From: a virus
Length of the DNA: 42,690 nt
IMG/VR virus record: IMGVR_UViG_3300042519_001001
Coordinates: 1 to 42,690 of that record
Reading direction: 5' to 3' (one strand)
The notes under the pieces are model-generated. The model saw nothing but the letters and a program-made list of their open reading frames with translations. It searched no databases and was not told the origin of the DNA. The translations under genes were made by a program, and so were the position numbers. The stretch's first letter is position 1. Each line of letters begins with the position of its first letter. Below are positions 1 to 42,690 of the stretch, piece by piece.

Positions 1-2007
1 CTTGGCGTTCTTGCCTTCGATGGAGTATGGGTGGCCTCGCTCGGCGGCGTGCCGGATGGCGAAGATGAGCCAAGCCTCACGCTCGCCCATGTTGATGGAG
101 TTGAACAGGTCGTCCTTGGTCACGTCCACGAGCAGGCCGGACGGCTGCCTCAACAGGGTCAGTTCGCTGTCCAACATCTCCGGGTTGTTCGCCTTGATGA
201 TGGCCAACTTCCAGAGCATCCCACGCTTAGGGCTGAGTTTCATGGCCGTCATGCGACGCTCGTAGTCAGACGCATGCCAGATGCCGATGACGGAACGGAA
301 CGCTGCGGGCAACGCGGACGAGCCACGGACGGCGGACTTCATGTCCTCCGTGTTGCGGATGGGTTCGTCGCCCTGCTTGCGGACGTGGTGGGTGATGATG
401 AGGGCCGAGCCGAGTTCCCCGCAGACCTGCGAGGCGACACGGATGAACTCGTTGATGACCGTGGCCGAGTTCTCCTCTCCGTGCATGACGGAGTTGAGGG
501 TGTCCACGACCACCAGACGGAGGTCCTTCAGCTGTCTGAGGTGGCCCATGAGCTCCATCCACTTTTTCGACGGGCGGGACTCCTGCGTCTTGGGGTCCTT
601 GTCCACGAGGGCGAACGAGCCGCCGGAGTTGATGAGGGGCAGGATGACAAGGTTGTCTGCGGCGGCGAACCGCATGCCGTCCGGGTCGATTTCCGTCAGG
701 CGGATGTGCAGTTCCTCTTGGTCGTCCTCGGTGGTGATGATGACCGCTGTGCCACCTTGCAGCACCTTGTGGCCACACCATGTCTGAGGGCCGCAGGCTT
801 GGGTCGCAGCGACCTTGAGTGCGAGGTCCAGCATGAGGAAGGTCTTACCGGCACCGCCTTCGGCGACGAGCATCTGGTGCTTGCCTGCGAGGACTACCTT
901 ATCGACGAGGAACTTACGCTTAGGTGGGGTGCCGTGGCTCCAGCGGTGTGCCGCCCATGCCAGCAGGCCCTGTCCTTCGTCCGGGACGATGGGCTTCTCG
1001 GGCTCCGGCATGGGGCCGTGGGAGTGCAGGTCCTTACGCAGGATGGCGTTGAACTCCTTGATGGCTCGGGGAAGCGGCCAAGGCGGCAGCATCTTTGCGT
1101 CCATCCAGCCGATGGTCCGCTCGAGTGCCTCCTGCTCGGTGAGTTCGCCTCGTCTGACGGAGGTGATGAACATGCCTGCGACTCGGGAGAACTGCGACCA
1201 TCTGGTCATGTCTCCGTCGCCGCCTTCACGGACTTCTTCGCTTAGGTTCAGAGCCCGAAACTCGCCCTGCTGCGTTTCCGCAGAGGGCCCCTTCTTGCGT
1301 TCCATCGCCTGGCCGGGCATCGGTGCCATCTGTCTGACTACGTCAGACACATGCTCCGGGTGGTAGCCGTAGTCGATGTTGTGCTCTCGGATTTCGACGA
1401 GGGTCATCTTGCCGTTCTTGCCGTGGACCGAACCGGCCAGACGGATGGGCTGGTGAGCCCGACCGTAGGGGTTGGACTCGACACCCTTGCCGAACTGAGG
1501 GTCGCCTCCTACCTTGGCGGCGAGTTCGTCACGGATGTTGACCACCTCGGCGGTTTCACCGGGGCGTCTGGACAGGCCGAAGTAGACGTGCAACTTGTCC
1601 TTGCCCTGCTCCGTCTGACCGCCGGATGCGACCACCATGGTCGGCTCCATGCCTGCCTTGCGGATGTAGTCCACGGCACCCCAAGGGTTGCCGCTATCAA
1701 TGTCGCAACAGACGGTGTCGAAGCGGATGACGTTCGAGGAGGTGGCCTCCGGCTGGGACAGCACGGCCGGGACGACGAACGCACCGATGCCGTGGGAGTT
1801 CCACCGCAGGACGTGCTGATACACGACCTGTGCGAGGTTGCTCGGACAATCGACGGCGGGCTGGATGAGGATGTTCTCGGCGAACACGCCCTCACGCTCC
1901 GTGCCCTTCTCGCCGATGCCACGCAGACATAGCCATTCGCCTGCGGCGAAGGGTGTCCTGAACAGCAGACCGAGGTGGTCGCTGACCGATTGAAAATGCG
2001 GGGTCAT
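1..2007 (-). CDS. Primase-polymerase/helicase fusion (partial, 3' end outside window)
   Basis: This is an open minus-strand frame of 669 codons without a stop; it starts at an ATG at 2007 and runs off the left edge. The N-terminal part looks like an archaeo-eukaryotic (AEP) primase of the phage/plasmid RepB-type: D102-x-D104 (motif I), a Leu-His at 139-140 (motif II) and an R189-L-A-G-S segment like the usual RLPGT motif before motif III. The C-terminal part is a RecA/RepA-like helicase ATPase: Walker A GGAGKT with K388, Walker B VVVD with D502, and an ITHH segment typical of RepA-like helicases. Inferred role: primer synthesis and unwinding at the phage replication fork. Its ATG overlaps the stop of the upstream gene by one base (TAATG), so the two are probably translationally coupled. 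Family motifs are seen in my translation; primer or polymerase activity is inferred. Confidence 0.82.
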   Translation of the reverse strand, partial: MTPHFQSVSDHLGLLFRTPFAAGEWLCLRGIGEKGTEREGVFAENILIQPAVDCPSNLAQVVYQHVLRWNSHGIGAFVVPAVLSQPEATSSNVIRFDTVCCDIDSGNPWGAVDYIRKAGMEPTMVVASGGQTEQGKDKLHVYFGLSRRPGETAEVVNIRDELAAKVGGDPQFGKGVESNPYGRAHQPIRLAGSVHGKNGKMTLVEIREHNIDYGYHPEHVSDVVRQMAPMPGQAMERKKGPSAETQQGEFRALNLSEEVREGGDGDMTRWSQFSRVAGMFITSVRRGELTEQEALERTIGWMDAKMLPPWPLPRAIKEFNAILRKDLHSHGPMPEPEKPIVPDEGQGLLAWAAHRWSHGTPPKRKFLVDKVVLAGKHQMLVAEGGAGKTFLMLDLALKVAATQACGPQTWCGHKVLQGGTAVIITTEDDQEELHIRLTEIDPDGMRFAAADNLVILPLINSGGSFALVDKDPKTQESRPSKKWMELMGHLRQLKDLRLVVVDTLNSVMHGEENSATVINEFIRVASQVCGELGSALIITHHVRKQGDEPIRNTEDMKSAVRGSSALPAAFRSVIGIWHASDYERRMTAMKLSPKRGMLWKLAIIKANNPEMLDSELTLLRQPSGLLVDVTKDDLFNSINMGEREAWLIFAIRHAAERGHPYSIEGKNAK

Positions 2008-2291
2008 TACTTGACGTTCTTCTTGTGGAGGAAGATGGGGGTGGGCTCACCGAACCAAGACCCGGTGACATTGAACTCCATGTATTCCACCGCCTCACGG
2101 TAGTCCATGTCGTCGCGGTCCATGAGGACCTTGATGCAGAGTTCGTAGTCATAGACCACGAGCGGCATGCGGCCGGGCTGGTGGGCCGTGAAGCCGAGGA
2201 CCGCCTTGTCGAAGCCGTCTGCGATGAGCATGCCCTCGAAGTCCGGACCGAGACTATCGGCCTTCTTCTTGGGTTTCTTTACTTTAGCCAT
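2007..2291 (-). CDS. Small conserved phage protein, 94 aa
   Basis: The 94-residue protein has a lysine-rich start (MAKVKKPKKK) followed by a compact acidic domain with the segments FEGMLIADGFD, VYDYELCIKVL and YREAVEYMEFNV. Short proteins with this pattern (a GFD-containing strand, then a Tyr-Asp segment, then an EAVEY helix ending in FNV) are common hypothetical proteins in replication regions of podoviruses and other phages; I know of no assigned function. The ATG at 2291 was chosen because the frame upstream lies inside the preceding nuclease gene, whose last 13 bases overlap this gene. The stop overlaps the start of the primase-helicase. Both overlaps suggest one replication operon. Confidence 0.75.
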   Translation of the reverse strand: MAKVKKPKKKADSLGPDFEGMLIADGFDKAVLGFTAHQPGRMPLVVYDYELCIKVLMDRDDMDYREAVEYMEFNVTGSWFGEPTPIFLHKKNVK

Positions 2292-3064
2292 GATGGGATG
2301 TTGTCGTTGGTTGTGGGCTTGGGAGATTTGTGGCACCGGGTGGCGTAGTCGCAGAACTTGCAGCCGAAGTTGGCTGGGTCCTGTGAGAACTTGGTGAGTT
2401 CCTCGGGCGTCTGAGACGAGATGATGCGGACAGCCTTGTCGATGAGTTGCTGTGCGGCGTAGGTGTCGAGGCGGATGACCTCGGCGTAGACTTCGCCGGT
2501 GTCGCGGTTGAGGCAGGTGAACAGACAGAACTCGAGGTTGAGGTGGGCCATGTACGTCTGAGCCTGTGCCCAGTAGACGAACTTGGACTCCTTGATGCCC
2601 TTGGATACGACGTCCTTGAAGGACTTGGAGCCGAGGGCCTTGTTCTCCCACAGGGCTGGCCACTTGATGCCTTCGACGTCGGGACCTCCATGGATGATGC
2701 CGTCGAGGTGCCCCTTGAGGCGTCCTCCTGCGGCCTCGAAGCCGAACTGCTTGCCCTCCGGGTTGTGTGTGACCAGCAGGAAGCCAGCGGCCTTGAGGTA
2801 CTCGGCCATGCGGTCTTCGCCGTCGTGGCCCATGTCGAAGATGCGGATGGTCTTGCCCTTGAAGTCGGAGCCCTCGTCCTTCGGGAGTTGGTGATACTCG
2901 TAGCCGAGTGCACGCTCACAATGATGGCCCCAGCGGGACGCACCGAGATACTTGCGAGGTGCCTGCGACTTGTTGCGTGACACGCACGCGGCATCCATCA
3001 GTTCGGTGATGCGTTCAGATACGCCCGGAGGCTTGGGCTTCTCCGGTGAGAACAGGTTGCTCAT
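2279..3064 (-). CDS. Cas4-like PD-(D/E)XK exonuclease with Fe-S type cysteines
   Basis: The 261-residue protein has a PD-(D/E)XK nuclease core: GHLDG with D121 and WENK with E140 and K142, followed by a QxxxY-like helix (Q167 to Y171). One cysteine near the N-terminus (C49, in HHCERAL) and three near the C-terminus (C235, C238, C244) match the four-cysteine iron-sulphur cluster arrangement of Cas4 and AddB nucleases. Proteins of this type resect DNA ends in phage recombination or replication. There is no CRISPR array or other cas gene in the window, so a role in phage recombination with the nearby SF2 helicase, Sak4-like ATPase and ssDNA-binding protein is the more likely one. The start at 3064 overlaps the upstream stop by one base (TGATG). 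Confidence 0.85.
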   Translation of the reverse strand: MSNLFSPEKPKPPGVSERITELMDAACVSRNKSQAPRKYLGASRWGHHCERALGYEYHQLPKDEGSDFKGKTIRIFDMGHDGEDRMAEYLKAAGFLLVTHNPEGKQFGFEAAGGRLKGHLDGIIHGGPDVEGIKWPALWENKALGSKSFKDVVSKGIKESKFVYWAQAQTYMAHLNLEFCLFTCLNRDTGEVYAEVIRLDTYAAQQLIDKAVRIISSQTPEELTKFSQDPANFGCKFCDYATRCHKSPKPTTNDNIPSWLK

Positions 3065-3264
3065 CAGTTGTTGGTCCTGATTTGCTTGAGCGTGCGATGG
3101 CTCTCGATGAGCATCACGAGCGTGTCGGCGGAGATGGCGATGTATCCGCCGAACTCCTCCTTGTGTGCGACGATTTGAGATGCGGCTTCGTGGACTTCGT
3201 CGATGTATTTTTCCTCATCGTCCTTGCTCCACTTGTTGTCGGTGTTCTTTTTGGGATGGGTCAT
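3064..3264 (-). CDS. Small hypothetical protein, 66 aa
   Basis: The 66-residue, charged, mostly helical protein begins MTHPKKNTDNKW, has an acidic middle (DDEEKYIDEVHEAA) and a hydrophobic strand (YIAISADTLVMLI). I do not recognise a family. It sits seven bases after the SF2 helicase stop, and its TGA overlaps the ATG of the nuclease gene, so it is probably co-translated within the replication/recombination operon. The tight spacing and overlap on both sides are the main evidence that it is a real gene. Confidence 0.6.
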   Translation of the reverse strand: MTHPKKNTDNKWSKDDEEKYIDEVHEAASQIVAHKEEFGGYIAISADTLVMLIESHRTLKQIRTNN

Positions 3265-3271
3265 GACTTGG

Positions 3272-4942
3272 TTAGTGTTGGGTGTTGTGAATGGTTTTGC
3301 AAATACGTTCTTCGTTGAACTTCCATGTCAGCCTGCAGGCGGCGGCGTAGCGGTTCATGAGGTGGAATGGCCCGAGCCCGAGCATGGAGAGTTGCTTCTC
3401 CGTGGCCGGTAGGTTGAGCCAAGACTTGGATTTACGGGCCGCGTCGCGGTCACCGTGCTGACGCATGTAGTCGTCTGCGGACGCTATGCACGCCACGCGT
3501 TCGTCAGACATGCACAGGACGCGGACCTTTCCTTTCTCGACGGCACCGAGGGCGGCGAACCCGTTGTTCGTGCAGACGACTACTGCCCACGCAGACATGG
3601 CCGAACAGACAGACGCCGCACCGTCCCACAGGTGGACCCATCGGAAGGGACTTGCCTCGATGATTTCCACTTCGGTCATGCCGAAGGTTTCCAGGGCCTC
3701 GCGTTCCTTCCCAGGGGCTTTGCCTTCCTTTTCGTATTCGTATCCGCAGACAGGGCACTCCGTCAGCCATGCCGGGTGCTTGGTACCGCACTCCGGACAT
3801 TCCTTCGGGGTGGCCTCCGCCTTCTGGCGTTCTTCGATGCGTGTACCGGCGTCAATGTCGCCGTGCGTCAGGATGCTGTGTCCGAAATCGAGTATCAGAC
3901 AGTCTGACTTCTTGACGCCCGGGTACCGCTCCGGGTCAAGTTTGCGTAGGCCACGCCCAATCATCTGTATCATCGTGCTCTTATGGCTGCACGGTCTGAG
4001 CAGGATTACGCACGATACAGGCTGGCAGTCCCAGCCTTCGGTGAGGACGGCCACGTTGACGACTATCTTGAACTTTCCCTTGTCGAAGTCAGACAATGTT
4101 TTACGTCTGTCGTGCTCAGACATCTCGCCGTGCACGACCCGTGCTTCGACGCCAGCTGCCGTGAAGTGGTTGCAGACATCCTCGGCGTGCACGATGGTGC
4201 TGCAGAAGATTACCGTCTGACGGTCTGACGCCTTGGTCTTCCACTCCCTGAACACGGCGTCGTTGACCACCTGCTTGTTCATGATGGACTCGACCTCGCC
4301 CATGTCGAAGTCGTTGGCTGTCCGGCGGACCTTGGACAGGGACTCGCCAAGCCCGCAGTCGATGACGAAGGTGCGTGGTCTGACGAGGTGTCCGTCTGCG
4401 ATGAGTTCTCCCAGCGTGATGGCGTCGCAGACGTTGTTGAATACGGCCTGCAGCCCCTTGCTGTCGCCCCGCTCCGGGGTGGCTGTCACACCGAACACGG
4501 CCATCTTGGGGTTCAGTTCCTTGGCCCGTCGGATGATTTTCTGGTAAGACTCTGCGGCCACATGGTGGGCCTCGTCAATGACGAGAAGGTCGAACCCGGG
4601 CATGAGGGCCAGGTTGTTATCCCTTGCCAGCGTCTGCACCATGGCGAAGGTGACGTCCCCGAAGGTCTTGTTCTGGGCGTCGCAGATGGTGAAGTCTCCT
4701 CCGGTCACACGCCGGTAGGTGGATGCGTTCTGGTCCACGAGTTCGTCGCGGTGCTGCAGCACGAGCACCTTCTTCCACCGCTCGCAGACGGCAGACAGCA
4801 TCACGGTCTTGCCAGCCCCGGTGGGGGCGATGGCAATCGTGTTCTTCTCTTTCTTGAGGGCGTCGATTGCCCTGTCTACAAGTTCAGACTGTCTTGGTCG
4901 CAGTATCACTTGAAAAAATGGGTGCCCCGGAGCAGAGGCCAT
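3272..4942 (-). CDS. SF2 DEAH-box helicase with zinc ribbon
   Basis: The 556-residue superfamily 2 helicase shows the expected motifs in order: a Q-motif-like RPRQ at 15-18, Walker A PTGAGKT at 40-46 (K45), DEAH at 123-126, the motif III VTATP segment, and a C-terminal lobe with an EGWDCQ segment and motif VI QMIGRGLRK. At about residues 380-405, two CPxCG knuckles (CPECG and CPVCG) form a zinc ribbon. Phage helicases of this type unwind branched DNA during replication and recombination. The gene is followed by a 66-aa ORF and the Cas4-like nuclease, a common helicase-nuclease pairing. ATG 4942 is the only Met upstream of the helicase core. The 138 bases before it (4943-5080) contain no gene I can support. 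Confidence 0.9.
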   Translation of the reverse strand: MASAPGHPFFQVILRPRQSELVDRAIDALKKEKNTIAIAPTGAGKTVMLSAVCERWKKVLVLQHRDELVDQNASTYRRVTGGDFTICDAQNKTFGDVTFAMVQTLARDNNLALMPGFDLLVIDEAHHVAAESYQKIIRRAKELNPKMAVFGVTATPERGDSKGLQAVFNNVCDAITLGELIADGHLVRPRTFVIDCGLGESLSKVRRTANDFDMGEVESIMNKQVVNDAVFREWKTKASDRQTVIFCSTIVHAEDVCNHFTAAGVEARVVHGEMSEHDRRKTLSDFDKGKFKIVVNVAVLTEGWDCQPVSCVILLRPCSHKSTMIQMIGRGLRKLDPERYPGVKKSDCLILDFGHSILTHGDIDAGTRIEERQKAEATPKECPECGTKHPAWLTECPVCGYEYEKEGKAPGKEREALETFGMTEVEIIEASPFRWVHLWDGAASVCSAMSAWAVVVCTNNGFAALGAVEKGKVRVLCMSDERVACIASADDYMRQHGDRDAARKSKSWLNLPATEKQLSMLGLGPFHLMNRYAAACRLTWKFNEERICKTIHNTQH

Positions 4943-5080
4943 CCCAAGTTAGGCGTGCTCCGTTAGTCCGTATTGGCCACAACACAACGTGGAACCGACA
5001 AAACCACGCCACAAACCAACCGGATTAGGACTGTCGTAAGATTGTCTGTGCTGGGCTTGGGACTCCAGCACATTCTTGGC

Positions 5081-5632
5081 TTAGAAGGGGTTGTTCCCCT
5101 TCGGCGTGCTCAGGAAGCTGGGCTTACCACCGAGCGTCGGAGCAGACGAACCGGCGGAGCCGGACATGACCTGCTTGAAGCGTTCGGCATAGCCGCTCTC
5201 CGGGTTGGGCGAGTAGTAGTCGCTCACCGTGTTCTTGTCCGCGTAGCCTTGGTCGCCCTTCTTGATGCCGACCTTGATGGCGACGGTCTGGCCGTTGAGG
5301 GCGTTGACCACGTCCTGCAGGGTGGGGAAGCGACCGTAGGAAGCCTCGTCGCCCACGGTCACGAGGCCAGCGGCCTCGAGCATGCGGACGATGAACTTCT
5401 TACCGAGGCTCTTGGCTTCGGGGGTGTTGCCGTCGAACGTCGGGTCCATGATGATGGACCAGACCTTGCGGCCGTTGAACTCACCGCCGACGAGCGTGAA
5501 CTCGACGTCGAGGTACCGGCTGCCGGTCTTCTCGCTGTTCTTGATGCCGCGGACGTTGACGACCGCCTTGCTGGCGGTCTTGTCCGGGATGAGGCCGATG
5601 GACTGGCCTGCGGAGTCTTTGCTGGTGAACAT
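5081..5632 (-). CDS. Single-stranded DNA-binding-like protein (DUF669 type)
   Basis: The 183-residue protein has a beta-rich core and a flexible Ser/Gly/Pro-rich tail ending in NNPF. The segments RYLDVEFTLVGGEFNGRKVW and the following basic helix resemble DUF669 phage proteins, which act as ssDNA-binding partners of phage recombinases. It lies directly downstream of a Sak4-like ATPase (21 bases apart), the usual partner in such modules, since Sak4 works with an SSB. The ATG at 5632 follows an A/C-rich leader (CCAAAACCCAAGAACATC) without a Shine-Dalgarno sequence. The DUF669 assignment rests on pattern and context and not on a diagnostic motif. Confidence 0.65.
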   Translation of the reverse strand: MFTSKDSAGQSIGLIPDKTASKAVVNVRGIKNSEKTGSRYLDVEFTLVGGEFNGRKVWSIIMDPTFDGNTPEAKSLGKKFIVRMLEAAGLVTVGDEASYGRFPTLQDVVNALNGQTVAIKVGIKKGDQGYADKNTVSDYYSPNPESGYAERFKQVMSGSAGSSAPTLGGKPSFLSTPKGNNPF

Positions 5633-5653
5633 GATGTTCTTGGGTTTTGGTTT

Positions 5654-6541
5654 TTATTTGGTTTCCGCCTTGTTGTTGTTGGACACGTCGGCCGTAAGGC
5701 TGGTAATCAGCGTGGTGTCGAGTCGCTTGCCCTCGCGGATTTTCCGCATGAGCATGCCAAGGTCCGGGGCTTCGACGCTTTCGAGTCGGCCGGAGCGGTC
5801 CTTGGCGGGGTATCCCCATTCGTTGTCCTGTCTGCAGACGAAGGCACGCTGGACGCCGGTGTCGGTCTTGAACGTCTGGAGCGTGATGACTTGGTCGAAG
5901 ATGCCCGGGAGTTCGCGGGCCGTAGCGGAACCCTCAATCTGCGGGGTGTAGACGTCGCGGCCGAACTCGTCCTTCTCCTTGTCGAGGATGCCGACGAGGA
6001 TGGTGGAGCGGTCCGAGTGCTGGAGGTGGGTCAGCCAGCGGATGAGTTCAGACTTGAGGGTACCGTAGGCGGCACGCTTGTCCAACTTGCCGTTCTTCTC
6101 GGACATGGACGACGGCTGCGTCTGAGCCCACTCGAACGCCAGACGGCTGGCCACGGTGATGGAGTCGACGTAGAGGTTCTTGTATTTGGCGAGGGCGGCA
6201 GCGTCACCGAAGGCCTCGTGTGCACACAGACGCTTGTACGTCTCGATGCCGTAAGGGCCGTTGGGGTCGCTGGGGTCCGGGCCGCAGATGAACAGGGTGA
6301 GGGCACGGCAGTATTCCCACGGGTGGATGCCGAGGGCGGATGCCTGCTTGCGGACGTCGACGACGTCACCGGCCCAGTCTTGGATGGCAAGAGTGCCAGC
6401 CTCGAGGTCGATGAACAGCGTGTCGTTCGGGTTGAGCGTGCGAGCCTGCGTCGTCTTGCCGACCCCGCTGGGGCCGAACATGACGATGTTGACTTTGGGG
6501 ACGACCTTGAGGCGGTCGTCTGCCTTGATGATGCCTTTCAT
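5654..6541 (-). CDS. Sak4-like RecA-fold ATPase (AAA_24 family)
   Basis: The 295-residue P-loop ATPase has Walker A GPSGVGKTT starting at G23 (K29), then a FIDLEAG strand at 44-50 typical of AAA_24 phage nucleotide-binding proteins, and a Walker B-like LYVDS with D126. Family knowledge: these short RecA-core proteins (Sak4) promote single-strand annealing together with an SSB. The downstream DUF669-like gene fits that partner role. The leader before the ATG at 6541 (CCATCCACACACAC) is A/C-rich with no SD. Alternative: a generic phage nucleotide-binding protein without recombinase activity. Confidence 0.82.
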   Translation of the reverse strand: MKGIIKADDRLKVVPKVNIVMFGPSGVGKTTQARTLNPNDTLFIDLEAGTLAIQDWAGDVVDVRKQASALGIHPWEYCRALTLFICGPDPSDPNGPYGIETYKRLCAHEAFGDAAALAKYKNLYVDSITVASRLAFEWAQTQPSSMSEKNGKLDKRAAYGTLKSELIRWLTHLQHSDRSTILVGILDKEKDEFGRDVYTPQIEGSATARELPGIFDQVITLQTFKTDTGVQRAFVCRQDNEWGYPAKDRSGRLESVEAPDLGMLMRKIREGKRLDTTLITSLTADVSNNNKAETK

Positions 6542-6569
6542 GTGTGTGTGGATGGGAAAGGAACCTGCC

Positions 6570-7028
6570 TCACTCGGAGGCAGGGAACGAGAACTTGGGT
6601 TCGTCGATACGCACCGTGCGTGCGTCCGTCAGTTTGTCAAGGAGGTCTTTTTCCGTGACGCTGTGATACACGCGTTCGGGCACCGTGATGGTGACCTTCA
6701 TGAGACGCTGGACGGTTTCGGCAGGGAGGCTCGCGGCGATGGCCTTGAGTTTCTCGGTGTCCCATGTGACCTTCTGGCCGACTTCGCAGACGACCTTGAC
6801 GCCGTCCTGCTCGATGGTGCACTCGCCGTGCTCCTTGCCCCGGGACGCGATTTCGAGCAGGGCCGTGTTCGAGAAGCGGGTGCTCAGTTCGGCCTTGATG
6901 AGGTCCATGTTCTTCTTGCTGCGGTTGACGTCCTCGACGGCCATCGCGTACATCTCACGCAGACGGACGATGCTCATGCTCTTGTAGGCATCAGCGAGGT
7001 CCTTGACGGTGTTCTTCTTCAGTTTCAT
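6570..7028 (-). CDS. Hypothetical coiled-coil protein, 152 aa
   Basis: The 152-residue protein has a helical, heptad-like N-terminal half (residues about 8-50, rich in Leu, Met, Lys and Glu) and a beta-rich C-terminal half (segments CTIEQDGVKVVCEVG and MKVTITVPERVYHS). I do not recognise the family. The position before the Sak4-like ATPase (28 bases apart) and after the HTH gene suggests an early gene expressed with the recombination module. The start ATG at 7028 follows the typical leader of this phage (CCACCCACACCACACAAC). Confidence 0.7.
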   Translation of the reverse strand: MKLKKNTVKDLADAYKSMSIVRLREMYAMAVEDVNRSKKNMDLIKAELSTRFSNTALLEIASRGKEHGECTIEQDGVKVVCEVGQKVTWDTEKLKAIAASLPAETVQRLMKVTITVPERVYHSVTEKDLLDKLTDARTVRIDEPKFSFPASE

Positions 7029-7049
7029 GTTGTGTGGTGTGGGTGGAAA

Positions 7050-7256
7050 TCAGTTGGCGGCGTACTCGAGAATGTCGATGGGCTGGCCTTCGACCTTGGC
7101 GAGTGCGATGATTTGAAGCAGACGCCAAGATGGGATGCGGCGACGCTCACGCCACTTCTCGATGGTCTTGGGGTTGACGTCAACGCCTTTGGCAAGCAGG
7201 CGATGATGTAGTTCGTTGACGCCGCCAAACCGCTTCACGATTTTGTCGACGTCCAT
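7050..7256 (-). CDS. Small HTH protein, Cro/CII-like regulator
   Basis: The 68-residue protein (from ATG 7256) has a helix-turn-helix: IVKRFGG at the start, a recognition region VNPKTIEKWRERRRIP and a final helix WRLLQIIALAK, matching small Cro/YdaS-like phage repressors (a GG turn, then a TIxKW motif, then IPxxxLLxI). ATG 7280 would add eight residues (MELNTITK). I prefer 7256 because the bases before it (CAACACTATCACCAAA) look like the A/C-rich leaders used throughout the phage. The gene is divergent from the integrase, with a palindrome at 7314-7337 between them, so it probably binds there and controls lysogeny or the early minus-strand operon. A fast-evolving DNA-binding excisionase-like role is an alternative. 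Confidence 0.75.
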   Translation of the reverse strand: MDVDKIVKRFGGVNELHHRLLAKGVDVNPKTIEKWRERRRIPSWRLLQIIALAKVEGQPIDILEYAAN

Positions 7257-7313
7257 TTTGGTGATAGTGTTGAGTTCCATAGCACCGACACCTTGGGAAG
7301 CCACCTACACTAA

Positions 7314-7337
7314 GTCAACCCCATTTTGGCGGTTGAC
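7314..7337. promoter_or_regulatory. Inverted repeat in the HTH/integrase intergenic region (probable operator)
   Basis: Perfect 7-base arms GTCAACC (7314-7320) and GGTTGAC (7331-7337) are separated by 10 bases that themselves contain CCATTTTGG. The arms include TTGAC hexamer cores in both directions, so the palindrome overlaps possible -35 elements of the divergent HTH and integrase genes. The sequence symmetry is seen directly; the operator role and the HTH protein as ligand are inferred. Confidence 0.6.
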
Positions 7338-7360
7338 ATGATGTGAATGTTTCCCATGGT
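7333..7360 (+). promoter_or_regulatory. Possible integrase promoter
   Basis: A consensus -35 TTGACA (7333-7338) is followed after 16 bases by CATGGT (7355-7360), a poor -10. The same TTGACA-N16-CATGGT arrangement precedes the AAA+ gene at 37371. It overlaps the right arm of the 7314-7337 palindrome, which would allow repression. The -10 match is weak, so the call is tentative. Confidence 0.35.
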
Positions 7361-7370
7361 GGCTTTTCCC

Positions 7371-8411
7371 ATGAGTATCCCAAGGCTCGTCAAAAACCCG
7401 AACACCGACATTTACGAGGTCCGCTTCGCACAGGATGGGCGTTCCCGCGTTCGCTCGCTTGGCACCCGCGACTACGACGAGGCCATGCAGGCGTTCGGTA
7501 AGTGGTGCACGCTATCCAAGCAGGCGGCCGTGGACAAGGCCGACCCTACCCTCGACATGGTCATAGCCGATTACATGCGTGAGCACGTCGAGACGCGTGT
7601 GGTCGCACAGGAGAGGCAGGAACAATGTGCCCTCCCCCTCCTCGCCATGTTCGGCAAGGTCAAGCCCCGGGACATTGGTATGGCCGAGACTCTCAAATAC
7701 AGCAACCTGCGGCAGGCTGGCCGATGTGGGGCCAATGCCGTGGCGGAGTCGACAGTCCGTCGGGAGATTGGCATGCTCCGTGCCGCCATCAACCATGGCA
7801 TCAAGGCTGGCCGTCTGACTTCAGACAGCCTCAGACACATGTTCATCCCCAGACAGCCAGCCCCCAAGGACCTCTACCTCACCAAGGAGCAACTGCAGGT
7901 GGCCCTTGATACGGCCAAAGACTGCGGCGAGCGGACCTATCTGTTCGTCATGATTGCGGCCTACACGGCTGCCAGAAAGGGGTCCATCGAGCATCTGACA
8001 TGGGACCGGGTGGACTTCGCCAACGGCATGATTAACTTCGACGACGGGTCCGTCCGGACCAAGAAGCGTAAGGTCAAGGTGCCGATGAACAAGGCCCTGT
8101 TCGACGCCCTCAAGGAACGCTACTGCTCGCCCCAGCCCACGAGTGAGTTCGTGACCGGCAACAACACGCCTATGCACCGGGAGTTCCTGCGGCTCAAGGT
8201 CCTGCTCAAGAAGCGTCACCCTCAGTATTCCGACAAGTGGGAAGCCATGACGCCGCACACGCTCCGCCACACATGGGCCACGCTGGCCGCACAGTCCGGC
8301 GTATCCATGTTCGACATAGCCGGTGTCCTTGGAGACACGGTTCAGACCGTCATCCGCGTCTACGCCCACCACTCGCCGAACCACCTGCGGCAGGCTGTCT
8401 CATTCCTTTGA
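7371..8411 (+). CDS. int: Tyrosine recombinase/integrase
   Basis: The 346-residue tyrosine recombinase has the catalytic set R202 (AARKG), H296-x-x-R299 (HTLRH) and nucleophile Y331 (VYAHHSP), plus an N-terminal SAM-like core-binding domain at about 60-150. It would integrate the phage genome at an attachment site that I could not locate. ATG 7371 is chosen because MSIPRLVKNP starts the conserved strand domain; ATG 7347 would add eight residues. It is the only plus-strand gene inside a long minus-strand block, is divergent from the HTH gene, and its last 62 bases overlap tail-to-tail with a small membrane protein gene. This suggests insertion of a lysogeny cassette between the replication and lysis regions. 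Confidence 0.93.
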   Translation: MSIPRLVKNPNTDIYEVRFAQDGRSRVRSLGTRDYDEAMQAFGKWCTLSKQAAVDKADPTLDMVIADYMREHVETRVVAQERQEQCALPLLAMFGKVKPRDIGMAETLKYSNLRQAGRCGANAVAESTVRREIGMLRAAINHGIKAGRLTSDSLRHMFIPRQPAPKDLYLTKEQLQVALDTAKDCGERTYLFVMIAAYTAARKGSIEHLTWDRVDFANGMINFDDGSVRTKKRKVKVPMNKALFDALKERYCSPQPTSEFVTGNNTPMHREFLRLKVLLKKRHPQYSDKWEAMTPHTLRHTWATLAAQSGVSMFDIAGVLGDTVQTVIRVYAHHSPNHLRQAVSFL

Positions 8412-8706
8412 TGACACGCATGGCCATCGCAAACGTGATGACTACGAGGCAGGTTGAGAACACGAGCACGGCCCTCTCGGCGTCGTGAAACCCACCCTTG
8501 GCGGACTCCAGCATGTTCTCTGATGTCTTACTGTCAGACAGGATTTTGTCGTCTGTGATGAGCAGCACCATGGCGTTCGGGTCGGTCAGGGCCAACCTGA
8601 TTTCTTCCATTATGAACCAGAGCCGCACGCAGACGGCATCGGCTACGATAAGCGTGCCGATTAGGGCCAACTGAAGGTTGCCCGAGTCACTTCTTTCGTC
8701 GGCCAT
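8350..8706 (-). CDS. Small membrane protein, 118 aa (lysis region)
   Basis: The 118-residue protein has two hydrophobic segments, about residues 12-33 (from LQLALIGTLIVADAV) and 80-100 (AVLVFSTCLVVITFAMAM), separated by a polar loop. The C-terminal tail is Gly/Arg-rich. No family is recognised. Its start overlaps the end of the holin-like gene by 20 bases, and it belongs to the same lysis cluster, so an antiholin or accessory holin role is possible but unproven. The last 20 codons are read from the strand opposite the integrase 3' end, which may explain the odd low-complexity tail. Confidence 0.6.
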   Translation of the reverse strand: MADERSDSGNLQLALIGTLIVADAVCVRLWFIMEEIRLALTDPNAMVLLITDDKILSDSKTSENMLESAKGGFHDAERAVLVFSTCLVVITFAMAMRVIKGMRQPAAGGSASGGRRRG

Positions 8707-9058
8707 TGGCTTTCCCCTTGGGTGAGATTTTGGCCACTTCGGCTGAGCCCTTAGCCTTGGCCCATTTGATTACGAACTCCACGATTTCCGTTGCGGTCGC
8801 ACCGCTAATACCGACGCATGCCACCTTCAGACCCCTCGCCATCGACTGCTCCTGCAACCCCTGGTCAACCAGGTAGGCTACGATGCCTGCAGCAAGGACA
8901 TGTCTGACGGCACCGCCGAAGGACGTCTTGCCGTCGGACAGCAAAAGCCTGGCCACCATTCCGGCTACGCCGATTAGGGATGCGGTGAAGCCGCCTTCTT
9001 TCAGGGTCTGAAGCAGGTCCTTGCTGGACTCCGGGTCTGCTGGGGGAGGGGGACTCAC
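8687..9058 (-). CDS. Holin-like membrane protein
   Basis: The 123-residue protein has three probable membrane segments (about 30-45 ASLIGVAGMVARLLL, 55-70 VLAAGIVAYLV and 80-103 LKVACVGISGATATEIVEFV) and a lysine-rich cytoplasmic tail (KGKANGRRKK). Length, Gly/Ala-rich membrane segments and basic C-terminus match phage holins of the LydA/holin-3 type. It would form the membrane lesion that triggers lysis. The start is a GTG at 9058 overlapping the upstream TGA in a GTGA junction. Neighbours are an HExxH peptidase and a spanin-like lipoprotein. Confidence 0.72.
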   Translation of the reverse strand: MSPPPPADPESSKDLLQTLKEGGFTASLIGVAGMVARLLLSDGKTSFGGAVRHVLAAGIVAYLVDQGLQEQSMARGLKVACVGISGATATEIVEFVIKWAKAKGSAEVAKISPKGKANGRRKK

Positions 9059-9333
9059 TTATGGGTTCTCCGGTATCCGAGGTCCCACAGGACCGATGAG
9101 ATTGATGTGGCTCCCTTATGAACCGAGTCCTCGATTAGGAAAGGATACGCCGCATGGATGAGTTCATGGACGAGGGTGTCGAAAAGTTCGTCCTCTTTCT
9201 GGCGAGGGTCCACACGGATGACCCCTGTGTTAGGGTCGAAGTCTCCGAATGGCGTGCCGCCCGGCTTACCGTTCGGTGCTTCCTTGCCGAGATTAACGAA
9301 CCGGATGGTCCTCTTTGGGTTTTTCTTGGCCAT
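9055..9333 (-). CDS. Small HExxH metallopeptidase-like protein
   Basis: The 92-residue protein carries H56-E-L-I-H60 in a context (LVHELIHAAYP, then VLWDLGYRR near the end) common to a widespread small phage protein family with SprT-like features. The two His and Glu are the zinc-binding and catalytic residues of zincins; the third ligand would lie in the segment after Y63. The ATG at 9333 (MAKKNP) fits the family length better than the longer upstream reading. It overlaps the end of the lipoprotein gene by 41 bases and the holin-like GTG by four. No other cell-wall enzyme is visible in the lysis region, so it might be the lytic peptidase, although related phage proteins are not established endolysins. 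Confidence 0.75.
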   Translation of the reverse strand: MAKKNPKRTIRFVNLGKEAPNGKPGGTPFGDFDPNTGVIRVDPRQKEDELFDTLVHELIHAAYPFLIEDSVHKGATSISSVLWDLGYRRTHK

Positions 9334-10048
9334 CGTTTTTAGGGGTTTCATTGACCGAGTCACGGACCTTGTCCGCAAGCCACCACAGACCAAGTCCGCA
9401 GGAGATTGCCAAGGTGGCACCGGCTACATACTCGAAGTATGGAGAGTCGATGATGAATGGGATTGACCCACAGAAGGCCCCGCAAAGCAGGAGTGGGATG
9501 CCGATGCGAGGACCCATGAACGCCGTGGTGAGGGCACCGACGACAGCCAGACCGGCTCCTACGAGGGTCCATGTCTGAGATGACGCATCCTTCTTCACGC
9601 GTTCAACCTCTGCCTGGAGGTCTGAAATCCGCTTGTCCTTCATGTCAGACACACGCTTAGCCTCGGCCTGGTCGGCCTCAAGTTTCTCCCAGGCCTTATT
9701 GACGGCGGTCGCGAGTTTGCGTCCGAACTCCATCTGCTTGGCGTAGTCGATGGGGTCGGCCTTGGTAGCCCGGGCCACGGCGAAGGCCACATCAGCCTCG
9801 GGGGGTTGGGGCAGATAGGACTGGGCGAGGCGGGACTCGGCGACGACGACCTTTGGCTTGTCTGCGTTCTTCTCGATTGCGATTAACGCAGACGCGACGC
9901 GGTGGTCGGTCTTGTCGAGGTCTTTGCCGAGTGCAGAAACGCTCGACTGCTTGGTCGGAGCCTCCGGCTGCTTTGGCAAAGGCTCGTCTAACGGCTTGGA
10001 TTTGCACCCGGCCAGGGCGAGCAAGGCGATTACCAAAATCAGACGCAT
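9293..10048 (-). CDS. Spanin-like lipoprotein with C-terminal membrane segments
   Basis: The 251-residue protein starts with a lipoprotein signal (hydrophobic LILVIALLA, lipobox L12-A-G-C15). A Pro-rich linker and a charged coiled coil (about 113-155) follow. Then come three hydrophobic segments (160-178, 182-200, 205-224) and an acidic polar tail. An outer-membrane-anchored lipoprotein tied to inner-membrane segments is the topology of unimolecular spanins (phage T1 gp11), which fuse the two membranes at lysis; three C-terminal segments are unusual for that class. The ATG at 10048 places the lipobox correctly; a TTG at 10075 would extend the signal. The location between a small TM protein and the metallopeptidase/holin genes supports a lysis role. 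Confidence 0.7.
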   Translation of the reverse strand: MRLILVIALLALAGCKSKPLDEPLPKQPEAPTKQSSVSALGKDLDKTDHRVASALIAIEKNADKPKVVVAESRLAQSYLPQPPEADVAFAVARATKADPIDYAKQMEFGRKLATAVNKAWEKLEADQAEAKRVSDMKDKRISDLQAEVERVKKDASSQTWTLVGAGLAVVGALTTAFMGPRIGIPLLLCGAFCGSIPFIIDSPYFEYVAGATLAISCGLGLWWLADKVRDSVNETPKNDGQEKPKEDHPVR

Positions 10049-10075
10049 CTTATTTTGGTAAGCCCTGTTATTCAA

Positions 10076-10207
10076 TTACTTACCCTTGAGGGCGTCGAGG
10101 ATGGTCTTGCCTTTTTGCTCCAGCTCAGACGCCTTGGCGGCGTGCTTGCGGAAGACAAGGGCACCGGCGACGAAGCCGACGAGGAGGCCGATAATGAAGG
10201 CAATCAT
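10076..10207 (-). CDS. 43-residue single-TM protein
   Basis: A short open frame from ATG 10207 to TAA 10076 encodes 43 residues: an N-terminal membrane helix (IAFIIGLLVGFVAGALVF), then a basic amphipathic tail (RKHAAKASELEQKGK). The Gly-spaced helix and positive-inside tail are typical of small phage membrane proteins. It sits 27 bases upstream of the spanin-like gene within the lysis cluster. Function is unknown; a holin regulator is one possibility. Confidence 0.65.
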   Translation of the reverse strand: MIAFIIGLLVGFVAGALVFRKHAAKASELEQKGKTILDALKGK

Positions 10208-10210
10208 GGT

Positions 10211-10228
10211 TCAGACATCATTGTCTGA
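10211..10228. repeat. Inverted repeat TCAGACA-N4-TGTCTGA
   Basis: Perfect 7-base arms (10211-10217 and 10222-10228) lie at the junction between the HNH-like gene stop (10218-10220) and the 43-aa gene start (10207). It is built from the overrepresented CAGAC/GTCTG word. There is no T-tract on the minus strand, so it is not a classical terminator. Confidence 0.6.
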
Positions 10229-10589
10229 CTCGTCTGCTGGTCAAGCGTTTGAGCCAATAGCCTACCGCTAAAATCTGCGACCAGTTTGCCGTGGATTTCA
10301 CCCTGTTTGCAAGCGACGAAATGACGATAATGTTTCCACGGACATACCCCTTGGATGGGATTATCCTATCTAATGTCGGTGACGTGGGTCGTGGTCGCTT
10401 GTTCTTCCCGTGTGCAAGCGTAATGCCAAGGACGGGACAACGCTTCGGGATTACGATGTCCTCCGGCGTTATCGCAAACTTGAGGTTCTTCTGTCTGGCT
10501 CGCTGTTTTGCCAGAGCGTAAAGCATGACGTTCGGAAAGGCCTTTCGGTAAGCCATCATCCGCGTCCGCTTTAGCTCGAGCCGGTTCAC
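10218..10589 (-). CDS. HNH/endonuclease VII-like phage protein
   Basis: The 123-residue basic protein has a CPVLG segment (C51), then SPTLDRIIPSKGY (D74-R75) and RGNIIVISSLANRVKS (N86, N95). The order C-P-x-L-G, LDRI-x-x-x-KGY, GN-x-x-x-IS-x-x-AN is typical of a small HNH/His-Me-finger-like family often found in phages, although the usual second pair of zinc cysteines is not obvious. The GTG at 10589 overlaps the stop of the giant gene as GTGA; ATGs at 10559 and 10556 are alternative starts. A free-standing homing endonuclease or a DNA-processing role are both possible. Activity is inferred. Confidence 0.65.
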   Translation of the reverse strand: MNRLELKRTRMMAYRKAFPNVMLYALAKQRARQKNLKFAITPEDIVIPKRCPVLGITLAHGKNKRPRPTSPTLDRIIPSKGYVRGNIIVISSLANRVKSTANWSQILAVGYWLKRLTSRRVRQ

Positions 10590-13500
10590 TTCAAGAGCTC
10601 GTCGATGATGTTGTCGTCTTCCTCGTCGTTTCGTTTCTGCGGCTTGGCTGGCTTACCAGCAAGTCCCTTGACGACATACTCTCGGGTGGCCGGGTGGCTG
10701 GTGGCCTGGATGCCAATGGCTCCCATGCCTCCCATGATTTTACCCGGACCAAGGGCAAAGGCGGCGTTGGCCGCAGGCTGGACCGCGAGGTCATAGCCAA
10801 GTCGGGCAAACCGGCGTTCAGCCGTATTGGTGTTCTTGGAGTTCCTCGGACCGAGGTAGTCTACGCCGCCCTTGATGCCTTCGGAGAAGGTTCCAAGGAC
10901 AGGGCCAAGCATGACGGTCGCCGGGTCCTTGTCGTAGCGTGCACTAAGTGCGGCGTTAGCCATGAAGTCGAAGCGTCCGAACAAGTTGGAGCGGGACATG
11001 GCTCGGGCAATCTTCATGCCTTCGCTCATCTTCGCTTCGTTGACTCGTGCCGGGTCCTTGAAGGCTTCGTCGCGACCTTCGCCAATCAGGTACTGCACGC
11101 CGGTAAGGACAGGCAGCATCATGGCAGGCCCGAGCATGTGCATGCGGTCCATGGCGGTCAGTTCGTTCTTCGACACGGCCGTCTTTGCCAGACGGAGTGC
11201 ACGCTTGGTGACGTTCTCGTGGAAGGCGTAGAGGTACGACTGAAGGTTGAAGATGACGGAACCAAGGGGGTGGTTGGCCCAGCGAGGACGGGTGCCAGCG
11301 TTCGGGTTCATGATGACCTGTTCGGCAAAGCGAGCCAGGGCGTCACGATACATCTGAGGGCCCTTGCCGTTCTGTCTGCTGATTAGGGCAAGCTTTCCAG
11401 CCTCGTCGAGCTTCTCGAGTTGCTTGACGAACTTGGCAAACGAAGCGTGGTCAGTAATGCCAAGTTCGTTGAGGTAGCGTGCAGACGAAGCCTTCATGCG
11501 GCCGTTGTCGTTGATGTCTTCGGCAAGTCGTCGAAGGAACACGGTACCGGCACGGACGGAAGCGATGCGGGTGCCTTCCGTCCATTGGTGAAGGCCGGTC
11601 TTGCGGAAGAACTGGTCGGTCAGGTACTTGCTGCCGGAGCGGGTCTGGTCGGTCCAATAGCGGCTGTCGACAGACGAGCTTACGGCCTGTCCAGACAGTT
11701 CAGACACGACGACTCCGACGTCTTGTGCGAGCTTGTGGTAGTAGTCAGGGTCTTCAGCCAGGAGCTTTCGCTTCATGTAGACCAGCGAATTGCCCATGGC
11801 AGACAGACTATCCACGACGTTGCCGGTCCGAAGGCCGGTAACCAAGGGCTCACCAATCGAAGACAGGGTGGCACGAGGCAGGAAGTGGATGGCCGAATAG
11901 GCGTTCAGGAAGTTGATGATGCCTTGGCCCTTGTAGTCCTTGAGTTGGTTGGTGCCCAACTGATTGGCGACAAGGGAGTTCATCTCCTGCAAGGCGGTGC
12001 GGTTGCCTTCGCTAATCAGGGCTTTCTGAAGTCCTTGATAGACTTCAAACTCGGCACCGAAGCGTCGGGCAATTTCGGCGTTCTTGACCGCACGCCCGAT
12101 GTACGAGTTGGTGGCGTCAAGGATGTTCCGGTTGTAATACTTCTCCATGAACCCTTCGGCTACCTTGTTGAACTTGCGGGAGCGGGTATGCTTCGGCTCT
12201 CCGTTCAGGTTCGACGAGTCGAACACGAACTTCTGGTCAAAACTAAAGCCGCTGTCTCCACGAAGGATGGCGTCGTACCATTCCGAAGCCGCTTCGCGTG
12301 CTTCGATTGGGTCCATGCCAGTGGTTTCGTAGGCCTTCTGAGCCGCGTTTAGGAAGCCATAACGGTCCTTTAGCACCATCTCGTTGTCGAGCATGCGAGG
12401 GACGTAGGTTTCTCCGGCGTTGTCGAGCTTGATGCCAGCACGGATTTGATACTGGTGCATCTTTCGGTAGAGTCCTCGCAGCGAGGTGACAGCCTGAGCC
12501 AACTTAGGGTCAGACGGAAGACCCGGCTGAACCATGGCACGGCCAAGGTCTTCGAGGAACTGCTTTTGTCCGTCGACATCCTTGAGTTTGAGTTCGGACT
12601 CGAACGGACGAAGTGCGTCTGCGAGTTCGTTCTTGAACTGAAGCTGGCTCCGGCTGACTGCGGTATGGAAGCCGATTTTAGCGGCCTTGTCCGTGCGACC
12701 AGCAAGGGTGCTGTTCAGTAGTTCGCTGACTTCGCGAATGACTTTAGACTGGCGTCTGTCTGCGAGCACATCCAACTGAGCCTGCGAGGAACGAAGGAAC
12801 GAAGCAGTCGCGAAATCGACGCCATGCTGTGTGAAGGTTTCCTTGTCCGTGATGTTTTCCTTGGCACGCTTCAGGCCTTCGATGCCCTTCTTGACCACGT
12901 TGATGGAGGCCTGGGCTTCCTCACGGAGGAAGCTCTTGTTGGAGGACATGGAGTATTCGTTCCCGAGTCCCTTGACGTCGTTGTTTCCGAGGCGTGGTTC
13001 TCCGAGCGTGTCAACGTCTTCCGGCTTGTATTCAAATCCGTACCGTTCCTTGAAGGCCCGCTGAACGTCCGCCGGGATTTCGGACGAGTTACGGACGTCC
13101 GTGTCTCCGCCGAGTTCGACGAAGCCCTGGTAGAGTTCGTCGCGTCGCTCGAACGAGCCGGGTGCGAACTCACCGGAAGAACGGCGTTCTTCTCGGGTGA
13201 TAATGCCAAGGGCCTCAAGCGTATCTTTCTCAAGACCCATCGAGGTGGCCGCCTCTCGGGCGATTTCGGCTTCGAGTTCGGGGTCTACGACCTCCTCCCT
13301 CGGGGGAAGTTTTTCATCCATTCCAGGCTCCTCGCGGAGGCGGTCCATGAGTTCCTGCTCTGACTTGCCCCGAGTCTCCAGCTTGCGGTCACGCTCAGAC
13401 TGGCGGTAGTTGTAGTTTTCAGGGTTGGTCGTGCTCTCGCGAAAATCCATCTCTTGGATGACCTCGTCGTAGGTCGGCTCACGGCCGAGTTCAGCCTTTA

Positions 13501-16500
13501 GGTCGGCTTGGGCACGCTGAAAGTCAGGACTGTTTCCGGCCTTGTTATCAAAGTCTTCGTGCTTCGTGCGATGTTCATCGAGCAGGTCATTCATTTCGGT
13601 GACCTGTTCTCGGGTCATGCTTCTTCCTCTGTCCGTTCGGTTGTTGAGTTCCTCAATGTCCGCCTCGGCGTCCTTGATGCCACGGGTAATCGTCTGCTTT
13701 CCGATGCCGAACTTGTCGAAACCCTTCGGATGGATTTCAGACATGGATGCGGCTTCGGCGTCAGCCTGGCTCATGCCACGACGCATGAAGCGTTCCGTGC
13801 GGAGTCGGTGAAGGTGGTCGTAGTATTCGTTGTCAGGCTTGGCGAAGCTGGAGGTATCCCGGGACGAGATTTCGAGGATGGACTCCATGGCATGGTCGAG
13901 GGCGGTGTTGCCCTCGATGCCCATGATGTCCTTGACGGCCTGCTTGAAACGCGACCATGCGTTCGTCTCGCCCATCTTAATGGACTTGAGGTAAGCCTTG
14001 AAATCTGGGTTGGTTGCCGCGTGAGAGATAAACTCGTTTAGGTCGGCAATCGGATACTGTCCGGCACGGGAAAGTTTGTCCATGTCTGAACCAGGTCCGA
14101 AGACATTGTCCCTGGCACTGACGTCCTCGTTCCGAAGTCTGTCCAGCTTGTCCATGCTGAACGGCTTGCTGTTATCCTTCTGCTCAGACAGCACCTTCAG
14201 GTATGTCTGAACGAGCTTCCTGACAGCCTTGTCTGAACCGGGGTTGTTGACGTAGGCACGAAGACGGTCGTAATAGCGTGTTCCAGACGAACCCATCACG
14301 TCGGAGTCAGGTCCGGTCACGATGCCGATAGTGCCGAAGATTGCACGGTTGACTTTGTCAGCGGTGGCAGAGTGCACGATTTCGTGCATCACGATTTCAA
14401 GTGCACGGGCAGGGTCGGACAGCTGTTCGCGGTTGAACTTGATGCCGCCGTACTTGGTGCCTCCCTGGATGCTCGGACCTTCAGACCTCCAGCCAGGCAT
14501 GTAGCCTGACGCCTGTCTGCTATCCTTGCCCCAAGCACCGACGACAACCTCAAGGCTCTTTTTGTCCTGGTTTTTCAGCAGGTATTCGGCAAGTTTCCCG
14601 AGTTCCGGGTCAATGCCCTGCATGTCCTTGCTTTTGGAGTTCTTGACGATGCGTTCAAGGATGTCTTTGACTTTGGATTGGCCCTTCAGCGTCATATTGA
14701 CGACATCTCTGGCACCCGCAGACAGTCCGTAGTAGCGTGCTTCTTCTTCCCAGAACTGTTCAGACGCGTTCCTTGGGCCTTCGGTCCGGCTTACAACTTC
14801 CATTCCCCTGCCTCGTTTGCCTCGGGCTTCGTGGGTGAACTGCTGGTGTCCGCCGATTTGCTTCTCGTTTTCGCGTCGGAAGTCGGTGGTTTCGATGCGG
14901 TCACGGTTTGCGACCTCAGCCTCAAACTCGGAAAGGCGACCACGCTGCAGGTCAACCTCGGAACGAACGGCCGCGATTTCAGACGCAGACGCACCGGCAG
15001 CCTGCATTTCAGACACGCGTGCGTCGTTGGCTTCGACCTCCATGGACAGACGGTCCACTTCGGCTTCCAACTCAGAACGGGTCATGTTCTCAGGAACGAT
15101 GTCCGTGGTGCGACCTTCTTCGCGACGCATCTCAGGCATGGCCTTTCGACGCTCGTTGATAGCCTTTTCGACTTCACGCCAGTAGGGGCGCCCCTGCTCC
15201 TTGAGGGCGTCCCGGGCCTGCATTAGTTCGTCGATGGTCAGACGGTCGAAGCGACCGCGAGCCCAATTAAGGGCCTGGACGGGGTCACGCTTAACACGGG
15301 GGCCCGGGTTGTCTGGATTGTCGAACGTCTGCTTATCGCGTTCACGTTGGACGATACGACTGCGGTCAAGGCGTTCCCAGTTACCCTGCTGTCGGCCACG
15401 GGCGTTGAGTTCGACCTTGGCGGCACGCAGACGCTCCTCGTTGACCTTGATTTCGGTGGCAAGTTGAGCCGCCTCCGGAGAGCGATTGCGGCCGTCACGC
15501 TTGTTGAGTTCAGACAGACGCTCGCGGTCTGAGCGGATTTGGTCCGGCAGGCTGCGGACCATGTCGTTCAACTGGGACTTAGGAGTGGTTTCGGGGACAA
15601 AGCCGCCAAGGGCGGTATTACGCTCGCCTTCGTTGCCGTATTGGCGGTGGCGGTTCTGCATCTCCTCGGTGACCGAGCGGAGAAGGTCAGGGTCTGCGGA
15701 GCCCTTGTTCTTCTCAAGTCGCGTCTGGAGGTCTACGAGTTCGTCGTAGGTAAGGCGAGAAGGGTCACCGGTTTCGGTGAGGGCTTCAGGGCCGGTACGT
15801 TCCTGTCGTCGCTCCCATACCTGCGGCTTGGCAAGCGGGTCACGGACACGGTCACGGCCGGTGGTGCCACCCTGCGGGGCTGGCTGGGATGCCTGATTTT
15901 TGCGGGCTTCACGCTCGTCAAACTTTCGGGCAGCCATGTCAAGGAACTGCTGGTCGATACCCTGGATGTTCCGGAGTTCGGCAAGTCCACGCTCCTTGGA
16001 TACGGAGGTTCGGTCCACGAGTTTCTCAATGGAACGCTGGATAGCCTCGGTGGCTTCTCCGGTAGAAACCTTGCCGTCAGACACATCACGCATCAGACGA
16101 CGCAGACCCATGAGTTCAACTTCGGCCCTCGGGGGTAGCAGACGGGCCTCGTTTCCAGACATCTTCATGGAGTCCATCTTCGCATGATGACGCTCCATGA
16201 TTTCGCGGTTGTAGGCGGGCGTACCCGGGCGAAGGTGAGCAGGCATAGGCTGCTCCCAACGCGGGACGTTGCTGGTTTCAGCCGGTGCCTCTGCTGGCTT
16301 GGCGTCAAAAGTGCTCAGACCGGCCTGCCTGTCCTGCTGTCTGAGAAGGTCCTGAAGGTCATCTCCAAGCATGTCGAGCTCAGCTCGGATGCGATTAGGG
16401 TTACCTTCACCACGCTCAAGCTTGCCCTTAGCTTCTTCGATACGTTGGTAGTGGTCGGCAATCTGGTTCTCAAGCGAGTCGCCCTGAAGGGAGCGATTGC

Positions 16501-19500
16501 CAAGCATGGAATAACCGTAAGCACCCTTGGAGTAGCGGTAAGTAGTGTCGTTTTCGAGACGCGTAGATGCGTCATAGTGGGCCGCGAAGATGGCATCTCG
16601 CTCCGCTTCACTAATGCGACCGGCCTGGAAGTCCTCACCGGCCTTCAGGACGTCGTCAAAGGTCTTGGCTTCAGCCCGTTCGTTCTCGGCTCGACGCAGC
16701 ACGTCTGAGTCGAACTTCTTACGCCATTCAAGGTATGGCATTTCGCCGATACCCTTGACGTTGATGGTGATGTTTTCTGGACCAACAACGGCAGCAAGAG
16801 CCTTGGACGAATTGCTGAGGTCAGACACATCCTCCAGGCGATACTTGATGCGGGTCATTCCCTGTGCTTCCGCCTCGTTGTTGATGCGGTGCACGAACTC
16901 AGACACCAGGCCCTTGAGCATGCCCTGGTTTCGCATGCCAGGATGGGTGTCGAAACGCTCGATGTAGACTTCTGGCTCTCCGTTCTTTGTGGTCTGGATT
17001 TGCCCGATGATTTCCGTAGCGACGCGACGGCCAGCCTCACCTCGGAATAGGTTGGACATTCCGGTGTAATCCGGACGTCCGGTCTGGGTCGGCGGGACAG
17101 GGATGTCCTTGTCAGAACGAAGCAGCAGATGGACCGTGTTCATCCGGGTGGGCACGCCAGGGTTGTTGCCCCTGACGGCACCGTTGAGAGACTCGTTCTC
17201 GCTCAGGACCTCAAGAGTGAGATTGTCACCGCGAGAGGAGGTCTGTCTGAGAGTGTCTGAAAGTCCCCGAGAAAGAGGTGCTTGAACGGCGGTCTGACCA
17301 CCACCAAGGCGTGCGTCGGGATTGTCGAGTTCCCGGAAACGGCCTACATCCCTGGCGGCCTGATTTGTCTCGGCTGCTGGAATAGCTGCCCGAGATTGAG
17401 AGCTTCCTGGGAGTCTGGGGCTTGAACGCCCATACCCTGCGGTAAGGGGGACCTGCTCGGCATTTGACTGGGGAAGGACGGGGCGGACAGGGGTAGAGAG
17501 CTGCCTGTCTCCGGTGAGGGCGAGAGGGGTTGCGACGACCCGGCTTCCGGTCGGGTCGAGGGGTTGCCCTGTCTGAGGATGGAATTGAGTTCCTCGCTTC
17601 CCTCCGTGACCTGAGTAGAGTTTCGTCTGCTCGTTCCGTTCCCGGGTGGCTGCATCAATAGCTCGACGTAGTCTTGGGCTGATGCCTGCGTCGGTTCCCA
17701 GGCCAAGAACCTGGCCGTACCGGCCCCCGAAGGTGCCTGGCTTGAACTCGGAGTCCCAGCCTTGTTGTTGTTCGTATTTGCCTTCATAAGCGATTAGTCG
17801 GACGGTAGCGTTGTGGCCGCTGTCGCGGCCGATGGTCCTTTCCCAGGCCAGGCGAGACGCCTCTGCCAGGGCCATCTTATTGGGTACCTTGCCACCAAAG
17901 TCAAACATTCGGATGCCGCCCTCGTGGCTCATCGGTCCTACGGAGCCAACGGCGTCAATGCCGTAGTCTGCCTTCAGTATCTTTTCGACCTCCTTGGAGA
18001 AGGCGATGACTTCAGGCCTGTTAAGCTTGCGACCGGCGTCAACCTGGATGGCCGTGCCCATCTCATTCGGACCCTTGTAGCCAGGATACTGCCCATTAAC
18101 GTCCGGCTGGAGGTCGTGTCTGATGACAGACCATCCCACTCCTTTTTGGCCGTGAGCTGCAGACAGCGAGGTCGCGAACTGTCCGACTCGACGCATCGCG
18201 TCTGTCATGTCAGAGCCTGGCTGAAGCGTGAAACGGAAGGCAGAAGCACCGTTGTTTTGCAGAACGCCGCCTTCGCTCCAGAAGCCTGTATCGACAGACT
18301 CCGTAGGCTTTGGCAGACCAAGTTCGGCAGCGGCGGTATCAATCAAATTACGGCCTGCCGGGCCGCTGAACAGGGATGAATGGACTTCAGGCAGACGGGC
18401 GGTAGGAACATCCATGGTCCCATCGGCGTTACGCTGGGACTCGATGTTCGTCACGCCCTCGGCGGGGAGATTAGGACGGGCAGCGGTAGCGTCGGGAGCC
18501 ATGGTCGCCGTACCGCGAGGGCCGGTCAGGGCGTCAGCAGGCAGGGTTCCAGGCCGTGCCATCGGCTGGTTCGTGTCTGGGTTGATGCCGTTATTGATGA
18601 GTTCCTGGCGACGGCGTGCTTCAGCCGCGATGTCGACAGGGCTCGTGCCCCTCTGGCCGCCCTTTGCGGGGTCAATGCGACGACCACCTGCACGACCACC
18701 GGAGGTAGACGCAAGGAGTTCGTCAGGATGGTAGTAATGACCGGTTTCCTGGAAAAGCTTGAGGCGTTCCTCCTGCATACGCTGCAGGTAGTCGCCAAGC
18801 TCAATGTCGTCTTTGGCTTTCTGTTCGGCCGTAAAGCCTTGCTTTTCAAGTTCAGCAAGAACGCGAGCACGCTCGGCTTCGTCTGCGGAAGAACGCTGGA
18901 TGCGTTCAGCCGCTTCTTTTGCGGTGAGCTCCTCGCCTTCTTTCATCAACTTGGCGGCGGCGGGGCTAAGTTCAACCGGCTTTCCTTCAGGCTTGGCAAG
19001 GTTACGGAGGTCAAGTCGTGAGCCGGAGGTCAAATCGCCTTCTTGCGGCTCATAGACCTTCTCTCCGCTTGCCGTGGTGATTGTCTTCTGCGGAAGGCCC
19101 TGAACTCCTGCGTAATTCCTGCCATAAACAATGGGACTAATCGGAACACCACCGGTGCCGTACGTCAGAGCCCTAAACCCGTCGCCAAAGGTGGCACGCA
19201 TGTCAGCCTCCCGGACAACGTCCGGTGTCTGAGCAAAGTTCCTATCAATCGCAGACATGTTGCTGTCGACGACTTGCTGCAGACCGGCATCTACGCCAAC
19301 CCTGTGCATGCCGCCATGGGTTAGCTGGGGGATGTTGCCAAGGGTGTGCTTGCCAATCTGAGCGGTGAACAGACCTGACGCAATAAGGTCAGGAAGCGAT
19401 GAAGTGAGGTTCGCGTAGTCCCCTTGACGAACCTGCTCAACAACGTTCTTTCCGGCATCAATAGTCGCACCGCCCATGTGTCCGAAGAACATGCCTTGTG

Positions 19501-20815
19501 CTGCCGTGTCTGCGGCAAGCCATTTCCTGGCCGTATTGACGGCAGCAGCCGTCTGCGGAGAGGCCGCACCTGTCTGCATCATGGCTTGCGGGATTGCAGC
19601 CTTGGCTGCCTGCAGTTTCATTCCGACGCCCTGAACCGCACGTCCGGTTCCGCTGTGCATGAACTCAGGGATAGAGTAGATTACGTTGGCAACACCCGTG
19701 CCAACGTTGTAGGCACCCTTGAGTCCAGTCGCGAGGCCAGAGTCGCTTGGTGCGATGTATTGAGGCTGGAAAAGATGCTGCTGAGGGGTGGCGTTTCCCT
19801 GTCCGACGAGCGGGAGCCCATTTCCTGGGAGTCGCTGCTCGAGGCCAATCACGCCTGCGGTACGATTTCCGATGGTGTCATACTTTCCCTCTCCACCCGG
19901 AATGGGAAGGTTATGGATGATGTCCTTGATGTTGCCATACGGGTTCTGCATGGCGAACATTCCGCCAATCAGTCCGTCCCTTTTGAACGCTTCCTCGGTA
20001 ACGGTGTCACTACGCATCCACGGCTTGTATTCAAGCGGTGCACGCAATTCTCCAGGCTGGTGGTATCCAACAGTTTCACCCTTAGTATTGGTGATAGGAG
20101 TGAAGTTCGGGTAAAAAACGTCATCCCACGAGCCACCATGCGGAAGTGCTCCGGTGCTGTGGAAAGAACGAAGCTGGTGCTCAGACCATCCGGGAGGAGA
20201 CGGAAGCGTCTTGTTTTCAATCGTTCCCGACTTTTCTCCGAACAGGAGTGCAGCACCATCGTAAATCTTGTCCTTAACCGCACCAGCGGCCATCCGGACT
20301 TCCCCTGCGGCCTTACCAAGCAAACCGGGCTCAGGCATCGGCCCCCTTAGTTCCGTGTTCGCGGGACCGGTGGGGCGGATTTGGGACAGACGATTGGCTG
20401 CAACATTTGGGTCAGCCTTCGGGGTAACGATAGACTGAGGTTCAGCCTGACCTTCTACCTGTGCGTCAAGATGGTATGTGTATTCCTGACCCTTCGGGTC
20501 TGAGAAAGAGAAGCTCTTAACAGACGGGAACCCATCTTCGCCGATGTCCACATAGACATCCGTGATTACATTAAGTCCACCACCTGGGCTCTGAAAGCGT
20601 CCGCCGCTGCGAAGTCCGTCAGGGAAGGCGGAGTTTTTGAAGTTTGAAAGATGCTGGTTAGCTACGGCACGAGTCTCGTCATAAGACGGGTTCCAGGTGC
20701 CAGAGCGAACGCCCTTTGCTCCTTCTTGGCTGCTCGGGTCGCCGACAATAGTAACAGGTGTCAGACCGCGTTGCTCGAGTGCTTTGCGTAGGTCAAAGTT
20801 GTCCTTCTTAGCCAT
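10586..20815 (-). CDS. Giant polyvalent internal virion/ejection protein, 3409 aa
   Basis: A single uninterrupted frame takes up about a quarter of the window. Visible parts are: a Gly/Ala-rich hydrophobic region near residues 365-490; a GNAT-like segment with MRNQG at 1294-1298 inside a beta-alpha unit; long charged helical stretches (about 1400-2000); a zincin domain with HEIVH at 2144-2148 and a downstream NEFISHA with E2261 as probable third ligand; and a helical C-terminus with a conserved NHPLGSVIFNLQSYLYAF segment near 3180 and a hydrophobic stretch near 3225-3245. Multi-domain giants of this kind are the polyvalent proteins of podoviruses, thought to be carried in the capsid and ejected with DNA to aid entry and counter host defences. 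The downstream HNH-like gene overlaps its stop. Individual domain functions are inferred. Confidence 0.85.
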   Translation of the reverse strand: MAKKDNFDLRKALEQRGLTPVTIVGDPSSQEGAKGVRSGTWNPSYDETRAVANQHLSNFKNSAFPDGLRSGGRFQSPGGGLNVITDVYVDIGEDGFPSVKSFSFSDPKGQEYTYHLDAQVEGQAEPQSIVTPKADPNVAANRLSQIRPTGPANTELRGPMPEPGLLGKAAGEVRMAAGAVKDKIYDGAALLFGEKSGTIENKTLPSPPGWSEHQLRSFHSTGALPHGGSWDDVFYPNFTPITNTKGETVGYHQPGELRAPLEYKPWMRSDTVTEEAFKRDGLIGGMFAMQNPYGNIKDIIHNLPIPGGEGKYDTIGNRTAGVIGLEQRLPGNGLPLVGQGNATPQQHLFQPQYIAPSDSGLATGLKGAYNVGTGVANVIYSIPEFMHSGTGRAVQGVGMKLQAAKAAIPQAMMQTGAASPQTAAAVNTARKWLAADTAAQGMFFGHMGGATIDAGKNVVEQVRQGDYANLTSSLPDLIASGLFTAQIGKHTLGNIPQLTHGGMHRVGVDAGLQQVVDSNMSAIDRNFAQTPDVVREADMRATFGDGFRALTYGTGGVPISPIVYGRNYAGVQGLPQKTITTASGEKVYEPQEGDLTSGSRLDLRNLAKPEGKPVELSPAAAKLMKEGEELTAKEAAERIQRSSADEAERARVLAELEKQGFTAEQKAKDDIELGDYLQRMQEERLKLFQETGHYYHPDELLASTSGGRAGGRRIDPAKGGQRGTSPVDIAAEARRRQELINNGINPDTNQPMARPGTLPADALTGPRGTATMAPDATAARPNLPAEGVTNIESQRNADGTMDVPTARLPEVHSSLFSGPAGRNLIDTAAAELGLPKPTESVDTGFWSEGGVLQNNGASAFRFTLQPGSDMTDAMRRVGQFATSLSAAHGQKGVGWSVIRHDLQPDVNGQYPGYKGPNEMGTAIQVDAGRKLNRPEVIAFSKEVEKILKADYGIDAVGSVGPMSHEGGIRMFDFGGKVPNKMALAEASRLAWERTIGRDSGHNATVRLIAYEGKYEQQQGWDSEFKPGTFGGRYGQVLGLGTDAGISPRLRRAIDAATRERNEQTKLYSGHGGKRGTQFHPQTGQPLDPTGSRVVATPLALTGDRQLSTPVRPVLPQSNAEQVPLTAGYGRSSPRLPGSSQSRAAIPAAETNQAARDVGRFRELDNPDARLGGGQTAVQAPLSRGLSDTLRQTSSRGDNLTLEVLSENESLNGAVRGNNPGVPTRMNTVHLLLRSDKDIPVPPTQTGRPDYTGMSNLFRGEAGRRVATEIIGQIQTTKNGEPEVYIERFDTHPGMRNQGMLKGLVSEFVHRINNEAEAQGMTRIKYRLEDVSDLSNSSKALAAVVGPENITINVKGIGEMPYLEWRKKFDSDVLRRAENERAEAKTFDDVLKAGEDFQAGRISEAERDAIFAAHYDASTRLENDTTYRYSKGAYGYSMLGNRSLQGDSLENQIADHYQRIEEAKGKLERGEGNPNRIRAELDMLGDDLQDLLRQQDRQAGLSTFDAKPAEAPAETSNVPRWEQPMPAHLRPGTPAYNREIMERHHAKMDSMKMSGNEARLLPPRAEVELMGLRRLMRDVSDGKVSTGEATEAIQRSIEKLVDRTSVSKERGLAELRNIQGIDQQFLDMAARKFDEREARKNQASQPAPQGGTTGRDRVRDPLAKPQVWERRQERTGPEALTETGDPSRLTYDELVDLQTRLEKNKGSADPDLLRSVTEEMQNRHRQYGNEGERNTALGGFVPETTPKSQLNDMVRSLPDQIRSDRERLSELNKRDGRNRSPEAAQLATEIKVNEERLRAAKVELNARGRQQGNWERLDRSRIVQRERDKQTFDNPDNPGPRVKRDPVQALNWARGRFDRLTIDELMQARDALKEQGRPYWREVEKAINERRKAMPEMRREEGRTTDIVPENMTRSELEAEVDRLSMEVEANDARVSEMQAAGASASEIAAVRSEVDLQRGRLSEFEAEVANRDRIETTDFRRENEKQIGGHQQFTHEARGKRGRGMEVVSRTEGPRNASEQFWEEEARYYGLSAGARDVVNMTLKGQSKVKDILERIVKNSKSKDMQGIDPELGKLAEYLLKNQDKKSLEVVVGAWGKDSRQASGYMPGWRSEGPSIQGGTKYGGIKFNREQLSDPARALEIVMHEIVHSATADKVNRAIFGTIGIVTGPDSDVMGSSGTRYYDRLRAYVNNPGSDKAVRKLVQTYLKVLSEQKDNSKPFSMDKLDRLRNEDVSARDNVFGPGSDMDKLSRAGQYPIADLNEFISHAATNPDFKAYLKSIKMGETNAWSRFKQAVKDIMGIEGNTALDHAMESILEISSRDTSSFAKPDNEYYDHLHRLRTERFMRRGMSQADAEAASMSEIHPKGFDKFGIGKQTITRGIKDAEADIEELNNRTDRGRSMTREQVTEMNDLLDEHRTKHEDFDNKAGNSPDFQRAQADLKAELGREPTYDEVIQEMDFRESTTNPENYNYRQSERDRKLETRGKSEQELMDRLREEPGMDEKLPPREEVVDPELEAEIAREAATSMGLEKDTLEALGIITREERRSSGEFAPGSFERRDELYQGFVELGGDTDVRNSSEIPADVQRAFKERYGFEYKPEDVDTLGEPRLGNNDVKGLGNEYSMSSNKSFLREEAQASINVVKKGIEGLKRAKENITDKETFTQHGVDFATASFLRSSQAQLDVLADRRQSKVIREVSELLNSTLAGRTDKAAKIGFHTAVSRSQLQFKNELADALRPFESELKLKDVDGQKQFLEDLGRAMVQPGLPSDPKLAQAVTSLRGLYRKMHQYQIRAGIKLDNAGETYVPRMLDNEMVLKDRYGFLNAAQKAYETTGMDPIEAREAASEWYDAILRGDSGFSFDQKFVFDSSNLNGEPKHTRSRKFNKVAEGFMEKYYNRNILDATNSYIGRAVKNAEIARRFGAEFEVYQGLQKALISEGNRTALQEMNSLVANQLGTNQLKDYKGQGIINFLNAYSAIHFLPRATLSSIGEPLVTGLRTGNVVDSLSAMGNSLVYMKRKLLAEDPDYYHKLAQDVGVVVSELSGQAVSSSVDSRYWTDQTRSGSKYLTDQFFRKTGLHQWTEGTRIASVRAGTVFLRRLAEDINDNGRMKASSARYLNELGITDHASFAKFVKQLEKLDEAGKLALISRQNGKGPQMYRDALARFAEQVIMNPNAGTRPRWANHPLGSVIFNLQSYLYAFHENVTKRALRLAKTAVSKNELTAMDRMHMLGPAMMLPVLTGVQYLIGEGRDEAFKDPARVNEAKMSEGMKIARAMSRSNLFGRFDFMANAALSARYDKDPATVMLGPVLGTFSEGIKGGVDYLGPRNSKNTNTAERRFARLGYDLAVQPAANAAFALGPGKIMGGMGAIGIQATSHPATREYVVKGLAGKPAKPQKRNDEEDDNIIDELLK

Positions 20816-20852
20816 GTCTGAGAGATAGTGCTTCAGACACGTCTGTCGAGAC

Positions 20853-22214
20853 TTACTGCTGGATGCCGGTCACAGGAACAAGGACTACCTTACCGTCCTG
20901 CTGACGGGCTACGACAAAACGTGGAGACTCAGAGGTTCCGCTGTAGTAGTAGTCGCCTTCTTTTGCCGAAGCCATGTCTGAGGGGATGGGGGAAGCAAAA
21001 CGAGGACGAATGGCGACACCAGCAGACACGGCAGAAGCAAGGTCAGGCTGGGACACGATGACCGTGTCTGAAGGTACCGGAACGGTGCCAGAAATACGAT
21101 TGCTGTAGTCTCCGGTTTCCTTCGGTACAAAACCAGGGCTCATAGCAAAGTCTCCTCCAAAATGGGGGAAGTTCATGGTTTTGCCGCCAGACTGGTATTT
21201 GTCGGTTCCGCTAAATGGGTTCCAGGCAAAACCCCTGTCAAAGTCTCCAGTAGCCATTGTTCCTGCTTGGATTGCAGCCTTCAACTTGGGGTGCATCTCC
21301 ATCGCAAGGTTAAACGCCTCGAGGGGGAGGTAACCACGGCCTTGAAGTTCAGTAGCAAGGTTGATGATGGAATTAGCCTCAAGCGGGTTGAGGGACATGA
21401 CTCCTTCCCTCGGATTGCCCTGCTCGTCGATGCGTCCAAGTTGTCTGTCGAGCAGGAACGCGTAAGGACCGGAAGGGTACTTCAAGGCAGCGGTACCAAG
21501 TTGGGTGGTAGCCTGCCTTCGTCGTTCTTCCGTAATTCTCATCAAGTCAGCCACGCTGACAAGCTGACCACCTTTGACTTCCGGGGTGTTGTATGAAACC
21601 TCGATTTTACCGCCTTCGCCAACCCTCTTGTTGACGACCGTAGGCTTGTCGCCAGGCACGACTGGCTTGGCGAGCGTCTGAGTAGTCACGCCAGGAGCTG
21701 CCATCAGACGCCTTTCTGTGACTACCTTGCCGCTGGCATCCTTGCCTTGGACGGTGGTCCAGACATGAGGAACGCCATCAACCATGTGGACATCCGGGTC
21801 CTTGGCAGCGGCATTAGATGGTGCCAAGCCAGGTTGGCCAGAAAATCCATGAACCAGGTTGTCGTTCGGGTTGATACCCCACGCGGCAAGACCGGCAGAG
21901 CGAGCTTCAGGGGTCAATCCGGTGGCTGGCTTGCCGTTGGGGAACAGGGTTTCAGTTCCGAAAAACTCACGGGTAGCACCGGTTGCCTGCTGAGGGTTAA
22001 TCGTTTCATTAGCCAGAAGCATCGCCCGAATATGTGGCGGGGTTTTGGGGTCCCTGAGCATCTCGTTTCGGGCTGCGATGCGACCTGAAAGGATAGTGTT
22101 CTCGTTGTTCAACTTAGCCGTCTGACCAAGGTAGACCTGGCCCTTGGCCTGGGCTTCCGGGTCGACAGCGAAGCCTTCAAGGGCTGCGGTAAAAGGGTTC
22201 TTGGTAGGGGCCAT
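20853..22214 (-). CDS. Probable internal virion protein, 453 aa
   Basis: The 453-residue protein, not matched to a named family, contains helical charged segments (for example DLMRITEERRRQATTQLG) and Gly/Pro-rich stretches. It lies between the giant polyvalent protein and an Ala-rich coiled-coil protein, in the place where podoviruses encode internal core or ejection proteins. Two bases separate it from the upstream gene, which suggests coordinated late expression. The virion role rests on position alone. Confidence 0.65.
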   Translation of the reverse strand: MAPTKNPFTAALEGFAVDPEAQAKGQVYLGQTAKLNNENTILSGRIAARNEMLRDPKTPPHIRAMLLANETINPQQATGATREFFGTETLFPNGKPATGLTPEARSAGLAAWGINPNDNLVHGFSGQPGLAPSNAAAKDPDVHMVDGVPHVWTTVQGKDASGKVVTERRLMAAPGVTTQTLAKPVVPGDKPTVVNKRVGEGGKIEVSYNTPEVKGGQLVSVADLMRITEERRRQATTQLGTAALKYPSGPYAFLLDRQLGRIDEQGNPREGVMSLNPLEANSIINLATELQGRGYLPLEAFNLAMEMHPKLKAAIQAGTMATGDFDRGFAWNPFSGTDKYQSGGKTMNFPHFGGDFAMSPGFVPKETGDYSNRISGTVPVPSDTVIVSQPDLASAVSAGVAIRPRFASPIPSDMASAKEGDYYYSGTSESPRFVVARQQDGKVVLVPVTGIQQ

Positions 22215-22216
22215 GG

Positions 22217-23071
22217 TCAGGTAATTCGTCCGTTATTGTAGAGATTGTAAGCCTGCGGCCTGCGGTTATTCATGCCAAAGCCACCGGTAAATGCACTACC
22301 TTGAGCGAGAAGGTTTCCAACCTGACCAGCAGATGAACCAACAAGGGCGGTAGGCGTACCAGCGGCAGTCGCTGCAGCAGGCAGGCCAGCCTTTGCGGCT
22401 TCAGCGAGCCACGCTTTTTGAGCCTGGGCCAGGTTGGCCGCCTTTTCAGTTGCGGACATCCATGGAGTCGTGCCCTGTGCTGCGTATCCGCCAGACACTA
22501 CGGCAAGTGCATTTAGGATGTCTCCAATCTGAGACAGACCTTCTCCAGCACGGCTTGCCGTTTCGTTTTCGATGTTGGCAACCTGTCCGGAGCCACGCTT
22601 AAAGTTGCCGATTTTGCTGATGTTTTGAAGTCCTCGAGCGTTACTGATACCAAGGTTCAGGTTGGTGTCAGACAGGGAGCCCATCGAAGCCATGGCTTTA
22701 CCGGTGCTCTTGTTGACGGCATCGGCTTCCGCCGCCTTGGATGCCGTCTCAGCCTGAACGAGCCGGTTTTGACCTGACTCACCAAGCCTGCTGACCGCAT
22801 CCCCAACGGGGATTGCGTCAACTGCGGCGTTCATGGCCGTCAGACGCTTGTTCTTGTTGTCCTCGAGCTGGGTTTCCACGCTCATGCGGGTGTTGTTCTC
22901 AACACCCTCAGACAACAATGCTTCAGACTCCCTATTAAGACGCTCCTGGCGTTCAGCCTCAAGTTGCTGAACGGCCGTCATGGCCTTCGAGCTTTTCTGG
23001 GCTGCGGCGTATTTAGCGGCTGTACCGGCCGCCATGGCCGCGTACGTCAGATTGGTCATCAGTTCGCACAT
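22217..23071 (-). CDS. Ala-rich coiled-coil internal virion protein, 284 aa
   Basis: The 284-residue protein has an Ala-rich hydrophobic N-terminus (YAAMAAGTAAKYAAA) followed by a Glu/Arg/Gln-rich helical region (about 38-130) and Gly/Ala-rich tail segments. Small Ala-rich proteins with a hydrophobic N-terminus and long helices are typical of the internal core/ejection proteins of T7-like phages (gp14 position). The start at 23071 is one base after the upstream stop; an internal ATG at 23059 is possible. Assignment is by composition and synteny only. Confidence 0.65.
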   Translation of the reverse strand: MCELMTNLTYAAMAAGTAAKYAAAQKSSKAMTAVQQLEAERQERLNRESEALLSEGVENNTRMSVETQLEDNKNKRLTAMNAAVDAIPVGDAVSRLGESGQNRLVQAETASKAAEADAVNKSTGKAMASMGSLSDTNLNLGISNARGLQNISKIGNFKRGSGQVANIENETASRAGEGLSQIGDILNALAVVSGGYAAQGTTPWMSATEKAANLAQAQKAWLAEAAKAGLPAAATAAGTPTALVGSSAGQVGNLLAQGSAFTGGFGMNNRRPQAYNLYNNGRIT

Positions 23072-23072
23072 G

Positions 23073-23678
23073 TTACTTGTCTCCTACCATCCTGGATGAC
23101 TTGCCTGGGCTGGTGAAGGCAGACATACCGGGAGCCCAGGGCTGGTATGCTTCTACGTTGCGGGTAGACTTGATGATGCCACCCGTAGTCTCGAACAGAG
23201 AGCCAAGTCCTTCAAAAGCAGGGGAAGTGTTGAGCATGCCAACACGTTGGCGGGCCTGGTTGGCAGCAAGGGTGTCGTCGCCGCTTGCCATCGTCTGATT
23301 GATAAGGTCCGTGCGGTTTTGCTCGACCTGTTGACGGGCCTGGTTGGCGTATTCCTGACCCTTGTCTGCGATACGCATGGCCGCCATGTCGCGTTCTCGG
23401 TCTACGACAGACATCTGTCTGGCACGCTCAGACGAAGCCAGGTTACCAGACCGAGCGAGGTTGAATAGCAGGTCACGGTTGGCGTCCTTGTATTGGCGTT
23501 CTGCTTCCGGAGCTGAAAAGGCTTTGAAATCCTCGGCACGCTTCTGATAGAAACTGTCGTCGAACTGGGAGAAAGTCTGGTTAATCTTCTCCGTTCCAGA
23601 CTTGATGCGTGCCTGGCGTGCGTCCTCGTCAGCACGAGCACGGGCTGCGGCCCCGCCATCTCCGGATGAAAAGCACAT
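23073..23678 (-). CDS. Podovirus internal/minor virion protein with MCFS N-terminus, 201 aa
   Basis: The 201-residue protein starts MCFSSGDGGAAARARADED, then a segment with ARIKSGTEKINQTF and FDDSFYQKRAEDF. Proteins with an MC(F/G) start, an ARI..G...IN..F segment and an FDDxFY motif are widespread in podovirus late regions between tail and ejection genes and are usually annotated as minor structural or DNA-transfer proteins. Most of the sequence is predicted helical with Ala/Arg/Gln repeats. Context between the GNAT-like protein and the Ala-rich core protein fits. Confidence 0.7.
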   Translation of the reverse strand: MCFSSGDGGAAARARADEDARQARIKSGTEKINQTFSQFDDSFYQKRAEDFKAFSAPEAERQYKDANRDLLFNLARSGNLASSERARQMSVVDRERDMAAMRIADKGQEYANQARQQVEQNRTDLINQTMASGDDTLAANQARQRVGMLNTSPAFEGLGSLFETTGGIIKSTRNVEAYQPWAPGMSAFTSPGKSSRMVGDK

Positions 23679-23684
23679 TGGTTA

Positions 23685-24164
23685 CTAATCTGTCTGAAGG
23701 CCTGTCTGAGTAAAGGCGAAAAGGTAGAACGTCTCGCCATGCTTGCCGAGCATCCGGTTCTCACCCTCGAACTCAAAGCCAAGAAAGCGAAGCCAGCGGT
23801 GGGCATCAAGATGGCCCTCCATGGACCGACATTCGGCCCGCAGAAAACCGGTCGTCATGATAGCCGGAATGATGATACGCTTGATGTGTTTCCCGAGTTC
23901 TACGGCAATTTCGGTGAACCTATCGGTGCAAAACATGTAAACGTTCCAAAACGTAGGACTGATTGGAATGACGCCAAAAACAACAACGGGTTCGCCATCG
24001 TCTGTCTTGACGACGTAACTGATGCCACCCGTCAGACAGATGGACTCGGCAAGGTCGTGGGGCTCATCCGTGAACCTACCGGCGTAGATTTCACGCTTAT
24101 CCCACTCACGCATGTTCTCGGCAACATACAGAACGTCGGGGTAGTTCAGTTCAGTCAGCTTCAT
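23685..24164 (-). CDS. GNAT-fold virion-associated protein, 160 aa
   Basis: The 160-residue protein from ATG 24164 (MKLTELNYPDVL) has the layout of the small GNAT-like proteins found in podovirus late clusters (T7 gp13 position): an N-terminal helix, a beta sheet with PVVVFGVIPISPTFWNVYMF, then a HRWLRFLGFEFEGENRM segment like the closing strand of GNAT folds (GF-x-x-E). The acetyl-CoA-binding Q/RxxGxG/A loop is not evident, so it may be catalytically inactive and structural. It overlaps the upstream tail protein stop by 14 bases. Confidence 0.7.
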   Translation of the reverse strand: MKLTELNYPDVLYVAENMREWDKREIYAGRFTDEPHDLAESICLTGGISYVVKTDDGEPVVVFGVIPISPTFWNVYMFCTDRFTEIAVELGKHIKRIIIPAIMTTGFLRAECRSMEGHLDAHRWLRFLGFEFEGENRMLGKHGETFYLFAFTQTGLQTD

Positions 24165-26742
24165 TAATCTGGAAGTGAAGGATAAGATTGCCGATGCGTC
24201 CGTAGGTATTGCCACGGCTTGTCAGCTTTACGCCGATGTGGGTTCCGATACCTACCGCGATGACGCGTCCAAGCTGGAAGGTGGAGTTGTCGATGATGCC
24301 GATGTGGTCCCGGACCTCGGGACGGTAAGGGTCAGTTCCGACGTAGAAGTCCCACGAGCCGTCAGACGTCAGGTCGACGCCCTCGAGGTGCTTCTGGTGG
24401 GCTGGCTTGCCGCCATCAAGGTACGGCAGAGTCATGGATGCCGTGGAGCCATCATACTCGTTTCCGGACGTTCCTCCGTAAATGTAGATGGAGTTGCCAT
24501 AACGAGCATACATGTTGCCCTTGATGGTCATCAACTTGACCGGCAGGATTTCAGGAGTGTAAGTAGACCACGCCTGGATGCCAGCCGTCGGGTAGCTTGA
24601 GTGCACGAACATCTTGTCGTAGACGTTCATGATGAGCCGGTTATCGCGTGGCTCGATGACCGAACATGCCGTATTGAAGATGGTCGACTCAGGGATTTCA
24701 GACAGCTTCTGTGAGACGATGGTGTCGATGTTGACTCCGACATCCGCAACCTGTGCCTGGCTGGATGAGTCTCGTGCCCGGAGGGAGCGAATACCGCTGT
24801 CAGACAGGTAGAAGACGTCCAGCTCGCCGTAACTGATTACGGAGCCAGGGGCCACCGTTCCGGTATTCAGGACGACCTGAGACAAGGCGTTATTCTGAGG
24901 GTCGACGTCGATTGCCCAAATCTGACAGGAACTGCGGCTGAATACGGCGAGCTTTCCTTGATAGGGGGCTGCGGCCACGAGGTCTTCGGTGCCGTTGGTG
25001 TTGTTCGACATGTCGATAAAGAACACGCCGATGCCGCTTGATTTCCAATCCTTTGGGTCATCAAGGGCTGAGGAGATGAGGTAAGAGTCTGCCAGCAGGT
25101 TGACCTTGGACTTGTAGGTGAAGCAGTAGTTCAGCTTCAGTCCAGCCATGGCCGTTGCTCCGCAATACTTAGGATAGGTCGTGTTGTCTGCCTCGATAAT
25201 CGTCAAGCCAAGCGTTGAACCTACAGTCTCAGAATGGGTCCCGGAGGTAGATAGGCTAAGCGAAGTGCGTTGACTGACTCCTCCGACAGGGTTTACGCCA
25301 CCTGTGAAGTTGACCAATGCGGAAACCGTGCAGTTTCCGGTTGTCTGAACAGACACGACCTTGCCATTGACGGTGTTACCTGTGCCCGTAAGTGCGGTCA
25401 GCACGATTTTTCCACCGTCAACCGTGCTGGCAGTCATCTCAAAGCTGGACTGATAGTTATTGATTGCGTCAGCGATGGCTGTTGCCGTCGCCGAATTGGA
25501 CTCGCTCCAGATTATGGGCGTCCCCATCACCTCAACGCCATCAATCTTCACAGATGAGACGCCATTGAAAGCACCTCCGACAAGGACGGGACGAACGGGA
25601 GGGATTACCCATCTACCGTTGTCGTGTTGCGGGTCCTCTCCTGGACGGAAAAATTGGCTTTTCGTTTCAGCACCCCAAGCAAATGAGGCCTCTCCGTCGT
25701 TTCTGTCCGCACGAACCACACCCGGGTAAACTGGCCTTGCCGCAAACTCAAACAAGACAACGTCGCCATTATGTGCCGTCGGGTCACCGGTGGCCGACTC
25801 AATCCAGAACTCGCAAGGCTTTCGGCCAGACCAGTCGCCCCAATTAGGGGTGAACCTCGCCTTGTATCCGCTTTGGGCGGTATTCAGGTTGATGTAGTAG
25901 ACGAGGGTGTAAAAGAAGTAGGCAGTTTCATCCGGAACACTCGCACCCGGGGCTGCGTTCCAGTCGATGCCGCCAATGTTGGCAAGGTTCAGGATGTCTA
26001 CGCCGTCGATAAAGATGCCTGTAACATTAGGCAGGTTTTCGTAGCGTGTCTGTCTGGCGTTCAGGTAACAGTAGGCCGGGCTGTAAGAGCCGCTTGAAAT
26101 GGTGAATGAACCTCGAGACAAGACCTCCGGGATTGGCTTAACTGCCGTCTGAGACTTGGTTGGCGTGCCCGCCGTGAACTTTCCAGAAGTTCTCGTCGTG
26201 ACCGTGAAGTCCTTGCCTTGCGGTCCGATAATCGTGATGCCAGAACCGGTTACAGTCGCGGTGTATCCATCTGGAAGCAGGGTCTTGATGTGGTTCAGGA
26301 AGCCCTCGACGTCTCCGTGCGAAAGCCGGTAGATGCCGTTGACGGAGTCAGGTACGACCTCGCCGTTGTAGTAGCAATAGCGTGAACCGTCGTTGAACTC
26401 GGCGATGACGAACGGCTTACCGGCGTATGAAGTGAACGAAACGACCTTCGTCATACTGAACGAAGGGCCGTCAGGGTGGATTAGACGCTGATAGGTGACA
26501 CCGGCAGGAACCTGAGCCGTGGCGGCGGAGCCGAACACGAACACCGTGTCACCACACCCCTCGAGTCCGTAGGTTTCGATACCTACGTTGCCGACCAACT
26601 TGAAGGCCTTACGCTTCTCGATTTCCCCGCCACGCGTGACGTGGGCATTGTCCATCTCGACAAGGCATCCGGGCTCAGACGTAAGGATGTTGCGTCTCGT
26701 ATCGAGCCCACGTTTGAAGTTCTCGACTACGAGGTATGACAT
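24151..26742 (-). CDS. Tail tube protein B (T7 gp12-like)
   Basis: The 863-residue protein begins SYLVVENFKRGLDTRR and includes CLVEMDNAHVTRGGEIEKRKAF, the N-terminal signature of podovirus tail tubular protein B, which says that the protein sets default lists of values for a beta-propeller-like nozzle. Long beta-rich stretches with Gly/Ser follow, as expected for the propeller and nozzle domains. The ATG at 26742 is preferred over an upstream non-ATG start. It directly follows tail tube protein A, the standard T7-like order, and would form the distal short-tail nozzle. Confidence 0.85.
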   Translation of the reverse strand: MSYLVVENFKRGLDTRRNILTSEPGCLVEMDNAHVTRGGEIEKRKAFKLVGNVGIETYGLEGCGDTVFVFGSAATAQVPAGVTYQRLIHPDGPSFSMTKVVSFTSYAGKPFVIAEFNDGSRYCYYNGEVVPDSVNGIYRLSHGDVEGFLNHIKTLLPDGYTATVTGSGITIIGPQGKDFTVTTRTSGKFTAGTPTKSQTAVKPIPEVLSRGSFTISSGSYSPAYCYLNARQTRYENLPNVTGIFIDGVDILNLANIGGIDWNAAPGASVPDETAYFFYTLVYYINLNTAQSGYKARFTPNWGDWSGRKPCEFWIESATGDPTAHNGDVVLFEFAARPVYPGVVRADRNDGEASFAWGAETKSQFFRPGEDPQHDNGRWVIPPVRPVLVGGAFNGVSSVKIDGVEVMGTPIIWSESNSATATAIADAINNYQSSFEMTASTVDGGKIVLTALTGTGNTVNGKVVSVQTTGNCTVSALVNFTGGVNPVGGVSQRTSLSLSTSGTHSETVGSTLGLTIIEADNTTYPKYCGATAMAGLKLNYCFTYKSKVNLLADSYLISSALDDPKDWKSSGIGVFFIDMSNNTNGTEDLVAAAPYQGKLAVFSRSSCQIWAIDVDPQNNALSQVVLNTGTVAPGSVISYGELDVFYLSDSGIRSLRARDSSSQAQVADVGVNIDTIVSQKLSEIPESTIFNTACSVIEPRDNRLIMNVYDKMFVHSSYPTAGIQAWSTYTPEILPVKLMTIKGNMYARYGNSIYIYGGTSGNEYDGSTASMTLPYLDGGKPAHQKHLEGVDLTSDGSWDFYVGTDPYRPEVRDHIGIIDNSTFQLGRVIAVGIGTHIGVKLTSRGNTYGRIGNLILHFQINEAD

Positions 26743-26746
26743 TGGA

Positions 26747-27439
26747 TTAGTTCTGGACCTTGCCGCCAATCATCCGGTAGGTCGGTTTGACACCGGGAGA
26801 GCCGCCACCGTAGGTCGTCAGACCGCCTTTGCCAGACAGACCACGCAGACGGGCGTAATGCACGTTGGCGAGGTTGAGTTTGGCCGGTGCGTCCGGGGAC
26901 TTGTTATGGGCAAGGAGTTCAGCGGCCGCGTAAAGCGTCAGAAGGTGGTCGTCGAGCTCACAGACATCCGTGTCTGCGATGAGAGGTGCGAGCTTACGGA
27001 CACCGGTGAAGCGAAGGGTCATGTCGTTCGACGCAGGAATAGGCCATACCTCAAACTGAGTTCCACCTTCGTAGGTGGCCCATTTGAGCGTAGGGTCCTG
27101 GCGTTCGCCTTCATCGGAGTCCATGAAGTTGAAGTCACCGTTGCCGATGCCATACTCCAGCGGACGCCAGACGCCGGAATACTTTACCTCTGTCTGATTG
27201 ATGCGTCCGAAATCAAGGGAGTTCGGGAAAGCGTAGTAACGCTGTCCGTTCTTGAGTTCGATGTCCCTCGTGACCATGAACATCGGCCAATCGAAGTCGG
27301 CCCACAGACGCTCCTGCGTGCGGGAAAGCAGCAGGTTCATCTGGTGGACCTGGTTCGTACCCATGGCGGGGTTCGGCGACGCACCGATTTCGGCACGCAG
27401 CTGGTCCCTCAGCTGAGATAGCGACGTGCCGCGAGCCAT
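26747..27439 (-). CDS. Tail tube protein A / adaptor (T7 gp11-like)
   Basis: The 230-residue protein has the head-tail adaptor pattern of T7 gp11-like proteins: N-terminal helix SQLRDQLRAEIGAS, a middle helix MNLLLSRTQERLWADFDWP followed by a beta region with RYYAFPNSLDFGRI, and a helical C-terminal part with LLTLYAAAELLA. The WADFDWP segment followed by strands is characteristic. It would dock to the portal and hold the nozzle (tail tube B) encoded just downstream. Confidence 0.85.
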   Translation of the reverse strand: MARGTSLSQLRDQLRAEIGASPNPAMGTNQVHQMNLLLSRTQERLWADFDWPMFMVTRDIELKNGQRYYAFPNSLDFGRINQTEVKYSGVWRPLEYGIGNGDFNFMDSDEGERQDPTLKWATYEGGTQFEVWPIPASNDMTLRFTGVRKLAPLIADTDVCELDDHLLTLYAAAELLAHNKSPDAPAKLNLANVHYARLRGLSGKGGLTTYGGGSPGVKPTYRMIGGKVQN

Positions 27440-27440
27440 G

Positions 27441-27740
27441 TTACTTCTTCAGTTCAGCGACAGGGGCGTCTTCGATGCCGATGTCGACGAGTTTCTTCGG
27501 GAGGTTCGGGTTAGAACCAGGAAACGCCTTGGCGATGATGTCCTTGCCATAGGCGGCGGTCAGACGCTCGACTTCCTTGAGGTTGCCGATGGCGGCGTCG
27601 CCCTCGAGCTTGACGTTCCGGATGGAACCGACGCCGTGGAGGGCGGTGAGGATGACGATTTCGGGGACGGTGATACCTTCCTTGACAACGGTGTTGCCGA
27701 TGTCGCCGGAGAGCAGGATTTCGCAGGTGACGGTTTGCAT
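27441..27740 (-). CDS. Small conserved phage structural-region protein, 99 aa
   Basis: The 99-residue protein from ATG 27740 begins MQTVTCEILLSGDIGNTV and contains VPEIVILTALHGVGSIRNV. A leading beta strand and an (A/V)PE-x-x-x-L-x-x-x-HG helix are common in a small uncharacterised protein placed between the capsid and tail adaptor genes of many podoviruses; its function is not known to me. It is read after the intrinsic terminator that follows the capsid gene, so it depends on read-through or its own promoter. Confidence 0.7.
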   Translation of the reverse strand: MQTVTCEILLSGDIGNTVVKEGITVPEIVILTALHGVGSIRNVKLEGDAAIGNLKEVERLTAAYGKDIIAKAFPGSNPNLPKKLVDIGIEDAPVAELKK

Positions 27741-27773
27741 ACGCAGACAGTCAACCAGACACAGACAGGTCTG

Positions 27774-27809
27774 CAAACAAAAAGAGGGGCCCCCTCTCGG
27801 GGACCCCTC
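27774..27809 (-). terminator. Intrinsic terminator after the capsid gene
   Basis: On the minus strand a 10-pair stem with one mismatch (arms 27799-27809 and 27784-27794, loop of four at 27795-27798) is followed by TTTTTGTTTG. The stem is nearly all G/C, so this is a strong rho-independent terminator. It would cap transcription from the capsid region before the tail genes. A second small inverted repeat (CGTCTG-T-CAGACG, 27817-27829) lies between it and the capsid stop. Confidence 0.88.
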
Positions 27810-27832
27810 GGTTTGACGTCTGTCAGACGGGC

Positions 27833-28879
27833 TTAGCCCACCTGGTACACCGCCGAGCCGTTGAGCTGGGTGGCGGTCATGCCGCCGGTCCAGGTCATGG
27901 CACGGTAGATGACGTACTGGTCGTGAGGACGGGCCGGGTTATGGGTCTTCTTGTCCTCGCCGTCCATGACGTAGAGCTTCAGGTTGCTCTCGTCGATGAA
28001 GTAGATGTAGTCCGACTTACCCAGGGTGTCCAGGGTCGGGTCATACACGAACTTACCAACGCCACGCATGCTGATGTCAGCCATGCCGAGCTCCGTGGAG
28101 CCGCCGTTCATGAAGCCGCTCTGGGTGTAGATGCCCTTCTCGAAGACTTCTTCTTCCAGCTTAGCCAGGGCGGCCGAGCCACAGAAGATGAGGTTGGGCT
28201 TGCCACCGAAGCGGGTCAGCTGGCGGACTTCAGCTCGGAGGAACTTGGTCAGCGTCTGATTGGTCTTGGAGGCGATAATCTTGTTCGCACCCACGGCCGC
28301 ACGGTTACGCCAAGCCGGAACGAGAGCACGGTCAAGACCGCCGACGGTACCCGTGGTGGGGTCGTCAGAGATGAAGGCCGTGATGCCCGGGATGAGCTTG
28401 GGGTCCTGCGTGCCGTCCTTCCAGAGCATCTCGTTGAACGAGCGAGCCCAGCCTTCAGCCATGTCCGCGAGCTTGTGCTCGAGGAGGCCGGTGAGGGCGG
28501 TCATTTCGCGGTCGGAGTGCTTGCTGGTGGAGGCACCGTTGAGGGAGTCGACGACGGAGATACCGTCGTGCTTGAGCTCCGTCAGGGAGACGGTGATACC
28601 GGCGTGGATTTCCTTCCACGGGTAGTTGACCCGCTTGAGGTTGGCCGGGTTATCGTACGTCACCGAGTCAAGGTGCGAGAAGCCCTTGATGGCGGTGGTG
28701 TAGTCGAAGATGACCGGGAGGTCGATTTTGCCCTTACCGCCGGGGAAGGACTTCTGCTTGCGGGTGAGGGCCGCGAGCAGGGGCTTTTCCTGGATGGTCT
28801 GGGCGAACGGCTTGTCCTTGATGTAGAAGTCGAGCGTAGCAGCCGCGATGTTCTCGAGTTCCTGAGTGGTGAAGGCCAT
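27833..28879 (-). CDS. Major capsid protein
   Basis: The 348-residue protein has the size and feel of a podovirus major capsid protein. Features include the N-terminal segment FTTQELENIAAATLDFYIKD; a loop with DSVTYDNPANLKRVNYPWKE; a helix of the HK97-type spine around ALTGLLEHKLADMAEGWARSFNEMLWKDG; and C-terminal strands with YVIYRAMTWTGG. Position between scaffold and tail adaptor, the adjacent portal/TerL and a strong downstream terminator all support this. Start ATG 28879 follows AACCAGATTAAACATC, with no SD. Confidence 0.88.
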   Translation of the reverse strand: MAFTTQELENIAAATLDFYIKDKPFAQTIQEKPLLAALTRKQKSFPGGKGKIDLPVIFDYTTAIKGFSHLDSVTYDNPANLKRVNYPWKEIHAGITVSLTELKHDGISVVDSLNGASTSKHSDREMTALTGLLEHKLADMAEGWARSFNEMLWKDGTQDPKLIPGITAFISDDPTTGTVGGLDRALVPAWRNRAAVGANKIIASKTNQTLTKFLRAEVRQLTRFGGKPNLIFCGSAALAKLEEEVFEKGIYTQSGFMNGGSTELGMADISMRGVGKFVYDPTLDTLGKSDYIYFIDESNLKLYVMDGEDKKTHNPARPHDQYVIYRAMTWTGGMTATQLNGSAVYQVG

Positions 28880-28900
28880 GATGTTTAATCTGGTTTGTAG

Positions 28901-29938
28901 TTAGCGTGCCGCCGCCAACCGGACAACGTCGAGCAACGTCTTAGGCTGGGGCTGAGCGGAGACGGACGAAACTGAGCTCGTGACGACTTGGGCCGGACGC
29001 ACAGGGATAATCGACCGCATGGCTTCGTTGACGTCTGCGTAGGCCTTTTCGACCATGCTGACGGCTTCCTGGGCCGATTGCGGAGGTTGCACCTGCAGCA
29101 TCAGACGGACCTTATCCATCACAAACCGCTGCTTCTTGGAGTAATCGACATCGCGTTTTTTGACGTTCTCCTCCCATGCCACCACGGCGTCGCGGGTCTG
29201 ACCCATCTTCGCCGTGTTCTCAAGTTCCTGCTTTTGAGCAAACGCCTGTTGCTGCTGTGCAGCGAGGAAGTTTGCCTGAGCCCTGGCTTTCGCCAGTTCT
29301 TTCGCGGACTCAATGTCCGCGTCTCCGTTGTCGACACGCTTGCTGATGTCTTCAGGCAAGATTTCGCCGACAACCGGTGCCAATCGCGACAGATGGCTCT
29401 GCAGTACCTTGTAAGCCTCGAACGGATTGTGCTTGATGAGGGCCATGACCTGATAGCCTTCTGCCACCTCTTGAGGCGTCAGTTGGTTGTTGGTCATGAA
29501 CGTCTCAATCTTGTCATACTGTTCGGCACGACCCTTGAAAGAGTCGCGTTCAGACAGTAAGGCCTTCCATCGAGGGTGATTGTGGAACGGAAGTTTGTCC
29601 TCGGCCTTGCCGTCGGTGGTAGCGTCGTCCTTGACCGCTTTTTCTCCACCTTCGGCATCCTTGGATGCGACTTCGTTATTCCCCGCAGGCGACGAACCCG
29701 CGTCGGATTTACCCGCAGCGACGCTTTTTACGACATCGAGTAGGGTAGTCCGCTTTTTGTTAGCGTCTGTCTCCGAGGCGGACGGGGCCTGCGGCACATT
29801 ATTAGCGTCCGAACCACCGTTCACGTCTTCAGGCTGCTGGCTCACAGCATTTTCCTGGGAGGGAACGGTGTTTCCGTTGTTTTTGTCGGTATTTTCCGCA
29901 GCCGACGAGGCTACCGGGTTGTTATCGTCTGTTTCCAT
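28901..29938 (-). CDS. Scaffolding protein
   Basis: The 345-residue protein from ATG 29938 is highly charged and helical with an acidic, Asn/Ser/Gln-rich N-terminus (residues 1-60), a Gln/Ala/Lys-rich middle helix (FLAAQQQQAFAQKQELE) and a basic C-terminus. Composition, size and place between portal and capsid fit a scaffold that directs coat assembly and leaves the head. A motif TLLDVV(K/R) occurs twice: at 65-71 and in the last 13 residues (333-345). The C-terminus of scaffolds commonly binds coat protein, so a second copy may be a second contact site; the two copies differ in codons. Confidence 0.8.
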   Translation of the reverse strand: METDDNNPVASSAAENTDKNNGNTVPSQENAVSQQPEDVNGGSDANNVPQAPSASETDANKKRTTLLDVVKSVAAGKSDAGSSPAGNNEVASKDAEGGEKAVKDDATTDGKAEDKLPFHNHPRWKALLSERDSFKGRAEQYDKIETFMTNNQLTPQEVAEGYQVMALIKHNPFEAYKVLQSHLSRLAPVVGEILPEDISKRVDNGDADIESAKELAKARAQANFLAAQQQQAFAQKQELENTAKMGQTRDAVVAWEENVKKRDVDYSKKQRFVMDKVRLMLQVQPPQSAQEAVSMVEKAYADVNEAMRSIIPVRPAQVVTSSVSSVSAQPQPKTLLDVVRLAAAR

Positions 29939-29953
29939 GTGGGATAAGTCACA

Positions 29954-29977
29954 CTTTGTCTGTGTCTGCAGACAAAG
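29954..29977. repeat. Inverted repeat between portal and scaffold genes
   Basis: 9-base arms CTTTGTCTG (29954-29962) and CAGACAAAG (29969-29977) surround a 6-base loop and include the palindrome GTCTGCAGAC. It lies in the 48-base gap between the portal stop and the scaffold start on the minus strand. The minus-strand product would fold as a hairpin just upstream of scaffold; no T-tract follows, so attenuation or RNA processing is more likely than termination. Confidence 0.55.
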
Positions 29978-29986
29978 CAAGCGTTT

Positions 29987-32164
29987 TTACGCCATCATTT
30001 GAGGCGGCGTCTGATTGTCTGTCGTCTGAGGGCCAGGGGCACCAGGAGCAGCACCCTGGACGGGTGCATTGTTGGCTCCCTCGGCTCCCTGAGCGTTAGG
30101 ATTGCCTTCCGTGGTAGCGGCGGCGTCTCCAGCCATGGCCTTTTGGTTGGCGTTCATGGCGACAATGGACGGGATGGTGGCAACGATGAGGTCCGTGGTG
30201 TCCAGACGGTCATCCAGGCGGCGGAACGTCTCCTTAGCCAGGAAATCCGGAGGAATACCAGGGATTTGCATCAGGATGGGGGCCATACGCTCCCAATTCT
30301 GCAGTTCCTGGGCCTTATTCGGGCGTCCGGAGGAGCCAGCCTCGATGTCGAGGTAAAGTTGCTCCGCAATTTCCTCGCGGGTGAACTGGGGCCAGACGGC
30401 ACCAGGGCCGACCACCTTGGTGACGTACTCCTGAGAGAACTCCTTGAGCATGACCTGACCAGCAGCCCGGCAAATCAGGCCAAGGAACTCGTCAAGGTCG
30501 TCGACATTGGAGCCGACCGCAGACATGCGGCTGGACTCAGCGACGGAAACCTCGGTGGCCGTGGTTCCGGAGGCCGCCGTGCCGCCGATGTTGGCCTCCT
30601 GGGAGCCCAGGATGCGAAGCGTGTCGTCCACGAGCATGCTCGTGTCATACAAAGCGGGGTCGATGGCGACCGGCTTGATGTGCTGAAGGATGGCATCGAC
30701 CGGCTGACCGGGCTGAAGGCCGCGAAGTTCGATGATGGCGTGAGCCGGACGCTCAGCCAGGTTAATCTTGTCCTTCTCATCCATCATGCCAAACGGAACG
30801 GCATAGGCCGGGCGGTTGGCGTGACGGTGTTCACGCAGACCTTCGCGTGCACGGTTGTATTCGACCTGGATAGGACGGATGAGCGAGACGTCAGACTGCG
30901 GGAAGATGCACTTCTCGTTCTCGACTTCGTTGAAGACGAGCGGGAAGATGGGCCAGAAGCCTTCGAGTTCGGGCCACGGGGACTCCGGTTCAATCAGGAA
31001 GTCATGGAAGCCGTCGACGACGACGTACTTCATGCGGTCCTTCTTGGAGTAGACCTCCCAGACACAGCAGCGGTCGTCTGAACGCTCGCCGTTGCCACCG
31101 ATTTCGGGGTGGGCGATGTTGCGGCCCTCCTTGTAGGAGTTGTATTCGTTGCCGATGTCCACCTTGTAGACTTCCTTGATGTCGTCAGGGCTCATCATGA
31201 ACTCCTGAGCGACCCATTCAGCACCAAGGAACGAGGAAAGATGGCGGCACTTAGGGTCGATGATGATGCTGGTGGACGGAGGGAAGTCGAAGACGACGCC
31301 CTCACGGACCATGACTTCGGGCTTCTCAGACAGGTCACGCATCATCAGACGCAGACGCTCGAGGTTGGCTTCGTTCTCCTTGATTTCGCCGTCTTCGACG
31401 TCCTGCGTAAGGCGTTCTACTGCTGCGATTTGCTCCGTGATGTCACGGATTTTCTCGGCATCTTCCGGGCGACGCTGAGTGACGCGTTCAAAGCCAATCT
31501 TGACGTAGCCGACGCCGGTCACACAGACACGACGGACGAGCTGTTTCATCTGGGCCTTGAAGTTGGGCTGCTGCTCGGAGATGACGTGGTCGAATACGAG
31601 TTCAAGCGTCTTGGCGACCTTGTCCAGCATGACACGCTTCTGCGAGCCCTGCTGGAAGTCCTGCATCAACGCCATGGCGTTGGGGTCAGGAGGCATGCCC
31701 TGCTGCATGGCCATGGCAGACATGGCCTGTGCGGACTGCAATTCAGACATGGACTCGCTCCAGAGCGAGTATTCCAGACGCTTCTTACGCTTGGCCGTGG
31801 CCTTCGGGTTCTTGCAATACAGGGCCGCGACTCGCTGGGCGATGTGACGCTGAGTGATGTTGGCAACATAGCGACCTTCGTCGCCACCTTCCCATTGTTT
31901 TCCGGACACGAAGTCCATGTCGTCACGCATACGCTTGAACGCGGACTCATGCTTTGCCTTTCCGGAGCGTACCTTTTCGCAGATTTCCTTGACGAGTTCG
32001 AGGCGAGCCTTCGGCGGCTCCATCACATCACGACGGATGCGGCCTTCTCCGGGCTGCTGCTGCTGCATGGGGTCGATGCCCGGCTGCTGAGGCATCATGC
32101 CAGGCATCATCGGGGGTTGTTCGGGAGGGACGCCCCCCATCATCATCATGTCGTCTGACTCCAT
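29987..32164 (-). CDS. Portal protein
   Basis: The 725-residue protein has a Met/Pro/Gln-rich N-terminal tail (about 1-45), then a helical clip/wing pattern with RMRDDMDFVSGKQW, YVANITQRHIAQRVAAL and VCVTGVGYVKIGF, and a long helical C-terminus. These segments and length match large podovirus portal proteins (P22-like/N4-like class). It connects DNA packaging by TerL to the tail adaptor. Neighbours are TerL upstream (15 bases away) and scaffold downstream. Confidence 0.88.
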   Translation of the reverse strand: MESDDMMMMGGVPPEQPPMMPGMMPQQPGIDPMQQQQPGEGRIRRDVMEPPKARLELVKEICEKVRSGKAKHESAFKRMRDDMDFVSGKQWEGGDEGRYVANITQRHIAQRVAALYCKNPKATAKRKKRLEYSLWSESMSELQSAQAMSAMAMQQGMPPDPNAMALMQDFQQGSQKRVMLDKVAKTLELVFDHVISEQQPNFKAQMKQLVRRVCVTGVGYVKIGFERVTQRRPEDAEKIRDITEQIAAVERLTQDVEDGEIKENEANLERLRLMMRDLSEKPEVMVREGVVFDFPPSTSIIIDPKCRHLSSFLGAEWVAQEFMMSPDDIKEVYKVDIGNEYNSYKEGRNIAHPEIGGNGERSDDRCCVWEVYSKKDRMKYVVVDGFHDFLIEPESPWPELEGFWPIFPLVFNEVENEKCIFPQSDVSLIRPIQVEYNRAREGLREHRHANRPAYAVPFGMMDEKDKINLAERPAHAIIELRGLQPGQPVDAILQHIKPVAIDPALYDTSMLVDDTLRILGSQEANIGGTAASGTTATEVSVAESSRMSAVGSNVDDLDEFLGLICRAAGQVMLKEFSQEYVTKVVGPGAVWPQFTREEIAEQLYLDIEAGSSGRPNKAQELQNWERMAPILMQIPGIPPDFLAKETFRRLDDRLDTTDLIVATIPSIVAMNANQKAMAGDAAATTEGNPNAQGAEGANNAPVQGAAPGAPGPQTTDNQTPPQMMA

Positions 32165-32179
32165 TTGTCTGAAGCGTTG

Positions 32180-33778
32180 TCAGAAACCTCCCAAACGCAA
32201 CTGCTTTTCACGGCGACGCTGGTCGTTGGAGGCCTGCTTGAGCCAACCCATGCTTCCTACCGGGAAACCTTTAGGCTCAGACAGGACAGGAACGCGGGCA
32301 CCGAACTGCTTGGACAGGCCGAGGCCGATGTAAGCCAGGGCGTCCACGAAGTCGTCATGCTTGGCAGACGGGAACTTGAGGAGTTCCTGTTCGGCATCCT
32401 GATACCAGGGTGCAAACCGGGGGAACTTGACCTTACCCATGGCCATGCGGCCACGGATTGCCTGGGCTCGCGTCTGCTTGTCCTTAGCGGGGGTGACCTC
32501 GTCGATGGCCGCATAGATGCCTCGCTCCTGCATACGCTTTCTTAGGAACGGGCCGATGGATTTGGAGATGTGTCCGCGTTCCGCCCACCACATGAGCGGC
32601 TTGTACCTGTCAATCAGGTCAATCATGGCCTCGACTACGTCGTCTGTCTCGGCTCGACGCCACCAGATTTCGGGCAAAATCCAGATGTCATCGTTGCTGT
32701 CGACCCCGACAGGAAGCAAAACCGTGGCGTCACGGTCCTGGTCAGCCGAAACAGCATGGTCAGACGCGATGTAGACCATCAAATCCTTGGGCAATTCGTT
32801 GGGAAGGTACCCGACCATCCAGTCTTTTCTGAAGAAATCGCCGTCTTCTGGTGCCGGTTGCCCCTGGTAGAGGGCGGCGAAGCCCCTCGGATTGAGCGAC
32901 TTCGCTCGATTGAGGAAGCTTTCGTCGAACCGTTCTGGCCACAAGGCCTCACCAGGCTTTCGACCCATGGGGTCATCGTTCATGGCAAGAGCCGGTAGGG
33001 CCAAAATCTTCCAATGCTTGGCTTCCTCGGCGTTGTAGTAAGGGTTCGTGGGGTCCGTCAGACGGCCGATAAGGTCGTCTTCGTGCCACCGGGTCATGAT
33101 GATGACTACACGGCTGCCGACGGACATCAGTCGAGACATGGCGACGTCCGTGAACCAACCCCACATCTTATCACGGGTAGACTTGGACTCTGCTTCGTCT
33201 CGGTCCTTGATTGGGTCGTCGATGACAAGGAGGTCAGCACCACGTCCGGTCAAGGAGCCGCCACGCCCTACGAACATGGCCTGGCCACCTTCGATTGTCT
33301 GAAGTTGCTCCGCAGACGCGGACCCTTTGCGGAGCTGGCAGCCTGGGAAAACCTGGCCGAACACCGGCATCTGGACGATTTCACGGACAGCACGACCGAA
33401 GTCCTTGGCGGTGTCCTCGTTGTAAGTGGCGAAGATGGTATGACGATACGGGTCCTTGCCCATGAACCACGCCGGGAACCGGCGGGAAGCCAGTTCAGAC
33501 TTACCATGACGCGGCGGCATCGTGATGATGAGCCGCTGGATTGACCCCTTCTCCACTTCCTCGAGTGCTGCCGCGATGACTTCGTGGTGCTTGCACGCCG
33601 TGTACCTGGACTTCTCGATGTCATCCGGGTCATCTGGGTCCGGCAGCGTCATCTTGGTGAACTCAAGAAGACTGGACCTGGCCCGCTTCAGCGACAGAAG
33701 TCGCTTGGCGGCCATAATCTGACGAGAGTAGGCCTCGATGGCCTCCTCGCGTGAGTATTCGGTTTTTTCCTCGGACAT
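32180..33778 (-). CDS. terL: Terminase large subunit
   Basis: The 532-residue protein has the packaging ATPase motifs Walker A MPPRHGKS (87-94, K93) and Walker B LLVIDD (D187-D188), and a C-terminal RNase H-like nuclease with the acidic ASDHA segment and a final DDFVDALAY. It cuts concatemeric DNA and pumps it into the capsid. The start overlaps the preceding small ORF by one base (TGATG). The small subunit TerS is distant, beyond the tail fibre (36722-37294), an uncommon spacing. Confidence 0.95.
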   Translation of the reverse strand: MSEEKTEYSREEAIEAYSRQIMAAKRLLSLKRARSSLLEFTKMTLPDPDDPDDIEKSRYTACKHHEVIAAALEEVEKGSIQRLIITMPPRHGKSELASRRFPAWFMGKDPYRHTIFATYNEDTAKDFGRAVREIVQMPVFGQVFPGCQLRKGSASAEQLQTIEGGQAMFVGRGGSLTGRGADLLVIDDPIKDRDEAESKSTRDKMWGWFTDVAMSRLMSVGSRVVIIMTRWHEDDLIGRLTDPTNPYYNAEEAKHWKILALPALAMNDDPMGRKPGEALWPERFDESFLNRAKSLNPRGFAALYQGQPAPEDGDFFRKDWMVGYLPNELPKDLMVYIASDHAVSADQDRDATVLLPVGVDSNDDIWILPEIWWRRAETDDVVEAMIDLIDRYKPLMWWAERGHISKSIGPFLRKRMQERGIYAAIDEVTPAKDKQTRAQAIRGRMAMGKVKFPRFAPWYQDAEQELLKFPSAKHDDFVDALAYIGLGLSKQFGARVPVLSEPKGFPVGSMGWLKQASNDQRRREKQLRLGGF

Positions 33779-33966
33779 CAGGCGAGCTTCACCGCAAGCT
33801 CGGCCTCAACTTCGGCCTTGGTCGGCTTGATGATGAGGTCCAGCTTGGAGTGAGACTTGCCGCCCTTCTTGAACTCAGACAGGCCGAAGGTTTTCTTGGC
33901 CTCAAGGTCGACAAAGGCGACCCAGGAGTTTTCAGGGATGACGATGGTTTCGTGGTTAGCTTTCAT
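33778..33966 (-). CDS. Small hypothetical protein, 62 aa
   Basis: The 62-residue protein starts MKANHETIVIPENSWVAFVDLE with a beta-rich first half and a Lys-rich linker, then a helical end (PTKAEVEAELAVKL). No family is recognised. It lies between the tail fibre (three bases after its stop) and TerL, which it overlaps by one base, so it is likely to be translated with TerL. Confidence 0.6.
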   Translation of the reverse strand: MKANHETIVIPENSWVAFVDLEAKKTFGLSEFKKGGKSHSKLDLIIKPTKAEVEAELAVKLA

Positions 33967-33968
33967 GA

Positions 33969-36524
33969 TTAGTAGGAAGTGTAGTAGGAGCCGTTGCCGT
34001 CGGCGTAGATGCTGACGTTGTCGTCGCTGACGTAGCCAAGGTAAGTGCCGTAACTGACGTAACTGATGTTGTTGTTCATCACATAGTAGGAGCCGCTACC
34101 GTCTGCGTAGCGGTCTTCAGCCCAGTAGTACGAGTCAAAGCTGTAGCTATTGCCGGTGTTTGAGCTGTAGTACGAGAACTGGCTCGTTCCGCTGAAGTAT
34201 CCAAGATAGGTTCCGTACGAAGGATTGCCGCTGCCACTCGTGTCTTCGACGAAGTAGCCTCCCATGCCGTCGTATTTGACGAGGCATGAATTGAGGCTGT
34301 CGTAAATAACGTCACCATAGCTGGCAGACCAGCCGCCCTGGTTGCCTCCAAGGTAGGTGCTACCAATGCCGTCAGCAAACAGGTCTGCGAACGAGTAGGC
34401 ATACTTGTATGTTCCGCTGGAATTGCAGCCGCTCCAGCTGAGTTCAGAGAAGGACGTCTCAACGCCGGTCTGCAGACAGAACCCGTTCGGGTACCAGCAG
34501 CCGTTCTGGTTGATGCCACCAGACGTGTAAGTGCCACCGTTACCGTCAGCATAGACGGACACGCTGTTGAAGTAGCCAGTCCAAGACTGACCGAGTGCGT
34601 CCGACTGGGTGGTTTCCTGACATCCAGAGGAGAGCAGGGTGCCTGACGGGGGGAACATAAGGTCACCGCTGACTACCCAACCGTCGGCGGTATTAATGGC
34701 CGTCACGAAAGATTTCGCCCCACGAGTGAAAGTCTTGTTGTCGATGTTGATGGCACCAAGGAACTGGACGGGGTACGCAGCGTTGGCAGACTGGTAGAAG
34801 TAATACCGTTCACCATAGGTGTTGCTAAATGCAAACTCCACTTTGCCTTGGCTATCAGCGGCGTAGTCGATGACGTGAAGGCTTCCTGGGTTGCTGACGT
34901 AAAAGGTCTGGTTGTAGTTTCCGTAGACAACGGGAAGGGTTCGACGCTCGTAAGGTTCAAGCTGTGCCGCCCAACCGCTGATTTCAAAAATGTTGTGGCT
35001 GTGCGACAGGTTTGCCTTCCCGTTGAGTGCCGTCTGCAGACCGGTCACATTCGCGATGGTGTGCGTGTGCGTGCTGGCCGCTTTGCCGTTCAACGCGGTC
35101 TGCAGACCGTTGATGTCGGCGATTTCAGACGCAGACAGCTTGGTCCAACTGGCAGGATGGGTCACGGGTCCATAACCAGCCGCACCAATGTAGGTGTTGA
35201 AACGGTAGATGAAGTTACCCAACCAGACGACGTCGTTCGCATTGTAGACCTTGAAGTTGTCGTATTGGGAAACGCCACCGCCGGAGGCAGCAACTTCGGT
35301 CCAGGCGAGGTTCTTGCGAGCATACTGCTTGCCGTCATTAGGTGCGTCAATCTGGGCCCACCAGTTGGAAATCGAGTCGTTGACGTTCTGAGCAACGACA
35401 CCCCACATAGTGGACTTCATCAGGGTGTTGCCCTGTGCAGACTGAAAATCCTGAAGCGTAATCAGACGGTTGTCGCCATTGTATCCCCATTCGCTTCGGA
35501 TGCGGAGCATCGAGTTCCGCATGATGGAAGCCATGATGGACATACGCTTCAGCAGAACTGCACGGCGGTGTGCGAGCGTAAGGACGCGTCGGTCTTCCTG
35601 GTTTGAGCCAGGCAAGGCAAGCGTGCTGTCTTCGTGCATACCCTCGATGCCCTGACCAAGATAAGTTCCGAAGTTATTGAAAGGCTCGGCGAGGACAAAA
35701 AGTCCGGATGCTTCGTTGAACACGAGTCCGAAGTTGGTCCGCAGGAAGTTGCTGATGCTCAGGTCAAAAGTAACCCCGGTCCAGTCGCCTTCATTAGGGT
35801 CGACATACATGTGGAACATCGACTTGAAGCGATTGAACAACGCGACGTCCGACATGGCCGTCACATCAAGGCCAAGGTTGTTGATGGCCTGGGACTTGCT
35901 CGACACGTCGTCAAGGTTCTGGTCGGCGTCGAGCAGGTTGCCATACTGGTTGTCGATGTTGTTCTTCAGGATGCTGACGCTGGACAACGCCTGCTCGGCA
36001 CCGTCGCGTGCGACGATGGCCTGGTCCCTTGCAGCCTCTGCCTCTACTTCCGCAGACGCGGCAGACGACGCGGACGCGTTTGCTTGGACTGCCCAGGCTT
36101 GGGCTTCGGTTGCTTTCGTGGCCGCGAGGTCCTTGGCTGCGTTGGCCGGGGCGATGGCTGCGTTGGCCGTGGTCGCAGAAGACTGAGCAGCGTTCGCATG
36201 ATTTTCTGCAGTTGAGGCAGAGATAGATGCGGTAACAGCTGATTGAGACGCTGAGAGAACGAGGGGCTGGAGCTGTGCATAAACCTGGGAATAAGCTTGG
36301 GTTGCGATTGCCTCGGGGATGCCGGTGCTCTCAAAGGCTTGCGGGTTCAGCTTGCCGTCAGACCGCTGGATTTCAGACAGACGAGAAATCACGGAGTCTA
36401 CCGTGATTTTTAGGGCGTCAAGTTCGCCGTCAATCTGTACGCCGGGCTGCTGGACGGTCGGATTGGTGGTGCTGAACGTCTCGAAGTTGAACAGACGGTC
36501 GTACGGGACGGGCGGCAGAGACAT
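33969..36524 (-). CDS. Tail fibre protein
   Basis: The 851-residue protein begins with a podovirus fibre anchor (YDRLFNFETF and LDALKITVDSVISRLSEIQRSDGKL), then an Ala/Ser-rich coiled-coil stem (about 90-200). Near residues 470-520 two similar segments, each with GLQTALNGKA followed by an HTH or HSH triplet, resemble His-x-His fibre repeats that bind metal ions in trimeric phage fibres. The C-terminus is Gly/Tyr/Ser-rich with five (F/Y/KY)-(A)DGxGxxY motifs, probably the receptor-binding tip. Start at ATG 36524 (MSLPPVPYDRLF); upstream codons are not conserved fibre sequence. Confidence 0.85.
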   Translation of the reverse strand: MSLPPVPYDRLFNFETFSTTNPTVQQPGVQIDGELDALKITVDSVISRLSEIQRSDGKLNPQAFESTGIPEAIATQAYSQVYAQLQPLVLSASQSAVTASISASTAENHANAAQSSATTANAAIAPANAAKDLAATKATEAQAWAVQANASASSAASAEVEAEAARDQAIVARDGAEQALSSVSILKNNIDNQYGNLLDADQNLDDVSSKSQAINNLGLDVTAMSDVALFNRFKSMFHMYVDPNEGDWTGVTFDLSISNFLRTNFGLVFNEASGLFVLAEPFNNFGTYLGQGIEGMHEDSTLALPGSNQEDRRVLTLAHRRAVLLKRMSIMASIMRNSMLRIRSEWGYNGDNRLITLQDFQSAQGNTLMKSTMWGVVAQNVNDSISNWWAQIDAPNDGKQYARKNLAWTEVAASGGGVSQYDNFKVYNANDVVWLGNFIYRFNTYIGAAGYGPVTHPASWTKLSASEIADINGLQTALNGKAASTHTHTIANVTGLQTALNGKANLSHSHNIFEISGWAAQLEPYERRTLPVVYGNYNQTFYVSNPGSLHVIDYAADSQGKVEFAFSNTYGERYYFYQSANAAYPVQFLGAINIDNKTFTRGAKSFVTAINTADGWVVSGDLMFPPSGTLLSSGCQETTQSDALGQSWTGYFNSVSVYADGNGGTYTSGGINQNGCWYPNGFCLQTGVETSFSELSWSGCNSSGTYKYAYSFADLFADGIGSTYLGGNQGGWSASYGDVIYDSLNSCLVKYDGMGGYFVEDTSGSGNPSYGTYLGYFSGTSQFSYYSSNTGNSYSFDSYYWAEDRYADGSGSYYVMNNNISYVSYGTYLGYVSDDNVSIYADGNGSYYTSY

Positions 36525-36641
36525 GATGCAGACAACATCTGTGCTGCTGTCAGAACTTTGCAAGTCAACAAAAAGTAGGGACTTCTTTTAGCCCCAGATT
36601 TTTTCGCGGGGCACCTGAGATGTACGCGGACGGTCGCGGGC

Positions 36642-36680
36642 GGGGGCGTGCCCGGGGGTGCGTGCGGCGTGCACGCCCCC
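36642..36680. repeat. GC-rich inverted repeat downstream of TerS
   Basis: 10-base arms GGGGGCGTGC (36642-36651) and GCACGCCCCC (36671-36680) flank a 19-base loop in the 197-base gap (36525-36721) between TerS and the tail fibre. It could be a hairpin terminator without a T-tract, or part of a packaging site near terS; neither is shown. A weak second hairpin (36591-36612) lies between this and the fibre gene. No gene is supported in the gap. Confidence 0.45.
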
Positions 36681-36721
36681 ACATGGCGTGTGCACCTGCG
36701 GCTGGGCGGGCCCGCACCTGC

Positions 36722-37294
36722 TCATGCCTGCTTGGGCACCTGCACATCCGGGCAGGCATCCACAGGCAGACAGGCAGGCAGGTGCTCGGACGCAGACAGG
36801 CTGGCGAGTGCATCCGCACCAGCCTGCACAAACGCCTGCAGGGCGTGCTCGTCCATGTCCGCAAGTGGGCCTGTCCATGCAGGTAGCCCCAGCCGTGTCT
36901 GCTGTGCGGCCAAGCCCATGCCAGCGTGCTCCAGCGTCCAGCGTGCGGCCTGCAAGCGGACATTGGCAGGCGTGGCCGGGTCCTGCATGAGCCCACGGAT
37001 GCACCCCCAAGCCAACGCCGCACCCTCGGTCCGCAACCCGGTGTCGAGGGCCGTCTGGATTGCCTCCCGGACATGGGGCAGTCTGAGCAGACGAGGACCC
37101 GAGTGCTCAGACAGGCCGACAGACCGGCAGGCCGAGGCCACGCATCCACCGTTGCGAACATAGGCCGCCACGAACAGCGTCTGGGGCTCAGTCAAACAGT
37201 CGGCAGACACCGCTGAGACGAACCGACCGCCGACACCGTTTCGGACACCGCCAGACCGAGCCACCAGACCAGAGCCAGACACTTTTTTTGTCAT
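36722..37294 (-). CDS. terS: Terminase small subunit
   Basis: The 190-residue protein from ATG 37294 contains LTEPQTLFVAAYV (34-46) followed by NGGCVASACRSVGLSE (49-64), the helix-turn-helix start typical of TerS proteins that recognise the packaging site. It has a long helical C-terminus rich in Ala and Leu that would form the oligomer and TerL-contact region. A much longer open frame continues upstream across the opposite-strand ATPase, but only this part has TerS features. The DNA here is even more GC-rich than nearby genes. It is transcribed divergently from the AAA+ operon. Confidence 0.82.
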   Translation of the reverse strand: MTKKVSGSGLVARSGGVRNGVGGRFVSAVSADCLTEPQTLFVAAYVRNGGCVASACRSVGLSEHSGPRLLRLPHVREAIQTALDTGLRTEGAALAWGCIRGLMQDPATPANVRLQAARWTLEHAGMGLAAQQTRLGLPAWTGPLADMDEHALQAFVQAGADALASLSASEHLPACLPVDACPDVQVPKQA

Positions 37295-37370
37295 AGGGTT
37301 TTGACCAATGTTTTCAAGGGTCAGACCGACATTTGCAACATCGGATTTGGCACCAATTTGTCGGATTGAG

Positions 37371-37398
37371 TTGACACATTGTCGGTGGCCGTCATGGT
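37371..37398 (+). promoter_or_regulatory. Probable promoter and operator of the plus-strand operon
   Basis: TTGACA (37371-37376) is followed by 16 bases and CATGGT (37393-37398). An inverted repeat GACA-CAT-TGTC (37373-37383) overlaps the -35 element, and a related CCGACAAATTGG lies on the opposite strand just upstream. An expected start near 37405 would give a short, A/C-rich leader before ATG 37424. The -10 is weak, so the promoter is a proposal. Confidence 0.4.
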
Positions 37399-37423
37399 GG
37401 TCATCGCCAAACGGCATCCACCC

Positions 37424-39103
37424 ATGACCCACAACACCCCCGACGCCACCCAGCCGACCCTCGTCATCGGCATCACCCAGACCGCCCTGCAGACCGCCGG
37501 GCTGTCCTCGTCCGGCTCGACCAGCCAGACGGCCACCGCCCCCTCGGCCCAGAACAGCCGTGGCGGGTTCGGCAACGAGCCCAGCCCGGGTTCCGAGCCC
37601 GGCTCGTCCGGCCAGCCCGAGCAGGGCGGGCAGGCTCCCGGCCAAGTGGGCAACCCCAGCGGCCTGTCCGCTGGTGAGCCCAACGCCAACGCCACGGCCA
37701 ACGCCCAGACGCAGACCCCCAGCGGTGCGTCCGACCCTCAGTCCGGCTCGTCCGGCGAACCCGGTCAGACGCCGGGTCAGCAGGGCGGCGAACCGGGTCA
37801 GACGCCCGGCGAGCCCAGCGAGCCCGGCCAGCAGGCAGGCGAGCCCGGCCAGACGCCTACCCCCAGCGGTGCGTCTGAGCCCCAGCAGGCCCAGACCAGC
37901 GAGCCCCAGCAGGCCCTGCCGGACGCCAGCGACCTCGAGGCTGAAATCGGCCCCCGGGGCCAGACCAAGGTGACCTCGGAAAACCGTGGTGCCGTCCGCA
38001 AGTGGCTGACCCGCAAGGGCGTGGCCTACAACCCGGAAGGTGCGTGCAAGGGTGCTGGCAAACTGTCCGTGTCCGAACTGTCTGCGGCCTACAACGACAC
38101 GACCGACCAGACGCTCCGGGACCTGCTCGCTCAGCAGGGCGGTCAGACCAGCCCTCAGACGAACGGTGCGAACCAGCCTCAGACGCCCTCCGGCCAACCC
38201 GAGCCCAAGCAGGCTCAGACGCCGCAGACGCCCAAGGCCCAGACGCCCAGCCCCAGCGGCCTGCCCGAGCCCCTGCCCAAGCCTGTGAAGGTGCCCTCGA
38301 ACATCCGCAAACACGCCCTGCATGACGAGGCCGTGGACCTGCTGACGCCGGGTGGCTTCGGGGTGTTCGTGTTCGGCCCGGCTGGTTCCGGCAAGACCAC
38401 GCTGGCTCAGACGGTGGCTCAGACGCTCGGTCTGGACTGCTACATCGCCGGGGCCGTCCAGAAGGACTTCAAGGTCCTCGGCTACAAGGACGCCCGGGGC
38501 GAGTATCAGACCACGCCCTTCCGGCAGGCTTTCGAGCATGGCGGTCTGTTCCTGTTCGATGAAATCGACGCCTCCAACCCGCAGGTCCTGCTGGTGCTCA
38601 ACGCCGCCTTGGCGAACGGCATCTGCGACTTCCCGGACCGCACCGTGAAGGCTCACCCCCGCTTCCGCTTCATCGCCTCGGCGAACACGAATGGCGGCGG
38701 TGCGACTGCCCAATACAGCGGCCGCAACAAGTTGGACGCCGCCTCGCTCGACCGCTTCGCCGTCCTCGAGTGCGACTACGATGACGCCCTCACGGACAGC
38801 GTGGTCCGGTCCTACGGTCTGACCGGGGCCATCCTCGAGGAAGCCCTCGAGTGGGTTGCCACCGTCCGGGACTACCGTCTGGCGGCTCGCCAGAACAGCG
38901 TGGACCTCGTGCTCAGCCCTCGTGCCGCCTTCTTCGGCGTCCGGGTGCTGGCCGCCGGGGGCAAGCAGTTCCGCAAGTGCAAGGACCTGCTCGACTGCTT
39001 CATCCTCAAGAAGGTGTCTGACCCCGAGGCTCGCAAGCGTCTGGCCAAGTTCGGCGAGGCCGCTGTCAACGCTCGCCGCAACCCCGCCCAGCCGACCGCC
39101 TAA
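37424..39103 (+). CDS. CobS/MoxR-like AAA+ ATPase with low-complexity N-terminus
   Basis: The 559-residue protein has a long Gly/Pro/Gln/Glu/Ser-rich N-terminal region (about 30-170, with repeats such as GEPGQTPGEP), a small domain with LEAEIGPRG and a basic helix (about 175-260), and a C-terminal AAA+ ATPase. The ATPase has Walker A GPAGSGKTT (K324), Walker B LFLFDEID (D379-E380) and a sensor ASANTNGGG. Its order matches CobS-type ATPases, which in cobaltochelatase pair with a vWA protein; phage relatives have unknown substrates. The ATG at 37424 follows a CATCCACCC leader. It heads a divergent operon with a DUF7192-type protein next. Confidence 0.88.
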   Translation: MTHNTPDATQPTLVIGITQTALQTAGLSSSGSTSQTATAPSAQNSRGGFGNEPSPGSEPGSSGQPEQGGQAPGQVGNPSGLSAGEPNANATANAQTQTPSGASDPQSGSSGEPGQTPGQQGGEPGQTPGEPSEPGQQAGEPGQTPTPSGASEPQQAQTSEPQQALPDASDLEAEIGPRGQTKVTSENRGAVRKWLTRKGVAYNPEGACKGAGKLSVSELSAAYNDTTDQTLRDLLAQQGGQTSPQTNGANQPQTPSGQPEPKQAQTPQTPKAQTPSPSGLPEPLPKPVKVPSNIRKHALHDEAVDLLTPGGFGVFVFGPAGSGKTTLAQTVAQTLGLDCYIAGAVQKDFKVLGYKDARGEYQTTPFRQAFEHGGLFLFDEIDASNPQVLLVLNAALANGICDFPDRTVKAHPRFRFIASANTNGGGATAQYSGRNKLDAASLDRFAVLECDYDDALTDSVVRSYGLTGAILEEALEWVATVRDYRLAARQNSVDLVLSPRAAFFGVRVLAAGGKQFRKCKDLLDCFILKKVSDPEARKRLAKFGEAAVNARRNPAQPTA

Positions 39104-39118
39104 CCCAACCGCAGACAA

Positions 39119-39148
39119 GCCTGCTCGCCGGACGAACGGCGGGCAGGC
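39119..39148 (+). other. Strong RNA hairpin between the AAA+ and DUF7192 genes
   Basis: A 12-pair GC-rich stem (39119-39130 with 39137-39148, one G-U) closes a 6-base loop GACGAA. It is in the 84-base gap after the AAA+ stop. It is not followed by a T-tract, so it may slow or protect the transcript 3' end or act as a processing stem. It is not a hammerhead: no CUGANGA or GAAA core pair is present. Confidence 0.6.
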
Positions 39149-39187
39149 CCCTGCACCCTCTCACCCACCCAAACACACACAACACAC

Positions 39188-40129
39188 ATGGCCCTCATCG
39201 ACCCAACCACGCTCCCTCGCCACAAGGAAAAGCGTTTCTACCAAACCCCCGGCGTCTGTCTGAAGTCCGACTTCAGCAACGCAGACCGCAGTAAGAACTA
39301 TGTTCTACTCGAGGCAGACAGCATCGACGCCTACCTCAAGTGGCAGGCCGAGTGCGAGCCGTCTGTCAGCGGCTGGCGTGAGTCCCGGTCTGCGTCTGCC
39401 AAGCAGTCGTGGGACCTCAAGGCCGGATGGGACGGCTATCAGACGCTCCTGTCTGACGGCTGGCCCAAAGGCGTGGCCAAACTCAAGACCGCCGTTGCCG
39501 CCCTGCCCTCGTCCATCGGCTTCGGACGCATCCCGGACTCGGATGTATGCGGTGACTCGCTCAACATCCCGGCGTTCGTGGCTGGTGACCCCTGCCATTG
39601 GGACTGCGACCCGGACGAGGACGCAAGCCTCGGACAGACCAAGGTCATCCGTCTGATTGTCCCGGTCGGTGCCCTCGCCGGATACGATGCGGACTACCTC
39701 TACAACCGAGGTGCGGCGGTCGTGGCCTGCATCCGTAGCATCGAGGCCGCTGGCTACCAATGCGAGGTCTGGGCCGAGTCTGCGGCCAAGTCTGCCCCCG
39801 AGGCCATCTGCCAGCGAGTGAAGGTGAAGCACGCCGGAGCCTCGCTCGACCTCAACAACCTCGCTGTCTGGCTGGCTCACCCGGCGGCCTTCCGCCGAGG
39901 CTTCTTCGCCGGGCGTGAGTGCCTCTGGTCTGTGCAGACGCCGCATGGTAGCGTGGACGGTCTGCTGGGCGGCTACGGTGGCACCTGCTACGGTCCCACG
40001 GAAGGGCTCGAGGCCGGGAGCATCTACCTGCCCCTCGCCGCCCACGGACGGCACAGCACGCCGCAGGCCAGCCTCGAGACGCTGTCTGCCGTGTTCACCA
40101 AGGCCGGGTTCCTGCTCAAGTTCAACTGA
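39188..40129 (+). CDS. DUF7192-type phage protein, 313 aa
   Basis: The 313-residue protein follows the plan of a phage family grouped as DUF7192: an N-terminal WDLKAGWDGYQTLLSDGWPKG segment, a DVCGDSLNIPAFVAGDP segment, a sheet with KVIRLIVPVGAL, a helix with RGAAVVACIRSIEAAGY, a strand CEVWAE, and a closing WLAHPAAFRRGFF. This alternation of strands and helices suggests a Rossmann/vWA-like alpha/beta fold, but I see no MIDAS (DxSxS) motif. Its biochemical role is unknown. It follows a CobS-like ATPase, which may be its partner, as AAA+ ATPases of that class usually work with a vWA-like protein. Confidence 0.68.
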   Translation: MALIDPTTLPRHKEKRFYQTPGVCLKSDFSNADRSKNYVLLEADSIDAYLKWQAECEPSVSGWRESRSASAKQSWDLKAGWDGYQTLLSDGWPKGVAKLKTAVAALPSSIGFGRIPDSDVCGDSLNIPAFVAGDPCHWDCDPDEDASLGQTKVIRLIVPVGALAGYDADYLYNRGAAVVACIRSIEAAGYQCEVWAESAAKSAPEAICQRVKVKHAGASLDLNNLAVWLAHPAAFRRGFFAGRECLWSVQTPHGSVDGLLGGYGGTCYGPTEGLEAGSIYLPLAAHGRHSTPQASLETLSAVFTKAGFLLKFN

Positions 40130-40141
40130 GCAGACAGACAA

Positions 40142-40191
40142 GGACGAAACGCCGTGAGGCGTCCGTGGGTTAGGCCCACGCTGACGAGTCC
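40142..40191 (+). ncRNA. Type II hammerhead ribozyme
   Basis: All hammerhead parts are present in order. Stem II 5' strand GGAC 40142-40145; GAAA 40146-40149; stem III of five pairs (40149-40153 with 40158-40162) closed by a GUGA tetraloop; cleavage triplet GUC ending at 40163; stem I of six pairs (40164-40169 with 40175-40180) with a five-base loop; CUGACGA core 40181-40187; stem II 3' strand GUCC 40188-40191. Stem II is the open one, so it is type II. All 15 pairs are Watson-Crick, including the A15.1-U16.1 pair. Predicted cleavage is between 40163 and 40164. It lies 12 bases after the stop of the DUF7192 gene and 45 bases before the next ATG. Confidence 0.9.
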
Positions 40192-40236
40192 AGACGCAAG
40201 CACTCAGACACTCTCACCCAAACCCAACAGACACAC

Positions 40237-40488
40237 ATGGACTACAAAACCCGCCAACTCATCCACATCCTCGTCCGTGAACTCGACGACGCCCACCTCC
40301 GGGTCCCGGTCGCTCTCGCTCACTCGGAAATCGCCCACAAGGACCTCAAGCGTCTGCAGACGGAAGGCGTGACCGGGCCGGAACTCGCCTCGGCAGACGC
40401 TCGCTACAAGGCGTCGCTCGACTACTACGCCTCCTGCATCACCTGCCTTGACGACACCCGCAAGGCCCTCGCCGAAGCCATCGGCTAA
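40237..40488 (+). CDS. Small helical protein, 83 aa
   Basis: The 83-residue protein starts MDYKTRQLIHILVRELDD and is predicted helical with charged and Leu-rich faces; two cysteines lie close together (ASCITCL near residues 67-73). No family is recognised. It is the first gene downstream of the hammerhead ribozyme, so cleavage there would give it a 5'-hydroxyl transcript end. Its leader (AACCCAACAGACACAC) is A/C-rich and without an SD. Confidence 0.6.
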   Translation: MDYKTRQLIHILVRELDDAHLRVPVALAHSEIAHKDLKRLQTEGVTGPELASADARYKASLDYYASCITCLDDTRKALAEAIG

Positions 40489-40525
40489 TCAGACAGACAA
40501 CCTTTCATCCCAACCCAGACACACC

Positions 40526-40774
40526 ATGAAGCACACCAAGAAACTCATCCGTTCCCTGCTCGACGAAATCGAGGTCGCTAAGGACAAGGTCAGCGACTGC
40601 GAGCGTGAATACATCCGGGCCTCGTCTGCCCACAACCGTCTGCTCAACCAGACGGACGACGGCGAGCGTCTGGCCAAGACCCACGCCCGGTGCAACGACG
40701 CCGTCAAACGCTGGACCGAGGCGAGCGACTTGCTCGACGACCTCCAGACCAAACTCGACACCCTCCTTTCCTAA
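40526..40774 (+). CDS. Small coiled-coil protein, 82 aa
   Basis: The 82-residue protein from ATG 40526 begins MKHTKKLIRSLLDEIEVAKD and consists almost entirely of predicted amphipathic helices rich in Asp, Glu, Lys and Leu, ending in LDDLQTKLDTLLS. A coiled-coil hairpin is likely. It resembles its neighbours (40237 and 40833 genes) in size and helical nature, but I see no sequence match between them. Function unknown. Confidence 0.6.
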   Translation: MKHTKKLIRSLLDEIEVAKDKVSDCEREYIRASSAHNRLLNQTDDGERLAKTHARCNDAVKRWTEASDLLDDLQTKLDTLLS

Positions 40775-40779
40775 CACGC

Positions 40780-40807
40780 TTGACAACCTACAAACTGTCG
40801 GCATAGT
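40780..40807 (+). promoter_or_regulatory. Possible internal promoter before the 119-aa gene
   Basis: TTGACA (40780-40785), 16-base spacer, CATAGT (40802-40807, four of six -10 matches). The near-palindrome ACA-AAC-TGT (40790-40798) lies in the spacer and is shared with the sites at 37373 and 41666. The expected leader before ATG 40833 is about 19 bases and A/C-rich. Confidence 0.4.
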
Positions 40808-40832
40808 GCCCAATCTCCAACCCACCCAGAAC

Positions 40833-41192
40833 ATGACCCAGCCCAATGAAAACAAGCCCACGGACAACCTGTGGGAGTCCACCAACAAGGCGACTCACGA
40901 CCGCCTCGCCAACCGAGTCCGTGTCGGCTTGAACGCCGCCGTTGACTCGCTCGAAAACCTCGAGGCTCTCCGGGTCAAACTCGACTCGGCCATCTCGCAG
41001 GCTCAAGCCGCAAGGGACACGCTCAAGGACGCAGACTTCTACCTGTCTGTCTACGACTACGAGCAGGTTGACCCTCGCTGTGCCGACGCCCGTGGTTTTC
41101 TCCTGTCTGCCTACCTCGGTCTGTCTGTCCTCGGCTCGCTCAAATCCAAGGTGAGCATCCCGGACGACGCCGCACACCGCCCGAACGCCTAA
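40833..41192 (+). CDS. Helical protein, 119 aa
   Basis: The 119-residue protein from ATG 40833 (MTQPNENK) has two long predicted helices (RVRVGLNAAVDSLENLEALRV and LDSAISQAQAARDTLKDADF), then a C-terminal part with LSAYLGLSVLGSLKSKV. No family is recognised. Longer upstream readings of this frame cross the preceding gene and are not supported. A putative promoter with an ACA-N3-TGT repeat precedes it, so it may be expressed separately from the upstream half of the operon. Confidence 0.6.
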   Translation: MTQPNENKPTDNLWESTNKATHDRLANRVRVGLNAAVDSLENLEALRVKLDSAISQAQAARDTLKDADFYLSVYDYEQVDPRCADARGFLLSAYLGLSVLGSLKSKVSIPDDAAHRPNA

Positions 41193-41235
41193 CCCACCCA
41201 CTCACCCCCAGACACACCTCCACACACATACGAAC

Positions 41236-41664
41236 ATGAGCACCAACGAACCCACCCCCACCGCCACCCTCATCCGGGAGCACTTGCACCAGCACCTGCT
41301 CTCGTCTGAGTTCATCCCGCTGTTCAACACCGGCCGCATCGTCATCACGAACGGCGTGAAGGACCGCTTCAACGAGCAGACGCTCGACACCGTGTCTGAA
41401 CTGCTGACCGCCCACTCGTGTTGCGATTGGGGCAACGCCATCCCGGCTGGCGATTGGCAGTCGAACGACGACCCGGGCAACATCGAACGCTTCGAGCGTC
41501 TGCCGTCTGCGTATGGCAAGGAGTTCGAGCCCTGTGCCGTCCGCAACCCGGGGCGTGTGCTCGCCTCGTGGCGTCTGCCCGACTCGTCCGAGTCCGTGTG
41601 GGTCACGACCGAGTCCACGGACGAGGGCATCGTCACGACCGTCCTCCTGCCCAGCGAATACTAA
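41236..41664 (+). CDS. Phage/plasmid conserved protein with DWG and TTVLLPSEY motifs, 142 aa
   Basis: The 142-residue protein has the layout of a small family found on plasmids and phages (often labelled plasmid-related protein). The elements are GRIVITNGV, a HSCCDWG segment, DWQSND, a (V/I)LASWR strand, VWVTTE and a final TTVLLPSEY. The family members carry H-x-x-GDWG, N, R-x-L-S-x-Y, W-x-x-TE-x-D and TT-x-LLP-x-EY in the same order, which gives good confidence in the match. Its biochemical function is not established. The leader contains ATACGAAC directly before ATGA, repeated before the 181-aa gene. Confidence 0.75.
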   Translation: MSTNEPTPTATLIREHLHQHLLSSEFIPLFNTGRIVITNGVKDRFNEQTLDTVSELLTAHSCCDWGNAIPAGDWQSNDDPGNIERFERLPSAYGKEFEPCAVRNPGRVLASWRLPDSSESVWVTTESTDEGIVTTVLLPSEY

Positions 41665-41665
41665 C

Positions 41666-41707
41666 CGACAAACTGTCGCTTGACAAACCAACCAACCCAG
41701 CAATACT
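41666..41707 (+). promoter_or_regulatory. Possible operator and promoter before the 108-aa gene
   Basis: A perfect inverted repeat CGACA-AAC-TGTCG (41666-41678) immediately precedes TTGACA (41680-41685); 16 bases later AATACT (41702-41707) matches the -10 in four of six positions. Transcription would start close to the ATG at 41716, so the promoter may serve a different start or the -10 may be misplaced. Confidence 0.38.
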
Positions 41708-41715
41708 TCCCACCG

Positions 41716-42042
41716 ATGAGCAAAACCTCCAACAAACTCAAGGCCCTCAACGCCGCACTCAAAACGGTGCTCGAGGCTTACATCGAACTGCGAGACAAGG
41801 AAAAGGACCCGGCCCCCTTCAACCGGGTGCTGTCCGTCGACGACCCTTTCGCCGACCTCGCCAACAAGTGCGTCAAGGCGTTCACGGACGCCGGGCACCC
41901 GGTCACCATCCCGCTTCTGGCGAGCCTGTGCCGGACCGCCTACACGGACAGCAAGCGTAAGGACAAGCACGCCTTCCCCCTCGAACGCTACGACGCCGAA
42001 ACCCTCATCGACCTGTCTGTCTGGTTCGCCTCGAACCGATAA
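41716..42042 (+). CDS. Hypothetical protein, 108 aa
   Basis: The 108-residue protein from ATG 41716 (MSKTSNKLKALNAAL) has a helical N-terminus and a mixed C-terminus with ADLANKCVKAFTDAGHPVTIPLLASLC and a final IDLSVWFASNR. No family is recognised. It follows the DWG-family gene after a 51-base gap carrying the operator-like repeat. Confidence 0.6.
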   Translation: MSKTSNKLKALNAALKTVLEAYIELRDKEKDPAPFNRVLSVDDPFADLANKCVKAFTDAGHPVTIPLLASLCRTAYTDSKRKDKHAFPLERYDAETLIDLSVWFASNR

Positions 42043-42084
42043 CTTTTCACCCACCCAGAATACCCACCCAGAAATAATACGAAC

Positions 42085-42630
42085 ATGACGAACAACAACG
42101 ACAAGAACAGCAACGGCACCCCGCCCGAGCACGCCATCGCCACGAGCCCGCAGGACCTGCTCAACTTCCTCGGGTTCATCAGCAAGGGCACGCTCATCGG
42201 GGCCGTGACCGCCGCCGCCATCAAGGACGACCTGTCCAAGTTGGTGAAGGCCCTCGACGCCGGACAGACGGCAGACGCCAAGGTCCACGCAGACCAAATC
42301 CGTCAGGGCCTCAACCTGCTCGGCAAGGCTGTCTGCACCCTCGGTCAGACCATCGTCCGTCACGACGAATACATCACCCGCAAGTGCGAGGAGCGTGGTA
42401 TCCCGGTGACGAGCGTGTCTGAGAACCTCATCGACGACTTCAAGTTGTCTGGCGAGGATTTCCTCAAGTCCTTCTTCGAGGAGGCCAAGGGCAACGGCTT
42501 CGTGGAGGAGCCGAACGGTCCGTCCAAGAAGAAGGGCAAGTCCGCAGACAAGCCCGGCTTCGGGGACAAGAACTTCGACCCGCACGACCGCTTGGACGGC
42601 TTCGACCCGGACAAGCATCGGTTCAACTAA
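42085..42630 (+). CDS. Hypothetical protein, 181 aa
   Basis: The 181-residue protein has a polar Asn/Lys start (MTNNNDKNSNG), a helical middle (about 22-110, with FLGFISKGTLIGAVTAAAIKDDLSK and GLNLLGKAVCTLGQTIV), then a Lys/Gly/Asp-rich flexible tail (KKKGKSADKPGFGDKNFDPHDRLDGF). No family is recognised. The second hammerhead ribozyme starts with the first base after its TAA. The leader ATACGAAC before its ATGA is the same as that of the 142-aa gene. Confidence 0.65.
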   Translation: MTNNNDKNSNGTPPEHAIATSPQDLLNFLGFISKGTLIGAVTAAAIKDDLSKLVKALDAGQTADAKVHADQIRQGLNLLGKAVCTLGQTIVRHDEYITRKCEERGIPVTSVSENLIDDFKLSGEDFLKSFFEEAKGNGFVEEPNGPSKKKGKSADKPGFGDKNFDPHDRLDGFDPDKHRFN

Positions 42631-42690
42631 GGCCGAAACATCAGACGGAGTCATGGCCGTCTGGTGTCCGTGGAGTTATGCTCCCGCTGA
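42631..42690 (+). ncRNA. Type II hammerhead ribozyme, truncated by the window edge
   Basis: Stem II 5' strand GGCC 42631-42634 and GAAA 42635-42638 are followed by an 11-pair stem III (42638-42648 with 42657-42667, one G-U) with an eight-base loop. GUC then ends at 42668, the predicted cleavage point. Stem I pairs 42669-42675 with 42681-42686, with U42671 bulged and a five-base loop. The final CTGA (42687-42690) is the start of the CUGANGA core. The next bases should be NGA then GGCC. The 5' strand begins directly after the stop codon of the 181-aa gene. Confidence 0.8.

Follow-up and report, generated by a model that had tools for sequence, protein, structure and literature searches.

On the evidence of its sequence, the element at positions 40142 to 40191 of the window, i.e., the whole 42,690-nt stretch of viral DNA analyzed here (IMG/VR record IMGVR_UViG_3300042519_001001), is a real type II hammerhead ribozyme (HHR1), predicted to cleave itself and one of two in the record. 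Related elements occur in many phages at a strikingly regular position, and we suggest that, by cleaving themselves, they probably divide polycistronic phage RNA at points that follow one gene's stop codon and precede the start codon of the next gene, a model in which the cleavage, the chemistry of the resulting ends, and the effect on the mRNA are predicted parts. The relevant features of the window are as follows:

39188 to 40129, + strand: upstream gene, DUF7192 (Pfam PF23822, E 5e-20)
40142 to 40191, + strand: HHR1, complete type II hammerhead ribozyme (from sequence, Rfam, model R2, and fold)
40142 to 40145 with 40188 to 40191, + strand: HHR1 stem II, GGAC/GTCC
40146 to 40148, 40163, and 40181 to 40187, + strand: HHR1 core, comprising GAA, C17, and CUGACGA (CTGACGA in DNA), respectively
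40149 to 40153 with 40158 to 40162, + strand: HHR1 stem III with GUGA loop (A-CGCC GTGA GGCG-T, 40149 to 40162)
40163/40164, + strand: predicted HHR1 self-cleavage site, after C17 by hammerhead numbering
40164 to 40169 with 40175 to 40180, + strand: HHR1 stem I with loop UUAGG (CGTGGG TTAGG CCCACG, 40164 to 40180)
40237 to 40488, + strand: first open reading frame (ORF) downstream of HHR1, 83 aa, no family; the relative L002 has another gene at this place
40526 to 40774, + strand: ORF of 82 aa inside the block bracketed by the hammerheads, no family
40780 to 40807: promoter-like TTGACA-N16-CATAGT upstream of the 119-aa ORF, conserved in both relatives
40833 to 41192, + strand: ORF of 119 aa, no family
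41236 to 41664, + strand: ORF of 142 aa, no family
41680 to 41707: promoter-like TTGACA-N16-AATACT upstream of the 108-aa ORF, conserved in both relatives
41716 to 42042, + strand: ORF of 108 aa, no family
42085 to 42630, + strand: ORF of 181 aa, closing the block, with its TAA directly before HHR2
42631 to 42690, + strand: HHR2, second type II hammerhead, ended by the record end inside CUGA(CGA) (from R2; complete in relatives)

Several lines of evidence support HHR1 as a complete type II hammerhead, as had been proposed in an earlier reading of the bare sequence (the sequence-only reading). First, the bases, when read again, agreed with that proposal in sequence and coordinates, including the core, the 15 base pairs (4 + 5 + 6), the GUGA loop, and an open stem II, stems I and III being closed. 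The core CUGANGA ... GAAA ... UH lies at a three-way junction, helices I, II, and III all close it, the A15.1-U16.1 pair adjoins the predicted cleavage site, and the order of the elements (GAAA, stem III hairpin, UH, stem I hairpin, CUGANGA) is that of type II. Second, RNAfold returned exactly this three-way junction as both the minimum free energy and the centroid structure of the 50-mer (−21.5 kcal/mol, z −2.0); the junction was retained in an 83-nt stretch around HHR1, with an energy that is ordinary for such GC-rich DNA (z −0.9). Third, an independent covariance model, R2, which was built from 38 aligned compact phage and prophage hammerheads with the window, its relatives, and two poorly paired strings left out, scored HHR1 at 62.3 bits (E 2.1e-16). 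Finally, HHR1 is conserved in two relatives, and its stems covary across the family. Its placement between the DUF7192 gene, the stop codon of which lies 12 nt before HHR1, and the next ORF on the + strand was likewise as proposed.

The Rfam model of the type II hammerhead (RF02276), which the sequence-only reading had named as a check, gave a divided answer: all 66 model positions aligned to HHR1 (76 nt supplied) with an E value of 0.0018, but the score of 24.2 bits lies below the cut-off of 37 bits, and the search of the region at the gathering cut-off accordingly returned no match. The RAGATH-1 hammerhead model (RF03152) gave no real match to HHR1 (13 bits, E 3.8, in a different register). 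HHR1 falls short of the Rfam cut-off because the compact, pseudoknot-less subclass to which it belongs is poorly covered by Rfam: in six array regions, the cut-off recovers 2 of 41 copies found with our descriptor. As a test of compact copies, the gathering threshold is, therefore, uninformative; it is a detection threshold and not a property of the RNA. Because most compact copies are missed in this way, phage annotation under-reports the subclass. Variants can also escape both models, since phage PaP3, which is said to carry a hammerhead (PMC3088659), matched neither R2 nor RF02276.

The compact and long forms differ in loop I. Where stem I is long, the mean longest match between loop I and the tail 3' of stem II is 4.24, compared to 2.78 for mismatched partners; this complementarity is the published pseudoknot. 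In the compact class, which includes the window, there is no signal of a pseudoknot between loop I and tail (longest match of 2.01 compared to 2.02 for mismatched partners). Here, loop I follows the pattern U N A N G, and 92% of copies have an A immediately before stem II; the strongest statistical coupling links this base to position 1 of loop I. By analogy to known hammerhead structures, we infer that compact copies may form one A-U contact that joins loop I to the end of stem II.

To assess covariation, we used 41 hammerheads, namely the window and 40 sequences that were picked by length and pattern, not by pairing. Standard pairs fill 98.3% of the pair cells, compared to 64.5% with shuffled partners and 28 to 38% when the structure is slid, and 12 of the 16 pairs have changes on both sides; the search pattern imposed five pairs (three in stem II and two in stem III), leaving the other eleven free. 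Stems I and III both formed in 326 of 365 pattern strings, compared to 45 of 7300 shuffles. In 3.07 Mb of hit-enriched DNA, the descriptor matched 453 sites, compared to a single site in the reversed sequence. Together with the R2 score, this result sustains the earlier assertion that a chance origin of HHR1 is very unlikely.

The window holds two copies rather than one; HHR2 is absent from the sequence-only reading. R2 matches HHR2 at 42629 to 42690 with 26.6 bits (E 1.9e-5), the match being broken at the 3' end; the predicted cut is at 42668/42669 on the + strand. Stem II of HHR2 starts immediately 3' of the TAA stop codon at 42628 to 42630. Two relatives, IMG/VR 3300032234_000434 and 3300024348_000072, contain both copies in complete form (HHR2 at L033:16521-16587 and L044:7879-7945); like the window, they are metagenomic records. 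HHR1 and HHR2 differ in stem III. Pfam searches with the six small ORFs between them gave no matches. The alignment of the window to one relative ends at 40264, just within the first ORF after HHR1, and both relatives have a 223-aa gene that is missing from the window. From these comparisons, HHR1 and HHR2 appear to frame a block of variable gene content in which the ribozymes are kept while the genes change. Outside the two near relatives, no homologue of the flanking genes was accompanied by the block. The best terminase matches of the window are from a Microcystis and a Rhizobium phage (54 and 49% identity), and the named phages nearest by terminase, Mae-Yong1326-1 and RHph_N65, gave no match to the hammerhead model. 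The gene leaders in 39148 to 42085 are C/A rich with repeated ACCCA and lack a Shine-Dalgarno sequence, which suggests an unusual initiation signal of the host. Elsewhere in the window, the pentamer CAGAC/GTCTG is overrepresented (387 occurrences compared to 273 expected, both strands), and an ORF of 3409 aa on the − strand at 10586 to 20815 possibly encodes a giant virion protein.

Beyond the window, three scans of IMG/VR and one of bacterial genomes identified at least 452 distinct type II hammerheads in at least 267 loci, pattern-based counts that are lower bounds and not a census. At least 74 loci have two or more type II copies, and none of these 74 mixes strands; arrays are a common setting in the wider data, in addition to many single-copy loci. 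Up to 13 copies share a single 20-kb stretch (in L036 and L040). In L036, a copy lies between nearly every gene, and stem II mostly starts ≤4 bases from the stop codon; this phage array from IMG/VR (13 copies, L036:2593-10537) includes SNF2-type helicase and surface lipoprotein-like (Ltp) genes. Two contigs, named Phycicoccus jejuensis (L294) and Streptomyces iakyrus (L295), share three hammerheads that are identical in score and spacing, which reflects either a shared phage or cross-contamination of samples.

Placement was measured by a mechanical stop-codon test with shifted controls, which supersedes rough ORF calls that had placed many copies within ORFs. The stop codon of a long ORF lies at −3 to +1 nt of stem II in 59% of 368 dereplicated copies (1.3% of control positions), such a stop codon lies −12 to +3 nt from the start of the ribozyme in 77% of dereplicated type II copies (4% of controls), and a Shine-Dalgarno 5-mer follows ≤30 nt downstream in 51% of the 368 (8% of controls). 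Thus, the type II element fills the intergenic space in the order stop codon, ribozyme, ribosome site, and start codon. Dedicated scans identified type I arrays of up to 7 copies and type III groups of up to 4, each of them almost entirely of one type. Type I copies, too, tend toward stop codons; phage contigs with arrays of 5 to 7 type I hammerheads include L342, L359, and L385. Type III hammerheads of phage contigs (L437 to L513) lie ∼32 nt after the stop codon and do not adjoin it. The existence of type I and type III groups led us to reject, as a general rule, the idea that type II is favored in arrays because it alone leaves hairpin ends on both products.

Hammerheads of this type also occur in cultured phages. 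A blastn search with the window ribozyme gave matches in Streptomyces phages. Phage R4 (L533, NC_019414; recorded host S. coelicolor A3(2)) has 8 copies by R2 and 9 by RF02276, the 9 being above the Rfam cut-off, and phage Spernnie has 9 by each model, those by RF02276 again above the cut-off; R2 identified 6 copies in phiRKBJ001, 6 in Wentworth, and 3 in Quantum. In the stretches of these phage records that we viewed, no ribozyme is annotated. The R4 and Spernnie arrays resemble the window in that hammerheads lie between successive small genes on one strand; they differ in having a longer stem I and Rfam scores above the cut-off. In R4, the gap from ribozyme to nearest annotated stop codon is 2 to 39 nt. 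For some R4 genes (e.g., gp79 at 48913), the annotated start lies within the CTGATGA of the ribozyme core; either such start codons are misassigned or the overlap is real.

Hammerheads cut after H17 to leave a 5'-hydroxyl and a 2',3'-cyclic phosphate. We suggest that HHR1 and HHR2 would fold as RNA polymerase passes and cut after C17 (40163 and 42668). The stem III hairpin, bearing a 2',3'-cyclic phosphate, would then terminate the upstream RNA, the stem I hairpin, bearing a 5'-hydroxyl, would lead the downstream RNA, and the two cuts would free an RNA of ∼2.5 kb with six small genes. The likely purpose would be to make separately decaying, hairpin-ended mRNA units out of one transcript. The core, the fold, the R2 score, the covariation, the retained copies, the stop-codon layout, the one-strand arrays, and a precedent from 2011 support such splitting. 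Four observations weigh against it: the block contains conserved promoter-like sites, and its genes need not rely on one long transcript; proximity to stop codons could result from genome compaction alone; HHR1, at its distance from the stop codon, is not an extreme case; and the leaders in the window lack a Shine-Dalgarno sequence. On balance, we consider splitting of the polycistronic RNA the probable function. That hammerhead arrays serve as intergenic punctuation, making single-gene mRNAs during transcription with cuts rendered translation sensitive by their placement at stop codons, is a tentative proposal that we regard as rather doubtful.

Other explanations fare less well. The terminating ribosome could cover stem II and the GAAA core and, in that way, delay the cut until the upstream gene is cleared of ribosomes, a scheme that, if true, would couple translation to mRNA splitting. 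The clustering of type II copies around stop codons (77% compared to 4%) and the occurrence of type I copies at stop codons too are as this scheme would have it; however, compact genomes predict the identical position, type III copies are ∼32 nt away, and HHR1 is at the edge of the ribosome footprint, making such gating unlikely. Alternatively, both hammerheads could cut, after which reverse ligation or an RNA ligase could join the ends of the 2.5-kb piece to give a circular RNA of the retrozyme or viroid-like kind. While two same-strand ribozymes do bracket the block in the window and two relatives, arrays of up to 13 copies with single genes between them and the many single-copy loci are unlike one circle, HHR1 and HHR2 differ in stem III, and circular or spliced products of tandem hammerheads were sought and none found (PMC3088659); we, therefore, view a circular product as very unlikely. 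It is highly improbable that the elements are relics or selfish, duplicating sequences of no benefit to the phage: duplication inside a genome does predict arrays nearly uniform in type, as found, but the core is invariant, the stems covary freely, placement is exact, and the elements were retained while genes around them were replaced, all of which points to a maintained function. A chance resemblance, i.e., a pair of hairpins without ribozyme identity, would fit the score below the Rfam cut-off and is practically negligible given the independent R2 match, the reversed-sequence control (1 compared to 453), and an Rfam shortfall that is general for the compact subclass.

Splitting of the polycistronic RNA as the preferred reading has a clear antecedent. 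A 2011 study reported that type II hammerheads of phages and prophages, tandem sets among them, cleave both in vitro and in E. coli, and it put forward the idea that such RNA processing yields gene-sized mRNAs (PMC3088659). Type II hammerheads in phages, and clusters of them around genes, have been on record since that year, and the window adds another example. As late as 2017, what hammerheads do in prokaryotes was described as an open question (PMC6155905), and in 2023 there was still no known reason why they cluster (PMC10085705). The strict position between stop and start codon, the one-strand arrays, and the approximately nine copies in phage R4 make the purpose of these hammerheads experimentally testable.

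Compared to known systems, the window shares with the type II hammerhead described by Perreault et al. in 2011 (RF02276; PMC3088659) the core, the circular permutation, the location in phage and prophage operons, and the flanking of genes by several copies. It differs in that the RF02276 consensus has a pseudoknot, which is present in the majority but not all of the published examples, while the window has a compact 17-nt stem I with a UNANG loop and no pseudoknot signal between loop I and the 3' tail. The tandem hammerheads of Agrobacterium tumefaciens, Azorhizobium caulinodans, and Clostridium scindens similarly flank genes in phage-derived DNA; in these three, cutting was demonstrated (PMC3088659), whereas activity is predicted in the window. 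Retrozymes and viroid-like circular RNAs also have two codirectional hammerheads around one segment; in contrast to retrozymes, the segment in the window is a block of protein genes, and no retroelement features were seen. The arrays described here, with up to 13 copies, go far above the triple arrangement of 2011 (PMC3088659). What the present analysis adds to these systems is a compact form that is missed by Rfam and a rule of position that is unusually clear and extends over many phages.
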